NCBI GenBank assembly: GCA_903907855.1
Contig: CAIVPT010000105.1
Span: 1-34,600 of the forward strand
Length of the DNA: 34,600 nt
From: an uncultured Synechococcaceae cyanobacterium
GTDB taxonomy: Bacteria > Cyanobacteriota > Cyanobacteriia > PCC-6307 > Cyanobiaceae
Reading direction: 5' to 3'
The notes under the pieces were generated by a model that made no database searches, had not been told where the DNA came from, and saw nothing but the letters and a program-made list of their open reading frames with translations. Position numbers and translations under genes: made by a program. Positions 1-34,600 of this stretch are shown in pieces (position 1 is the stretch's first letter; each line of letters begins with the position of its first letter).

Positions 1-1
1 C

Positions 2-778
2 CAGTCCCGGCTCGTGGCGCAACGCGCCCGCTTCCTGCTCGATCGCAACCAGTTGGAACTGCGGGGGAACCCCCAATTGCAACGCTGGAGCCGCCGTTTT
101 GATCCCTTCGCCGCCGTGGTGCGCGGCCGCCCGGAGCTCGTCGTCACCGTGTCCCGGGCCGACTGGGAGCCAGGTACGGGCTGGCTCGATGCCCGCGGGC
201 CGGTCCGCGCCGTGCGGCGTCCCGACGGGGCCCCCGCGGATCGCCCCCCCCAGACCCTCACCGCCGCCTTGCTGGTGGGGAACACGGTGAAGCAGGAATA
301 CAGCCTCAACGGCCCGGTACTCCTCCTCGATCCGGGGGAGGGCCTCCGCTTCGAGGGCACCGATCTGCGGTTTCTGGCCAAGGAGGAGCAGCTGCGCAGC
401 GACAGGCCTTTCGTGGCCCGCCGTGGTCCGGCGGTGGCCCGGGGCGATTCCCTGCTGGTGGATGGCCGCCAGCAGAGCGTGGAGATCCCAGCAGCTTGCT
501 GGCTGGAGCAGCCGGGCGAGAGTCTGCGGGCCTCCCGCTGCCGCTGGAGCTGGAGCACCCAGGAGATTGGGGCCGAGGGCTCGGTGGTGGTGGAACGCCA
601 GGCCAACCGCCAGATCCTGCGTGGAGAGCGCCTGGAGGGGCGCCTGGGCCCCCAGGGACGGCTGGAGATGACCAGCCCGGGGGGGCGGGTGGTCAGCCGT
701 TTCCAGGTGCCACGGCGGCAGGGTCGCTCGCCGGCTCCGCCATCGCCGCGGCGTGGACCGGAGCCAATTCGTCTGTGA
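2..778 (+). CDS. lptC: LptC-like LPS export periplasmic protein (5' partial)
   Basis: The reading frame is open from the left edge, so the true start and the membrane anchor lie outside the window; a GTG at 14 is only an internal candidate. About 258 residues are visible. They look like the beta-strand-rich periplasmic part of cyanobacterial LptC (DUF1239), the protein thought to pass lipopolysaccharide from the inner-membrane LptBFG transporter to LptA. Supporting signs are repeated short substrate-like strands, paired phrases around a 'TGWLDARGPV' segment and a 'YSLNGPVLLL' strand, plus the presence of lptA, lptB and lptF in the same window near 24.6-27.1 kb. The last 25 residues are Pro/Arg/Ser-rich and run antiparallel into the 3' end of the next gene (86-base overlap). 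Family assignment is by overall pattern, not by a catalytic motif. Confidence 0.62.
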   Translation, partial: QSRLVAQRARFLLDRNQLELRGNPQLQRWSRRFDPFAAVVRGRPELVVTVSRADWEPGTGWLDARGPVRAVRRPDGAPADRPPQTLTAALLVGNTVKQEYSLNGPVLLLDPGEGLRFEGTDLRFLAKEEQLRSDRPFVARRGPAVARGDSLLVDGRQQSVEIPAACWLEQPGESLRASRCRWSWSTQEIGAEGSVVVERQANRQILRGERLEGRLGPQGRLEMTSPGGRVVSRFQVPRRQGRSPAPPSPRRGPEPIRL

Positions 779-1391
779 GGCGCCGCGCCCAGCCCTCCAC
801 CCACGCCTGATCGCTGCGGCCGAAGCAGCGGGCCGACCAACCGCCCAGCAACACCAGCCCCTCGCTTCCGATGGGTTGCACCAGCACCGCCGGCAAGCCC
901 GCCAGGAGCCCATCGAATTCGTGCCGTCCCGGATAGAGGCGCAGATCCACCAGCGAGATCGCCCGCCCCTGTTCCTGGGCCCGGCGGCAGATCGCCCCGG
1001 GTACGAAGCCCCCCTCCGCCAGCAGGCCGCGGCGCAGCACCACCCGCTCCCGCCAGAGCACCAGGACGGTGGCGGCGGGGGTGGCCGTGAGCAACATCTG
1101 GCTGCCCCACCCCAGCTCCCGCCGTAGCGATTCGGGCAGATCTTCCGCCAGCTCCAGCCCCTCCCGTCCCTCCAGCGCCACCCGATCGGGGGGCACCGGC
1201 TCGATGCGCTCCCACAACAGGCCCACCAGCATCAGCACCACCGCCAGGAGACTGGCCAACACCCCGGCGCGCTCCAGGGCCGGTGCCATCGGCCCCTGGG
1301 CCGGCAGGCCACTGCCCTGGTTGAGCACGGTCAGCACCAGGCCGATGACGCCCCCCCCGAGGGCGATCCGGGCCGGGATGGGGCGCGGCAT
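693..1391 (-). CDS. Cofactor assembly of complex C subunit B (CCB2/CCB4-like)
   Basis: A 232-residue membrane protein resembling the cyanobacterial and chloroplast CCB factors (DUF2930), which help attach heme ci covalently to cytochrome b6 of the b6f complex. The N-terminus has two hydrophobic segments (roughly residues 8-27 and 43-62, ending before an ER acid/base patch), followed by a soluble domain that begins with 'PPDRVALEGREGLEL' and ends in 'GGWSARCFG...W', typical phrases of the family as I remember it. I chose ATG at 1391; an in-frame GTG at 1421 would add ten residues without obvious benefit. It is convergent with lptC and shares 86 bases with it. It is transcribed away from the TerB-like gene at 1478, leaving under 90 bases for both promoters. 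Confidence 0.65.
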   Translation of the reverse strand: MPRPIPARIALGGGVIGLVLTVLNQGSGLPAQGPMAPALERAGVLASLLAVVLMLVGLLWERIEPVPPDRVALEGREGLELAEDLPESLRRELGWGSQMLLTATPAATVLVLWRERVVLRRGLLAEGGFVPGAICRRAQEQGRAISLVDLRLYPGRHEFDGLLAGLPAVLVQPIGSEGLVLLGGWSARCFGRSDQAWVEGWARRLTDELAPVHAAAMAEPASDPAAVAPGNG

Positions 1392-1477
1392 GGCGCGGTG
1401 CGTGGCGTTCCTGACGCCCACAATGACGGAAGCCGCTGCGGCTCTGCTGCAATGGGGGAGATGACGCCCACCGTGCG

Positions 1478-1885
1478 ATGACTCCCGCTGAGGCCTTTGC
1501 CGCGATCGCCCTGGCAGCCGTCGCCTGCGATGGCACCCTCGACCACCAGGAGGCCCGCAGCCTGCGGGGCCAGCTCGAGCGACGCCATCCCTACGTGGAG
1601 CGCAGCGAGGAGAGCATGGGGCGCCTGTTCGACGGCCTGCTCGACCAGCTCCGCGGCGAGGGCTGGCGGCCGCTTCTGGGCCAGGCCATCCCCGCCCTCT
1701 CGGCCCCGCAGCAGGAAACGGCCCTGGCGATGGCCGCCCAGCTCGTGCACTGCGACCGCGTGGTGGCGCCCGAGGAGCAGGACCTGCTCCAGGAGATGGC
1801 CGCCCAGATGCAGCTTCCTCCCGGCCGGGCGGAGCAGATTCTTGATGTCATCGCCGTGTTGAACCGCGACAGCCTGGCCAGCTGA
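1478..1885 (+). CDS. TerB-like (tellurite resistance fold) small protein
   Basis: A 135-residue, apparently soluble all-helical protein with the two acidic loop segments characteristic of the TerB/DjlA-N fold: 'ACDGTLDHQEA' near residue 16-26 and 'HCDRVVAPEEQDLL' near residue 90-103. Each acidic loop may bind a divalent metal, as proposed for TerB. Cyanobacteria commonly carry such single-domain proteins with no connection to tellurite; the physiological role is unknown. The start ATG gives a protein beginning 'MTPAEAFAAIALAAVACDG', matching the usual domain edge. It lies 21 bases upstream of psb32 and is probably cotranscribed with it. No ter operon genes are nearby, so a role in tellurite resistance is not supported. 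Confidence 0.72.
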   Translation: MTPAEAFAAIALAAVACDGTLDHQEARSLRGQLERRHPYVERSEESMGRLFDGLLDQLRGEGWRPLLGQAIPALSAPQQETALAMAAQLVHCDRVVAPEEQDLLQEMAAQMQLPPGRAEQILDVIAVLNRDSLAS

Positions 1886-1906
1886 CGGCAGACTGGGAAC
1901 AGGCCG

Positions 1907-2626
1907 ATGTCGAGTTCCCGCGTGGCGTCCTCCCTGTCTCCGTTCCGGCCGCGGCGCGCCGGCCCCCTGGCGCCGATCTTCTCCCTGGTGTTGGCCCTGG
2001 CCTTGCTGGTGGGGCCAGCGCTACCCGCCGTTGCCCTTTCCCTGGGCAACCTGCCAGCCGAGCCCCCCAGCGCCAGGGTTCTCGACGATGCCGACGTGCT
2101 GAGCATCGCCTCCCGCACGGACATCGAACGTCAGCTGGACCAGTTCGGCGACGACCGGGTCGACGCCCGCCTGGTCACCGTCAGCCGGCTGGACTACGGC
2201 CTGACGCTGCCGGAGCTTTCCCGCCAGTTGCTGGAGCGCTGGTCGAGTGCCGCCGGCGGCGATGCCCGCCTGCTGATCCTGATCGACAGCCAGACCAAGA
2301 GCGCCGCCATTGCCGCCTCTCCGGCCCTCGAACGCCAGCTCCCCCCCGAGCTGCTGCGCAGCACGGCCCGCACCACCATGGCCCAGCCGCTGCGGGAAGG
2401 GAACCGTTATCGGCAGGCCAGCCTCGATGCCCTCGAGCGCCTCTCGATCGTGCTTCGCGGCGGGGAAGACCCGGGCGAACCGGAAGTCGCTGAAGCTTCG
2501 GTGGTCGCCACCAACATCCCCACCCGTGAGGAAACCGCCAGCAGCAATGCCTTCACCTGGGTGGTGGTGTTGCTGGTGGTGGGCACGATCGTTCCCATGC
2601 TCACCTGGTGGGTGTTCTCCCGCTGA
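1907..2626 (+). CDS. psb32: Psb32-like TPM-domain photosystem II repair protein
   Basis: A 239-residue protein with an N-terminal signal segment (hydrophobic residues about 24-44, cleavage plausible near Ala43), a TPM domain (about 56-185) and a C-terminal transmembrane helix (about 217-236). The TPM hallmark 'ARVLDDADVLS' is followed by 'DARLVTVSRLDYG' and 'DARLLILIDSQTK'. This arrangement, lumenal TPM domain plus C-terminal anchor, matches cyanobacterial Psb32 and plant TLP18.3, which speed photosystem II repair after photodamage. It sits between a TerB-like gene and pcxA on the same strand (spacers 21 and 39 bases), consistent with a small transcription unit. Function in repair is from family knowledge; the membrane topology is read from the sequence. 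Confidence 0.85.
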   Translation: MSSSRVASSLSPFRPRRAGPLAPIFSLVLALALLVGPALPAVALSLGNLPAEPPSARVLDDADVLSIASRTDIERQLDQFGDDRVDARLVTVSRLDYGLTLPELSRQLLERWSSAAGGDARLLILIDSQTKSAAIAASPALERQLPPELLRSTARTTMAQPLREGNRYRQASLDALERLSIVLRGGEDPGEPEVAEASVVATNIPTREETASSNAFTWVVVLLVVGTIVPMLTWWVFSR

Positions 2627-2665
2627 CCCTGCCCTTTTCTCCGCTGCATTTCCTGGCGTGCGCCC

Positions 2666-3811
2666 ATGGGCCTGACGAATTGGATGGGAGCCTTCGGCCG
2701 AGCCCAATCCCTCGATCTGAGCAACCACCTCGAGCGTGGCTACGAAGCCGCCCTGCTCATCCAGAGCTTCGAGATGGAGTACTACAACGATCGCCCCGTG
2801 CGGCCGGAGCTCGAACTGCGCATCCCCAAGGGAACCCAGGCCCAGATGCTGCGCCGCTTCCGCGCCGCCCTGCAGGTCTGTCGGCAATCGCTGGATTTGA
2901 TTGAGCCCCAACGGCAGGAGCTGGCGGGCCAGGAGCTGCGTCAGCTCCAGCTGATCGAATCGGTGGTGAGCCGCTACGACGCCAACCGCAAACCCCTGCC
3001 CACGATCAGCCGCTCGCCCGAAGTGCTGCCCCGCAGCCTGATCGGCATGGTGGACCAGGTGCGGCGGCAGCTGGATCCGGAGGCGGAGGCCAGCGTGGTG
3101 GCGGGCTTCCGCCGCCGCCGCGATTCCACCCTGGTGTCGCTGCGTATTCTGCTGCTCCTGATCCTGGTGCCGATCCTCACCCAGCACTTCATGCGGGCCC
3201 AGGTGGTCTCGCCGCTGGTGGATCACTTCTCGGGCAACAACCCACTGCTCAGCTATCCGCGGCCCCAGCTGGAGGAGGTGGCGGTGCGCAAACTTCGCCT
3301 ATTCCAGGATGAGATCGAGTTCGAGTCGCTGATCCGCGGCGAACCGGTTCCCAGTCGTGTCGAGATGCAGGATCGGCTGGCCGAACGGGCAAAGGAACTC
3401 AAGGTGGAGGCTGATCAGGAGAGCACCCAGGCGATCAAGAATGTGCTAGCTGATCTGTTTGGTCTGCTTGGCTTCACCTTGGTGTGTGTGTTTGGGCAGA
3501 GGGATCTGCAGGTGCTCCGCAGCTTTATCGATGAATTGATTTATGGCCTCAGTGATAGTGCCAAGGCCTTCGCCATCATCCTGTTCACCGACATCTTCGT
3601 AGGCTTCCACAGCCCGGAGGGCTGGACGGTGTTGCTCGATGGCATCGCCCACCATTTTGGCCTGCCGGCGCGGGAGAATTTCGTGATGTTGTTCATCGCT
3701 ACCTTTCCGGTGGTGCTTGCCACGATCTTCAAATACTGGATTTTCCGCTATCTCAACCGCGTGTCCCCCTCCTCGGTGGCCACGCTGCACAACATGAACG
3801 GCGGCGGCTAG
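2666..3811 (+). CDS. pcxA: Proton extrusion protein PcxA (CemA family)
   Basis: A 381-residue CemA/PcxA family membrane protein. Members influence light-induced proton extrusion and, indirectly, inorganic carbon uptake across the cytoplasmic or chloroplast envelope membrane. The N-terminal 150 residues are soluble and charged; hydrophobic helices are seen at about 155-175, 259-277, 299-315 and 337-358. The C-terminal half is the diagnostic part: 'FIDELIYGLSDSAKAF', 'ILFTDIFVGFHSPEGW' and 'FVMLFIATFPVVLATIFKYW'. The length matches cyanobacterial PcxA/PxcL; which paralogue it is cannot be decided here. Codon choice in the last third (about 3440-3740) is slightly more AT-rich than in the flanking genes. 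The stop codon is 3 bases from the first candidate start of cobU, suggesting translational coupling. Confidence 0.9.
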   Translation: MGLTNWMGAFGRAQSLDLSNHLERGYEAALLIQSFEMEYYNDRPVRPELELRIPKGTQAQMLRRFRAALQVCRQSLDLIEPQRQELAGQELRQLQLIESVVSRYDANRKPLPTISRSPEVLPRSLIGMVDQVRRQLDPEAEASVVAGFRRRRDSTLVSLRILLLLILVPILTQHFMRAQVVSPLVDHFSGNNPLLSYPRPQLEEVAVRKLRLFQDEIEFESLIRGEPVPSRVEMQDRLAERAKELKVEADQESTQAIKNVLADLFGLLGFTLVCVFGQRDLQVLRSFIDELIYGLSDSAKAFAIILFTDIFVGFHSPEGWTVLLDGIAHHFGLPARENFVMLFIATFPVVLATIFKYWIFRYLNRVSPSSVATLHNMNGGG

Positions 3812-3817
3812 GGCGTG

Positions 3818-4360
3818 ATGGCGGCTCTCACCTTGATCAGCGGCCCGGCGGGCGGTGGCAAGAGCCGCTGGGCCGAGGAGCTTGCCTACCGCAGCGGCCG
3901 GCAGGTGGTCTACCTGGCCACCGGCCCCCGATTGCCCCACGACGCCGACTGGCAGGAGCGGCTGCGCCGCCATCGCCGCCGCCGCCCCGCCGATTGGCGC
4001 TGCCTTGAGGTGGAGGGGGCCCTGACCGAGGCGCTCGTCGCACTCCAGGACGGGGAGATCGCGCTGGTGGATTCCCTCGGCACCTGGGTGGCGGCCCACC
4101 TCGATCTGGAGGACGAGCTCTGGCGCCGGCATTGCACCCAGCTGGGGGCGGCCATCTCCGCCGCGGCGGCGCCGTTGCTGCTGGTGTGTGAGGAGGTGGG
4201 CTGGGGCCTGGTGCCCCCGAGCGCGGCGGGGGGCCGTTTCCGCAACCGCCTGCCCCCCCTGCAACGGTCCCTGGCGGAGAGCGCCGACGCCAGCTGGCTG
4301 GTGCTGCAGGGCCGGGCCGTCGACCTGCATGCCCTGGGCCATCCGGTTCCCGCCGATTGA
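3818..4360 (+). CDS. cobU: Adenosylcobinamide kinase / adenosylcobinamide-phosphate guanylyltransferase
   Basis: A 180-residue CobU/CobP enzyme that phosphorylates adenosylcobinamide and transfers GMP to it, a step in assembling the nucleotide loop of cobalamin or salvaging cobinamide. Visible motifs: P-loop 'GPAGGGKSRWAEE' near residues 9-21; 'VYLATGP' followed by 'RLRRHRRRRPADW', the HR pair preceding the guanylylated-histidine region; 'ALVDSLGTWV'; and 'CEEVGWGLVPPSAAGGRFRN', the family's N/C-E-V-G-x-G-x-V-P segment. Start could be GTG 3815 or the adjacent ATG 3818; I prefer ATG. It is 3 bases from trmL and 6 from pcxA, so it is embedded in a compact unit with functionally unrelated genes. 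It is a second B12-related locus in the window, separate from the riboswitch-controlled hupE-cobW pair. Confidence 0.9.
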   Translation: MAALTLISGPAGGGKSRWAEELAYRSGRQVVYLATGPRLPHDADWQERLRRHRRRRPADWRCLEVEGALTEALVALQDGEIALVDSLGTWVAAHLDLEDELWRRHCTQLGAAISAAAAPLLLVCEEVGWGLVPPSAAGGRFRNRLPPLQRSLAESADASWLVLQGRAVDLHALGHPVPAD

Positions 4361-4363
4361 GAG

Positions 4364-4843
4364 ATGGTGCGCGTCGTTCTCTTCCAGCCGGAGATCCCTC
4401 CGAACACGGGCAACGTGGCACGCACCTGTGCCGCCACCGAAACCGAGCTGCACCTGATCGAACCCCTGGGGTTCACGATCGACGATCGCCAGCTGCGGCG
4501 GGCCGGGCTTGATTACTGGCCCTGGGTGCCCCTCCATCGCCACAGCGACTTCGCGGCCTTCATGGACCATCGCCGCAGCCGGGGGGGACGCCTGCTTGCC
4601 TTCTCCAGCCAGGCCCAGCTTTCCTACAGCGCCTGGGCCTTCGAGCCGGACGACTGGCTGCTCTTCGGCCGCGAAAGCGATGGCTTGCCGCCGGCGGTGC
4701 TCGAGGCCTGTGAGGAGCGACTGACGATTCCCCTGACACGCCACCGCCATCGGGAAGGGGGAGGCGTTCGCAGCCTCAACCTCTCGGTGGCGGTGGGGGT
4801 TGCCCTGTTTGAGGCCCTGCGCCAGATCCCGCCTGCCCCCTAA
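4364..4843 (+). CDS. trmL: tRNA (cytidine/uridine-34-2'-O)-methyltransferase TrmL
   Basis: A 159-residue SPOUT-class methyltransferase; length is standard for TrmL. It methylates the ribose of the wobble nucleotide in leucine tRNAs using S-adenosylmethionine. The three knot motifs are intact: motif 1 'EIPPNTGNVARTCAATETEL' near residues 10-29, motif 2 'LLFGRESDGLPP' near 98-109, and motif 3 'IPLTRHRHREGGGVRSLNLS', whose Ser-Leu-Asn-Leu-Ser end forms the cofactor loop. The motif-3 segment has a His/Arg-rich stretch where other members have a shorter 'IPM...R' link, a small local insertion. The start ATG directly follows cobU by 3 bases. A perfect hairpin lies 22 bases after the stop. Confidence 0.92.
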   Translation: MVRVVLFQPEIPPNTGNVARTCAATETELHLIEPLGFTIDDRQLRRAGLDYWPWVPLHRHSDFAAFMDHRRSRGGRLLAFSSQAQLSYSAWAFEPDDWLLFGRESDGLPPAVLEACEERLTIPLTRHRHREGGGVRSLNLSVAVGVALFEALRQIPPAP

Positions 4844-4864
4844 CCGACGGCAAGCGGGGGGACG

Positions 4865-4890
4865 AAGGGAGCGTTGGCACCCGCTCCCTT
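4865..4890 (+). terminator. Perfect hairpin after trmL, no T-tract
   Basis: AAGGGAGCG (4865-4873) pairs exactly with CGCTCCCTT (4882-4890) around an 8-base loop. It starts 22 bases after the trmL stop and lies 87 bases before the next start. No run of T follows on either strand, so it is not a textbook intrinsic terminator; it could stop or stabilise the 3' end of the upstream transcript, or act in the leader of the peptidase gene. Confidence 0.45.
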
Positions 4891-4976
4891 GCCGCTTCCT
4901 GTTCGGGCCGCTACTCTCTGCCGGACCCGGGGATGTCGGCTTCTCCACCGGGTTTTGTCCCTTGGGTGAATCCTGC

Positions 4977-6005
4977 ATGAAGCCATCCCGATGGATCCTG
5001 ACTTCCCTGGTCGGCACCTCGGTCTGCCTCCCCCTGGTGGGGATCGCGACCGAAGACCTGGGAGGCTCCGCCTCCACCGAGGTTCTTCTCGCCTCCCTCC
5101 CCCAGCGCAGCGACCGGGTCTGGGTTCAGGTGAGTCGCCCCATCAGCAATGAGGATCTCGCTGCCCAGCTCGGGGTGGACGAAACCCAACTGGCCCGCCT
5201 GAACGAGACCGACGAAGACCACCGCTATCTCCGTGGTGATTGGCTGGCCCTGCCGGCGCGCAACGCCGACCAAGCCACCCGCATCGCCTCGCTGGATGCC
5301 AAGGCCTTGCGCCAGACCCTGCCGCTCCAAACGCCCCCGCCGGTCAGCAGCCCCTCGGCCCGCAGCACCGTGGTGCGCTTCGGCGACACGCTCGTGAAGA
5401 TCGCTCAGCGCTACGGCATGAGCCTGAGCGAACTCCTCTCACTCAACCCCGGTTTGGAAACAGCCCGCCTTGTGGTGGGAAGCCAGGTGCGTGTTGCCCA
5501 GTCTGCCCCCGGTCGGAACCGCCTGCTGTTGGGCCTCAAACCTGTGGGCAGTGGCGGGTTGAGTTGGCCGGAGATGCCCCGCTTCGGCGAGGAGGAGCGT
5601 CCGAGCGCGATCCAGAAGGGCTCCGTGGCCTGGTCCTGGCCTGCCCAGGGGGTGTTCACCTCCGGTTACGGCTGGCGCTGGGGTCGCATGCACAAGGGAA
5701 TCGATGTTGCCAACAACGTGGGAACCCCGATCGTGGCAGCGGCAGCCGGGCGTATCACCTATGCCGGCTGGCATGACGGCGGCTACGGCTATCTGGTGGA
5801 GATCACCCACGAAGACGGCAGCACCAGTATCTACGCCCACAACAGCCGCATTCTTGTGCGGGAGGGAGACGAGGTAGCCCTGGGGCAAACGATCAGCGAG
5901 ATGGGAAGCACGGGTCGCAGCACCGGCCCCCACCTCCATTTCGAGATTCGCCCCGCCGGAAGCGGAGCGGTGAATCCCCTGCAGTTTCTGCCCCCGCGGG
6001 CCTGA
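4977..6005 (+). CDS. Secreted LysM / M23 family metallopeptidase
   Basis: A 342-residue cell-wall hydrolase or divisome activator of the lysostaphin/EnvC-NlpD type. I chose ATG 4977 because it begins a basic-hydrophobic leader (residues 1-24); the frame is open further upstream but that part would be cytoplasmic-looking and overlaps trmL. A degenerate LysM-like segment lies at about 47-95, a clear LysM at about 131-173 ('TVVRFGDTLVKIAQRYGMSL'), and the M23 domain at about 222-340. Zinc ligands and catalytic residues are all present: His239 and Asp243 in 'MHKGIDVA', His288 in 'YAHN', and His319/His321 in 'GPHLHFEI'. It is therefore expected to cut peptidoglycan cross-links. The gene ends 45 bases before a tRNA gene. 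Confidence 0.88.
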   Translation: MKPSRWILTSLVGTSVCLPLVGIATEDLGGSASTEVLLASLPQRSDRVWVQVSRPISNEDLAAQLGVDETQLARLNETDEDHRYLRGDWLALPARNADQATRIASLDAKALRQTLPLQTPPPVSSPSARSTVVRFGDTLVKIAQRYGMSLSELLSLNPGLETARLVVGSQVRVAQSAPGRNRLLLGLKPVGSGGLSWPEMPRFGEEERPSAIQKGSVAWSWPAQGVFTSGYGWRWGRMHKGIDVANNVGTPIVAAAAGRITYAGWHDGGYGYLVEITHEDGSTSIYAHNSRILVREGDEVALGQTISEMGSTGRSTGPHLHFEIRPAGSGAVNPLQFLPPRA

Positions 6006-6050
6006 TCCAGCCGGGGGTGGGACCTCCGTGTCTTACACTCCCCCCATCGC

Positions 6051-6124
6051 GGCTCGGTAGCTCAGCTGGTTAGAGCGTGGGATTCATAACCCCAAGGTCG
6101 GGAGTTCAAGTCTCCCCCGAGCCA
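6051..6124 (+). tRNA. tRNA-Met (CAT), elongator type
   Basis: A 74-base cloverleaf. Acceptor arm GGCTCGG (6051-6057) pairs with CCGAGCC (6117-6123), discriminator A at 6124, CCA not encoded. D-arm GCTC/GAGC, anticodon loop TTCATAA with anticodon CAT at 6086-6088, T-arm GGGAG/CTCCC with loop TTCAAGT. The first acceptor pair G-C and D-loop resemble bacterial elongator tRNA-Met, not initiator, which has an unpaired first base in most bacteria. The bottom of the anticodon stem has one A-C mismatch next to the loop (TGGGA against CCCCA). A strong terminator follows at 6166. Confidence 0.93.
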
Positions 6125-6165
6125 TCGTGTAAGTCCACGCAACCTCTGGTTGTTGTGTCCACATC

Positions 6166-6191
6166 ACCTCCCGCAATGCGGGAGGTTTTTT
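6166..6191 (+). terminator. Intrinsic terminator of tRNA-Met
   Basis: ACCTCCCGC (6166-6174), 3-base loop AAT, GCGGGAGGT (6178-6186), then a run of T through 6191. This is a classic rho-independent terminator for plus-strand transcription, 41 bases after the tRNA. It has no T-run on the minus strand and so should not end the converging gene at 6222. Confidence 0.92.
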
Positions 6192-6221
6192 GTCTCTGGG
6201 TTCGTGATTGTGTCTGGTCCC

Positions 6222-6560
6222 TCAGCGCATGTCGATCTGGTTGAGGCGATCTCGGAAGCTGGCCGAGCCCCCACTGCCGAAAGGCTGGTGGCCCTGGCCA
6301 TCGCCGCCCTCCGGCAGCGCTTCCACCACCGTGACGGCGGGGTAGAGGGCGGCGCTGCGACGGGCCCGGGAGGGGGCCATTCCCTGCGGCCGGTTCTCCA
6401 GGACCCGCGTAAGGCTGCGGCTGCGGTTGGCCACCGCCACCGACTCGCCATCCTTGGGCCGAACCAGGGGATTGGCTTTCAACTCAGAGCGCACCTGGTT
6501 GAGCAGGCGGAAATGGCCTGTGCTGTTGTACTTGCGCAAAACCGTTGGGTCCCAGGCCAT
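6222..6560 (-). CDS. Conserved hypothetical protein, 112 residues
   Basis: I chose ATG 6560 because the sequence from 'MAWDPTVLRKYNSTGHFRLL' on has the look of a conserved domain start; an upstream ATG at 6587 adds nine residues. The first 50 residues are polar and helical, with a 'LLNQVRSELKANPLVRP' amphipathic stretch; the rest is Ala/Arg/Gly-rich and probably disordered, ending 'FRDRLNQIDMR'. No signal peptide, membrane helix or recognised catalytic motif is seen. I recall similar short proteins beginning 'WDPxxLRxYxxTGHFRLLNQ' in marine Synechococcus and Prochlorococcus, so it is probably a picocyanobacterial core protein of unknown role. It lies between a tRNA terminator and the divergent peroxiredoxin gene. 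Confidence 0.6.
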   Translation of the reverse strand: MAWDPTVLRKYNSTGHFRLLNQVRSELKANPLVRPKDGESVAVANRSRSLTRVLENRPQGMAPSRARRSAALYPAVTVVEALPEGGDGQGHQPFGSGGSASFRDRLNQIDMR

Positions 6561-6801
6561 CAAAAAAGGTCGTGAAGGCGGATCCACTACAGCTTATGGC
6601 GCAGGGGAACCACGGGGGAAGGCCGATCCGTGATAGGTTGAAAAGGTTGCAACTGGTAGTCGGTACGACTTCGATCTGACCGCCTTCAGCGCCGCCTCTT
6701 CGGTTAACCCGGGGGGCCAGAGCTTCTGTGTTGCCCCTGGTACTCCGTCAGCCGTACGGCTGGCTGTGCCTCTCCATTTCCCCAACCCCCTCGCCTCGAC
6801 C

Positions 6802-7392
6802 ATGACCAGGCTCGTCGGCCTGCCGGCCCCCGACTTCACCGCCACCGCGGTGGTGGATCAGGAATTCAAGGAGGTGACCCTCTCCCAGTACCGCGGCAAG
6901 TACGTGGTGCTGTTCTTCTATCCCCTCGACTTCACCTTCGTCTGCCCGACGGAGATCACCGCCTTCAGCGACCGCTACGGCGATTTCACCAGCCGCAACA
7001 CCGAAGTGCTCGGCGTGTCGGTCGACAGCCAGTTCAGCCACCTGGCCTGGGTGCAGACCGATCGCAAGAACGGCGGCCTCGGCGACATCGCCTATCCCCT
7101 GGTGGCCGACCTCAAGAAAGAGATCGCCCGCGCCTACGAAGTGCTCGATGAGGATGCCGGCGTGGCTCTGCGCGGCCTGTTCATCATCGATCCCGAGGGT
7201 GTGATCATGCACAGCACGATCAACAACCTGCCCGTGGGCCGCAGCGTTGATGAAACCCTGCGCGTTCTGCAGGCCTTCCAGTATGTGCAGTCGCACCCCG
7301 ATGAGGTGTGCCCCGCCAACTGGCAGCCCGGCGAGAAGACCATGAATCCCGACCCGGTGAAGAGCAAGGAGTTCTTCGCAGCGGTCAACTGA
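6802..7392 (+). CDS. Typical 2-Cys peroxiredoxin
   Basis: A 196-residue AhpC/Prx1-type thiol peroxidase, which reduces hydrogen and organic peroxides with electrons from thioredoxin. Peroxidatic Cys48 lies in '[12 protein letters not shown]' and resolving Cys170 in '[12 protein letters not shown]', so the enzyme should act as an obligate homodimer. A '[10 protein letters not shown]' segment is present as in hyperoxidation-sensitive peroxiredoxins, but the C-terminus ends in 'EFFAAVN' and lacks a clean Tyr-Phe motif, so sensitivity is uncertain. Start at ATG 6802 gives the family's usual N-terminus; an earlier GTG at 6766 would add 12 residues. The gene is monocistronic by layout: about 240 bases of upstream sequence shared with a divergent gene, and its own terminator downstream. 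Confidence 0.94.
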
Positions 7393-7432
7393 GCGATCGC
7401 CATACCTGAGCCATCGATCAGCACCAGCATCC

Positions 7433-7454
7433 GGGGGGCTCAGCCCCCCTTTTT
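7433..7454 (+). terminator. Intrinsic terminator of peroxiredoxin gene
   Basis: GGGGGGC (7433-7439), loop TCA, GCCCCCC (7443-7449), followed by five T (7450-7454), 41 bases after the peroxiredoxin stop. The T-run is only on the plus strand, so converging purQ transcription is not obviously ended here. A HIP1 octamer GCGATCGC lies just upstream at 7393-7400. Confidence 0.9.
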
Positions 7455-7484
7455 CATGGGTGCGCGTTCCAGGGGCACCTGGCC

Positions 7485-8138
7485 TTAGCCCATGGCGGCA
7501 GCCAGCAAGCGCAGCCCGTCGATGCCGCCGGTCTGGGGATCGCAGGCCCGCTCCGGATGGGGCATCAAGCCGAGCACATTGCCCTCAGGGTTGCTCAAAC
7601 CGGCCACGTCGCCCACCGAACCATTGGGATTGGCGGCGTAGCGCAGCACCACGCACCCCTCAGCCTCCAGCCGCCGCAACTCTTCAGGCTCCACCTGGTA
7701 GCGCCCCTCCCCGTGGGCGATCGGCAAGGTGATGTGCTCGCCGGCGCCGTAGTTCTGCAGCCAGCGGCAGGCCCCGGGCTGCACCTCCAGGGGCGCCGGC
7801 TCGCAGAGGAAGTGGAGATCACGGTTGCGGGTGAGCGCACCCGGCAACAGTCCCATTTCCGTGAGCACCTGAAAGCCATTGCAGATGCCAAGCACCGGCC
7901 CGCCGCCGGCGGCGAACTGGCGCACCTCCTCAAGCACCGGCGCGAAGCGGGCGATGGCCCCGCAGCGGAGGTAGTCGCCGTAGCTGAAGCCCCCTGGCAG
8001 CACCACGGCGTCCAGTCCTGTCAGATCGCGCTCCTCATGCCAGAGGAAGCGGGTGGGCCGCTCCAGGCAACCCTCCAGAGCCCACTGCACATCCCGGTCG
8101 CAGTTGGAGCCGGGAAACACCACGATGCCGATCGTCAT
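7485..8138 (-). CDS. purQ: Phosphoribosylformylglycinamidine synthase, glutaminase subunit PurQ
   Basis: A 217-residue class I glutamine amidotransferase that supplies ammonia to PurL for the fourth step of purine synthesis. The N-terminus '[16 protein letters not shown]' is the PurQ signature; the nucleophile elbow is '[13 protein letters not shown]' (Cys near residue 86), and the His/Glu of the triad lie in '[12 protein letters not shown]' near residue 195. Length is typical of the small PurQ of the PurQ-PurS-PurL complex rather than the fused large PurL. It follows purS by 10 bases; the PurL subunit is not in this window. Confidence is high because every triad residue is visible. Confidence 0.96.
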
Positions 8139-8148
8139 TCCCTTCCCC

Positions 8149-8406
8149 TCAACCGGCTTCGCGCACGTCCAGGGACCAATCTTCGATCACCGGATTGGCG
8201 AGCAGACGATCGCTGAGCAGCTCGAGCTGGGCGCGGGCGGTGGCGGGATCGGGGGCTTCGAGTTCCACCTCGATCGCCTTGCCGATCCGCAGGCGGCGCA
8301 CCCCTTCCACCCCAAGCCGTCCGGCGGCGGCACGGGTGGCCTCGCCGGCTGGATCGAGCACCGAGGGGCGCAGGGAAACCTGAACTCTGGCGTGGAAGAG
8401 GGGCAC
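8149..8406 (-). CDS. purS: Phosphoribosylformylglycinamidine synthase subunit PurS
   Basis: An 85-residue PurS protein, the small bridging subunit that holds PurQ and PurL together and helps channel ammonia. The pattern '[18 protein letters not shown]' at the N-terminus, '[16 protein letters not shown]' in the middle and '[19 protein letters not shown]' at the end match the family closely. I chose GTG 8406 because the residues from there align with the usual PurS start; a TTG at 8415 would add three residues. It is the first gene of a purS-purQ unit, separated by 10 bases. The promoter must lie in the short divergent region up to about 8498. Confidence 0.93.
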
Positions 8407-8498
8407 CGGCAGCAAGGCTTTTGTTAAATCTTGGCAGCCCGCCGGACACCCCCCTGGCGGGCGCTCCAGGGTGGAGACAGACCTTTGTCCAACCGGCC

Positions 8499-8834
8499 GT
8501 GGCGCCCCCTGGCCGAGCCCTGCCGATTCTTGCCTCCCTGCTGATCTGCGCGGGATTGGCCCCGGTGGCCAGAGCCGGCGAGGCCGCCCTGGTGCCCCTT
8601 CAGTGTCGGCTTGGTGCGGGGCCCTGGCAGGACTGCCAGATGCGGGTGGAAGAGCTGGGGGCCCATTGGTTCCTGCTGATCGGCGAGCGCCGCATCGAAT
8701 TCCGTCACGACGGCCGCGGCGCGGTGACGATGCAGGATCAGGGCCGCACCCGCGAGGTGACCAGCCGCTGGGGTGAGGATCGCAGCCTCTGCTGGGATGG
8801 CACCTGCGCCCGCGGGGAGATCCCCCTCGACTGA
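8499..8834 (+). CDS. Small secreted hypothetical protein
   Basis: About 111 residues from a GTG at 8499, which starts just before a hydrophobic leader ('LPILASLLICAGLAP') ending at a plausible signal peptidase site, ARA/GEA near residue 26. A TTG at 8421 is also in frame but would place the start almost on top of divergent purS. The mature part is about 85 residues, with four cysteines in two close pairs ('LQCRLGAGPWQDCQM' and 'SLCWDGTCARGEIPLD') that could form disulfides in the periplasm. Predicted beta-rich; no family recognised. The 3' end stops 14 bases before the end of convergent cobW. Start choice is uncertain. Confidence 0.6.
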   Translation: MAPPGRALPILASLLICAGLAPVARAGEAALVPLQCRLGAGPWQDCQMRVEELGAHWFLLIGERRIEFRHDGRGAVTMQDQGRTREVTSRWGEDRSLCWDGTCARGEIPLD

Positions 8835-8848
8835 GGCTTCAGGACGCT

Positions 8849-9949
8849 TCAGAGGCTGGCGAAGGCCCGCTCCAGCCGCTCCCGATCGCCGGCGGCCCCC
8901 AGTACCACCAGCTCCAGGCCGTCGACCGCCAGGGTTCCGTCGCTGTCCACGGGGGCCTTGCCTTCGTACCAGCACTCCAGGCGGTTTCCGACCGCCTGAA
9001 TCTGCAGCAACAGGGGGCGCTCCGCCTGGCGGAGCCGTCCCTTGAGGCGAATCACCGGTTCGTTCTCCAGCAGCTCCCGCAAGCGACCCTCCAGCACGGA
9101 GCGCTCCCAGGGGCCTGGACGACGAACCACCAGCGAGGCCATGGCTACATGGGCGTGGTCGTGTTCGTGGTGGTCGTGGTCGTGGTGGTCGGTGCCAGGG
9201 GGCTCGGTCTCCGTTCGCCCCGGCAGCTTCCCATCGAGAATCACGCGCGGATCGAGGTCACCGCGGGCCATCGGCAGAACCCGTGCCCCCTGGCGCAGCA
9301 GTGGCTGCAACCGCTCCTGCACCGCTTCGAGGGATTCAGCCGTCAGGCGGTCGGCCCGACTGACCAGCACCAGATCGGCCGCCTCAAGCTGCTCCTCGAA
9401 CAGTTCTTCGATCGCGGTGAGATGGTCGAGGCTTGGATCGGCCCGGCGCTGGGCCTCCACCGCCTCCGCGTTGCCCACCACATGGCCAGCCGCCAGGGCC
9501 TCGCCGTCCACCACCGCCACCACCGCATTCACCCGCGTGCGCGTGCGGATTTCCGGCCAGCCGAACGCGGCCACCAGGGGTTCCGGAAGGGCCAGACCAC
9601 TGGTTTCCACCACGATCCCATCGAGGTGATCGGCCCGCTCCAGCAGCGATTCCATCGTGGGCAGGAATTCCTCCTGAACCGTGCAACAGAGGCAGCCATT
9701 GGCCAACTCCACGATCCGCCCGGCCCGCTCCTCTTCCGGGCAGAAGCCGCAGCTGGCGATCAGGTCCCCATCGATGCCCACTTCGCCGAATTCATTGACC
9801 AGCACAGCCAGACGCAGACCGCTATCGAGCAGCAGGCGGCGCAGCAGGGTGGTCTTGCCAGCCCCCAGAAAGCCGGTGATCACTGTCACCGGCAGTCGAC
9901 GAGGACGAGGGGAGATCTCTGCTGCCGCCAAGGTTGTAGGAGAGGCCAT
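8849..9949 (-). CDS. cobW: CobW family metal-chaperone GTPase
   Basis: A 366-residue COG0523 GTPase. Walker A 'GFLGAGKTT' spans 26-34; the family's metal site 'GCLCC' (CxCC) is at 85-89; 'VVETSGLALPEP' is the Walker B region; the base-recognition motif is 'SRADRL', a variant of NKxD. Between the G domain and the C-terminal CobW_C domain there is a metal-binding stretch, HHDHDHHEHDHAH at 255-267, encoded by a GTGGTC-like tandem repeat. COG0523 members deliver cobalt, zinc or other metals; here placement 6 bases downstream of hupE, behind a cobalamin riboswitch, argues for cobalt and B12 synthesis. Alternatives are zinc or nickel handling. Confidence 0.9.
   Translation of the reverse strand: MASPTTLAAAEISPRPRRLPVTVITGFLGAGKTTLLRRLLLDSGLRLAVLVNEFGEVGIDGDLIASCGFCPEEERAGRIVELANGCLCCTVQEEFLPTMESLLERADHLDGIVVETSGLALPEPLVAAFGWPEIRTRTRVNAVVAVVDGEALAAGHVVGNAEAVEAQRRADPSLDHLTAIEELFEEQLEAADLVLVSRADRLTAESLEAVQERLQPLLRQGARVLPMARGDLDPRVILDGKLPGRTETEPPGTDHHDHDHHEHDHAHVAMASLVVRRPGPWERSVLEGRLRELLENEPVIRLKGRLRQAERPLLLQIQAVGNRLECWYEGKAPVDSDGTLAVDGLELVVLGAAGDRERLERAFASL
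9154..9192 (+). repeat. Short GTGGTC-type tandem repeat inside cobW
   Basis: Imperfect six- and three-base units of GTGGTC/GTGTTC are repeated across about 39 bases. They encode the His/Asp cluster of CobW on the minus strand. The repeat could change length by slippage, altering the number of metal-ligating histidines. Confidence 0.7.
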
Positions 9950-9955
9950 CGGGTG

Positions 9956-10579
9956 TCAGGCCAGCAGCGGGGCCAACGCCAGGAAAGCGCCGGACCCTGC
10001 CACCGCCAGAACCAGGGCTGTCCGGGTTCGGGGGGCCAGTGTTGACGCCGAAGCGGCCAACAGGCGCAGGGACACCACCAGCAACAGACCTTGGCTCAGC
10101 AGCAGGCCCACCAGGTAGGCGGCCAGCGGCATCGCCGTCCAGCCCAGAACTGAGGCACTCAGCACATAGCCGTGCAGGGCGAAGGCGGGCAGCAACCACG
10201 GCCGTGGCAGGCGCTCGCCCAGCACCAGCGCCACCCCAATCAGGGAGAGAGCCACCAGCAGTTCGGCTCCGGGAAGGCCGGGTGCCAGCAGACCCAGCGC
10301 GCTGCCCGCCAAGCCCACGGCCAGCAACCCCAGCATCCAGCTGGTGCGGTGGCGCAGGCCCACCAGCGAGAGAGCCAGCAGGAAGAGGAGGTGGTCGGGG
10401 CCGAGCACCGGATGCAGCAGACCACTCATCAGGCCATTGAGAGGAGTGGGCTGCCAGTGGAGGAGTTCCATGGCGTGGTGCGCCTGTGCCGGCAGAGGCG
10501 CCAGCAACGCCGCGGACAACAGGCCCAGAACGGCAACATTGCGGCGCCCGGAGGCGCCGTGGAAGGAAGGCTTGATCAT
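9956..10579 (-). CDS. hupE: HupE/UreJ family cobalt (or nickel) transporter
   Basis: A 207-residue membrane protein. Start ATG 10579 is chosen because the upstream in-frame codons lie inside the riboswitch. A cleavable signal peptide (cut near AQA/HHA at 33) exposes a His-rich mature N-terminus 'HHAMELLHW', and the family signature 'HPVLGPDHLLF' lies at 56-66 in the first or second helix; about six transmembrane helices follow. HupE proteins are secondary transporters of nickel or cobalt. The cobalamin riboswitch upstream and cobW 6 bases downstream point to cobalt. No hydrogenase or urease gene is present in the window, which weakens a nickel role. Transport specificity is inference. Confidence 0.88.
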   Translation of the reverse strand: MIKPSFHGASGRRNVAVLGLLSAALLAPLPAQAHHAMELLHWQPTPLNGLMSGLLHPVLGPDHLLFLLALSLVGLRHRTSWMLGLLAVGLAGSALGLLAPGLPGAELLVALSLIGVALVLGERLPRPWLLPAFALHGYVLSASVLGWTAMPLAAYLVGLLLSQGLLLVVSLRLLAASASTLAPRTRTALVLAVAGSGAFLALAPLLA

Positions 10580-10611
10580 CGGGGAGCCGGTCCGCGCCGG
10601 TCGGGAAAGGG

Positions 10612-10770
10612 CAAAACCGGCGGGCGTTCTGGCTGGCTCCGGGGGGAGCGTCACAGCTGCGGGACAGCGCCGGACTCGAGGATGGAGGGGACAGGGTCCC
10701 CGGCCTCCTGGTCACCGGACTTTCCCCGTTTCCTCCGTGGGCTGATCCCCCGCGGAACCGATCCTCAGGA
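10612..10770 (-). promoter_or_regulatory. Cobalamin (B12) riboswitch upstream of hupE-cobW
   Basis: Reading the minus strand, the conserved core is visible in order: GGTTCC near 10759; ACGGAGGAAAC then GGGGAAAGTCCGGTG (10727-10713); AGTCCGGCGCTGTCCCGC (10676-10659) followed by AGCTGTGA; and a B12-box-like GCCAGCCAGAACGCCC (10636-10621) leading into GCCGG. These match the class I cobalamin aptamer consensus. Between GGTG and AGTCC there is an extra hairpin, GGGGAC-CCT-GTCCCC (10701-10687). The aptamer ends about 40 bases before the hupE ATG; no T-run follows, so control is more likely at translation than by an intrinsic terminator. Exact limits are approximate. Confidence 0.9.
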
Positions 10771-10825
10771 GTGTATCCGCGCCGGGTCGTCCCCGATCAG
10801 CAAACGCCGAACGCTGTCGGGATTG

Positions 10826-11359
10826 TCAGCGGCAGGCCAGGCTGTCGCGGGTGGCGACCCCGGTGCGGGGGTTCACGCCGGTTGCCCTGGCGCAGAGGGC
10901 TTTCTGCTCCGGCAGATCGATCACGGCATCGCTGAAATCGGCTCCTTCCACCCGGGCGCCGCGGAAGTGGCTCTGCATCAGCATCGCGTTGCGCAAAACG
11001 GCCCCCTCCAGGTTGGCGCCATCAAAGCGGGTGGCATAGGCCACCACATCGCCCAGATCCGCGCCATGAAGGTCGGCCTCCTGAAGGTTGCTGCTGTTGA
11101 AGACGGCACCACGAAGATCAGCGTCGCTGAAGTCGAAATGCTGCAGATCGGCCTTGAGGAATTCCTGTTGTTGCAGATTGCGGCCGTGCATGTCGGGCTG
11201 GAGTTCCTGCATCGAGCGCTGGGAGCGCAGCTCCGGCGCCGTGATTGCTGGGGCCGCGCCAGGCTGGGTCAGCAGCGCCATGAGCAGCAGCAGGGCCCCC
11301 AGCAGGGAACGCAGAAGGCGTCCCCCGTCGATGAGGCGAAGGCGAAGGCGGCCCCCCAT
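10826..11359 (-). CDS. Lumenal pentapeptide-repeat protein (TL15/TL17-like)
   Basis: A 177-residue protein with a basic N-terminus and hydrophobic leader (about 14-38, cleavage plausible near 'GAAPA'), then roughly 17 pentapeptide units of the A(D/N)Lxx type between residues 67 and 150 ('EADLHGADLGDV', 'DGANLEGAVLRNA', 'EGADFSDAV'). Such repeats form a right-handed quadrilateral beta-helix. The C-terminal cap has Cys156 and Cys176 at the ends of 'CARATGVNPRTG...SLAC', the arrangement seen in thylakoid-lumen pentapeptide proteins of plants and cyanobacteria, where the pair can form a disulfide. Role unknown. I chose ATG 11359 because it begins the signal peptide; the open frame upstream is antisense to the next gene. 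Only 39 bases separate it from divergent upp-like gene. Confidence 0.85.
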   Translation of the reverse strand: MGGRLRLRLIDGGRLLRSLLGALLLLMALLTQPGAAPAITAPELRSQRSMQELQPDMHGRNLQQQEFLKADLQHFDFSDADLRGAVFNSSNLQEADLHGADLGDVVAYATRFDGANLEGAVLRNAMLMQSHFRGARVEGADFSDAVIDLPEQKALCARATGVNPRTGVATRDSLACR

Positions 11360-11398
11360 GGGTTCAGTCTTACGGTGAATGGCCAAGTTATGGCAGGC

Positions 11399-12070
11399 AT
11401 GAGCATGTCCCTGCGGGTGGTGGTTCCCCCCCACCCCCTGATTGAGCACTGGCTCACGCTGCTGCGCGACCGGCAGACACCCTCGCCGCTGTTCGCCACA
11501 GCGATGACCGAGCTGGGCCGCTGGCTTACCTACGAAGCCCTGCGCGACTGGTTGCCGCAGCGGTCCGTGGAGGTGGAAACCCCGTTGGCCCGCAGCGAGG
11601 GGCGCGTCATCGATCCCGAGGTCCCCCTGTTGGCCATTCCGGTGCTGCGGGGCGGCCTGGGGCTCTGGGATGGCGCCCGCACGGTGCTCCCCGCTGCCCG
11701 GGTGGCCCATGTGGGCGTGCAGGCGGAGGGGCCCGGCGAGCCTGCCCACTGGTACCTCGACGACCTGCCGGAGGTCATCGGCGAGCGGGTGGGGGTGCTG
11801 GTGTTCCTACCGGTACTCGCCAGCGGCGCCACGGCCATCGCCGTTCTGGAGCGCCTGAAGGGCCTGGGGGTACAGGGCCCGCGCCTGCGGGTGATCACAA
11901 GCCTCTGCGGCGCCCCCGGGCTCAAGGAGCTGGGGGAACGCTTCCCCTCCCTCACCATCTATGCCGCCGGCATCGACGCGGAGGTGGATGGGCAACGGCG
12001 CCTGCGACCCGGCTTCGGTGACGCGGCCGCCCGTCTCTATGGAACCGCCGGGGCGGGCCCCCTAGGCTGA
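11399..12070 (+). CDS. upp: Uracil phosphoribosyltransferase-like protein with altered PRPP loop
   Basis: A 223-residue PRTase of the Upp type, which normally makes UMP from uracil and PRPP. Family landmarks are present: 'PPHPLIEHWLTLLRDRQTP' at 10-28, 'LTYEALRDWLP' at 43-53, 'IPVLRGGLGLWDGA' at 80-93, and 'RPGFGDAAARLYGT', the uracil-binding tail, at 203-216. However, the PRPP loop reads 'FLPVLASGAT' (136-145) where active Upp has D-P-M-L-A-T-G, so the conserved Asp is Leu137; and 'YLDDLP' replaces the usual Y-x-K-L-P. Activity is therefore uncertain. ATG at 11390, 11399 and 11405 are all possible starts; I prefer 11399. Only 39 bases separate it from the divergent pentapeptide gene. Confidence 0.8.
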   Translation: MSMSLRVVVPPHPLIEHWLTLLRDRQTPSPLFATAMTELGRWLTYEALRDWLPQRSVEVETPLARSEGRVIDPEVPLLAIPVLRGGLGLWDGARTVLPAARVAHVGVQAEGPGEPAHWYLDDLPEVIGERVGVLVFLPVLASGATAIAVLERLKGLGVQGPRLRVITSLCGAPGLKELGERFPSLTIYAAGIDAEVDGQRRLRPGFGDAAARLYGTAGAGPLG

Positions 12071-12110
12071 GCACCCGGGACCCCCTCGCCCCACCCCGGC
12101 CCCCCGTTCC

Positions 12111-12431
12111 ATGGCTCACTCCCCGGATCGCTCCAGCGCCGGAGGTACCGCGATCGTGGCCAGCGCCCTGGCCGGAGCGATGGTGGGGGCCGCCGGCCTG
12201 GCGTGGTGGCTGCTCTCCGAGGCCGACCGGCGCCGGCGCTCGCAGCGACAGCAGCGCTTGCTGAGCCTCTCGCGCGATCAGGCCATCGATCCGGAGCCCT
12301 TGGCGGAGGGGAGCCGCTCCCCCCTGCGGGCTGCCCCACAGGAGGCCCAGCTCCACGACCGGGTGAAGCAACTCAACCAGGCCATCGATGAGGTGCGCCG
12401 CCAGCTTGAACGGCTGCAGCCGCAGGGCTGA
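12111..12431 (+). CDS. Membrane-anchored coiled-coil hypothetical protein
   Basis: A 106-residue protein: short polar N-terminus, one transmembrane helix rich in Ala/Gly (about residues 13-35), an Arg-rich stop-transfer patch ('EADRRRRSQRQQRLL') placing the rest in the cytoplasm, a Pro/Ser linker, and a C-terminal amphipathic helix ('HDRVKQLNQAIDEVRRQLER') that could form a coiled coil. No family is recognised. It lies 40 bases after upp-like and 78 bases before ilvD. Coding character (strong GC at third positions) supports it as a real gene; function unknown. Confidence 0.62.
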   Translation: MAHSPDRSSAGGTAIVASALAGAMVGAAGLAWWLLSEADRRRRSQRQQRLLSLSRDQAIDPEPLAEGSRSPLRAAPQEAQLHDRVKQLNQAIDEVRRQLERLQPQG

Positions 12432-12509
12432 CGGGGCTTTGGGGGCGAAAGGGGCAACCGTGGTTGCGGCCCGCTCGGTAGGTTCAGGGAACGCTCTCCC
12501 GCCGCCGTC

Positions 12510-14186
12510 ATGCTCCGCTCCGCCGCCATCACCCAGGGCATCCAGCGCTCCCCCAACCGGGCCATGCTGCGCGCCGTTGGATTCGGCGACGATGATTTCA
12601 GCAAGCCGATTCTCGGCATCGCCAACGGTTACAGCACGATCACCCCGTGCAACATCGGCCTGAACGACCTTGCCCAGCGGGCTGAAGCCGCCGCCCTGGC
12701 GGCGGGTGCCATGCCGCAGATGTTCGGCACGATCACCGTCAGCGACGGCATCTCGATGGGCACCGAAGGCATGAAGTATTCGCTCGTCAGCCGTGAGGTG
12801 ATCGCCGATTCGATCGAGACGGCCTGCAATGCCCAGAGCATGGATGGCCTGCTGGCGATCGGGGGCTGTGATAAGAACATGCCGGGCGCCATGTTAGCGA
12901 TGGCCCGTATGAATATTCCATCGGTCTTTGTGTACGGCGGCACCATCAAGCCTGGCCGGCTCGGTGCCTGCGATCTCACTGTTGTCAGCGCTTTTGAGGC
13001 CGTAGGCCAGTACAGTGGCGGCCGTATTGATGTCGAGCAGCTCACCGCCATCGAGAAGAACGCCTGTCCTGGCGCTGGCAGCTGCGGGGGGATGTTTACA
13101 GCTAACACCATGAGCGCCGCCTTTGAGGCCATGGGCCTGAGCCTTCCCTACAGCTCCACCATGGCGGCGGAGGATCCGGAGAAGGCCGACAGTGCCGCCC
13201 GCAGCGCCGAAGTGTTGGTGCAGGCGGTGGCCAAGAACATCCGCCCCCGCGACCTGCTCACCCGCGAGGCCTTCGAGAACGCCATCAGCGTGATCATGGC
13301 GGTGGGCGGTTCCACCAATTCCGTGCTGCACCTGCTGGCGGTGGCCCGCACCGCCGGCGTGGCCCTGACGATCGATGATTTCGAGACAATCCGCCAGCGG
13401 GTTCCTGTGATCTGCGATCTCAAGCCCAGCGGCCGCTACGTCACGGTGGATCTGCACCGGGCCGGCGGCATCCCCCAGGTGATGAAGCTGCTGCTCGACG
13501 CCGGTCTGCTCCATGGCGACTGCCGCACGGTGGAAGATCGCAGCCTGCGGGAGGTGCTCGCCGCTGTGCCCAGCGAGCCCCCCGCCGACCAGGATGTGAT
13601 CCGCCCCCTGAGCAACCCGCTCTACGCCAAAGGCCACCTGGCGATCCTCAAGGGCAACCTGGCCCTGGAGGGCAGCGTGGCGAAGATCAGCGGCGTCAAG
13701 AATCCCTCGATGACGGGTCCGGCGCGCGTGTTTGAAAGCGAGGAGGAGGCACTGGCGGCGATCCTGGCCAAGCGGATTCACGCCGGGGATGTGGTGGTGA
13801 TCCGCTACGAGGGCCCGGTTGGCGGCCCAGGCATGCGCGAAATGCTTGCCCCCACGGCCGCGATCATCGGGGAGGGCCTGGGTGATTCGGTGGCCCTGAT
13901 CACCGATGGACGCTTCAGCGGCGGCACCTACGGGATGGTGGTGGGACACGTGGCCCCGGAGGCCGCTGTGGGCGGCACCATCGGCCTGGTGGTGGAAGGT
14001 GACAGCATCACCGTGGATGCCCACCAGCTACGGATCCAGCTGAATGTGGCTGAGGAGGAACTCGACCGCCGCCGCGCCGCCTGGGTGCGGCCGGCACCGC
14101 GCTACCTCACGGGCGTTCTTGGCAAATACGCCCGCCAGGTGAGCTCCAGCAGCCTCGGCGCCGTTACGGATCAGCCGCCGGACTGA
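12510..14186 (+). CDS. ilvD: Dihydroxy-acid dehydratase
   Basis: A complete 558-residue IlvD that dehydrates 2,3-dihydroxy-isovalerate and -methylvalerate to the 2-keto acids of valine and isoleucine synthesis. The three iron-sulfur ligands are in place: Cys47 ('ITPCNIG'), Cys120 ('[10 protein letters not shown]', whose Lys122 is the carbamylated metal-bridging residue) and Cys192 ('[16 protein letters not shown]'). The C-terminal '[16 protein letters not shown]' segment carries the catalytic serine region. Length and ligand spacing are those of the standard bacterial/plant enzyme. The 3' end overlaps the last 23 bases of a converging small gene. A short hairpin (12454-12467, GCAACC-GT-GGTTGC) lies in the 78-base leader; its meaning is unknown. 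Confidence 0.97.
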
Positions 14187-14559
14187 GCGGCGCGAGCAGG
14201 GCCCGCAGCCGCCTGGCCAGGGCTTCCAGCGGCAGACCATCGGCGGGACGCTCGCAGCGACGGCCTTGGGGATCCATCCAGAGGGGATGCTCCCCCTGCC
14301 AGAGCATGGGGCGCTGGTCATCCTGCCGCCAGGCCAGGGTGAGGTGCAGCGCATCGCCGCTGCGGTAAATCTCCAGCTCCAGGTCCTCGGCCTCCAGCCT
14401 CTCCCCTTCCGGGGAGCGCACCTCCAGTCGCAGGCTGCAATCCAGGTCGTCGTCTCCGGATTCCAGCACCACGCCGTGGCGTAGGGGCCGTCGGCAGAGA
14501 TCGGCGGCGGCGGCCACCAACCGGCTCAGGTCGGTGTTGGCAGCCTCAGCCCAGGGCAT
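14164..14559 (-). CDS. Conserved hypothetical protein downstream of CIA30
   Basis: About 131 residues from ATG 14559, which overlaps the CIA30-family stop by 14 bases, suggesting coupled translation. The sequence is acidic and looks like a compact alpha/beta fold: '[20 protein letters not shown]', then three likely strands ('[13 protein letters not shown]', '[19 protein letters not shown]', '[13 protein letters not shown]') and a C-terminal helix. No signal peptide, membrane helix or catalytic motif seen; I do not recognise the family, though the conserved Trp/His turn '[10 protein letters not shown]' would be a good search handle. Its last 23 bases overlap the end of ilvD. It is the distal gene of the carbon-metabolism run. 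Confidence 0.6.
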
Positions 14560-15148
14560 CGATCGCCTGGATCTCCAGCCGGATTGGGCCACTACGAAAT
14601 CCCTCATTTCTGCCGCCGCCATCGCTGAACCGCGAGTGCAGCAACTGCAGGCGGGTGATGCGGGCCGGGTCGAAGCGCAGGGGCAGGCCCAGGGGCAGCC
14701 CCGCCACCGGCTGGGCACGTACCGAGGGGGTGAGGGCCTCGAAGGGAATCTCCACCCGGGAGAGCCCCTCGCCCGCGGTGCCGAACTCGTGCACCCAGCG
14801 CAGGCCGCCGGGAATCAGCTCGGTCAGACCAGCCACTCCGTCGGCGCAGGCCACCGCCAGCTTGAAGCGGCGACCTTCCCCTTGCAGCGTCAGCACCAGG
14901 CCGCGGGCGCCGGAGAGATCCAGGGGGGGAGAGAAAAGCGGCGAGCGCACGGACACGAAGCCGCCCCCCTCTTCCACCACCTCCCCCTCAAAGCGCAGTC
15001 CCTCAGGACCCACGGAGGTGGAGCCACTGCTTCGGCCGCCCATGACGGTGTCGTTGAGAGCATGCCAGCCGCTGAAGCCGCTGCCGGCCACGAGCGCATG
15101 GGCAGGGGGAGGAGTGGGGGAAGGAATCGAGGCGGCGGAGGAATCCAT
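14546..15148 (-). CDS. CIA30 family protein
   Basis: A 200-residue protein with the CIA30 fold (named for a mitochondrial complex I assembly factor; a jelly-roll/galactose-binding-like beta sandwich). Clear family phrases are 'FSGWHALNDTVMGGRSSGST' at about 25-44, 'FEGEVVEEGGGFVSVRSP' at 53-70, 'GLVLTLQGEGRRFKL' and the final 'LLHSRFSDGGGRNEGFRSGP'. Cyanobacterial members have been suggested to matter for NDH-1 or membrane complex assembly, but direct evidence for this protein is lacking. The N-terminal 20 residues are Ser/Pro-rich without a signal peptide. It follows pgl by 53 bases and overlaps the next gene. Confidence 0.85.
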   Translation of the reverse strand: MDSSAASIPSPTPPPAHALVAGSGFSGWHALNDTVMGGRSSGSTSVGPEGLRFEGEVVEEGGGFVSVRSPLFSPPLDLSGARGLVLTLQGEGRRFKLAVACADGVAGLTELIPGGLRWVHEFGTAGEGLSRVEIPFEALTPSVRAQPVAGLPLGLPLRFDPARITRLQLLHSRFSDGGGRNEGFRSGPIRLEIQAIDALG

Positions 15149-15201
15149 GGCGAGCGGGGCCTGGCCCGGTTCGAGCGGCTTGGCTTCAGTCTGGCGGGTG
15201 C

Positions 15202-15930
15202 TCAGGCCGTGACGCGCTCCGGCAGGCCCTGGGCCGCCTCCGCATCCGCCAGGATCAGCACCTCCCCGCGCGGTTGCACCAGGCGGGCGGGCGTACGCTC
15301 CACCGGCTCCTGGGGATCAAGCAGGCGCTCGAGGGCCTGCCGTTTGCCCGCGCCGCTCACCAGGAAGATCACCTGGCGGGCGGCGCTCAGCACCGGGGCG
15401 GTGAGGGTGATGCGGGGCAGACCCTTGCCTTCCCCAACCACCGCGCTGCGTACGCGCTCCGCCAGGGCAGCGGAGCCGGGGAAGAGGGAGGCCGTATGGC
15501 CGTCATCCCCCAGGCCGAGCAGAACCACGTCGAAGCAGGGAATGGCGCCTCCGCCGAGCTCCAGGAGCACCTGGGCGTAGGCCTCGGCACTGGCCTCCGG
15601 CGTGGCCCTATCGGTGGGCACCGGATGGAAGGCGGCTGATCGGGCCGGACCCTGGGCCAAGAGGGTTTCGCGCAACATGCGGGCGTTGCTGGCGGCATCA
15701 TCAGCGGGTACCCAGCGCTCATCCCCCAGCAGCACATCGACCCGCTCCCAGGGGAGATGATCCGCTCCGAGGCGCAGGTAGGTGGCCCCTGGGGTGGACC
15801 CGCCGGCCAGGGCGATCTGGGCGCGGTCGCGCTCTGCCAGGGCCAGATCAATGCGCGAGGCCACCTGCTCCGCGCTCTGACGGGCCAGATCTTCGGCCGA
15901 TTCGGCGATGCGGAGGTGGTACTGGGTCAT
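15202..15930 (-). CDS. pgl: 6-phosphogluconolactonase
   Basis: A 242-residue NagB-superfamily lactonase (DevB type) that hydrolyses 6-phosphogluconolactone, the second oxidative pentose phosphate step. Motifs: 'IALAGGSTPGATYLRL' phosphate loop near 39-54, 'VDVLLGDERWVPADDAASN' near 66-84 and 'DVVLLGLGDDGHTASLFPGS' near 141-160, with the acid/base His in the last. The start ATG at 15930 overlaps the gnd stop as ATGA, so translation is coupled to gnd, the next enzyme of the pathway. It is the fifth gene of the glpX-hemA-glgC-gnd-pgl run. Confidence 0.96.
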   Translation of the reverse strand: MTQYHLRIAESAEDLARQSAEQVASRIDLALAERDRAQIALAGGSTPGATYLRLGADHLPWERVDVLLGDERWVPADDAASNARMLRETLLAQGPARSAAFHPVPTDRATPEASAEAYAQVLLELGGGAIPCFDVVLLGLGDDGHTASLFPGSAALAERVRSAVVGEGKGLPRITLTAPVLSAARQVIFLVSGAGKRQALERLLDPQEPVERTPARLVQPRGEVLILADAEAAQGLPERVTA

Positions 15931-17345
15931 GGGAGCCACTCGGTGTGGAAGCTGCCGGGCTTGTCGGTGCGCTCATAGGTATGGGAGCCGAAGCAATCGC
16001 GCATCGCCTGCACCAGATTCTGTGGCAGGCGCCCTGTGAAGTAGCTCTGGATGTAGTCGAGGGTGCTGCTCAGGCAGGGTACGGGGATGCCGGCTAGGGC
16101 AGCCCCGGCCACCACGGCGCGCAAGGAAGCCAGCCGTTGGTTGACCTGCTCGAGGAACCAGGGGTCGAGCATCAGGTTGGCGAGATCTTCGTTTGCGTTG
16201 TACGCGTCTTGGATGCGTTGCAGCAGGCGGGCACGGATGATGCAGCCCCCCTTCCAGATGCGGCCGATCTCGGGGAAGTTGAGCTCGTAGTTGTGCAGCT
16301 CGGAGGCCGCCTGCATGAGCGCCATGCCCTGGGCATAGCTGGCGATGCAGGCCAGGATGCAGGCATCACGCAGCGGTGCCATGCCATCGGCGGGGCTGCC
16401 GAGGTCAAACGCAGGGCCCGGGGCCACCTGCAGCAACGGTTCGGCGGCCAGGCGCTCGGGCCGGAGGGAGCTGAGCACCCGGGCGTTGAGGGCGGCGTAG
16501 ACCGTGGGCACAGGCACCCCCATGTTCAGGGCGCTCTCCACGGTCCACAGGCCGGTTCCCTTCTGGCCGGCGGCATCGACGATCTTTTCGACGAGCTTTT
16601 CGCCGCCCTCAGGATCCTCGGTACGGAGGCAGACCTCGGTGATTTCCACCAGGAAGGAATTGAGTTCCTCGGTGTCGTTCCAGAGCTTGAGCACATCAGC
16701 CATGGCGGTGCCGTCCAGGCCCGCTACGCGCTTCATCAGGTCGTAGGCCTCGGCAAGGATCTGCTCGATGCCGTACTCAATGCCGTTGTGAACGGTTTTC
16801 ACGAAATGGCCCGCGCCCCCCGGCCCCACGTAGGTGACGCAGGGGCCGTCAACCACCTTGGCCGACATCGCCTGAAGCAGTGACTCGATGGCCTCGTAGG
16901 CGGAGCGGGTGCCGCCGGGCATCATGCTCGGCCCTTCCAGGGCACCCTTGGCGCCGCCGGACACCCCCATGCCGATGTACCCGAAGCTCTGGCTTTCAAG
17001 CTCCTTCACCCGCCGTTCCGTATCGGTGTAGAGGCTATTGCCGCCATCGATCAGCAGGTCGCCCTGCTCCAGCAGCGGCGCCAGGGTGGCGATCATGTCG
17101 TCCACGGGCTGGCCGGCCTTGACCATCATCAAGATGCGGCGGGGTTTCTCCAGAGCTGCAACGAATTCGGGCAGCGTTGCCACACCGATGATGTCCTTGC
17201 CGGCGCCGAGCCCGGCCAGAAACTTTTCCGTTTTATCGAACGTACGGTTCCAGACAACGCTGGAGAAGCCGTTGCGCTCGGCGTTGAGCACCAGGTTTTC
17301 CCCCATCACGCCGAGGCCGATCAAGCCGAAATGCGCTTTGCTCAT
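15927..17345 (-). CDS. gnd: 6-phosphogluconate dehydrogenase, decarboxylating
   Basis: A complete 472-residue enzyme making ribulose 5-phosphate, CO2 and NADPH; main night-time source of NADPH in cyanobacteria. Rossmann motif 'GLIGLGVMGENLVLNAERNG' at 7-26, 'LIDGGNSLYTDTERR' near 99-113, substrate motif 'GVSGGAKGALEGPSMMPGG' near 129-147, catalytic Lys in 'HFVKTVHNGIEYG' near 184-196 and C-terminal 'RDCFGSHTYERTDKPGSFH' tail with the intersubunit substrate contacts. Its product is the substrate of Rpe, encoded in the neighbouring divergent transcript. It is separated from glgC by 208 bases that hold an elaborate inverted repeat, so it may have its own promoter. Confidence 0.97.
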   Translation of the reverse strand: MSKAHFGLIGLGVMGENLVLNAERNGFSSVVWNRTFDKTEKFLAGLGAGKDIIGVATLPEFVAALEKPRRILMMVKAGQPVDDMIATLAPLLEQGDLLIDGGNSLYTDTERRVKELESQSFGYIGMGVSGGAKGALEGPSMMPGGTRSAYEAIESLLQAMSAKVVDGPCVTYVGPGGAGHFVKTVHNGIEYGIEQILAEAYDLMKRVAGLDGTAMADVLKLWNDTEELNSFLVEITEVCLRTEDPEGGEKLVEKIVDAAGQKGTGLWTVESALNMGVPVPTVYAALNARVLSSLRPERLAAEPLLQVAPGPAFDLGSPADGMAPLRDACILACIASYAQGMALMQAASELHNYELNFPEIGRIWKGGCIIRARLLQRIQDAYNANEDLANLMLDPWFLEQVNQRLASLRAVVAGAALAGIPVPCLSSTLDYIQSYFTGRLPQNLVQAMRDCFGSHTYERTDKPGSFHTEWLP

Positions 17346-17440
17346 AGGAAATCGCGGGGACTGTGGCGTTTGCTCAAGTGTGGCCGCGCCAGGGTCCCGA
17401 ATGGAAGGCGCCAGCGGCGGATGTCAGCAAGTCCGCAATC

Positions 17441-17506
17441 GTTCAGGGGGCAGCCCCCGTGAGGGGCTGCCGACAGGAAAACGTTTCCAGGGATTGGACC
17501 CTGAAC
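17441..17506. other. Nested inverted repeat (three-stem RNA-like structure) between gnd and glgC
   Basis: An outer stem GTTCAGGG (17441-17448) pairs exactly with CCCTGAAC (17499-17506). Immediately inside is a perfect 9-bp hairpin, GGCAGCCCC (17449-17457), loop CGTGA, GGGGCTGCC (17463-17471), and then a smaller hairpin GGAAA-ACG-TTTCC (17476-17488). Together this forms a 66-base three-way junction on either strand. No T-run follows on either strand. It could be a glgC 3' structure, a leader element of gnd (start 95 bases on) or a small RNA. Alternative pairing of CAGGG (17488-17492) with CCCTG (17499-17503) competes with the outer stem. Confidence 0.7.
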
Positions 17507-17553
17507 ATGAAGATCTGCAGCAGGAGCCCCACGAATCCTGCGTTGCCGCAGAC

Positions 17554-18849
17554 TCAGATCACCGTGCCGTCGGCAATTGTGCCATTTTTGACCACGACGA
17601 CGATACCGTTACGAATATAAAAGTTTAGTTCGGGCCGGTCCGCTTCTTCCACGCGATCTTTGTTCACAATCGTGACATTGTGGCCAATGCGCACATTCTT
17701 GTCGAGGATCGCACGCTTCACAGTTGTTCCCTGGCCCACGCCGATGGGTATGCCGCCGCGCTCGCGCAAAACAGCACGCTCTTCAGCGGATTCGAAGTAG
17801 TCGGCCCCCATGACCAAGGTGTCCTGCAACACCACCTCGTCCTCGACCCGGCTGCGCACTCCGAGCACGCAATGGTGAATGCTGCAGGCCTTGAGGAGGG
17901 AGCCCTCACCGATGATGGATTGGGTTACCTGGCAATCGTTGAGCTTGCTGGGGGGCAGATAGCGGGGACGTGTATAAATCGGAAACTTTTCATCGTAGAA
18001 GGAAAATGGGGGATTGGGCTGTTCCGTGAGTGCAAGATTCGCCTCATAGAAGGCGCCAATCGTACCGATGTCCTCCCAGTAGTCGTTGAAGAGGTAGCTC
18101 TGCAGCGCGTCGCCCCTCTCGAGAGAAGCGGGAATGATTTCCTTGCCAAAATCGGTGGCCTGGGGGTGGGCCGCCAGCAGGTTGAAGAGCGTATCGCGAC
18201 TGAATACGTAGATGCCCATTGACGCGAGGTAGGGCCTGCGTTGGGCCTCTTCCGGGCTGAGGCCCAGGCTGGCGGTATCGACCGCCATCGCATGGAGAGC
18301 GTCCCCTTTTGGCTTCTCGCGGAACTCGCGGATGCGGCCATTGGTATCGGTGCGCATCAGACCGAATCCCTCCGCATCGCTGGCGTTCACCGGCAGGGCG
18401 CCAACGGAGAGCTGGGCACCCGTATCGATGTGGTGCTGCACAAAACGGCTGTAATCCATGCGGTAAAGCTGGTCGCCGGAGAGGATCAGCACATGATCCA
18501 CATCCCATTCCTGGAACAGCCATTGGTACTTACGCACCGCATCTGCGGTGCCCTCGAACCAACTGGGGCTGTCGGGGGTTTGCTGGGCAGCCAGCACCTC
18601 GACGAATCCCTGCCCAAAGCCCGCAGAAAGGTTGTACGTCATCGTCAGATGACGGTTGAGGGAGGCGCTGTTGAACTGGGTCAACACATAGATCTTGTTG
18701 ATCTCGGAGTTGATGCAGTTGCTGATAGGAATATCGATGAGCCTGTACTTGCCCGCCAATGGCACGGCAGGCTTGGCACGGGTCTTGGTGAGTGGGTAGA
18801 GGCGAGTTCCCGCTCCACCGCCGAGAATGATGGCCAGAACACGTTTCAT
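17554..18849 (-). CDS. glgC: Glucose-1-phosphate adenylyltransferase (ADP-glucose pyrophosphorylase)
   Basis: A complete 431-residue enzyme committing carbon to glycogen; allosterically controlled by 3-phosphoglycerate and phosphate in cyanobacteria. N-terminal nucleotidyltransferase motif '[20 protein letters not shown]' at 9-28, '[17 protein letters not shown]' at 34-50, '[13 protein letters not shown]' near 100-112 and '[11 protein letters not shown]' near 123-133; the C-terminal left-handed beta-helix carries '[21 protein letters not shown]' and ends '[17 protein letters not shown]', the canonical end. A ribosome-binding GAGG lies at 18857-18860, seven bases before the ATG. Flanked by hairpins on both sides (18870-18894 and 17441-17506), so mRNA processing or separate transcription from hemA is possible. 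Confidence 0.97.
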
Positions 18850-18869
18850 AAAGAAGCCTCAATCCCCAG

Positions 18870-18894
18870 CTCGCTCCGACCGTACCGGAGCGAG
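18870..18894 (-). terminator. Perfect hairpin between hemA and glgC
   Basis: CTCGCTCCG (18870-18878) and CGGAGCGAG (18886-18894) pair over 9 bp around a 7-base loop. It lies 51 bases past the hemA stop and about 21 bases ahead of the glgC start. There is no T-run, so it may be a 3' stabiliser for hemA mRNA, a weak terminator or a glgC leader element. Confidence 0.45.
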
Positions 18895-18945
18895 GGCCAT
18901 CCTTGCGGGACTCGGCAGCACTTTGTAGTCGTTGGCCGTGACACC

Positions 18946-20259
18946 TCAGCGGCCCCCCGACGGGTCGTCCTGCAGCTCAAACAACTCCTGCAGCACTTTC
19001 ATCGCTTGATGGCGCTGGTTACGCGGCTGCGGAGCCCGCAGCCGCGTAACCGGGGTGTGCAGAACCTTGTTGATGATGCCCTTGCTGAGGGCCTCCACCA
19101 CCTTGCGCTCCCGGGCGGAGAGATCGGGGCCCATGCGACTGAGGGCTTTCTGTAGCTCCTGCTCGCGAATGTCCTCCAGCTGGGTGCGCAGACGATTGAC
19201 CAGAGGCACGGCCTCCAGACCGTCCCACCAGTCGAGGAAGAGCTGGGCCTCCTCCCGCAGCAACGCTTCGGCCTCGGCGGCCATCTCTCGGCGTGCCTCC
19301 TGGTTGCGGGCCACCACCTCCTGCAAATCGTCCACATCAAAGCTCTCGACGCCCTCGAGTTCGGCGGCATCCGCCGCAATGTTGCGGGGCACGCCGATGT
19401 CGATGAGCATCAGGCTGGAGCGGCGGTTGAGTGTCTCAAGCCGCGATCGGCTGATGATCGGCTCCTCAGCCGCCGTGCTCGTGAACACGAGCGAGCAGGT
19501 ACTCAGGCAGTGGTCGAGGTCATGGATGGGGCGGCATTGCACGGGGAGCTGGGGAAAGTCGGCCGCCAGCTGCTCGGCGCGGGCCACGGTGCGGTTGAGC
19601 AACACCACGCCACGGCACCCCTTGGCCTGCAGGTGTTGCAACAGCAGCCGTGCCATGCGACCAGCACCCACTACCGCCACCTGCTCCTGGTCGAGCGGCA
19701 GAAGCTCATCGACGCCCCGCGCCTGCCCCACCTTCAACTGGGCCAGTTCCACGGCGGCGGAGCTGATCGAGACCGCGCCGGTGCCGAGGTTGGTTTCCGT
19801 GCGCACCCGCTTACCGGTGCTGACGGCCTGATTGAGCAGACGGTTCAGAATCGGGCCAATGGAGCGGTACTCCTGGCCGAGCCGCACCATCTTCTTAACC
19901 TGGGAGAGGATCTGCCCCTCCCCCAGCACCAGGCTGTCGAGGCCGGCCGACACCCGCAACAGGTGATCGATGGCAGCTTCGTGGTGGTAAGCAAAGAGAT
20001 GGGGGCTCAGCTCCTCAAGCGGCAGGCCCGAAACCTGGCTGAGGAAGGCGCCAATGGCTGAGATCCCCTCCTCTGGATGGCGCAATAGGGCATAAATCTC
20101 CAGACGGTTGCAGGTGCTGAGGATCGAGGCCTCCAGCACCTGGTCGTCAGCCCGCAGCCTCTGCAGCGAGGCCTCCATGGTGGGCTCTGGAATGCTCAGC
20201 CGCTCCCGGATCTCCACCGGAGCCGTGCGGTGACTGAGGCCGATGACGGCGATGTGCAT
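18946..20259 (-). CDS. hemA: Glutamyl-tRNA reductase
   Basis: A complete 437-residue GluTR that reduces glutamyl-tRNA to glutamate-1-semialdehyde, the first committed step toward heme, chlorophyll, bilins and B12. The N-terminus 'MHIAVIGLSHRTAPVEIRER' is diagnostic; catalytic Cys50 lies in 'ILSTCNRLEIYA'; the NADPH domain has 'VAVVGAGRMARLL' and 'VVLLNRTVARAEQLA'; the dimerisation helices end in 'GIINKVLHTPVTRLR'. Sitting between glpX and glgC, it links tetrapyrrole entry to central carbon genes on one strand. Regulation by heme through the N-terminal region is family knowledge and is not visible here. Confidence 0.97.
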   Translation of the reverse strand: MHIAVIGLSHRTAPVEIRERLSIPEPTMEASLQRLRADDQVLEASILSTCNRLEIYALLRHPEEGISAIGAFLSQVSGLPLEELSPHLFAYHHEAAIDHLLRVSAGLDSLVLGEGQILSQVKKMVRLGQEYRSIGPILNRLLNQAVSTGKRVRTETNLGTGAVSISSAAVELAQLKVGQARGVDELLPLDQEQVAVVGAGRMARLLLQHLQAKGCRGVVLLNRTVARAEQLAADFPQLPVQCRPIHDLDHCLSTCSLVFTSTAAEEPIISRSRLETLNRRSSLMLIDIGVPRNIAADAAELEGVESFDVDDLQEVVARNQEARREMAAEAEALLREEAQLFLDWWDGLEAVPLVNRLRTQLEDIREQELQKALSRMGPDLSARERKVVEALSKGIINKVLHTPVTRLRAPQPRNQRHQAMKVLQELFELQDDPSGGR

Positions 20260-20308
20260 GGAGGCTGATCTGCTGCCTGGGGTGCTGCCTTGAATGCTGC
20301 CGGATCTG

Positions 20309-20336
20309 AAGCCGAGCCTGCGGCCGCAGGAAGCGG
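20309..20336 (-). terminator. GC-rich palindrome between glpX and hemA
   Basis: The 14-base palindrome CCTGCGGCCGCAGG (20317-20330) sits inside weaker outer pairing AGCCG/CGGCT, giving a compact hairpin of about 10 bp with an internal loop. It lies in the 97-base gap after the glpX stop. It lacks a T-run; a role in ending or protecting glpX mRNA is a guess. A NotI-type GCGGCCGC core is part of it. Confidence 0.4.
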
Positions 20337-20356
20337 CTCTGGCTGGCTGCAGCCGC

Positions 20357-21361
20357 TCAGCGCAGGGCGATGCTCTGGGCCCCGTCCTTGATGTGGACGG
20401 TGGTGGTGAAGCGGGCGGTGTTGTCGAGGGTGCTGATCACCAGGCTGCTGGTGCGGGTGCAGTCTTTCTCGAACTTGACGCCGTCGAAGAGCAGGCCATC
20501 GGTGATGCCACTGGCGGCGAACACCACATTGGTGCCGGAGGCGAGCTCTTCAGCCTCATAGATCTTGTCAGGGTCGGCGATGCCCATCTCGGCCAGGCGG
20601 GCCAGGTTGCCCTCGCGGGTGAGGCCTTCCCACTCTTTGGTCTGGGCTACCGCGGGGTCGTACACCAGCTGGCCCTGGAAGTGGCCGCCCAGGGCGCGCA
20701 GCGCAGCCGCGGAAATCACCCCCTCCGGAGCGGCCCCGATGCCCATCAGGCAGTGGGTGCCGGTACCGGCGAAGCCGGCGGCGATGGCAGCCTGTACGTC
20801 GCCGTCGGAGATGGGCTGTACGCGCGCACCGGTGGCACGGATTTCCGCGATCAGGTCTTTGTGGCGGGCCCGATCCATCACCACGATCACCAGCTCATCC
20901 TTGGCCACACCAAGGCATTGGCTGAGGATTTCAATGTTTTCGGTGGCCGACTTGCGAATGTCCACCTTGCCCTTGGCGGCCGGGGGTGCCGCCAGTTTCT
21001 TCATGTAGAAATCGGGGGCATTGAACAGGCCGCCGCGGTCGGAGGCAGCCAGGACGGCCATCGAGCCACGCTGGCTGTTGGCGCAAAGATTGGTGCCCTC
21101 GCAGGGGTCTACGGCGAAGTCGACGCCGGGGCCGCTGCCGCTGCCCACTTCTTCGCCGATGTAGAGCATGGGGGCCTCGTCCCGCTCGCCCTCGCCGATC
21201 ACAATCCGGCCCTGCATGGCGATCTGGCCCATGCGCTCACGCATGGCCTCAACGGCCGCAGCATCCGCCTCGTTCTTGAGGCCCATGCCGGTCAGCCGGG
21301 CGGAGGCGATGGCGGCCTGTTCGACGACCTCAAGAATTTCCTGGATGAGAGAGCGATCCAC
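20357..21361 (-). CDS. glpX: Class II fructose-1,6-/sedoheptulose-1,7-bisphosphatase
   Basis: A 334-residue GlpX-type phosphatase; the cyanobacterial enzyme hydrolyses both fructose and sedoheptulose bisphosphates in the Calvin cycle. Key segments: '[20 protein letters not shown]' near 54-73, metal-binding '[20 protein letters not shown]' near 85-104, '[24 protein letters not shown]' region near 158-181, and '[23 protein letters not shown]' region near 204-226. The start is a GTG at 21361 giving '[17 protein letters not shown]', the usual N-terminus. It begins the seven-gene minus-strand run and is divergent from rpe, another Calvin-cycle gene, across a 272-base regulatory region. Confidence 0.97.
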
Positions 21362-21633
21362 GACGATCCGGCGGAGGGAAGGGAGCTTCGCGACCGATCG
21401 GGATGACAGCGGTGTCGGCGATCGGCACAGATGACCGGTCCCTTGGCGAGGGACTCTCTGCAGGGGGCGCAGAACGGTGGGCGGAAGCCGCGCCGCGGGG
21501 AATTCCCGAGGGAAACCGGCTGCCTTGGGCCCTCTGGGAATCGGGAAGCTGCGACATCGTATCAGCGTGTCCCGCCTGGCCCGGGGCCCGTGGCTCCTTA
21601 CAATTCGCTACCCCTTCGCCCCGGTGGACGTCC
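21362..21633. promoter_or_regulatory. Divergent control region glpX / rpe
   Basis: This 272-base gap separates two Calvin-cycle genes read in opposite directions. On the plus strand a good -10 hexamer TACAAT lies at 21599-21604, about 30 bases before the rpe ATG; I see no -35 match. No clear -10 element was seen for glpX. The short open frames crossing it lack coding character. No terminator or riboswitch was recognised. Confidence 0.5.
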
Positions 21634-22317
21634 ATGACCCGCAAGCCCCTGGTGGTTTCCCCCTCGATCCTCTCCGCCGACTTCTCGCGCCTCGGCGACG
21701 ATGTGCGTGCCGTGGATGCGGCCGGAGCCGACTGGATCCATGTGGATGTGATGGACGGCCGCTTCGTGCCGAACATCACGATCGGCCCGCTGATCGTCGA
21801 GGCACTGCGGCCTGTCACCACCAAGCCCCTGGACGTTCATCTGATGATCGTCGAACCCGAGCGCTACGTGCCTGAGTTCGCCCGCGCGGGGGCCGACATC
21901 ATTTCGGTGCAGGTGGAGGCGTGCCCGCACCTGCACCGCAACCTTGCCCAGATCAAGGAGCTCGGCAAGCAGGCCGGAGCGGTGCTGAACCCCAGCACCC
22001 CGATCGACACCCTCGAGTACTGCCTGGAGCTGTGCGATCTGGTGCTGATCATGAGCGTGAATCCTGGCTTCGGGGGCCAGAGCTTCATCGATAGCCAGGT
22101 CCAGAAGATCCGTGACCTGCGCCGTCTCTGCGACGAAAAGGGTCTGGACCCCTGGATCGAGGTGGATGGCGGCATCAAGCCCGCCAATGCCTGGAAGGTG
22201 ATCGAAGCCGGCGCCAACGCCATCGTCTCCGGATCCGGGGTTTTCGGCGCCTCCGACTACGCCGAGGCGATCCAGGGCATTCGCGCCAGCCGACGTCCCG
22301 AGCCGGCCCTGGTCTGA
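21634..22317 (+). CDS. rpe: Ribulose-phosphate 3-epimerase
   Basis: A complete 227-residue TIM-barrel epimerase interconverting ribulose and xylulose 5-phosphates, used by both the Calvin cycle and oxidative pentose phosphate pathway. Motifs: '[20 protein letters not shown]' at 7-26, '[18 protein letters not shown]' near 36-53 (catalytic Asp and metal ligands), '[13 protein letters not shown]', '[15 protein letters not shown]' near 139-153 and '[23 protein letters not shown]' region near 174-196 with the second catalytic Asp. Start ATG 21634 gives the normal N-terminus; a longer open frame upstream crosses the promoter. A perfect hairpin follows its stop by 7 bases. Confidence 0.97.
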
Positions 22318-22324
22318 GGCCCCT

Positions 22325-22351
22325 GCGGCCGGGCCCCTAACTCCCGGCCGC
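22325..22351 (+). terminator. Perfect hairpin directly after rpe, no T-run
   Basis: GCGGCCGGG (22325-22333) pairs exactly with CCCGGCCGC (22343-22351) around a 9-base loop, starting 7 bases after the rpe stop. Position fits a terminator or 3'-end stabiliser, but the following bases are GAAGAAACC, not T. The segment after it (22360-22400) is noticeably more AT-rich and may hold the promoter of the esterase gene. Confidence 0.5.
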
Positions 22352-22454
22352 GAAGAAACCACGAATTGGCGGTGAAGTGATACGAATTCTTCTCCGCTGC
22401 CTACCTGGTTTCGGCGTTGTTGCGTTGTGATGGGATATCCACCCCCGTCCTCCG

Positions 22455-23654
22455 ATGCGCGAATCAGACCCTTCTCGAGCCTCCCGACCGCCGTTGAGAG
22501 AGGGTTGCGATCGGCCATTTCTCTCCCGCACCCTGGGCCGCCTGTGGCAGATCGCCTGCCTGGCTCCCTTGCTCGGAGCGAGCCTCACACCGGCGCCTGC
22601 CGCCGCAGGCGTGGCCTCTTTAAGTCGCCTATACGTGTTTGGCGACAGCCTTTCCGATAACGGCAACAGCGGCGTGATCAGCGTCAACGCCGGCTCCTTC
22701 CCTCCCATCTTTCCGCCACCGCCCTACGACGGCGCGCGCTTCAGCAATGGCAGGGTGGCTGCTGAATACCTCTGGAGGGCATTCAACCCTTCGGGTCCCG
22801 CCCTACAGGCCTCTCTCCAGGGGGGGACCAATTTTGCTGTGGGCGGGGCCAGCACCGGGGTTGAGAACTTCATCCAATACTCCGATTTCACAATCGCGCC
22901 CTCCCTTAAAAATGCCTACGCAGACAAGGGCAATGCCTGGCAGCTGGATCAGTTCGGCAGCCCCTCCTTCGATCCGGAAACCAGCCTGTTTATGGTTTGG
23001 TTGTTTCCCAATGATCCATTTACATTCTTTGCCAACGGCGGCCTGGGGGTAGGCACCTTTGATGGCAACACGTCACCGGCTGGAGTGGCGGCCATCGTGC
23101 CGACGGCCGTCTCGAACATCATCGGGACCGTCCAGGAACTCGCTGCCAAGGGAGCGCGCAATTTTCTGGTGCCCAATACACCCGACCTTGGCCTGATCCC
23201 CGAGTTCATCGGTACGGGTCTGCAGGGTTTCTTCAGCGACCTCAGCGATAAGTTTAATACGGAGTTGGCGGTGAAGTTGGACGAATTGTCGGCCAGTCGA
23301 CCGGATCTCGACATCGTTTCCTTCCAGGTGGATGACGTGCTCGCCGAGGTGCGGGCCAATCCTGGGGCCTATGGCTTCAGCAATGTGACGGACCGTTGCC
23401 TCGCGACCATCAGTGCCACCCCCTGCAGCGACCCAGACAGTTACCTCTTCTGGGATGGCTCCCACCCGACAACGGCTGGCCACTCCTTGATCGGCCAACG
23501 CTTCTACCAGGCCACCTACGAGCCCGTTCCGGCTCCCTTGCCGGTGGTTGGAGGCCTGGCTGCCTTGGGCTGGAGTCGCCGCCTGCGGCTGCGCCTCAGG
23601 CTTCGCTCCCAAAGAACCAGCCGTAGCTGTGCAGACCAATGCCCAGCAGATTGA
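22455..23654 (+). CDS. Secreted SGNH/GDSL esterase with PEP-CTERM-like tail
   Basis: A 399-residue GDSL lipase/esterase. Signal peptide: basic residues to about 29, hydrophobic core 33-46, cleavage near 'APAAA/GVA'. Catalytic Ser65 is in '[14 protein letters not shown]'; block II is '[11 protein letters not shown]' near 125-135; block III reads 'WLFPNDPF', keeping Asn186 but lacking the usual Gly two residues before it; block V '[12 protein letters not shown]' supplies Asp334 and His337. From 357 to 385 there is 'PVPAPLP', a hydrophobic '[10 protein letters not shown]' and an Arg cluster, resembling the sorting tails of picocyanobacterial exoproteins. About 14 extra residues follow, encoded over the end of ccsA (59-base overlap). 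Several stretches are more AT-rich than neighbouring genes. Substrate unknown. Confidence 0.86.
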
Positions 23655-24525
23655 CGCCGATGTAGCAGACCGCCAGCACCACCAGGCCGGCTGAGGCCAG
23701 CAGGGCCGGCCGCCGGCCTTGCCAGCCGCGGATCAGACGGGTATGCAGATAGGCGGCGTACACCAGCCAGGTGATCAGAGCCCAGGTTTCCTTCGGGTCC
23801 CAGCTCCACCAGCTGCCCCACGCTTCGTTCGCCCATACCGCCCCACTGACCAACCCCACCGAGAGCAGCAGGAAGCCCACCGTGATCGTCCGGTAGCTGA
23901 GGCTGTCGAGCTGCTCGCTGATGCGAAAGGTGCTACTGCGCAGACTCATGGCCCCCGGCCCATCAGAAGCGAGCTGGGCCTGGCGGTAGCCGCCGCTGCC
24001 GATCGAGCTGCTGCGCAACTCCAGATCCTCGTTGCGCTCGGTGAACAGAACCGCCACCGACAGAAGCGAGCCGACCAGGAGGCCGGCGTAGCTGACCATG
24101 ATCACGCTCACGTGCATCACCAACCAGCTGGAGCGAAGGGCTGGCACCAGGGGGGAAGCCTCCTGCAGCCTCTCCGGAAGGGCAAAGCTGGCGAATGCCA
24201 CGCAACCGAGGGCCAGGGGTGTGGCCGCCGCCGGCACCAGGGGGTTGGGCCAGGACCGCTCCACCAACAGCTGGGTGAAGGTGCCGGCCCAGGCGAGGAA
24301 GCAGAGCGATTCGTAGAGATTGCTGATCGGGAAGTGGCCCGAATCCCACCAGCGCAGCACCAGCTGGGCGGTGAGACAGAGATTGGCTGCGGCCACCAGG
24401 AAGCGCACCAGGGAGCTGACGCGGTCCTGACGCCCCCCACTGAGGGCCCAGAAGCTCAGGGGAAGCACCAGCAGCAGCAGCGCGAAGGCCCCCAGACCGA
24501 GGGCGATGACCGGATCGTTCACCAC
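23596..24525 (-). CDS. ccsA: Cytochrome c biogenesis protein CcsA (system II heme handling)
   Basis: A 309-residue integral membrane protein with about eight helices. The tryptophan-rich heme-handling motif '[18 protein letters not shown]' near residues 241-258 is diagnostic, and conserved histidines are seen in '[15 protein letters not shown]', '[10 protein letters not shown]' and '[10 protein letters not shown]'. With Ccs1 (not in this window) it exports heme and attaches it to lumenal c-type cytochromes such as cytochrome f and c6. The start is GTG 24525, 42 bases after lptF, so it is probably the last gene of the typA-lpt run. Its 3' end overlaps the converging esterase gene. Confidence 0.95.
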
Positions 24526-24567
24526 GAGGTTGTCAGACCCCCCCAGTGTGCCGCGCCGTGGGGGAAA

Positions 24568-25809
24568 TCAGCGGCTGGCTTGTCGCAGCAGGGTCAGGCC
24601 GCCCGCCAGCCCCACGAACACCGGCAGCCAGGCAGCCAGGAATGGCGTGAGGGTTCCGGTGATCCCCAGGGAGCTGAAGATGAAGGACATCAGGTAGTAG
24701 CCGAAGATCAGCAGAACGCTGATGCCGAACCCCTGGCTGCGGCTGGTGCGCGAATGGGGCCGTACACCGAGGCTGCTGCCGATCAGGCCGAACACCAGGC
24801 AGATGGCGGGGAAGGCAAACTTTTCCTGAATACGCACCCTCAGGCGGCGGGCCTCCTTGGCGTTACCGGCCTGGCGCTGCAGCCGTTCGGCGGTACGGGC
24901 CTGGCCCACCGTCATCACACTGGGATCGCTGGGTAGCTTGGCCACCTCCAGCGGGTCGCGGCTCAAGGGGTAGCTGTAGCGGTCGAAGCGGGCCGAGGTG
25001 GTGGTGCCGGTGTCGTCATCGACGTTGATGATGCGGCCGTTGCGGAACTCCCAGGCAGCTTGTTGGTCGTTCCAGAGGCCGGTTTCGGCGGTGAGCATCT
25101 GCCGCTGGCCTGGCCGTGAGAAATCAAGAATGGTGACATCTCTCATCTCGCCGCGCAGATGATGGCGGGCATAAAAGATGTGGGTGAGCATCTTCACTTT
25201 CTCCCCTTCTTCCTGGGCGATCTTGCCGAAGCGGGAGTACATGATGTTGCTGCCCTTTTCCGTGGAGATCGCCTTGCCCAGGGCGCGCTCCAGGCTGGTG
25301 GTGGCCGCCAGGTTCGCCCGGGGCACGATCAGGTCGTTAAACACAAATGTCAGCAGGCTCATCGCCAGGGCCAGGGCCAGGGCCGGCACCACCATGCGTT
25401 GGGTGCTCACGCCGACGCTGCGCAATGCGGTGAGTTCACTGCTGCCGGAGAGCCGGCTGAAGGCCAGAAGCGTGGCCATCAGGGTGGCCATCGGGAAGGA
25501 GAGCACCAGGAAGCTCGGCAGGCGCAGCAGCAACACCTGCATGGCCGCGGTGAGCGGCAGGCCGGATTCCGCCACCCGGCGGACCAGCTCGAACACCACA
25601 CCCACCGAGAGGGTGACCGCCGTGAACGCCGCAATGCCGAACAGCAGCGGGCCCATCAGCTCGCCGAGCAGCCAGCGATCCAGAAGCGGCAAACGCTGCC
25701 AGCGGGGTCGCAGCTGGTCGGCCAGGGCGCTGATGCCAGCGGTGGGAATCCTGGGACGTGCGGCCACCCTCTGGGTAGGCGGCAGCGTTGGTGGGCTGAC
25801 TCCCCTCAC
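24568..25809 (-). CDS. LptF/LptG family LPS export permease
   Basis: A 413-residue YjgP/YjgQ-type permease: helices near 52-76, 94-120, 145-163, then a periplasmic beta-jellyroll region (about 165-315) and three C-terminal helices. Pattern 'LLGELMGPLLFGIAAFTAV', 'FLVLSFPMATLMATLLAFSRLSG' and 'SSELTALRSVGVS' (coupling helix region) are typical. Cyanobacteria usually encode one such protein that may form a homodimer in place of LptF/LptG. Start is GTG 25809 overlapping the lptB stop as GTGA, which implies coupled translation. With LptB and LptA it extracts LPS from the inner membrane. Whether to call it LptF or LptG cannot be decided. Confidence 0.92.
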   Translation of the reverse strand: MRGVSPPTLPPTQRVAARPRIPTAGISALADQLRPRWQRLPLLDRWLLGELMGPLLFGIAAFTAVTLSVGVVFELVRRVAESGLPLTAAMQVLLLRLPSFLVLSFPMATLMATLLAFSRLSGSSELTALRSVGVSTQRMVVPALALALAMSLLTFVFNDLIVPRANLAATTSLERALGKAISTEKGSNIMYSRFGKIAQEEGEKVKMLTHIFYARHHLRGEMRDVTILDFSRPGQRQMLTAETGLWNDQQAAWEFRNGRIINVDDDTGTTTSARFDRYSYPLSRDPLEVAKLPSDPSVMTVGQARTAERLQRQAGNAKEARRLRVRIQEKFAFPAICLVFGLIGSSLGVRPHSRTSRSQGFGISVLLIFGYYLMSFIFSSLGITGTLTPFLAAWLPVFVGLAGGLTLLRQASR

Positions 25810-26534
25810 AGCTGGAAGGCCTCCCCGAGGTAATGGCGACGCACCAGCGGATCATGGGCCATCGCCTCCGAGGTGCCGGCGGCCAGGATGCGGCCGTCGG
25901 TGAGGATGTAGGCGCGATCGGTGATCGCCAGGGTTTCGCGCACGTTGTGGTCGGTGATCAGAACCCCCATGCCGCGACTGCGCAGTCCGTCGATCAGCCG
26001 CTGCAGATCGGCCACGGCCATCGGATCCACGCCGGCGAACGGTTCGTCGAGCAGCAGGTAGCGGGGCCCGCCCTCGCCAACCGCCAGGGCGCGGGCCACC
26101 TCGCAGCGCCGTCGCTCGCCCCCGGAAAGCTGGAAGCCACGCCGATGCTGGAAGGCCCCCAGATGGAACTCGCTGATCAGCTCCTCGAGGCGCTCCCCAT
26201 AGCGCTCGCGGGGCGTGCCGCTTTCCTGCAGGGCCAGCCGCAGGTTGTCGCGGACGGTGAGGCTGCGGAACACGCTCGCTTCCTGGGGCAGATAGCCGAT
26301 CCCCAGACGGGCCCGCTGGGGCATTGATCGATCCGCCACGCTCAGGCCATCGAGCAGCACATCGCCGCGGTCGGGGCGCAGCAGGCCGGTGACGAGATTG
26401 AACGTGGTGGTCTTGCCGGCGCCATTGGGGCCGAGGAGGCCGACCACCTCACCGGGTTGGAGGGCGAGACTCACGTCACTCACCAGGGGGCGACCCCCGA
26501 GGGTGATGGCGACCCGATCGAGGGTCAGGCTCAT
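25806..26534 (-). CDS. lptB: LPS export ABC transporter ATP-binding protein
   Basis: A 242-residue ABC ATPase powering LPS export. Walker A 'GLLGPNGAGKTTTFNLVTGLL' region near 32-52, Q-loop 'GIGYLPQEASVFRSLTV' near 78-94 (the 'LPQEASVFR' phrase is typical for LptB), signature 'LSGGERRRCEVARAL' near 135-149, Walker B 'YLLLDEPFAGVDP' near 158-170 and switch His in 'GVLITDHNVRETL'. The ATG overlaps the lptA stop as ATGA and its own stop overlaps the permease start, so the three lpt genes are probably translated in tandem. No unusual features. Confidence 0.96.
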   Translation of the reverse strand: MSLTLDRVAITLGGRPLVSDVSLALQPGEVVGLLGPNGAGKTTTFNLVTGLLRPDRGDVLLDGLSVADRSMPQRARLGIGYLPQEASVFRSLTVRDNLRLALQESGTPRERYGERLEELISEFHLGAFQHRRGFQLSGGERRRCEVARALAVGEGGPRYLLLDEPFAGVDPMAVADLQRLIDGLRSRGMGVLITDHNVRETLAITDRAYILTDGRILAAGTSEAMAHDPLVRRHYLGEAFQL

Positions 26535-27067
26535 GGCAGCAACGGGCTGGGGGCCTGTCCGTTGGCCTGGCGAAGCTTGAGGCGGCTGGTGACCTGGCGG
26601 CCGGCCTGGGGCTCGGCCACGATCCGTTCGCTGTCAAGCCGGTAGGTGAGTTTCTCGGCGCGGATCCGCTGGCCATCGGCATCGACCACGTCCACGTCGC
26701 CGCTGAGGACCAATTTGCCTTCGCGCGAGAAATACTGGGCTTGGCGCGCCGTGGCCACCATGCCCTTCTGCGGGTAGGTGATGCGCACGTTGCCTGTGGC
26801 GGTAACGATGCCCGTGACGTTGTCGGCCTTCTGGCTGTCGGACTCAATGGTGACCATGCTGCTGTCCGGGCTGCTTGCAGGGCTGCTCGCCGCCGGGGGA
26901 AGCGGGGCTGGCTGGGGTGCAGGGGGAGCGCCGAAGGTGCGCGGACTGTCCGCCAGGATCAGACCCCCGGCCAGCATTCCCACCAGCGCAGAGAGGGCGG
27001 TGTGGAGCGATCGCAGGCGAGCCGGGTGGTGCAAGAAGAGTGCGTGGCGAAGGGAGAAGGGCCCCAA
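26531..27067 (-). CDS. lptA: LptA/OstA-like periplasmic LPS transport protein
   Basis: A 178-residue protein with a signal peptide (hydrophobic part about 22-41), a Pro/Ala/Ser-rich linker (47-68) and an OstA-N beta-jellyroll domain from about 70 to 165. The domain opens with 'VTIESDSQKADNVTGIVTATG' region followed by 'VRITYPQKGMVATARQAQYFS' region and 'LVLSGDVDVVDADGQRIRAE', the repeated strand pattern of LptA. It should bridge the periplasm between LptC and LptD. The likely start is TTG 27067, one base after the DUF309 stop; the next Met (26977) would cut into the signal peptide. Its stop overlaps the lptB start. Confidence 0.85.
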   Translation of the reverse strand: MGPFSLRHALFLHHPARLRSLHTALSALVGMLAGGLILADSPRTFGAPPAPQPAPLPPAASSPASSPDSSMVTIESDSQKADNVTGIVTATGNVRITYPQKGMVATARQAQYFSREGKLVLSGDVDVVDADGQRIRAEKLTYRLDSERIVAEPQAGRQVTSRLKLRQANGQAPSPLLP

Positions 27068-27068
27068 T

Positions 27069-27479
27069 TTACCGGCCCCCCTTCCCGGGTTCAGCTAGCC
27101 GGGGGGGCGCCAGATCCGCCAGGGAGCGCTCCTGCTGCAGCGCCAACAATCGCTCGCTGGCGCAGGCCCGCAGGGGCTCCAGGGCTATCCCCAACGCGAC
27201 GTCACCGCAGGGCTCCAGGCGCCCCAGGCCCTCCCCCATCAGCACGGTGGCGCCGCGCCGGTTGCCCCGGTCGTGGTGGAGTTCGGCCACGGCGATCTGG
27301 AGCAGGCCCTGGAGCACCGGACGCATGGGCCCCTGGGTTTCGTGCCAGAGCTCCTCCAAGCCGTCGTGGCAGGCATACCACTCACCCGCGTTGAAGAGAC
27401 GCACGGCCTCCCGAAGGCGGGGATCGGCCAGGAGCCGCTCCTCCTCGCCGCCGGGAGGAGCGGGGGCCGCAGCCCTCAC
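27069..27479 (-). CDS. DUF309 domain protein
   Basis: A 136-residue, helical DUF309 protein. The signature 'FNAGEWYACHDGLEELWHE' near residues 29-47 and 'VLQGLLQIAVAELHHDRGNRRGA' region near 55-77 carry conserved His/Glu residues that look like a metal site or ligand pocket; function of the family is unknown. It starts with GTG 27479 overlapping the typA stop as GTGA, and stops one base before lptA, so it is locked between a translation GTPase and LPS genes. The last 20 residues are Pro/Gly/Arg-rich and variable. Confidence 0.85.
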   Translation of the reverse strand: MRAAAPAPPGGEEERLLADPRLREAVRLFNAGEWYACHDGLEELWHETQGPMRPVLQGLLQIAVAELHHDRGNRRGATVLMGEGLGRLEPCGDVALGIALEPLRACASERLLALQQERSLADLAPPRLAEPGKGGR

Positions 27480-29284
27480 CGCTTGGCTGGCTTGCGGGCC
27501 GGCAGCTTGCGCAGCCGGATCGATTCGGGGGTCACCTCGAGCATCTCATCGGGACCGATGTATTCCAGGGCCCGCTCCAGCGTCATCTGAACGGGGGCCT
27601 GCAGGGTGTCGAGCTCCTCAGCGCCAGCGGAGCGCATGTTGGTGAGCTGCTTGGTCTTGCAGACGTTGATCTCGAGATCCTGGGGGCGGTTGTTTTCGCC
27701 CACGATCATGCCCTTGTAGACCTTGGTGCCGGGCGTGATGAAGAACTGGCCCCGGTCCTCAGCATTTTTGAGGGCATAGAACGTGGCTGCACCCTCCTCG
27801 AAGGCGATCAGCACGCCGTTGCGGCGTGCATCGAAATCACCCTGCATCGCGCGGTAGTCGAGGAAGGAGTGGCTCATGATCCCCTCGCCGCGGGTGGCGC
27901 GGATGAACTCACCCCGGAAGCCGATCAGGCCCCGGGAGGGCACCACGAACTCCAGCTGGGTGCGGCCATCGTTGCTGGTTTCCATGTTCTGCATCTCGGC
28001 CTTGCGGATGCCGAGCTTCTCGATGCAGGCGCCCACCGACTCCTCAGGCACATCGAGCACCAGGGTTTCGAATGGCTCCGAGGGGGTGCCATCGATGGTG
28101 CGGAAGATCACCTGCGGTTGGCTCACCTGGAATTCATACCCCTCGCGCCGCATCGTTTCAATCAGGATGCCGAGGTGGAGCTCGCCCCGGCCGCTCACCG
28201 CCCAGCGGTCGGGCGAATCGGTATCTTCCACCCGCAGGGCCACATTGGTGAGCAGCTCCTTCTGAAGGCGGTCGCGCACCTGGCGGCTGGTGACGAATTT
28301 GCCCTCCTTGCCGGCAAAGGGCGAATCGTTGACCACGAAGGTCATCTGCAGGGTGGGTTCATCCACCTTGATCAGCGGCAGGGCCTCCGGGTTGTCAGGG
28401 CAGGCGATGGTTTCGCCAATGTTGACTTCATCGAAGCCGGCCACGGCCACCAGATCTCCGGCGGCCGCCTCATCGATTTCCACCCGTTGCAGGCCTTGGA
28501 AGCCGAGAAGCTTGCTGATACGGCCGCGCTTGACGCTGCCGTCATCGCGGAGCAGGGCCACGGGCTGGTTGGCACGGATTCGGCCGTTGTGGATGCGGCC
28601 GATCATGATGCGGCCTAGAAAATCGCTGTAGTCGAGCGTGGTTACCTGCATCTGCAGGGGCTTGTTGGCATCGCCGACCGGCGGCGGAACATGGCGCAGG
28701 ATCGCGTCAAACAGGGGACGCATCGTGTCGCTCTCGGTGGCCATATCAGGCTTGGCATAACCGCCCATGCCACTGCCGAAGAGATAGGGGAAATCGCACT
28801 GGTCATCGTCGGCCCCCAGCTCAAGAAACAGGTCGAGAACCTTGTCGACCGCCTGTTCAGGATCCACCCGGGCCCGGTCGATCTTGTTGACGAACACGAT
28901 CGGCCGCAGACCTTTCTCGAGGGCCTTCTTGAGCACGAAGCGGGTTTGGGGCATCGGCCCCTCGTTGGCATCAACGATCAGCAGACAGCCATCCACCATG
29001 CCCAGAACCCGCTCCACCTCACCGCCGAAATCGGCGTGGCCGGGGGTATCGACGATGTTGATGCGGATCCCCTCGTAATCCACCGCGGTGTTTTTGGAGA
29101 GGATGGTGATGCCGCGCTCACGCTCCAGGTCGTTGGAGTCCATCACGCAGGTGGGCACCGCCTCGTTGTCGCGGAAGATTCCGGACTGGGCGAGCAGTGC
29201 GTCCACCAAAGTGGTTTTGCCGTGGTCGACGTGGGCGATGATCGCAATGTTGCGGATCCTGGCGCCTTTGTGCTCGCCGCTCAT
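27476..29284 (-). CDS. typA: Ribosome-associated GTPase TypA/BipA
   Basis: A complete 602-residue translational GTPase of the EF-G class needed for ribosome assembly and stress adaptation. G1 '[17 protein letters not shown]' at 13-29, switch I '[19 protein letters not shown]' near 48-66, G3 '[18 protein letters not shown]' near 76-93 and G4 '[13 protein letters not shown]' near 128-140. The C-terminal BipA domain includes '[20 protein letters not shown]' and '[18 protein letters not shown]'. A plausible -10 TAGAAT lies on the minus strand at 29376-29371, giving a leader of about 80 bases. It is the first gene of the typA-DUF309-lptA-lptB-permease-ccsA run. Confidence 0.97.
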
Positions 29285-29370
29285 GGGGTCGGGGTCCTGG
29301 GAATGGAATGGGCAGGGGAAAGCTTCTGGCGACTGCGGCCGCGGAACGGGCGAATCTGAAGCGATTCTTG

Positions 29371-29376
29371 ATTCTA
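29371..29376 (-). promoter_or_regulatory. Candidate -10 element of typA
   Basis: On the minus strand TAGAAT matches TATAAT at 5 of 6 positions within an otherwise GC-rich gap, 87 bases before the typA start. No convincing -35 sequence is seen 17 bases upstream, which is common for cyanobacterial promoters. Confidence 0.4.
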
Positions 29377-29434
29377 GACCCCCACCTCCCGGTCCTGGAT
29401 GGGCAGCCGCCGCTTCCTCGGCTGTGCCTTCGTC

Positions 29435-30220
29435 TCAGCGGCTGGCCAGGCCCTGGGCCGGCTCGAACAGCCGCAGGGCTTCGGTGGAGCCTTCGTAGCG
29501 CCAGTGCCAGGGTTCGTAGCTCACGCCCTGGCGATTGGCGCGTGGGAAGGAGAGGGTGAAGTGGTAGCGGTTGGCGTTGGCGGCCAGCCAGCGGAAGGCC
29601 TCCGTGCCCTCAAAGCTCTCGGAAAGGTCGGTGGCGGGCAGCCGGCCATCGCCGAGATCCACCGCGTAGCCGGTGCTGTGCTCGGAGAATCCGGGGGGGG
29701 CACTCACCCGGGCCCGGGTGCGGGCGTCCTGGTTGCGGTCGGCCTTCACATCAAAGAAGAGCTGGTTCTGCAGGGCGCGATCCCTAAAGGCGCTCAGCAC
29801 GCGCAGCTCCACCCCATCGGCGGCGGCGGCCCGCTGCATCTGCCCCAGCGCTTCGGCCGCTTCGCGCCTCAGGGACAGACCCGGACCGATGGCGGTCAGA
29901 CTGGCCGCGGGCGCCTCGGGATAGGGAAAGTGGCCGAGCAGCCGTCCGTCGGCGCTGGGGCGGGCGCCCATGGCTGTCGTCACCGGCGGGGCCAGCAGGC
30001 GCTGGCGCAGGGGAGTCCCCAGCAGAAGGGCGATCAGGGAAGCGCTGACACCGCCGCCTACGACCAGCCAGCGCAGGCCAGAGCCTCGACGCCGCTGGGG
30101 GGAGCCGTGGGGTTGGGAGCGACGGGCGAGCGGAATGTCATCCAGGGGGACCGTCCCGGGGGATCGGGAGCTTCTGGAGGATCGGCCGGTGCGGCCGGTG
30201 CGGGGAGCCCTAGGGGACAC
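29435..30220 (-). CDS. VanY-type D-alanyl-D-alanine carboxypeptidase (M15B)
   Basis: About 261 residues from GTG 30220, the first plausible start in an open frame without Met; start is uncertain. The N-terminal 50 residues are Arg/Ser/Pro-rich (a '[12 protein letters not shown]' repeat), followed by one transmembrane helix (52-68) that anchors the enzyme with the catalytic domain in the periplasm. The M15 zinc site is intact: His181 and Asp188 in '[14 protein letters not shown]', catalytic Glu236 and ligand His239 in '[10 protein letters not shown]'; '[14 protein letters not shown]' is the substrate-side segment. It should trim D-Ala from peptidoglycan stem peptides. No vancomycin-resistance genes are nearby; this is a housekeeping wall enzyme. 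Confidence 0.88.
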
Positions 30221-30340
30221 CGATGCGGGGATACGGCCAGCGCCGATGCTACGGACCCTCGGCAAGTGTGGGCCCACCAACCACCCTGTCTGCGGTGTTA
30301 GCTTCCAGTCAAGGATCCTTTGCCTGGAGCAGGTTTCAAG

Positions 30341-31720
30341 ATGTTGCGAGTCGCGGTGGTCGGCGGTGGCCCGAGCGGATCCTGTGCGGCCGAGGTTTTG
30401 GCCCGCGCCGGTATCGCCACCTGGCTGTTTGAGCGCAAGCTCGACAACGCCAAGCCCTGTGGCGGTGCCATTCCTTTGTGCATGGTCGAGGAGTTCGACC
30501 TGCCGGAATCGATCATCGACCGCAAGGTGCGCAACATGCGCATGATCTCCCCCTCCAACCGGGAGGTGGACATCCATCTGGAGAATCAAGCCGAATACAT
30601 CGGCATGTGCCGGCGCGAGGTGATGGATGCCTTCCTCCGCAATCGAGCCGCAGACCTCGGGGCCCAGCTGGTCAATGGCCTCGTACAGAAGATTGATACA
30701 GGCACCGATCGCCAGGGCCCCTACACCCTCCACTACGCCGACTACAGCAACGGCGAGGCCACCGGTGATCTCAAGTCCCTGGAGGTCGACCTGATCATCG
30801 GTGCCGATGGCGCCAACAGCCGTGTTGCCAAGGCGATGGATGCCGGTGACTACAACGTGGCCATCGCCTTCCAGGAGCGCATTCGCCTACCGAAGGAGGA
30901 GATGGCCTACTACGAAGATCTGGCCGAAATGTACGTCGGCACCGATGTCTCCCCAGACTTTTATGCCTGGGTTTTCCCCAAGTACGACCATGTGGCGGTG
31001 GGCACCGGCACGATGCAGAAGAACCAGTCGCTCATCAAGTCCCTGCAGCAGGGGATCCGCGAACGCGCTGCCAAGCGCCTGGTCAACGGTGAGGTGATCA
31101 AGGTGGAGGCCCACCCGATCCCCGAGCATCCGCGGCCCCGCCGGGTGGTAGGCCGCATGGCCTTGGTTGGTGATGCGGCCGGCTACGTGACCAAGAGCTC
31201 CGGGGAGGGCATTTATTTTGCGGCCAAGAGTGGCCGCATGTGCGCTGAGGAGATCGTGGCGGCCAGCGCCAACGGCACGCGCATCCCCAGCGAGAAAGAT
31301 CTTAAGGTTTATATTAAGAAGTGGGATCGAAAGTACGGCGCTACCTACAAAGTTCTCGAAATCCTGCAAAATATCTTCTATAGCAATGATGCCGCCCGCG
31401 AGGCATTCGTGGAGATGTGCGACGACAAGGATGTGCAGCGTCTCACCTTTGACAGCTACCTCTACAAGCGTGTGGTGGCGATGAACCCCTGGCAGCAGCT
31501 CAAACTCACGGCCAAAACCCTCGCGTCCGTGCTGCGCGGCCAGGCTCTGGCCCCCTTCCGTTATGCCCCGGTGCCCAGCGCCGTGCGCACGGAGGAGGAA
31601 ACCCAGCGCATGCTGGCCGTCCAGACCATCAAGGGCGGCATCCGCATGCCTGCCCGTGCCGATGAGACTCCCGCACCAGAGGCCCCGCTCGAGCGCGAGC
31701 CTGCCCTGTCACGTCCCTGA
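30341..31720 (+). CDS. chlP: Geranylgeranyl reductase ChlP
   Basis: A complete 459-residue FAD-dependent reductase converting geranylgeranyl to phytyl groups for chlorophyll, tocopherol and phylloquinone. FAD motif 'VAVVGGGPSGSCAAEVLA' at 4-21, 'KPCGGAIPLCMVEEFDLP' near 41-58, 'VDLIIGADGANSRVAKAMD' near 150-168 and 'VGRMALVGDAAGYVTKSSGEG' region near 267-287. Start ATG 30341 is preceded by GGAGCAGG, an acceptable ribosome site. The last 30 residues (Pro/Glu-rich) are variable. The 3' end overlaps the converging decarboxylase gene by 12 bases. Codons in 31300-31390 are more AT-rich than the rest, without change in motif quality. Confidence 0.97.
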   Translation: MLRVAVVGGGPSGSCAAEVLARAGIATWLFERKLDNAKPCGGAIPLCMVEEFDLPESIIDRKVRNMRMISPSNREVDIHLENQAEYIGMCRREVMDAFLRNRAADLGAQLVNGLVQKIDTGTDRQGPYTLHYADYSNGEATGDLKSLEVDLIIGADGANSRVAKAMDAGDYNVAIAFQERIRLPKEEMAYYEDLAEMYVGTDVSPDFYAWVFPKYDHVAVGTGTMQKNQSLIKSLQQGIRERAAKRLVNGEVIKVEAHPIPEHPRPRRVVGRMALVGDAAGYVTKSSGEGIYFAAKSGRMCAEEIVAASANGTRIPSEKDLKVYIKKWDRKYGATYKVLEILQNIFYSNDAAREAFVEMCDDKDVQRLTFDSYLYKRVVAMNPWQQLKLTAKTLASVLRGQALAPFRYAPVPSAVRTEEETQRMLAVQTIKGGIRMPARADETPAPEAPLEREPALSRP

Positions 31721-33418
31721 CGGGGGCCGCACCCGCTGGGCCAGGGCCTCGGTGAGACGTTGCAACGCCGGTGAGCTGTCGCCGGCGGCAATGGCCACCG
31801 ACAGCAGCACCGGCCCCGTGCGGTGTCCCTGCCAGCGCTGCAATGCGGCCCAGAGTTCCTCTTCCGTGGACACCCGCTCGCCGTGGAGCAGCCCCAGGCT
31901 CCTGGCCAGCGAGCTGTGGTCCACCACCGCCACGTCGTTGAACGGTCCATCGAGCATCGGCCGCTCGGTGCCGTACCCGCCGTTGTCGAGCACGATCACC
32001 AGGGCGGGGATCGCATAGCGGGCCAGGGTGGCCAGTTCGGAAGCGCACATCAGCAACGCGCCATCGCCGATCAGCACCACCGGCCCCCGCTCCGGGCAGG
32101 CGCCCCAGGCCCCCACCGCCCCCGGCAGGGCAAAGCCCAGCGACGCCCAGTACGTGCTGGAGAGAAAGTGGTTGGTCCCCTGCAGGCGCAGATCGGCGGC
32201 GGCGAAGAGGGCGTCGCCGGGATCGGCCAGAACGGTGGCCTCCGGCGGCAGGCTGGCATCGATCGCCTCCATCAGCCGCGTGACCCGGATCGACCGGCCC
32301 GGCTCCGGCTGGAACGGCGGCGCCAGAACGCCATCGCCGCCGGCAGGGGCATCGAACCCCTGGGGTTGCTCCTGGGGTTGGCCATGGCGTAGCGCGAGGG
32401 AGGGTGAGGCAGCCATCGCGTCGTTACCGGCCCCAGCCCAGAGGCGCAGGAGGGTCAACGGGTCGAGGTTTTCATCCCGTTCGTCGCCCCAGCGCAGACC
32501 CTGCTCCATGTCGACCACCAGGGCGGCTTCTGGGGCCACCTGCATGGTGAACAAGCCGGTGTCGAGGTCGTTGAGGGGCATGCCGAGAACCAGCAGACCA
32601 TCGCTTGCCTCCACCTGGGCCCGCACATCCGGCCGGCCCATGGCCCCCTCGTAGACCCCCAGCACCAGGGGATGGCGCTCCGAGAGCAGGGTCTTGCCGG
32701 AAAGGCTGGTGGCCAGGGGCCATCCCTCCCGCTCCAACACCTGGCGCAGCGTCTCCTGCAGCGCGAAGCGCGCCACCTCCACCCCCGCGAGCACCAAGGG
32801 ACGGCGGCGGCCCCGCAGCCAGGCAAGCCAGCCCTCCCCCTGCTGCCGCACGCTCTCCGGAATCGCCAGTGGCGCCGGAGCGGGAGGGGTCAGGGTCAGG
32901 GGCCAGGGGATCTCCCGCTCGAGGCAGTCACGGGGAATTTCCAGGTAGCCCGGCCGTGAGTCCCGCTGCATCGCCGCCAGCACCAGCAGAAGCTCGTCGC
33001 CGGCGGTGCGGGCGGATTCGAGCACGGCGGTGGCGGCGGTGACCTCCTGGAAGAAGCGGCGCTGGGTATCGTCCGCCCGGATGCGGTGGTGCAGCAGGGC
33101 GTGGCTATCGCTCTCGCGCACGCCAGGGGCACCGCTGATCACCAGCACCGGCGAGCGCTCGGCGTAGGCGCCGGCGACGGGATTGAGCAGCTTGAGGGCG
33201 CCGACGCCGTAGGTGACCACCACCACGCCCAGTCCGGTGAGGCGGGCATGGGCGTCGGCGGCGAAGCCGGCCCCCTCCTCCCCGGCGGTGCAGATCACCT
33301 CAATCGGGGAGGCCTCCAGGCGGGCGAAGAGGCCGAGCACGTAATCCCCGGGCACCCCGTACACCCGCCGGACACCCCGCTGCCAGAGCGCTTCGATCAG
33401 CGCCTCAACAATCTGCAT
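31709..33418 (-). CDS. Pyruvate/indolepyruvate decarboxylase-like ThDP enzyme
   Basis: A 569-residue thiamin-diphosphate enzyme of the PDC/IPDC branch, predicted to decarboxylate a 2-keto acid to an aldehyde. N-terminal 'GVPGDYVLGLF' carries Asp25; cofactor-activating Glu47 is in 'AGEEGAGFAADAHARL'; the paired His110-His111 in 'HALLHHRIRADD' is the PDC/IPDC hallmark absent from acetolactate synthases; ThDP-Mg motif runs from 'GDG' at 451-453 to 'DN' at 478-479; Glu485 in 'GGYGTERPML' matches the proton-relay Glu of Zymomonas PDC. So the catalytic set is complete. Substrate (pyruvate, indolepyruvate, phenylpyruvate or a branched keto acid) cannot be read from the sequence. A Gln/Pro-rich linker at about 350-375 joins the middle and PP domains. 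It lies 30 bases downstream of glyS. Confidence 0.88.
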   Translation of the reverse strand: MQIVEALIEALWQRGVRRVYGVPGDYVLGLFARLEASPIEVICTAGEEGAGFAADAHARLTGLGVVVVTYGVGALKLLNPVAGAYAERSPVLVISGAPGVRESDSHALLHHRIRADDTQRRFFQEVTAATAVLESARTAGDELLLVLAAMQRDSRPGYLEIPRDCLEREIPWPLTLTPPAPAPLAIPESVRQQGEGWLAWLRGRRRPLVLAGVEVARFALQETLRQVLEREGWPLATSLSGKTLLSERHPLVLGVYEGAMGRPDVRAQVEASDGLLVLGMPLNDLDTGLFTMQVAPEAALVVDMEQGLRWGDERDENLDPLTLLRLWAGAGNDAMAASPSLALRHGQPQEQPQGFDAPAGGDGVLAPPFQPEPGRSIRVTRLMEAIDASLPPEATVLADPGDALFAAADLRLQGTNHFLSSTYWASLGFALPGAVGAWGACPERGPVVLIGDGALLMCASELATLARYAIPALVIVLDNGGYGTERPMLDGPFNDVAVVDHSSLARSLGLLHGERVSTEEELWAALQRWQGHRTGPVLLSVAIAAGDSSPALQRLTEALAQRVRPPSGT

Positions 33419-33448
33419 GGGGGCGGGGGGGCATCTTCCGTCATGGTG

Positions 33449-34600
33449 TCAGGCGGCGCTGATGCGCTCGAAATCAGCCAGCAGGGCGGCCTGGTTGCGC
33501 AGCACCCCGAGCAGGTTGAGCCGGTTGCGGCGCACGGCGGGATCCTCCGCCATCACCAGCACGCTTTGGGGCCCATCGAAGAAGGCGGCCAGGCTGTCGG
33601 CACTGCTCGCCAGGCCCGCGGCCAGGCTCGCGTAGTCACCCTCCCGGACCGTGACGGCGATCGGCGCGAGCCGCTGCAGTACATCGCGCATCGCCGTTTC
33701 CGCCGGCGACTCGAAAAGAGCGGGATCCACCACCCCCTCGGGGGAGAGCACCGCGGCATCGAGATCCCCCTTGGCCGCCAGGCGGGAGGCGCGCTGCACC
33801 ACCGCCTGTACTCCCGCCAGCTCGCCGCTATGGCGTAGCTCCGCCAGCAGGGCCGCTCGGCGACGGGCATCCTCCGGATCCCCCAGCACCCGCTCCAGGG
33901 CCAGTCCAGGACCGGCCACGGCCTGGACCAGATCGCCATCGAGGCCGCTCTCCTCCAGCAGGCTCACCAGGCGCTGGCGCAGAAACTCCGCCAGGTCGGC
34001 TGCCAGGGCCTCGGGGTCGATGGCGAAGTGGGGAAACAGGCTGCCCCAGTGGGAGCAAGCCCGCTGCACCAGCGCCAACAGGTCGAGCCGCCAGCCCCGA
34101 TCCCAGAGGATCTGCAGCAGGCCATTGCCGGCCCGCCGCAGCGCGTAGGGATCGCTGGAGCCGGTGGGACGCTCCCCCTTGGCAAAGATGCTCAGCAACA
34201 GCTCCAGGCGCTCCGCCAGGGCCACCAGGGCCCCGGCGGCGGAGCCCGGCAGGGCATCACCAGCTCCGCGGGGCAGGTAGTGCTCCAGCACCGCCAGGGC
34301 CACCGGCCGCGGCTCCCCCTCCGCCAGCAGGTACTTGGCGCCGATCACCCCCTGCAGCTCCGGAAACTCGCCCACCATCTGGCTGACCAGGTCGTGCTTG
34401 CAGAGGTGGGCAGCCCGCCGGGCCACCGAGGCCAGCTCCCCTTGGCCGGTGGCCTCCAGCAGCACGTCGGTGAGCCATTCGATCCGCTCGCTGCGGTCAC
34501 GCAGGCTGCCGAGCCCCTCCGCGAAGGTGACCCGCGCCAGGGCGTCGCGCCGGTCGATGCTCGGCACCGCGCGGTCGGCCCGCACAAAAAATTCGGCATC
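33449..34600 (-). CDS. glyS: Glycyl-tRNA synthetase beta subunit (5' partial)
   Basis: The frame is open to the right edge, so only the C-terminal 383 or so residues are present. They match the end of GlyS, the beta subunit of the bacterial (alpha-beta)2 glycyl-tRNA synthetase: 'FAEGLGSLRDRSERIEWL' near the edge, 'AAHLCKHDLVSQMVGEFPELQG' region, 'LAERLELLLSIFAKGERPTGSSDPYALRRAGNG' region and the helical anticodon-binding tail ending 'RNRLNLLGVLRNQAALLADFERI'. The phrase 'GEFPELQGVIGAKY' is characteristic. The stop lies 30 bases before the decarboxylase start, so readthrough transcription of that gene is possible. Confidence 0.95.
   Translation of the reverse strand, partial: DAEFFVRADRAVPSIDRRDALARVTFAEGLGSLRDRSERIEWLTDVLLEATGQGELASVARRAAHLCKHDLVSQMVGEFPELQGVIGAKYLLAEGEPRPVALAVLEHYLPRGAGDALPGSAAGALVALAERLELLLSIFAKGERPTGSSDPYALRRAGNGLLQILWDRGWRLDLLALVQRACSHWGSLFPHFAIDPEALAADLAEFLRQRLVSLLEESGLDGDLVQAVAGPGLALERVLGDPEDARRRAALLAELRHSGELAGVQAVVQRASRLAAKGDLDAAVLSPEGVVDPALFESPAETAMRDVLQRLAPIAVTVREGDYASLAAGLASSADSLAAFFDGPQSVLVMAEDPAVRRNRLNLLGVLRNQAALLADFERISAA

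Follow-up and report, generated by a model that had tools for sequence, protein, structure and literature searches.

The window analysed here, a stretch of 34,600 nucleotides, belongs to a freshwater Cyanobium-type genome of 3.0 Mb in 320 contigs, whose closest named relatives by glgC, among those found, are Cyanobium and freshwater Synechococcus strains. On its minus strand the gene order is hemA-glgC-gnd-pgl, and the spacer of 208 nt between glgC and gnd contains a domain of inverted repeats that extends from 47 to 113 nt past the glgC stop codon (Table 1). The site thus lies between a gene of glycogen synthesis and a gene of sugar oxidation. A preliminary description of this DNA had named both genes, correctly, and both are carried on the minus strand; the exact inverted repeats of 8, 9 and 5 bp that it listed are likewise present in the sequence.

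Table 1. Positions, within the window, of the stem-loop domain, the adjoining promoter motifs and the flanking genes.
Feature	Position	Strand	Remarks
glgC (ADP-glucose pyrophosphorylase)	17554-18849	-	Stop codon 47 nt before the element
Stem-loop domain, 66 nt	17441-17506	-	glgC 3' half of the glgC-gnd spacer
Outer stem, arm GTTCAGGG	17441-17448	+	Exact 8 bp with 17499-17506; pair probability 0.99
Outer stem, other arm CCCTGAAC	17499-17506	+	Read from the sequence
9-bp hairpin GGCAGCCCC-CGTGA-GGGGCTGCC	17449-17471	+	Read from the sequence; exact arms 17449-17457 and 17463-17471, 5-nt loop; sole copy in the genome
5-bp hairpin GGAAA-ACG-TTTCC	17476-17488	+	Exact arms 17476-17480 and 17484-17488; marginal, probability 0.25-0.42; lost in relative G033
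TTGCTGACA box, upstream element of probable gnd promoter	17422-17430	-	Conserved in spacers
CACACT hexamer, probable -10 of gnd promoter	17377-17382	-	CACACT in 70 of 93 spacers
gnd (6-phosphogluconate dehydrogenase)	15927-17345	-	ATG at 17345

Structure of the element

The 9-bp stem stacks directly on the 8-bp outer stem, and both are predicted on either strand with pair probabilities averaging about 0.98 or more. The minimum free energy of the 66-nt segment is -35.7 kcal/mol on the plus strand and -35.1 kcal/mol on the minus strand, with folding z values of -4.5 and -4.7, respectively, which none of 200 shuffled sequences equalled (none of 1000 for the minus strand), in agreement with the earlier judgement that the arrangement is unlikely to arise by chance. 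The three-stem shape first proposed was upheld for these two stems and only in part for the third, as the 5-bp hairpin forms with low probability (Table 1) because a 4-bp TCCA/TGGA hairpin competes with it, and the three-stem shape is therefore one of two near-equal forms. Beyond the outer stem, the minus-strand tail reads GATTGCGG. A search for an intrinsic terminator or U-tract at the element found none on either strand, as the preliminary description had also reported; a GC-rich stem-loop after a gene is present, the U-tract behind the stem is not, and identity with a canonical terminator was rejected on this ground. With a stem-loop past the stop codon and no U-tract following, the element does agree with the structured U-tract-less class of 3' ends. 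No promoter-like site for the element itself was found on either strand, no phage relatives were found, and Rfam returned nothing for the spacer at the gathering threshold, with only chance scores below. There is no second copy in the genome and none in a 325-kb sample, and an origin as a repeat element of the REP or MITE type was consequently rejected. Elsewhere in the window, the minus strand carries a cobalamin riboswitch at 10602-10777 (Rfam RF00174, 41.5 bits), and a canonical terminator of a 9-bp stem followed by TTTTT lies on the plus strand at 6166-6186, near a tRNA gene (6051-6124), which suggests that U-tract terminators are used by the source genome.

Frequency of hairpins in the genome

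The background for perfect hairpins was taken from codon-shuffled coding sequence of the same genome, and the intergenic rate from a 285-kb sample. In about 256 kb of coding sequence, 13 perfect stems of at least 9 bp were observed versus about 13.7 expected from codon shuffles (about 0.05 per kb), while the 29 kb of intergenic DNA in the sample held nine, such that perfect 9-bp hairpins are about six times commoner between genes than within genes in this genome. Behind six of these nine intergenic stems, the glgC-gnd element among them, a T-run is not clear. The chance of a stem of at least 9 bp in the glgC-gnd spacer is about 1% by base composition and about 6% at the intergenic rate. In fold stability the element is unusual within the window without being unique, about 15 places holding 66-nt stretches with a z of -4 or below. 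Very stable 66-nt stretches (z -5.4 to -6.4) also occur at 4731-4807, over the overlap of two plus-strand open reading frames.

Distribution among relatives

The glgC-gnd junction was taken from 121 loci of Cyanobium and its family, yielding 93 distinct spacers. Gene order was kept in all loci extracted, and the part of the spacer that bears the element could be aligned to that of one relative only, genome G033, whose glgC is 91% identical to that of the window in DNA and 98% in protein. From 91 of the 93 spacers the element is absent, and on these alignments it is specific to its lineage, comprising one species and an altered form in the nearest relative. The conservation of structure among close relatives on which the preliminary description had made its proposal depend is thus largely missing, and its suggestion of a regulatory RNA, taken as a conserved one, is not supported, given this distribution, the partial retention in G033 and the lack of an Rfam match.

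In G033, about five of the eight outer pairs are kept in a gapped alignment (fewer by MAFFT), seven of the nine pairs of the inner stem are kept with one double change and one G-U pair, and the 5-bp hairpin is lost. Per-helix covariation between the window and G033 (MAFFT), the one comparison that an alignable relative allowed, was no better than shuffles, the observed values being reached by 146-258 of 500, with the little power that two sequences afford. The G033 segment, which differs from its counterpart in the window by 24-27 substitutions plus indels, nonetheless reaches a folding energy of -30.1 kcal/mol (z -2.6), and of copies of the window's segment carrying an equal number of random substitutions 98-99% fold less strongly; this fold sits inside a kept CAGGGU/ACCCUG closing stem, and the three-stem topology is open to the segment at -27.7. 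Coming from one genome pair, this is a weak hint of selection on foldedness. A covariance model of the two sequences, searched over 68 sources, recovered only both founders.

Across the spacers, the glgC-proximal zone may be almost missing or exceed 500 nt in length, and outside the window and G033 the part that bears the element is absent, unstructured or occupied by an unrelated hairpin; a few genomes have a canonical U-tract terminator there. The 70 foldable segments have a median z of -0.66, with 16 below -2 and 8 below -3, counts that are not independent as the genomes are related. Relatives L108 and L130 have, in the slot of the element, a canonical-looking terminator made of a stem and a U-tract; the strong stems found in L106, L012, L015 and L020 lack a U-tract. 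Near siblings often have broken versions of such stems (L012/L054, L020/L013), and the on/off pattern is also seen in L015/L014. Many relatives have no hairpin at all in the 3' untranslated region, some gnd boxes starting a few bases past the glgC stop codon. In these spacers the slot thus tends to be filled by a terminator-like or hairpin structure, of which each version is young and dispensable.

A conserved, probable promoter signature upstream of gnd

Conservation of the gnd-proximal zone extends across the family, marine Synechococcus WH7803 and a Prochlorococcus included. Upstream of the gnd ATG, at about 35 nt (30-47 nt), every spacer has a match to the hexamer CANANT, an invariance that is partly built in, letters 1, 2, 4 and 6 having been fixed by the search pattern. 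The TTGCTGACA box occurs at seven of nine letters or better in 67 of the 93 spacers versus 3% in shuffled sequence, separated from the hexamer by 37-40, 48-50 or 59 bp, distance classes about one helical turn apart; the few matches at other distances (47, 55, 27) each come as a second one beside a match at 37 or 39. Where the spacing is 48-50, the genome often has a second TGAC(G/A) at 27-28 bp. When the bipartite pattern was scanned over 42 genomes of the genus, about one match per genome was found, nearly always at gnd, with one control match overall; a non-gnd match common to G030 and G035, beside an open reading frame judged by its translation to resemble a phycobilisome linker, is taken as chance. 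Box and hexamer are best read as a gnd promoter with an activator site, from which transcription of gnd would probably begin at about 17370, on the gnd side of the element. The element itself stands between the glgC stop codon and this promoter motif, about 10 nt upstream of the box. Identity of the box with the RpaB site HLR1 was rejected, the consensus, (G/T)TTACA(T/A)(T/A) repeated (PMC11633204), matching TTGCTGACA poorly by eye. This family-wide signature is a more useful result than the hairpin, as the box provides a concrete candidate site for a regulator controlling gnd in picocyanobacteria.

Discussion

Taken together, the data allow a model in which the element is a lineage-specific stem-loop without a U-tract in the glgC 3' untranslated region, at the end of the mRNA, a reading on which our confidence is about evenly poised. 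The model proposes that the glgC transcript, copied from the minus strand, would fold into the coaxial 8-bp/9-bp stem about 50-115 nt past its stop codon, where the stem most likely would block 3'-5' exonucleases and so define or stabilise the end of the mRNA, and possibly also assist a U-tract-independent pause or release of RNA polymerase. Lying just upstream of the gnd promoter, the stem would partly separate the glgC transcript from gnd, which would start from its own conserved promoter. The place of the element in the glgC 3' untranslated region had been offered in the preliminary description as one possibility, and its position does fit a structured 3' end. That the double stem truly defines the glgC 3' end and separates gnd from it, and so would be a working example of a termination or 3'-end mechanism as yet undescribed in cyanobacteria, is a stronger proposition and a rather unlikely one.

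There is a known kind to which such an element may belong, as cyanobacteria are without Rho, canonical terminators end only 22% of transcription units in S. elongatus, and of the defined U-tract-less ends in that organism 46% are structured, although most are not (PMC13289151). The element shares with the structured U-tract-less ends of S. elongatus PCC 7942 a GC-rich hairpin after a gene in a phylum lacking Rho; however, those are mapped RNA ends, whereas the present element is known from sequence and from another organism (PMC13289151). It resembles the REP-type 3'-stabilising hairpins of E. coli in being a U-tract-less hairpin past a stop codon that would shield mRNA from exonucleases (PMC13289151), but REP elements form repeated families and the glgC-gnd element is unique in its genome. 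With the canonical intrinsic terminator, such as L108 and L130 carry in the same slot, it has in common a GC-rich stem-loop after a gene, and it differs in lacking a U-tract on either strand and in possessing two stacked stems. Hairpin clusters acting as terminators (PMC8355165) offer a further likeness in several short hairpins close together past a stop codon, termination here being only putative. How most cyanobacterial transcripts end is an open question (PMC13289151), for which stable stems without a U-tract are useful test cases.

The strongest rival to the 3'-end reading, and a serious one, is that the element has no function and is a mutational by-product in an unconstrained spacer, where template switching (quasipalindrome correction) or drift would have turned imperfect inverted repeats of GC-rich DNA into perfect ones whose good folding is fortuitous; we regard this as somewhat unlikely, though a substantial possibility. 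The 3'-end reading draws on a fold beyond chance, on the position past the stop codon, and on two observations that also tell against a neutral origin, namely that G033 keeps its fold strength beyond random mutation (the 1-2% tail) and that hairpins are commoner between genes than within them, other lineages having terminators or hairpins at the corresponding place. Against it stand the missing U-tract and the lack of covariation support; the latter equally favours the absence of function, as do the want of conservation beyond two genomes, the on/off pattern among siblings (L012/L054, L015/L014) and the presence of some clustered differences from G033 within the stem arms, as where G033 reads CCG and the window AAC, which completes the outer stem. 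An alignable outgroup that would give the direction of this change is absent. A mutational route is further favoured by a case 1.5 kb away inside hemA, where the minus strand holds at 19017-19051 a perfect inverted repeat of 16 bp around a loop of 3 nt; G033 and other relatives lack it, and codon shuffles give an expectation of zero. This palindrome looks like a template-switch mutation and lies where an RNA function is unexpected; perfect palindromes therefore do arise in the lineage, and the case suggests that mutation alone can perfect them. However, template switching as a general process in coding DNA was rejected, perfect stems of 8-12 bp there equalling chance and only the 16-bp case standing out. 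Given the losses among siblings and the many relatives without a hairpin, any function of the element must therefore be dispensable.

A lineage-restricted regulatory small RNA, either a fragment of the glgC 3' untranslated region or a separate transcript, acting in trans or binding a protein, is improbable. The stability of the closed multi-branch structure on either strand and the uniqueness of the sequence would suit such an RNA, but Rfam holds no match, the exposed sequence is unconserved, an own promoter-like site was not found, and the element is present in only two of 93 spacers. Still less probable is a role at the level of DNA, in which a protein would bind the inverted repeats, including the near-palindrome GGAAAACGTTTCC, upstream of the gnd promoter. 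In its favour are the distance of about 10 bp between the end of the element and the conserved gnd box and the near-palindromic form of CAGGAAAACGTTTCCAG, yet the palindrome is lost in G033 while box and hexamer are kept, and many relatives lack all of that DNA. A gnd leader element, which the preliminary description had also put forward and which is the least credible of these readings, could draw on the location between the genes and on glgC read-through transcripts that would carry the element, but the conserved promoter motif (Table 1) lies between the element and gnd and places the probable gnd start downstream of it, and a transcript from that promoter would therefore not contain it.

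The two flanking genes were originally described as used at opposite times of day, and in S. elongatus this is documented, glgC being a dawn gene (PMC5785211) and gnd an RpaA-dependent dusk gene (PMC5400509). However, their locus tags in that organism (Synpcc7942_0603 and _0039) are distant; the genes are therefore not adjacent there, and the timing says nothing specific about the hairpin. In Prochlorococcus MED4 the corresponding tags are consecutive (PMM0769 and PMM0770; PMC7900632). On the other side of glgC, the hemA-glgC spacer holds another perfect 9-bp hairpin without a U-tract at 18870-18894, which contains TACGGT, a hexamer found upstream of glgC in most relatives seen and possibly the glgC -10.
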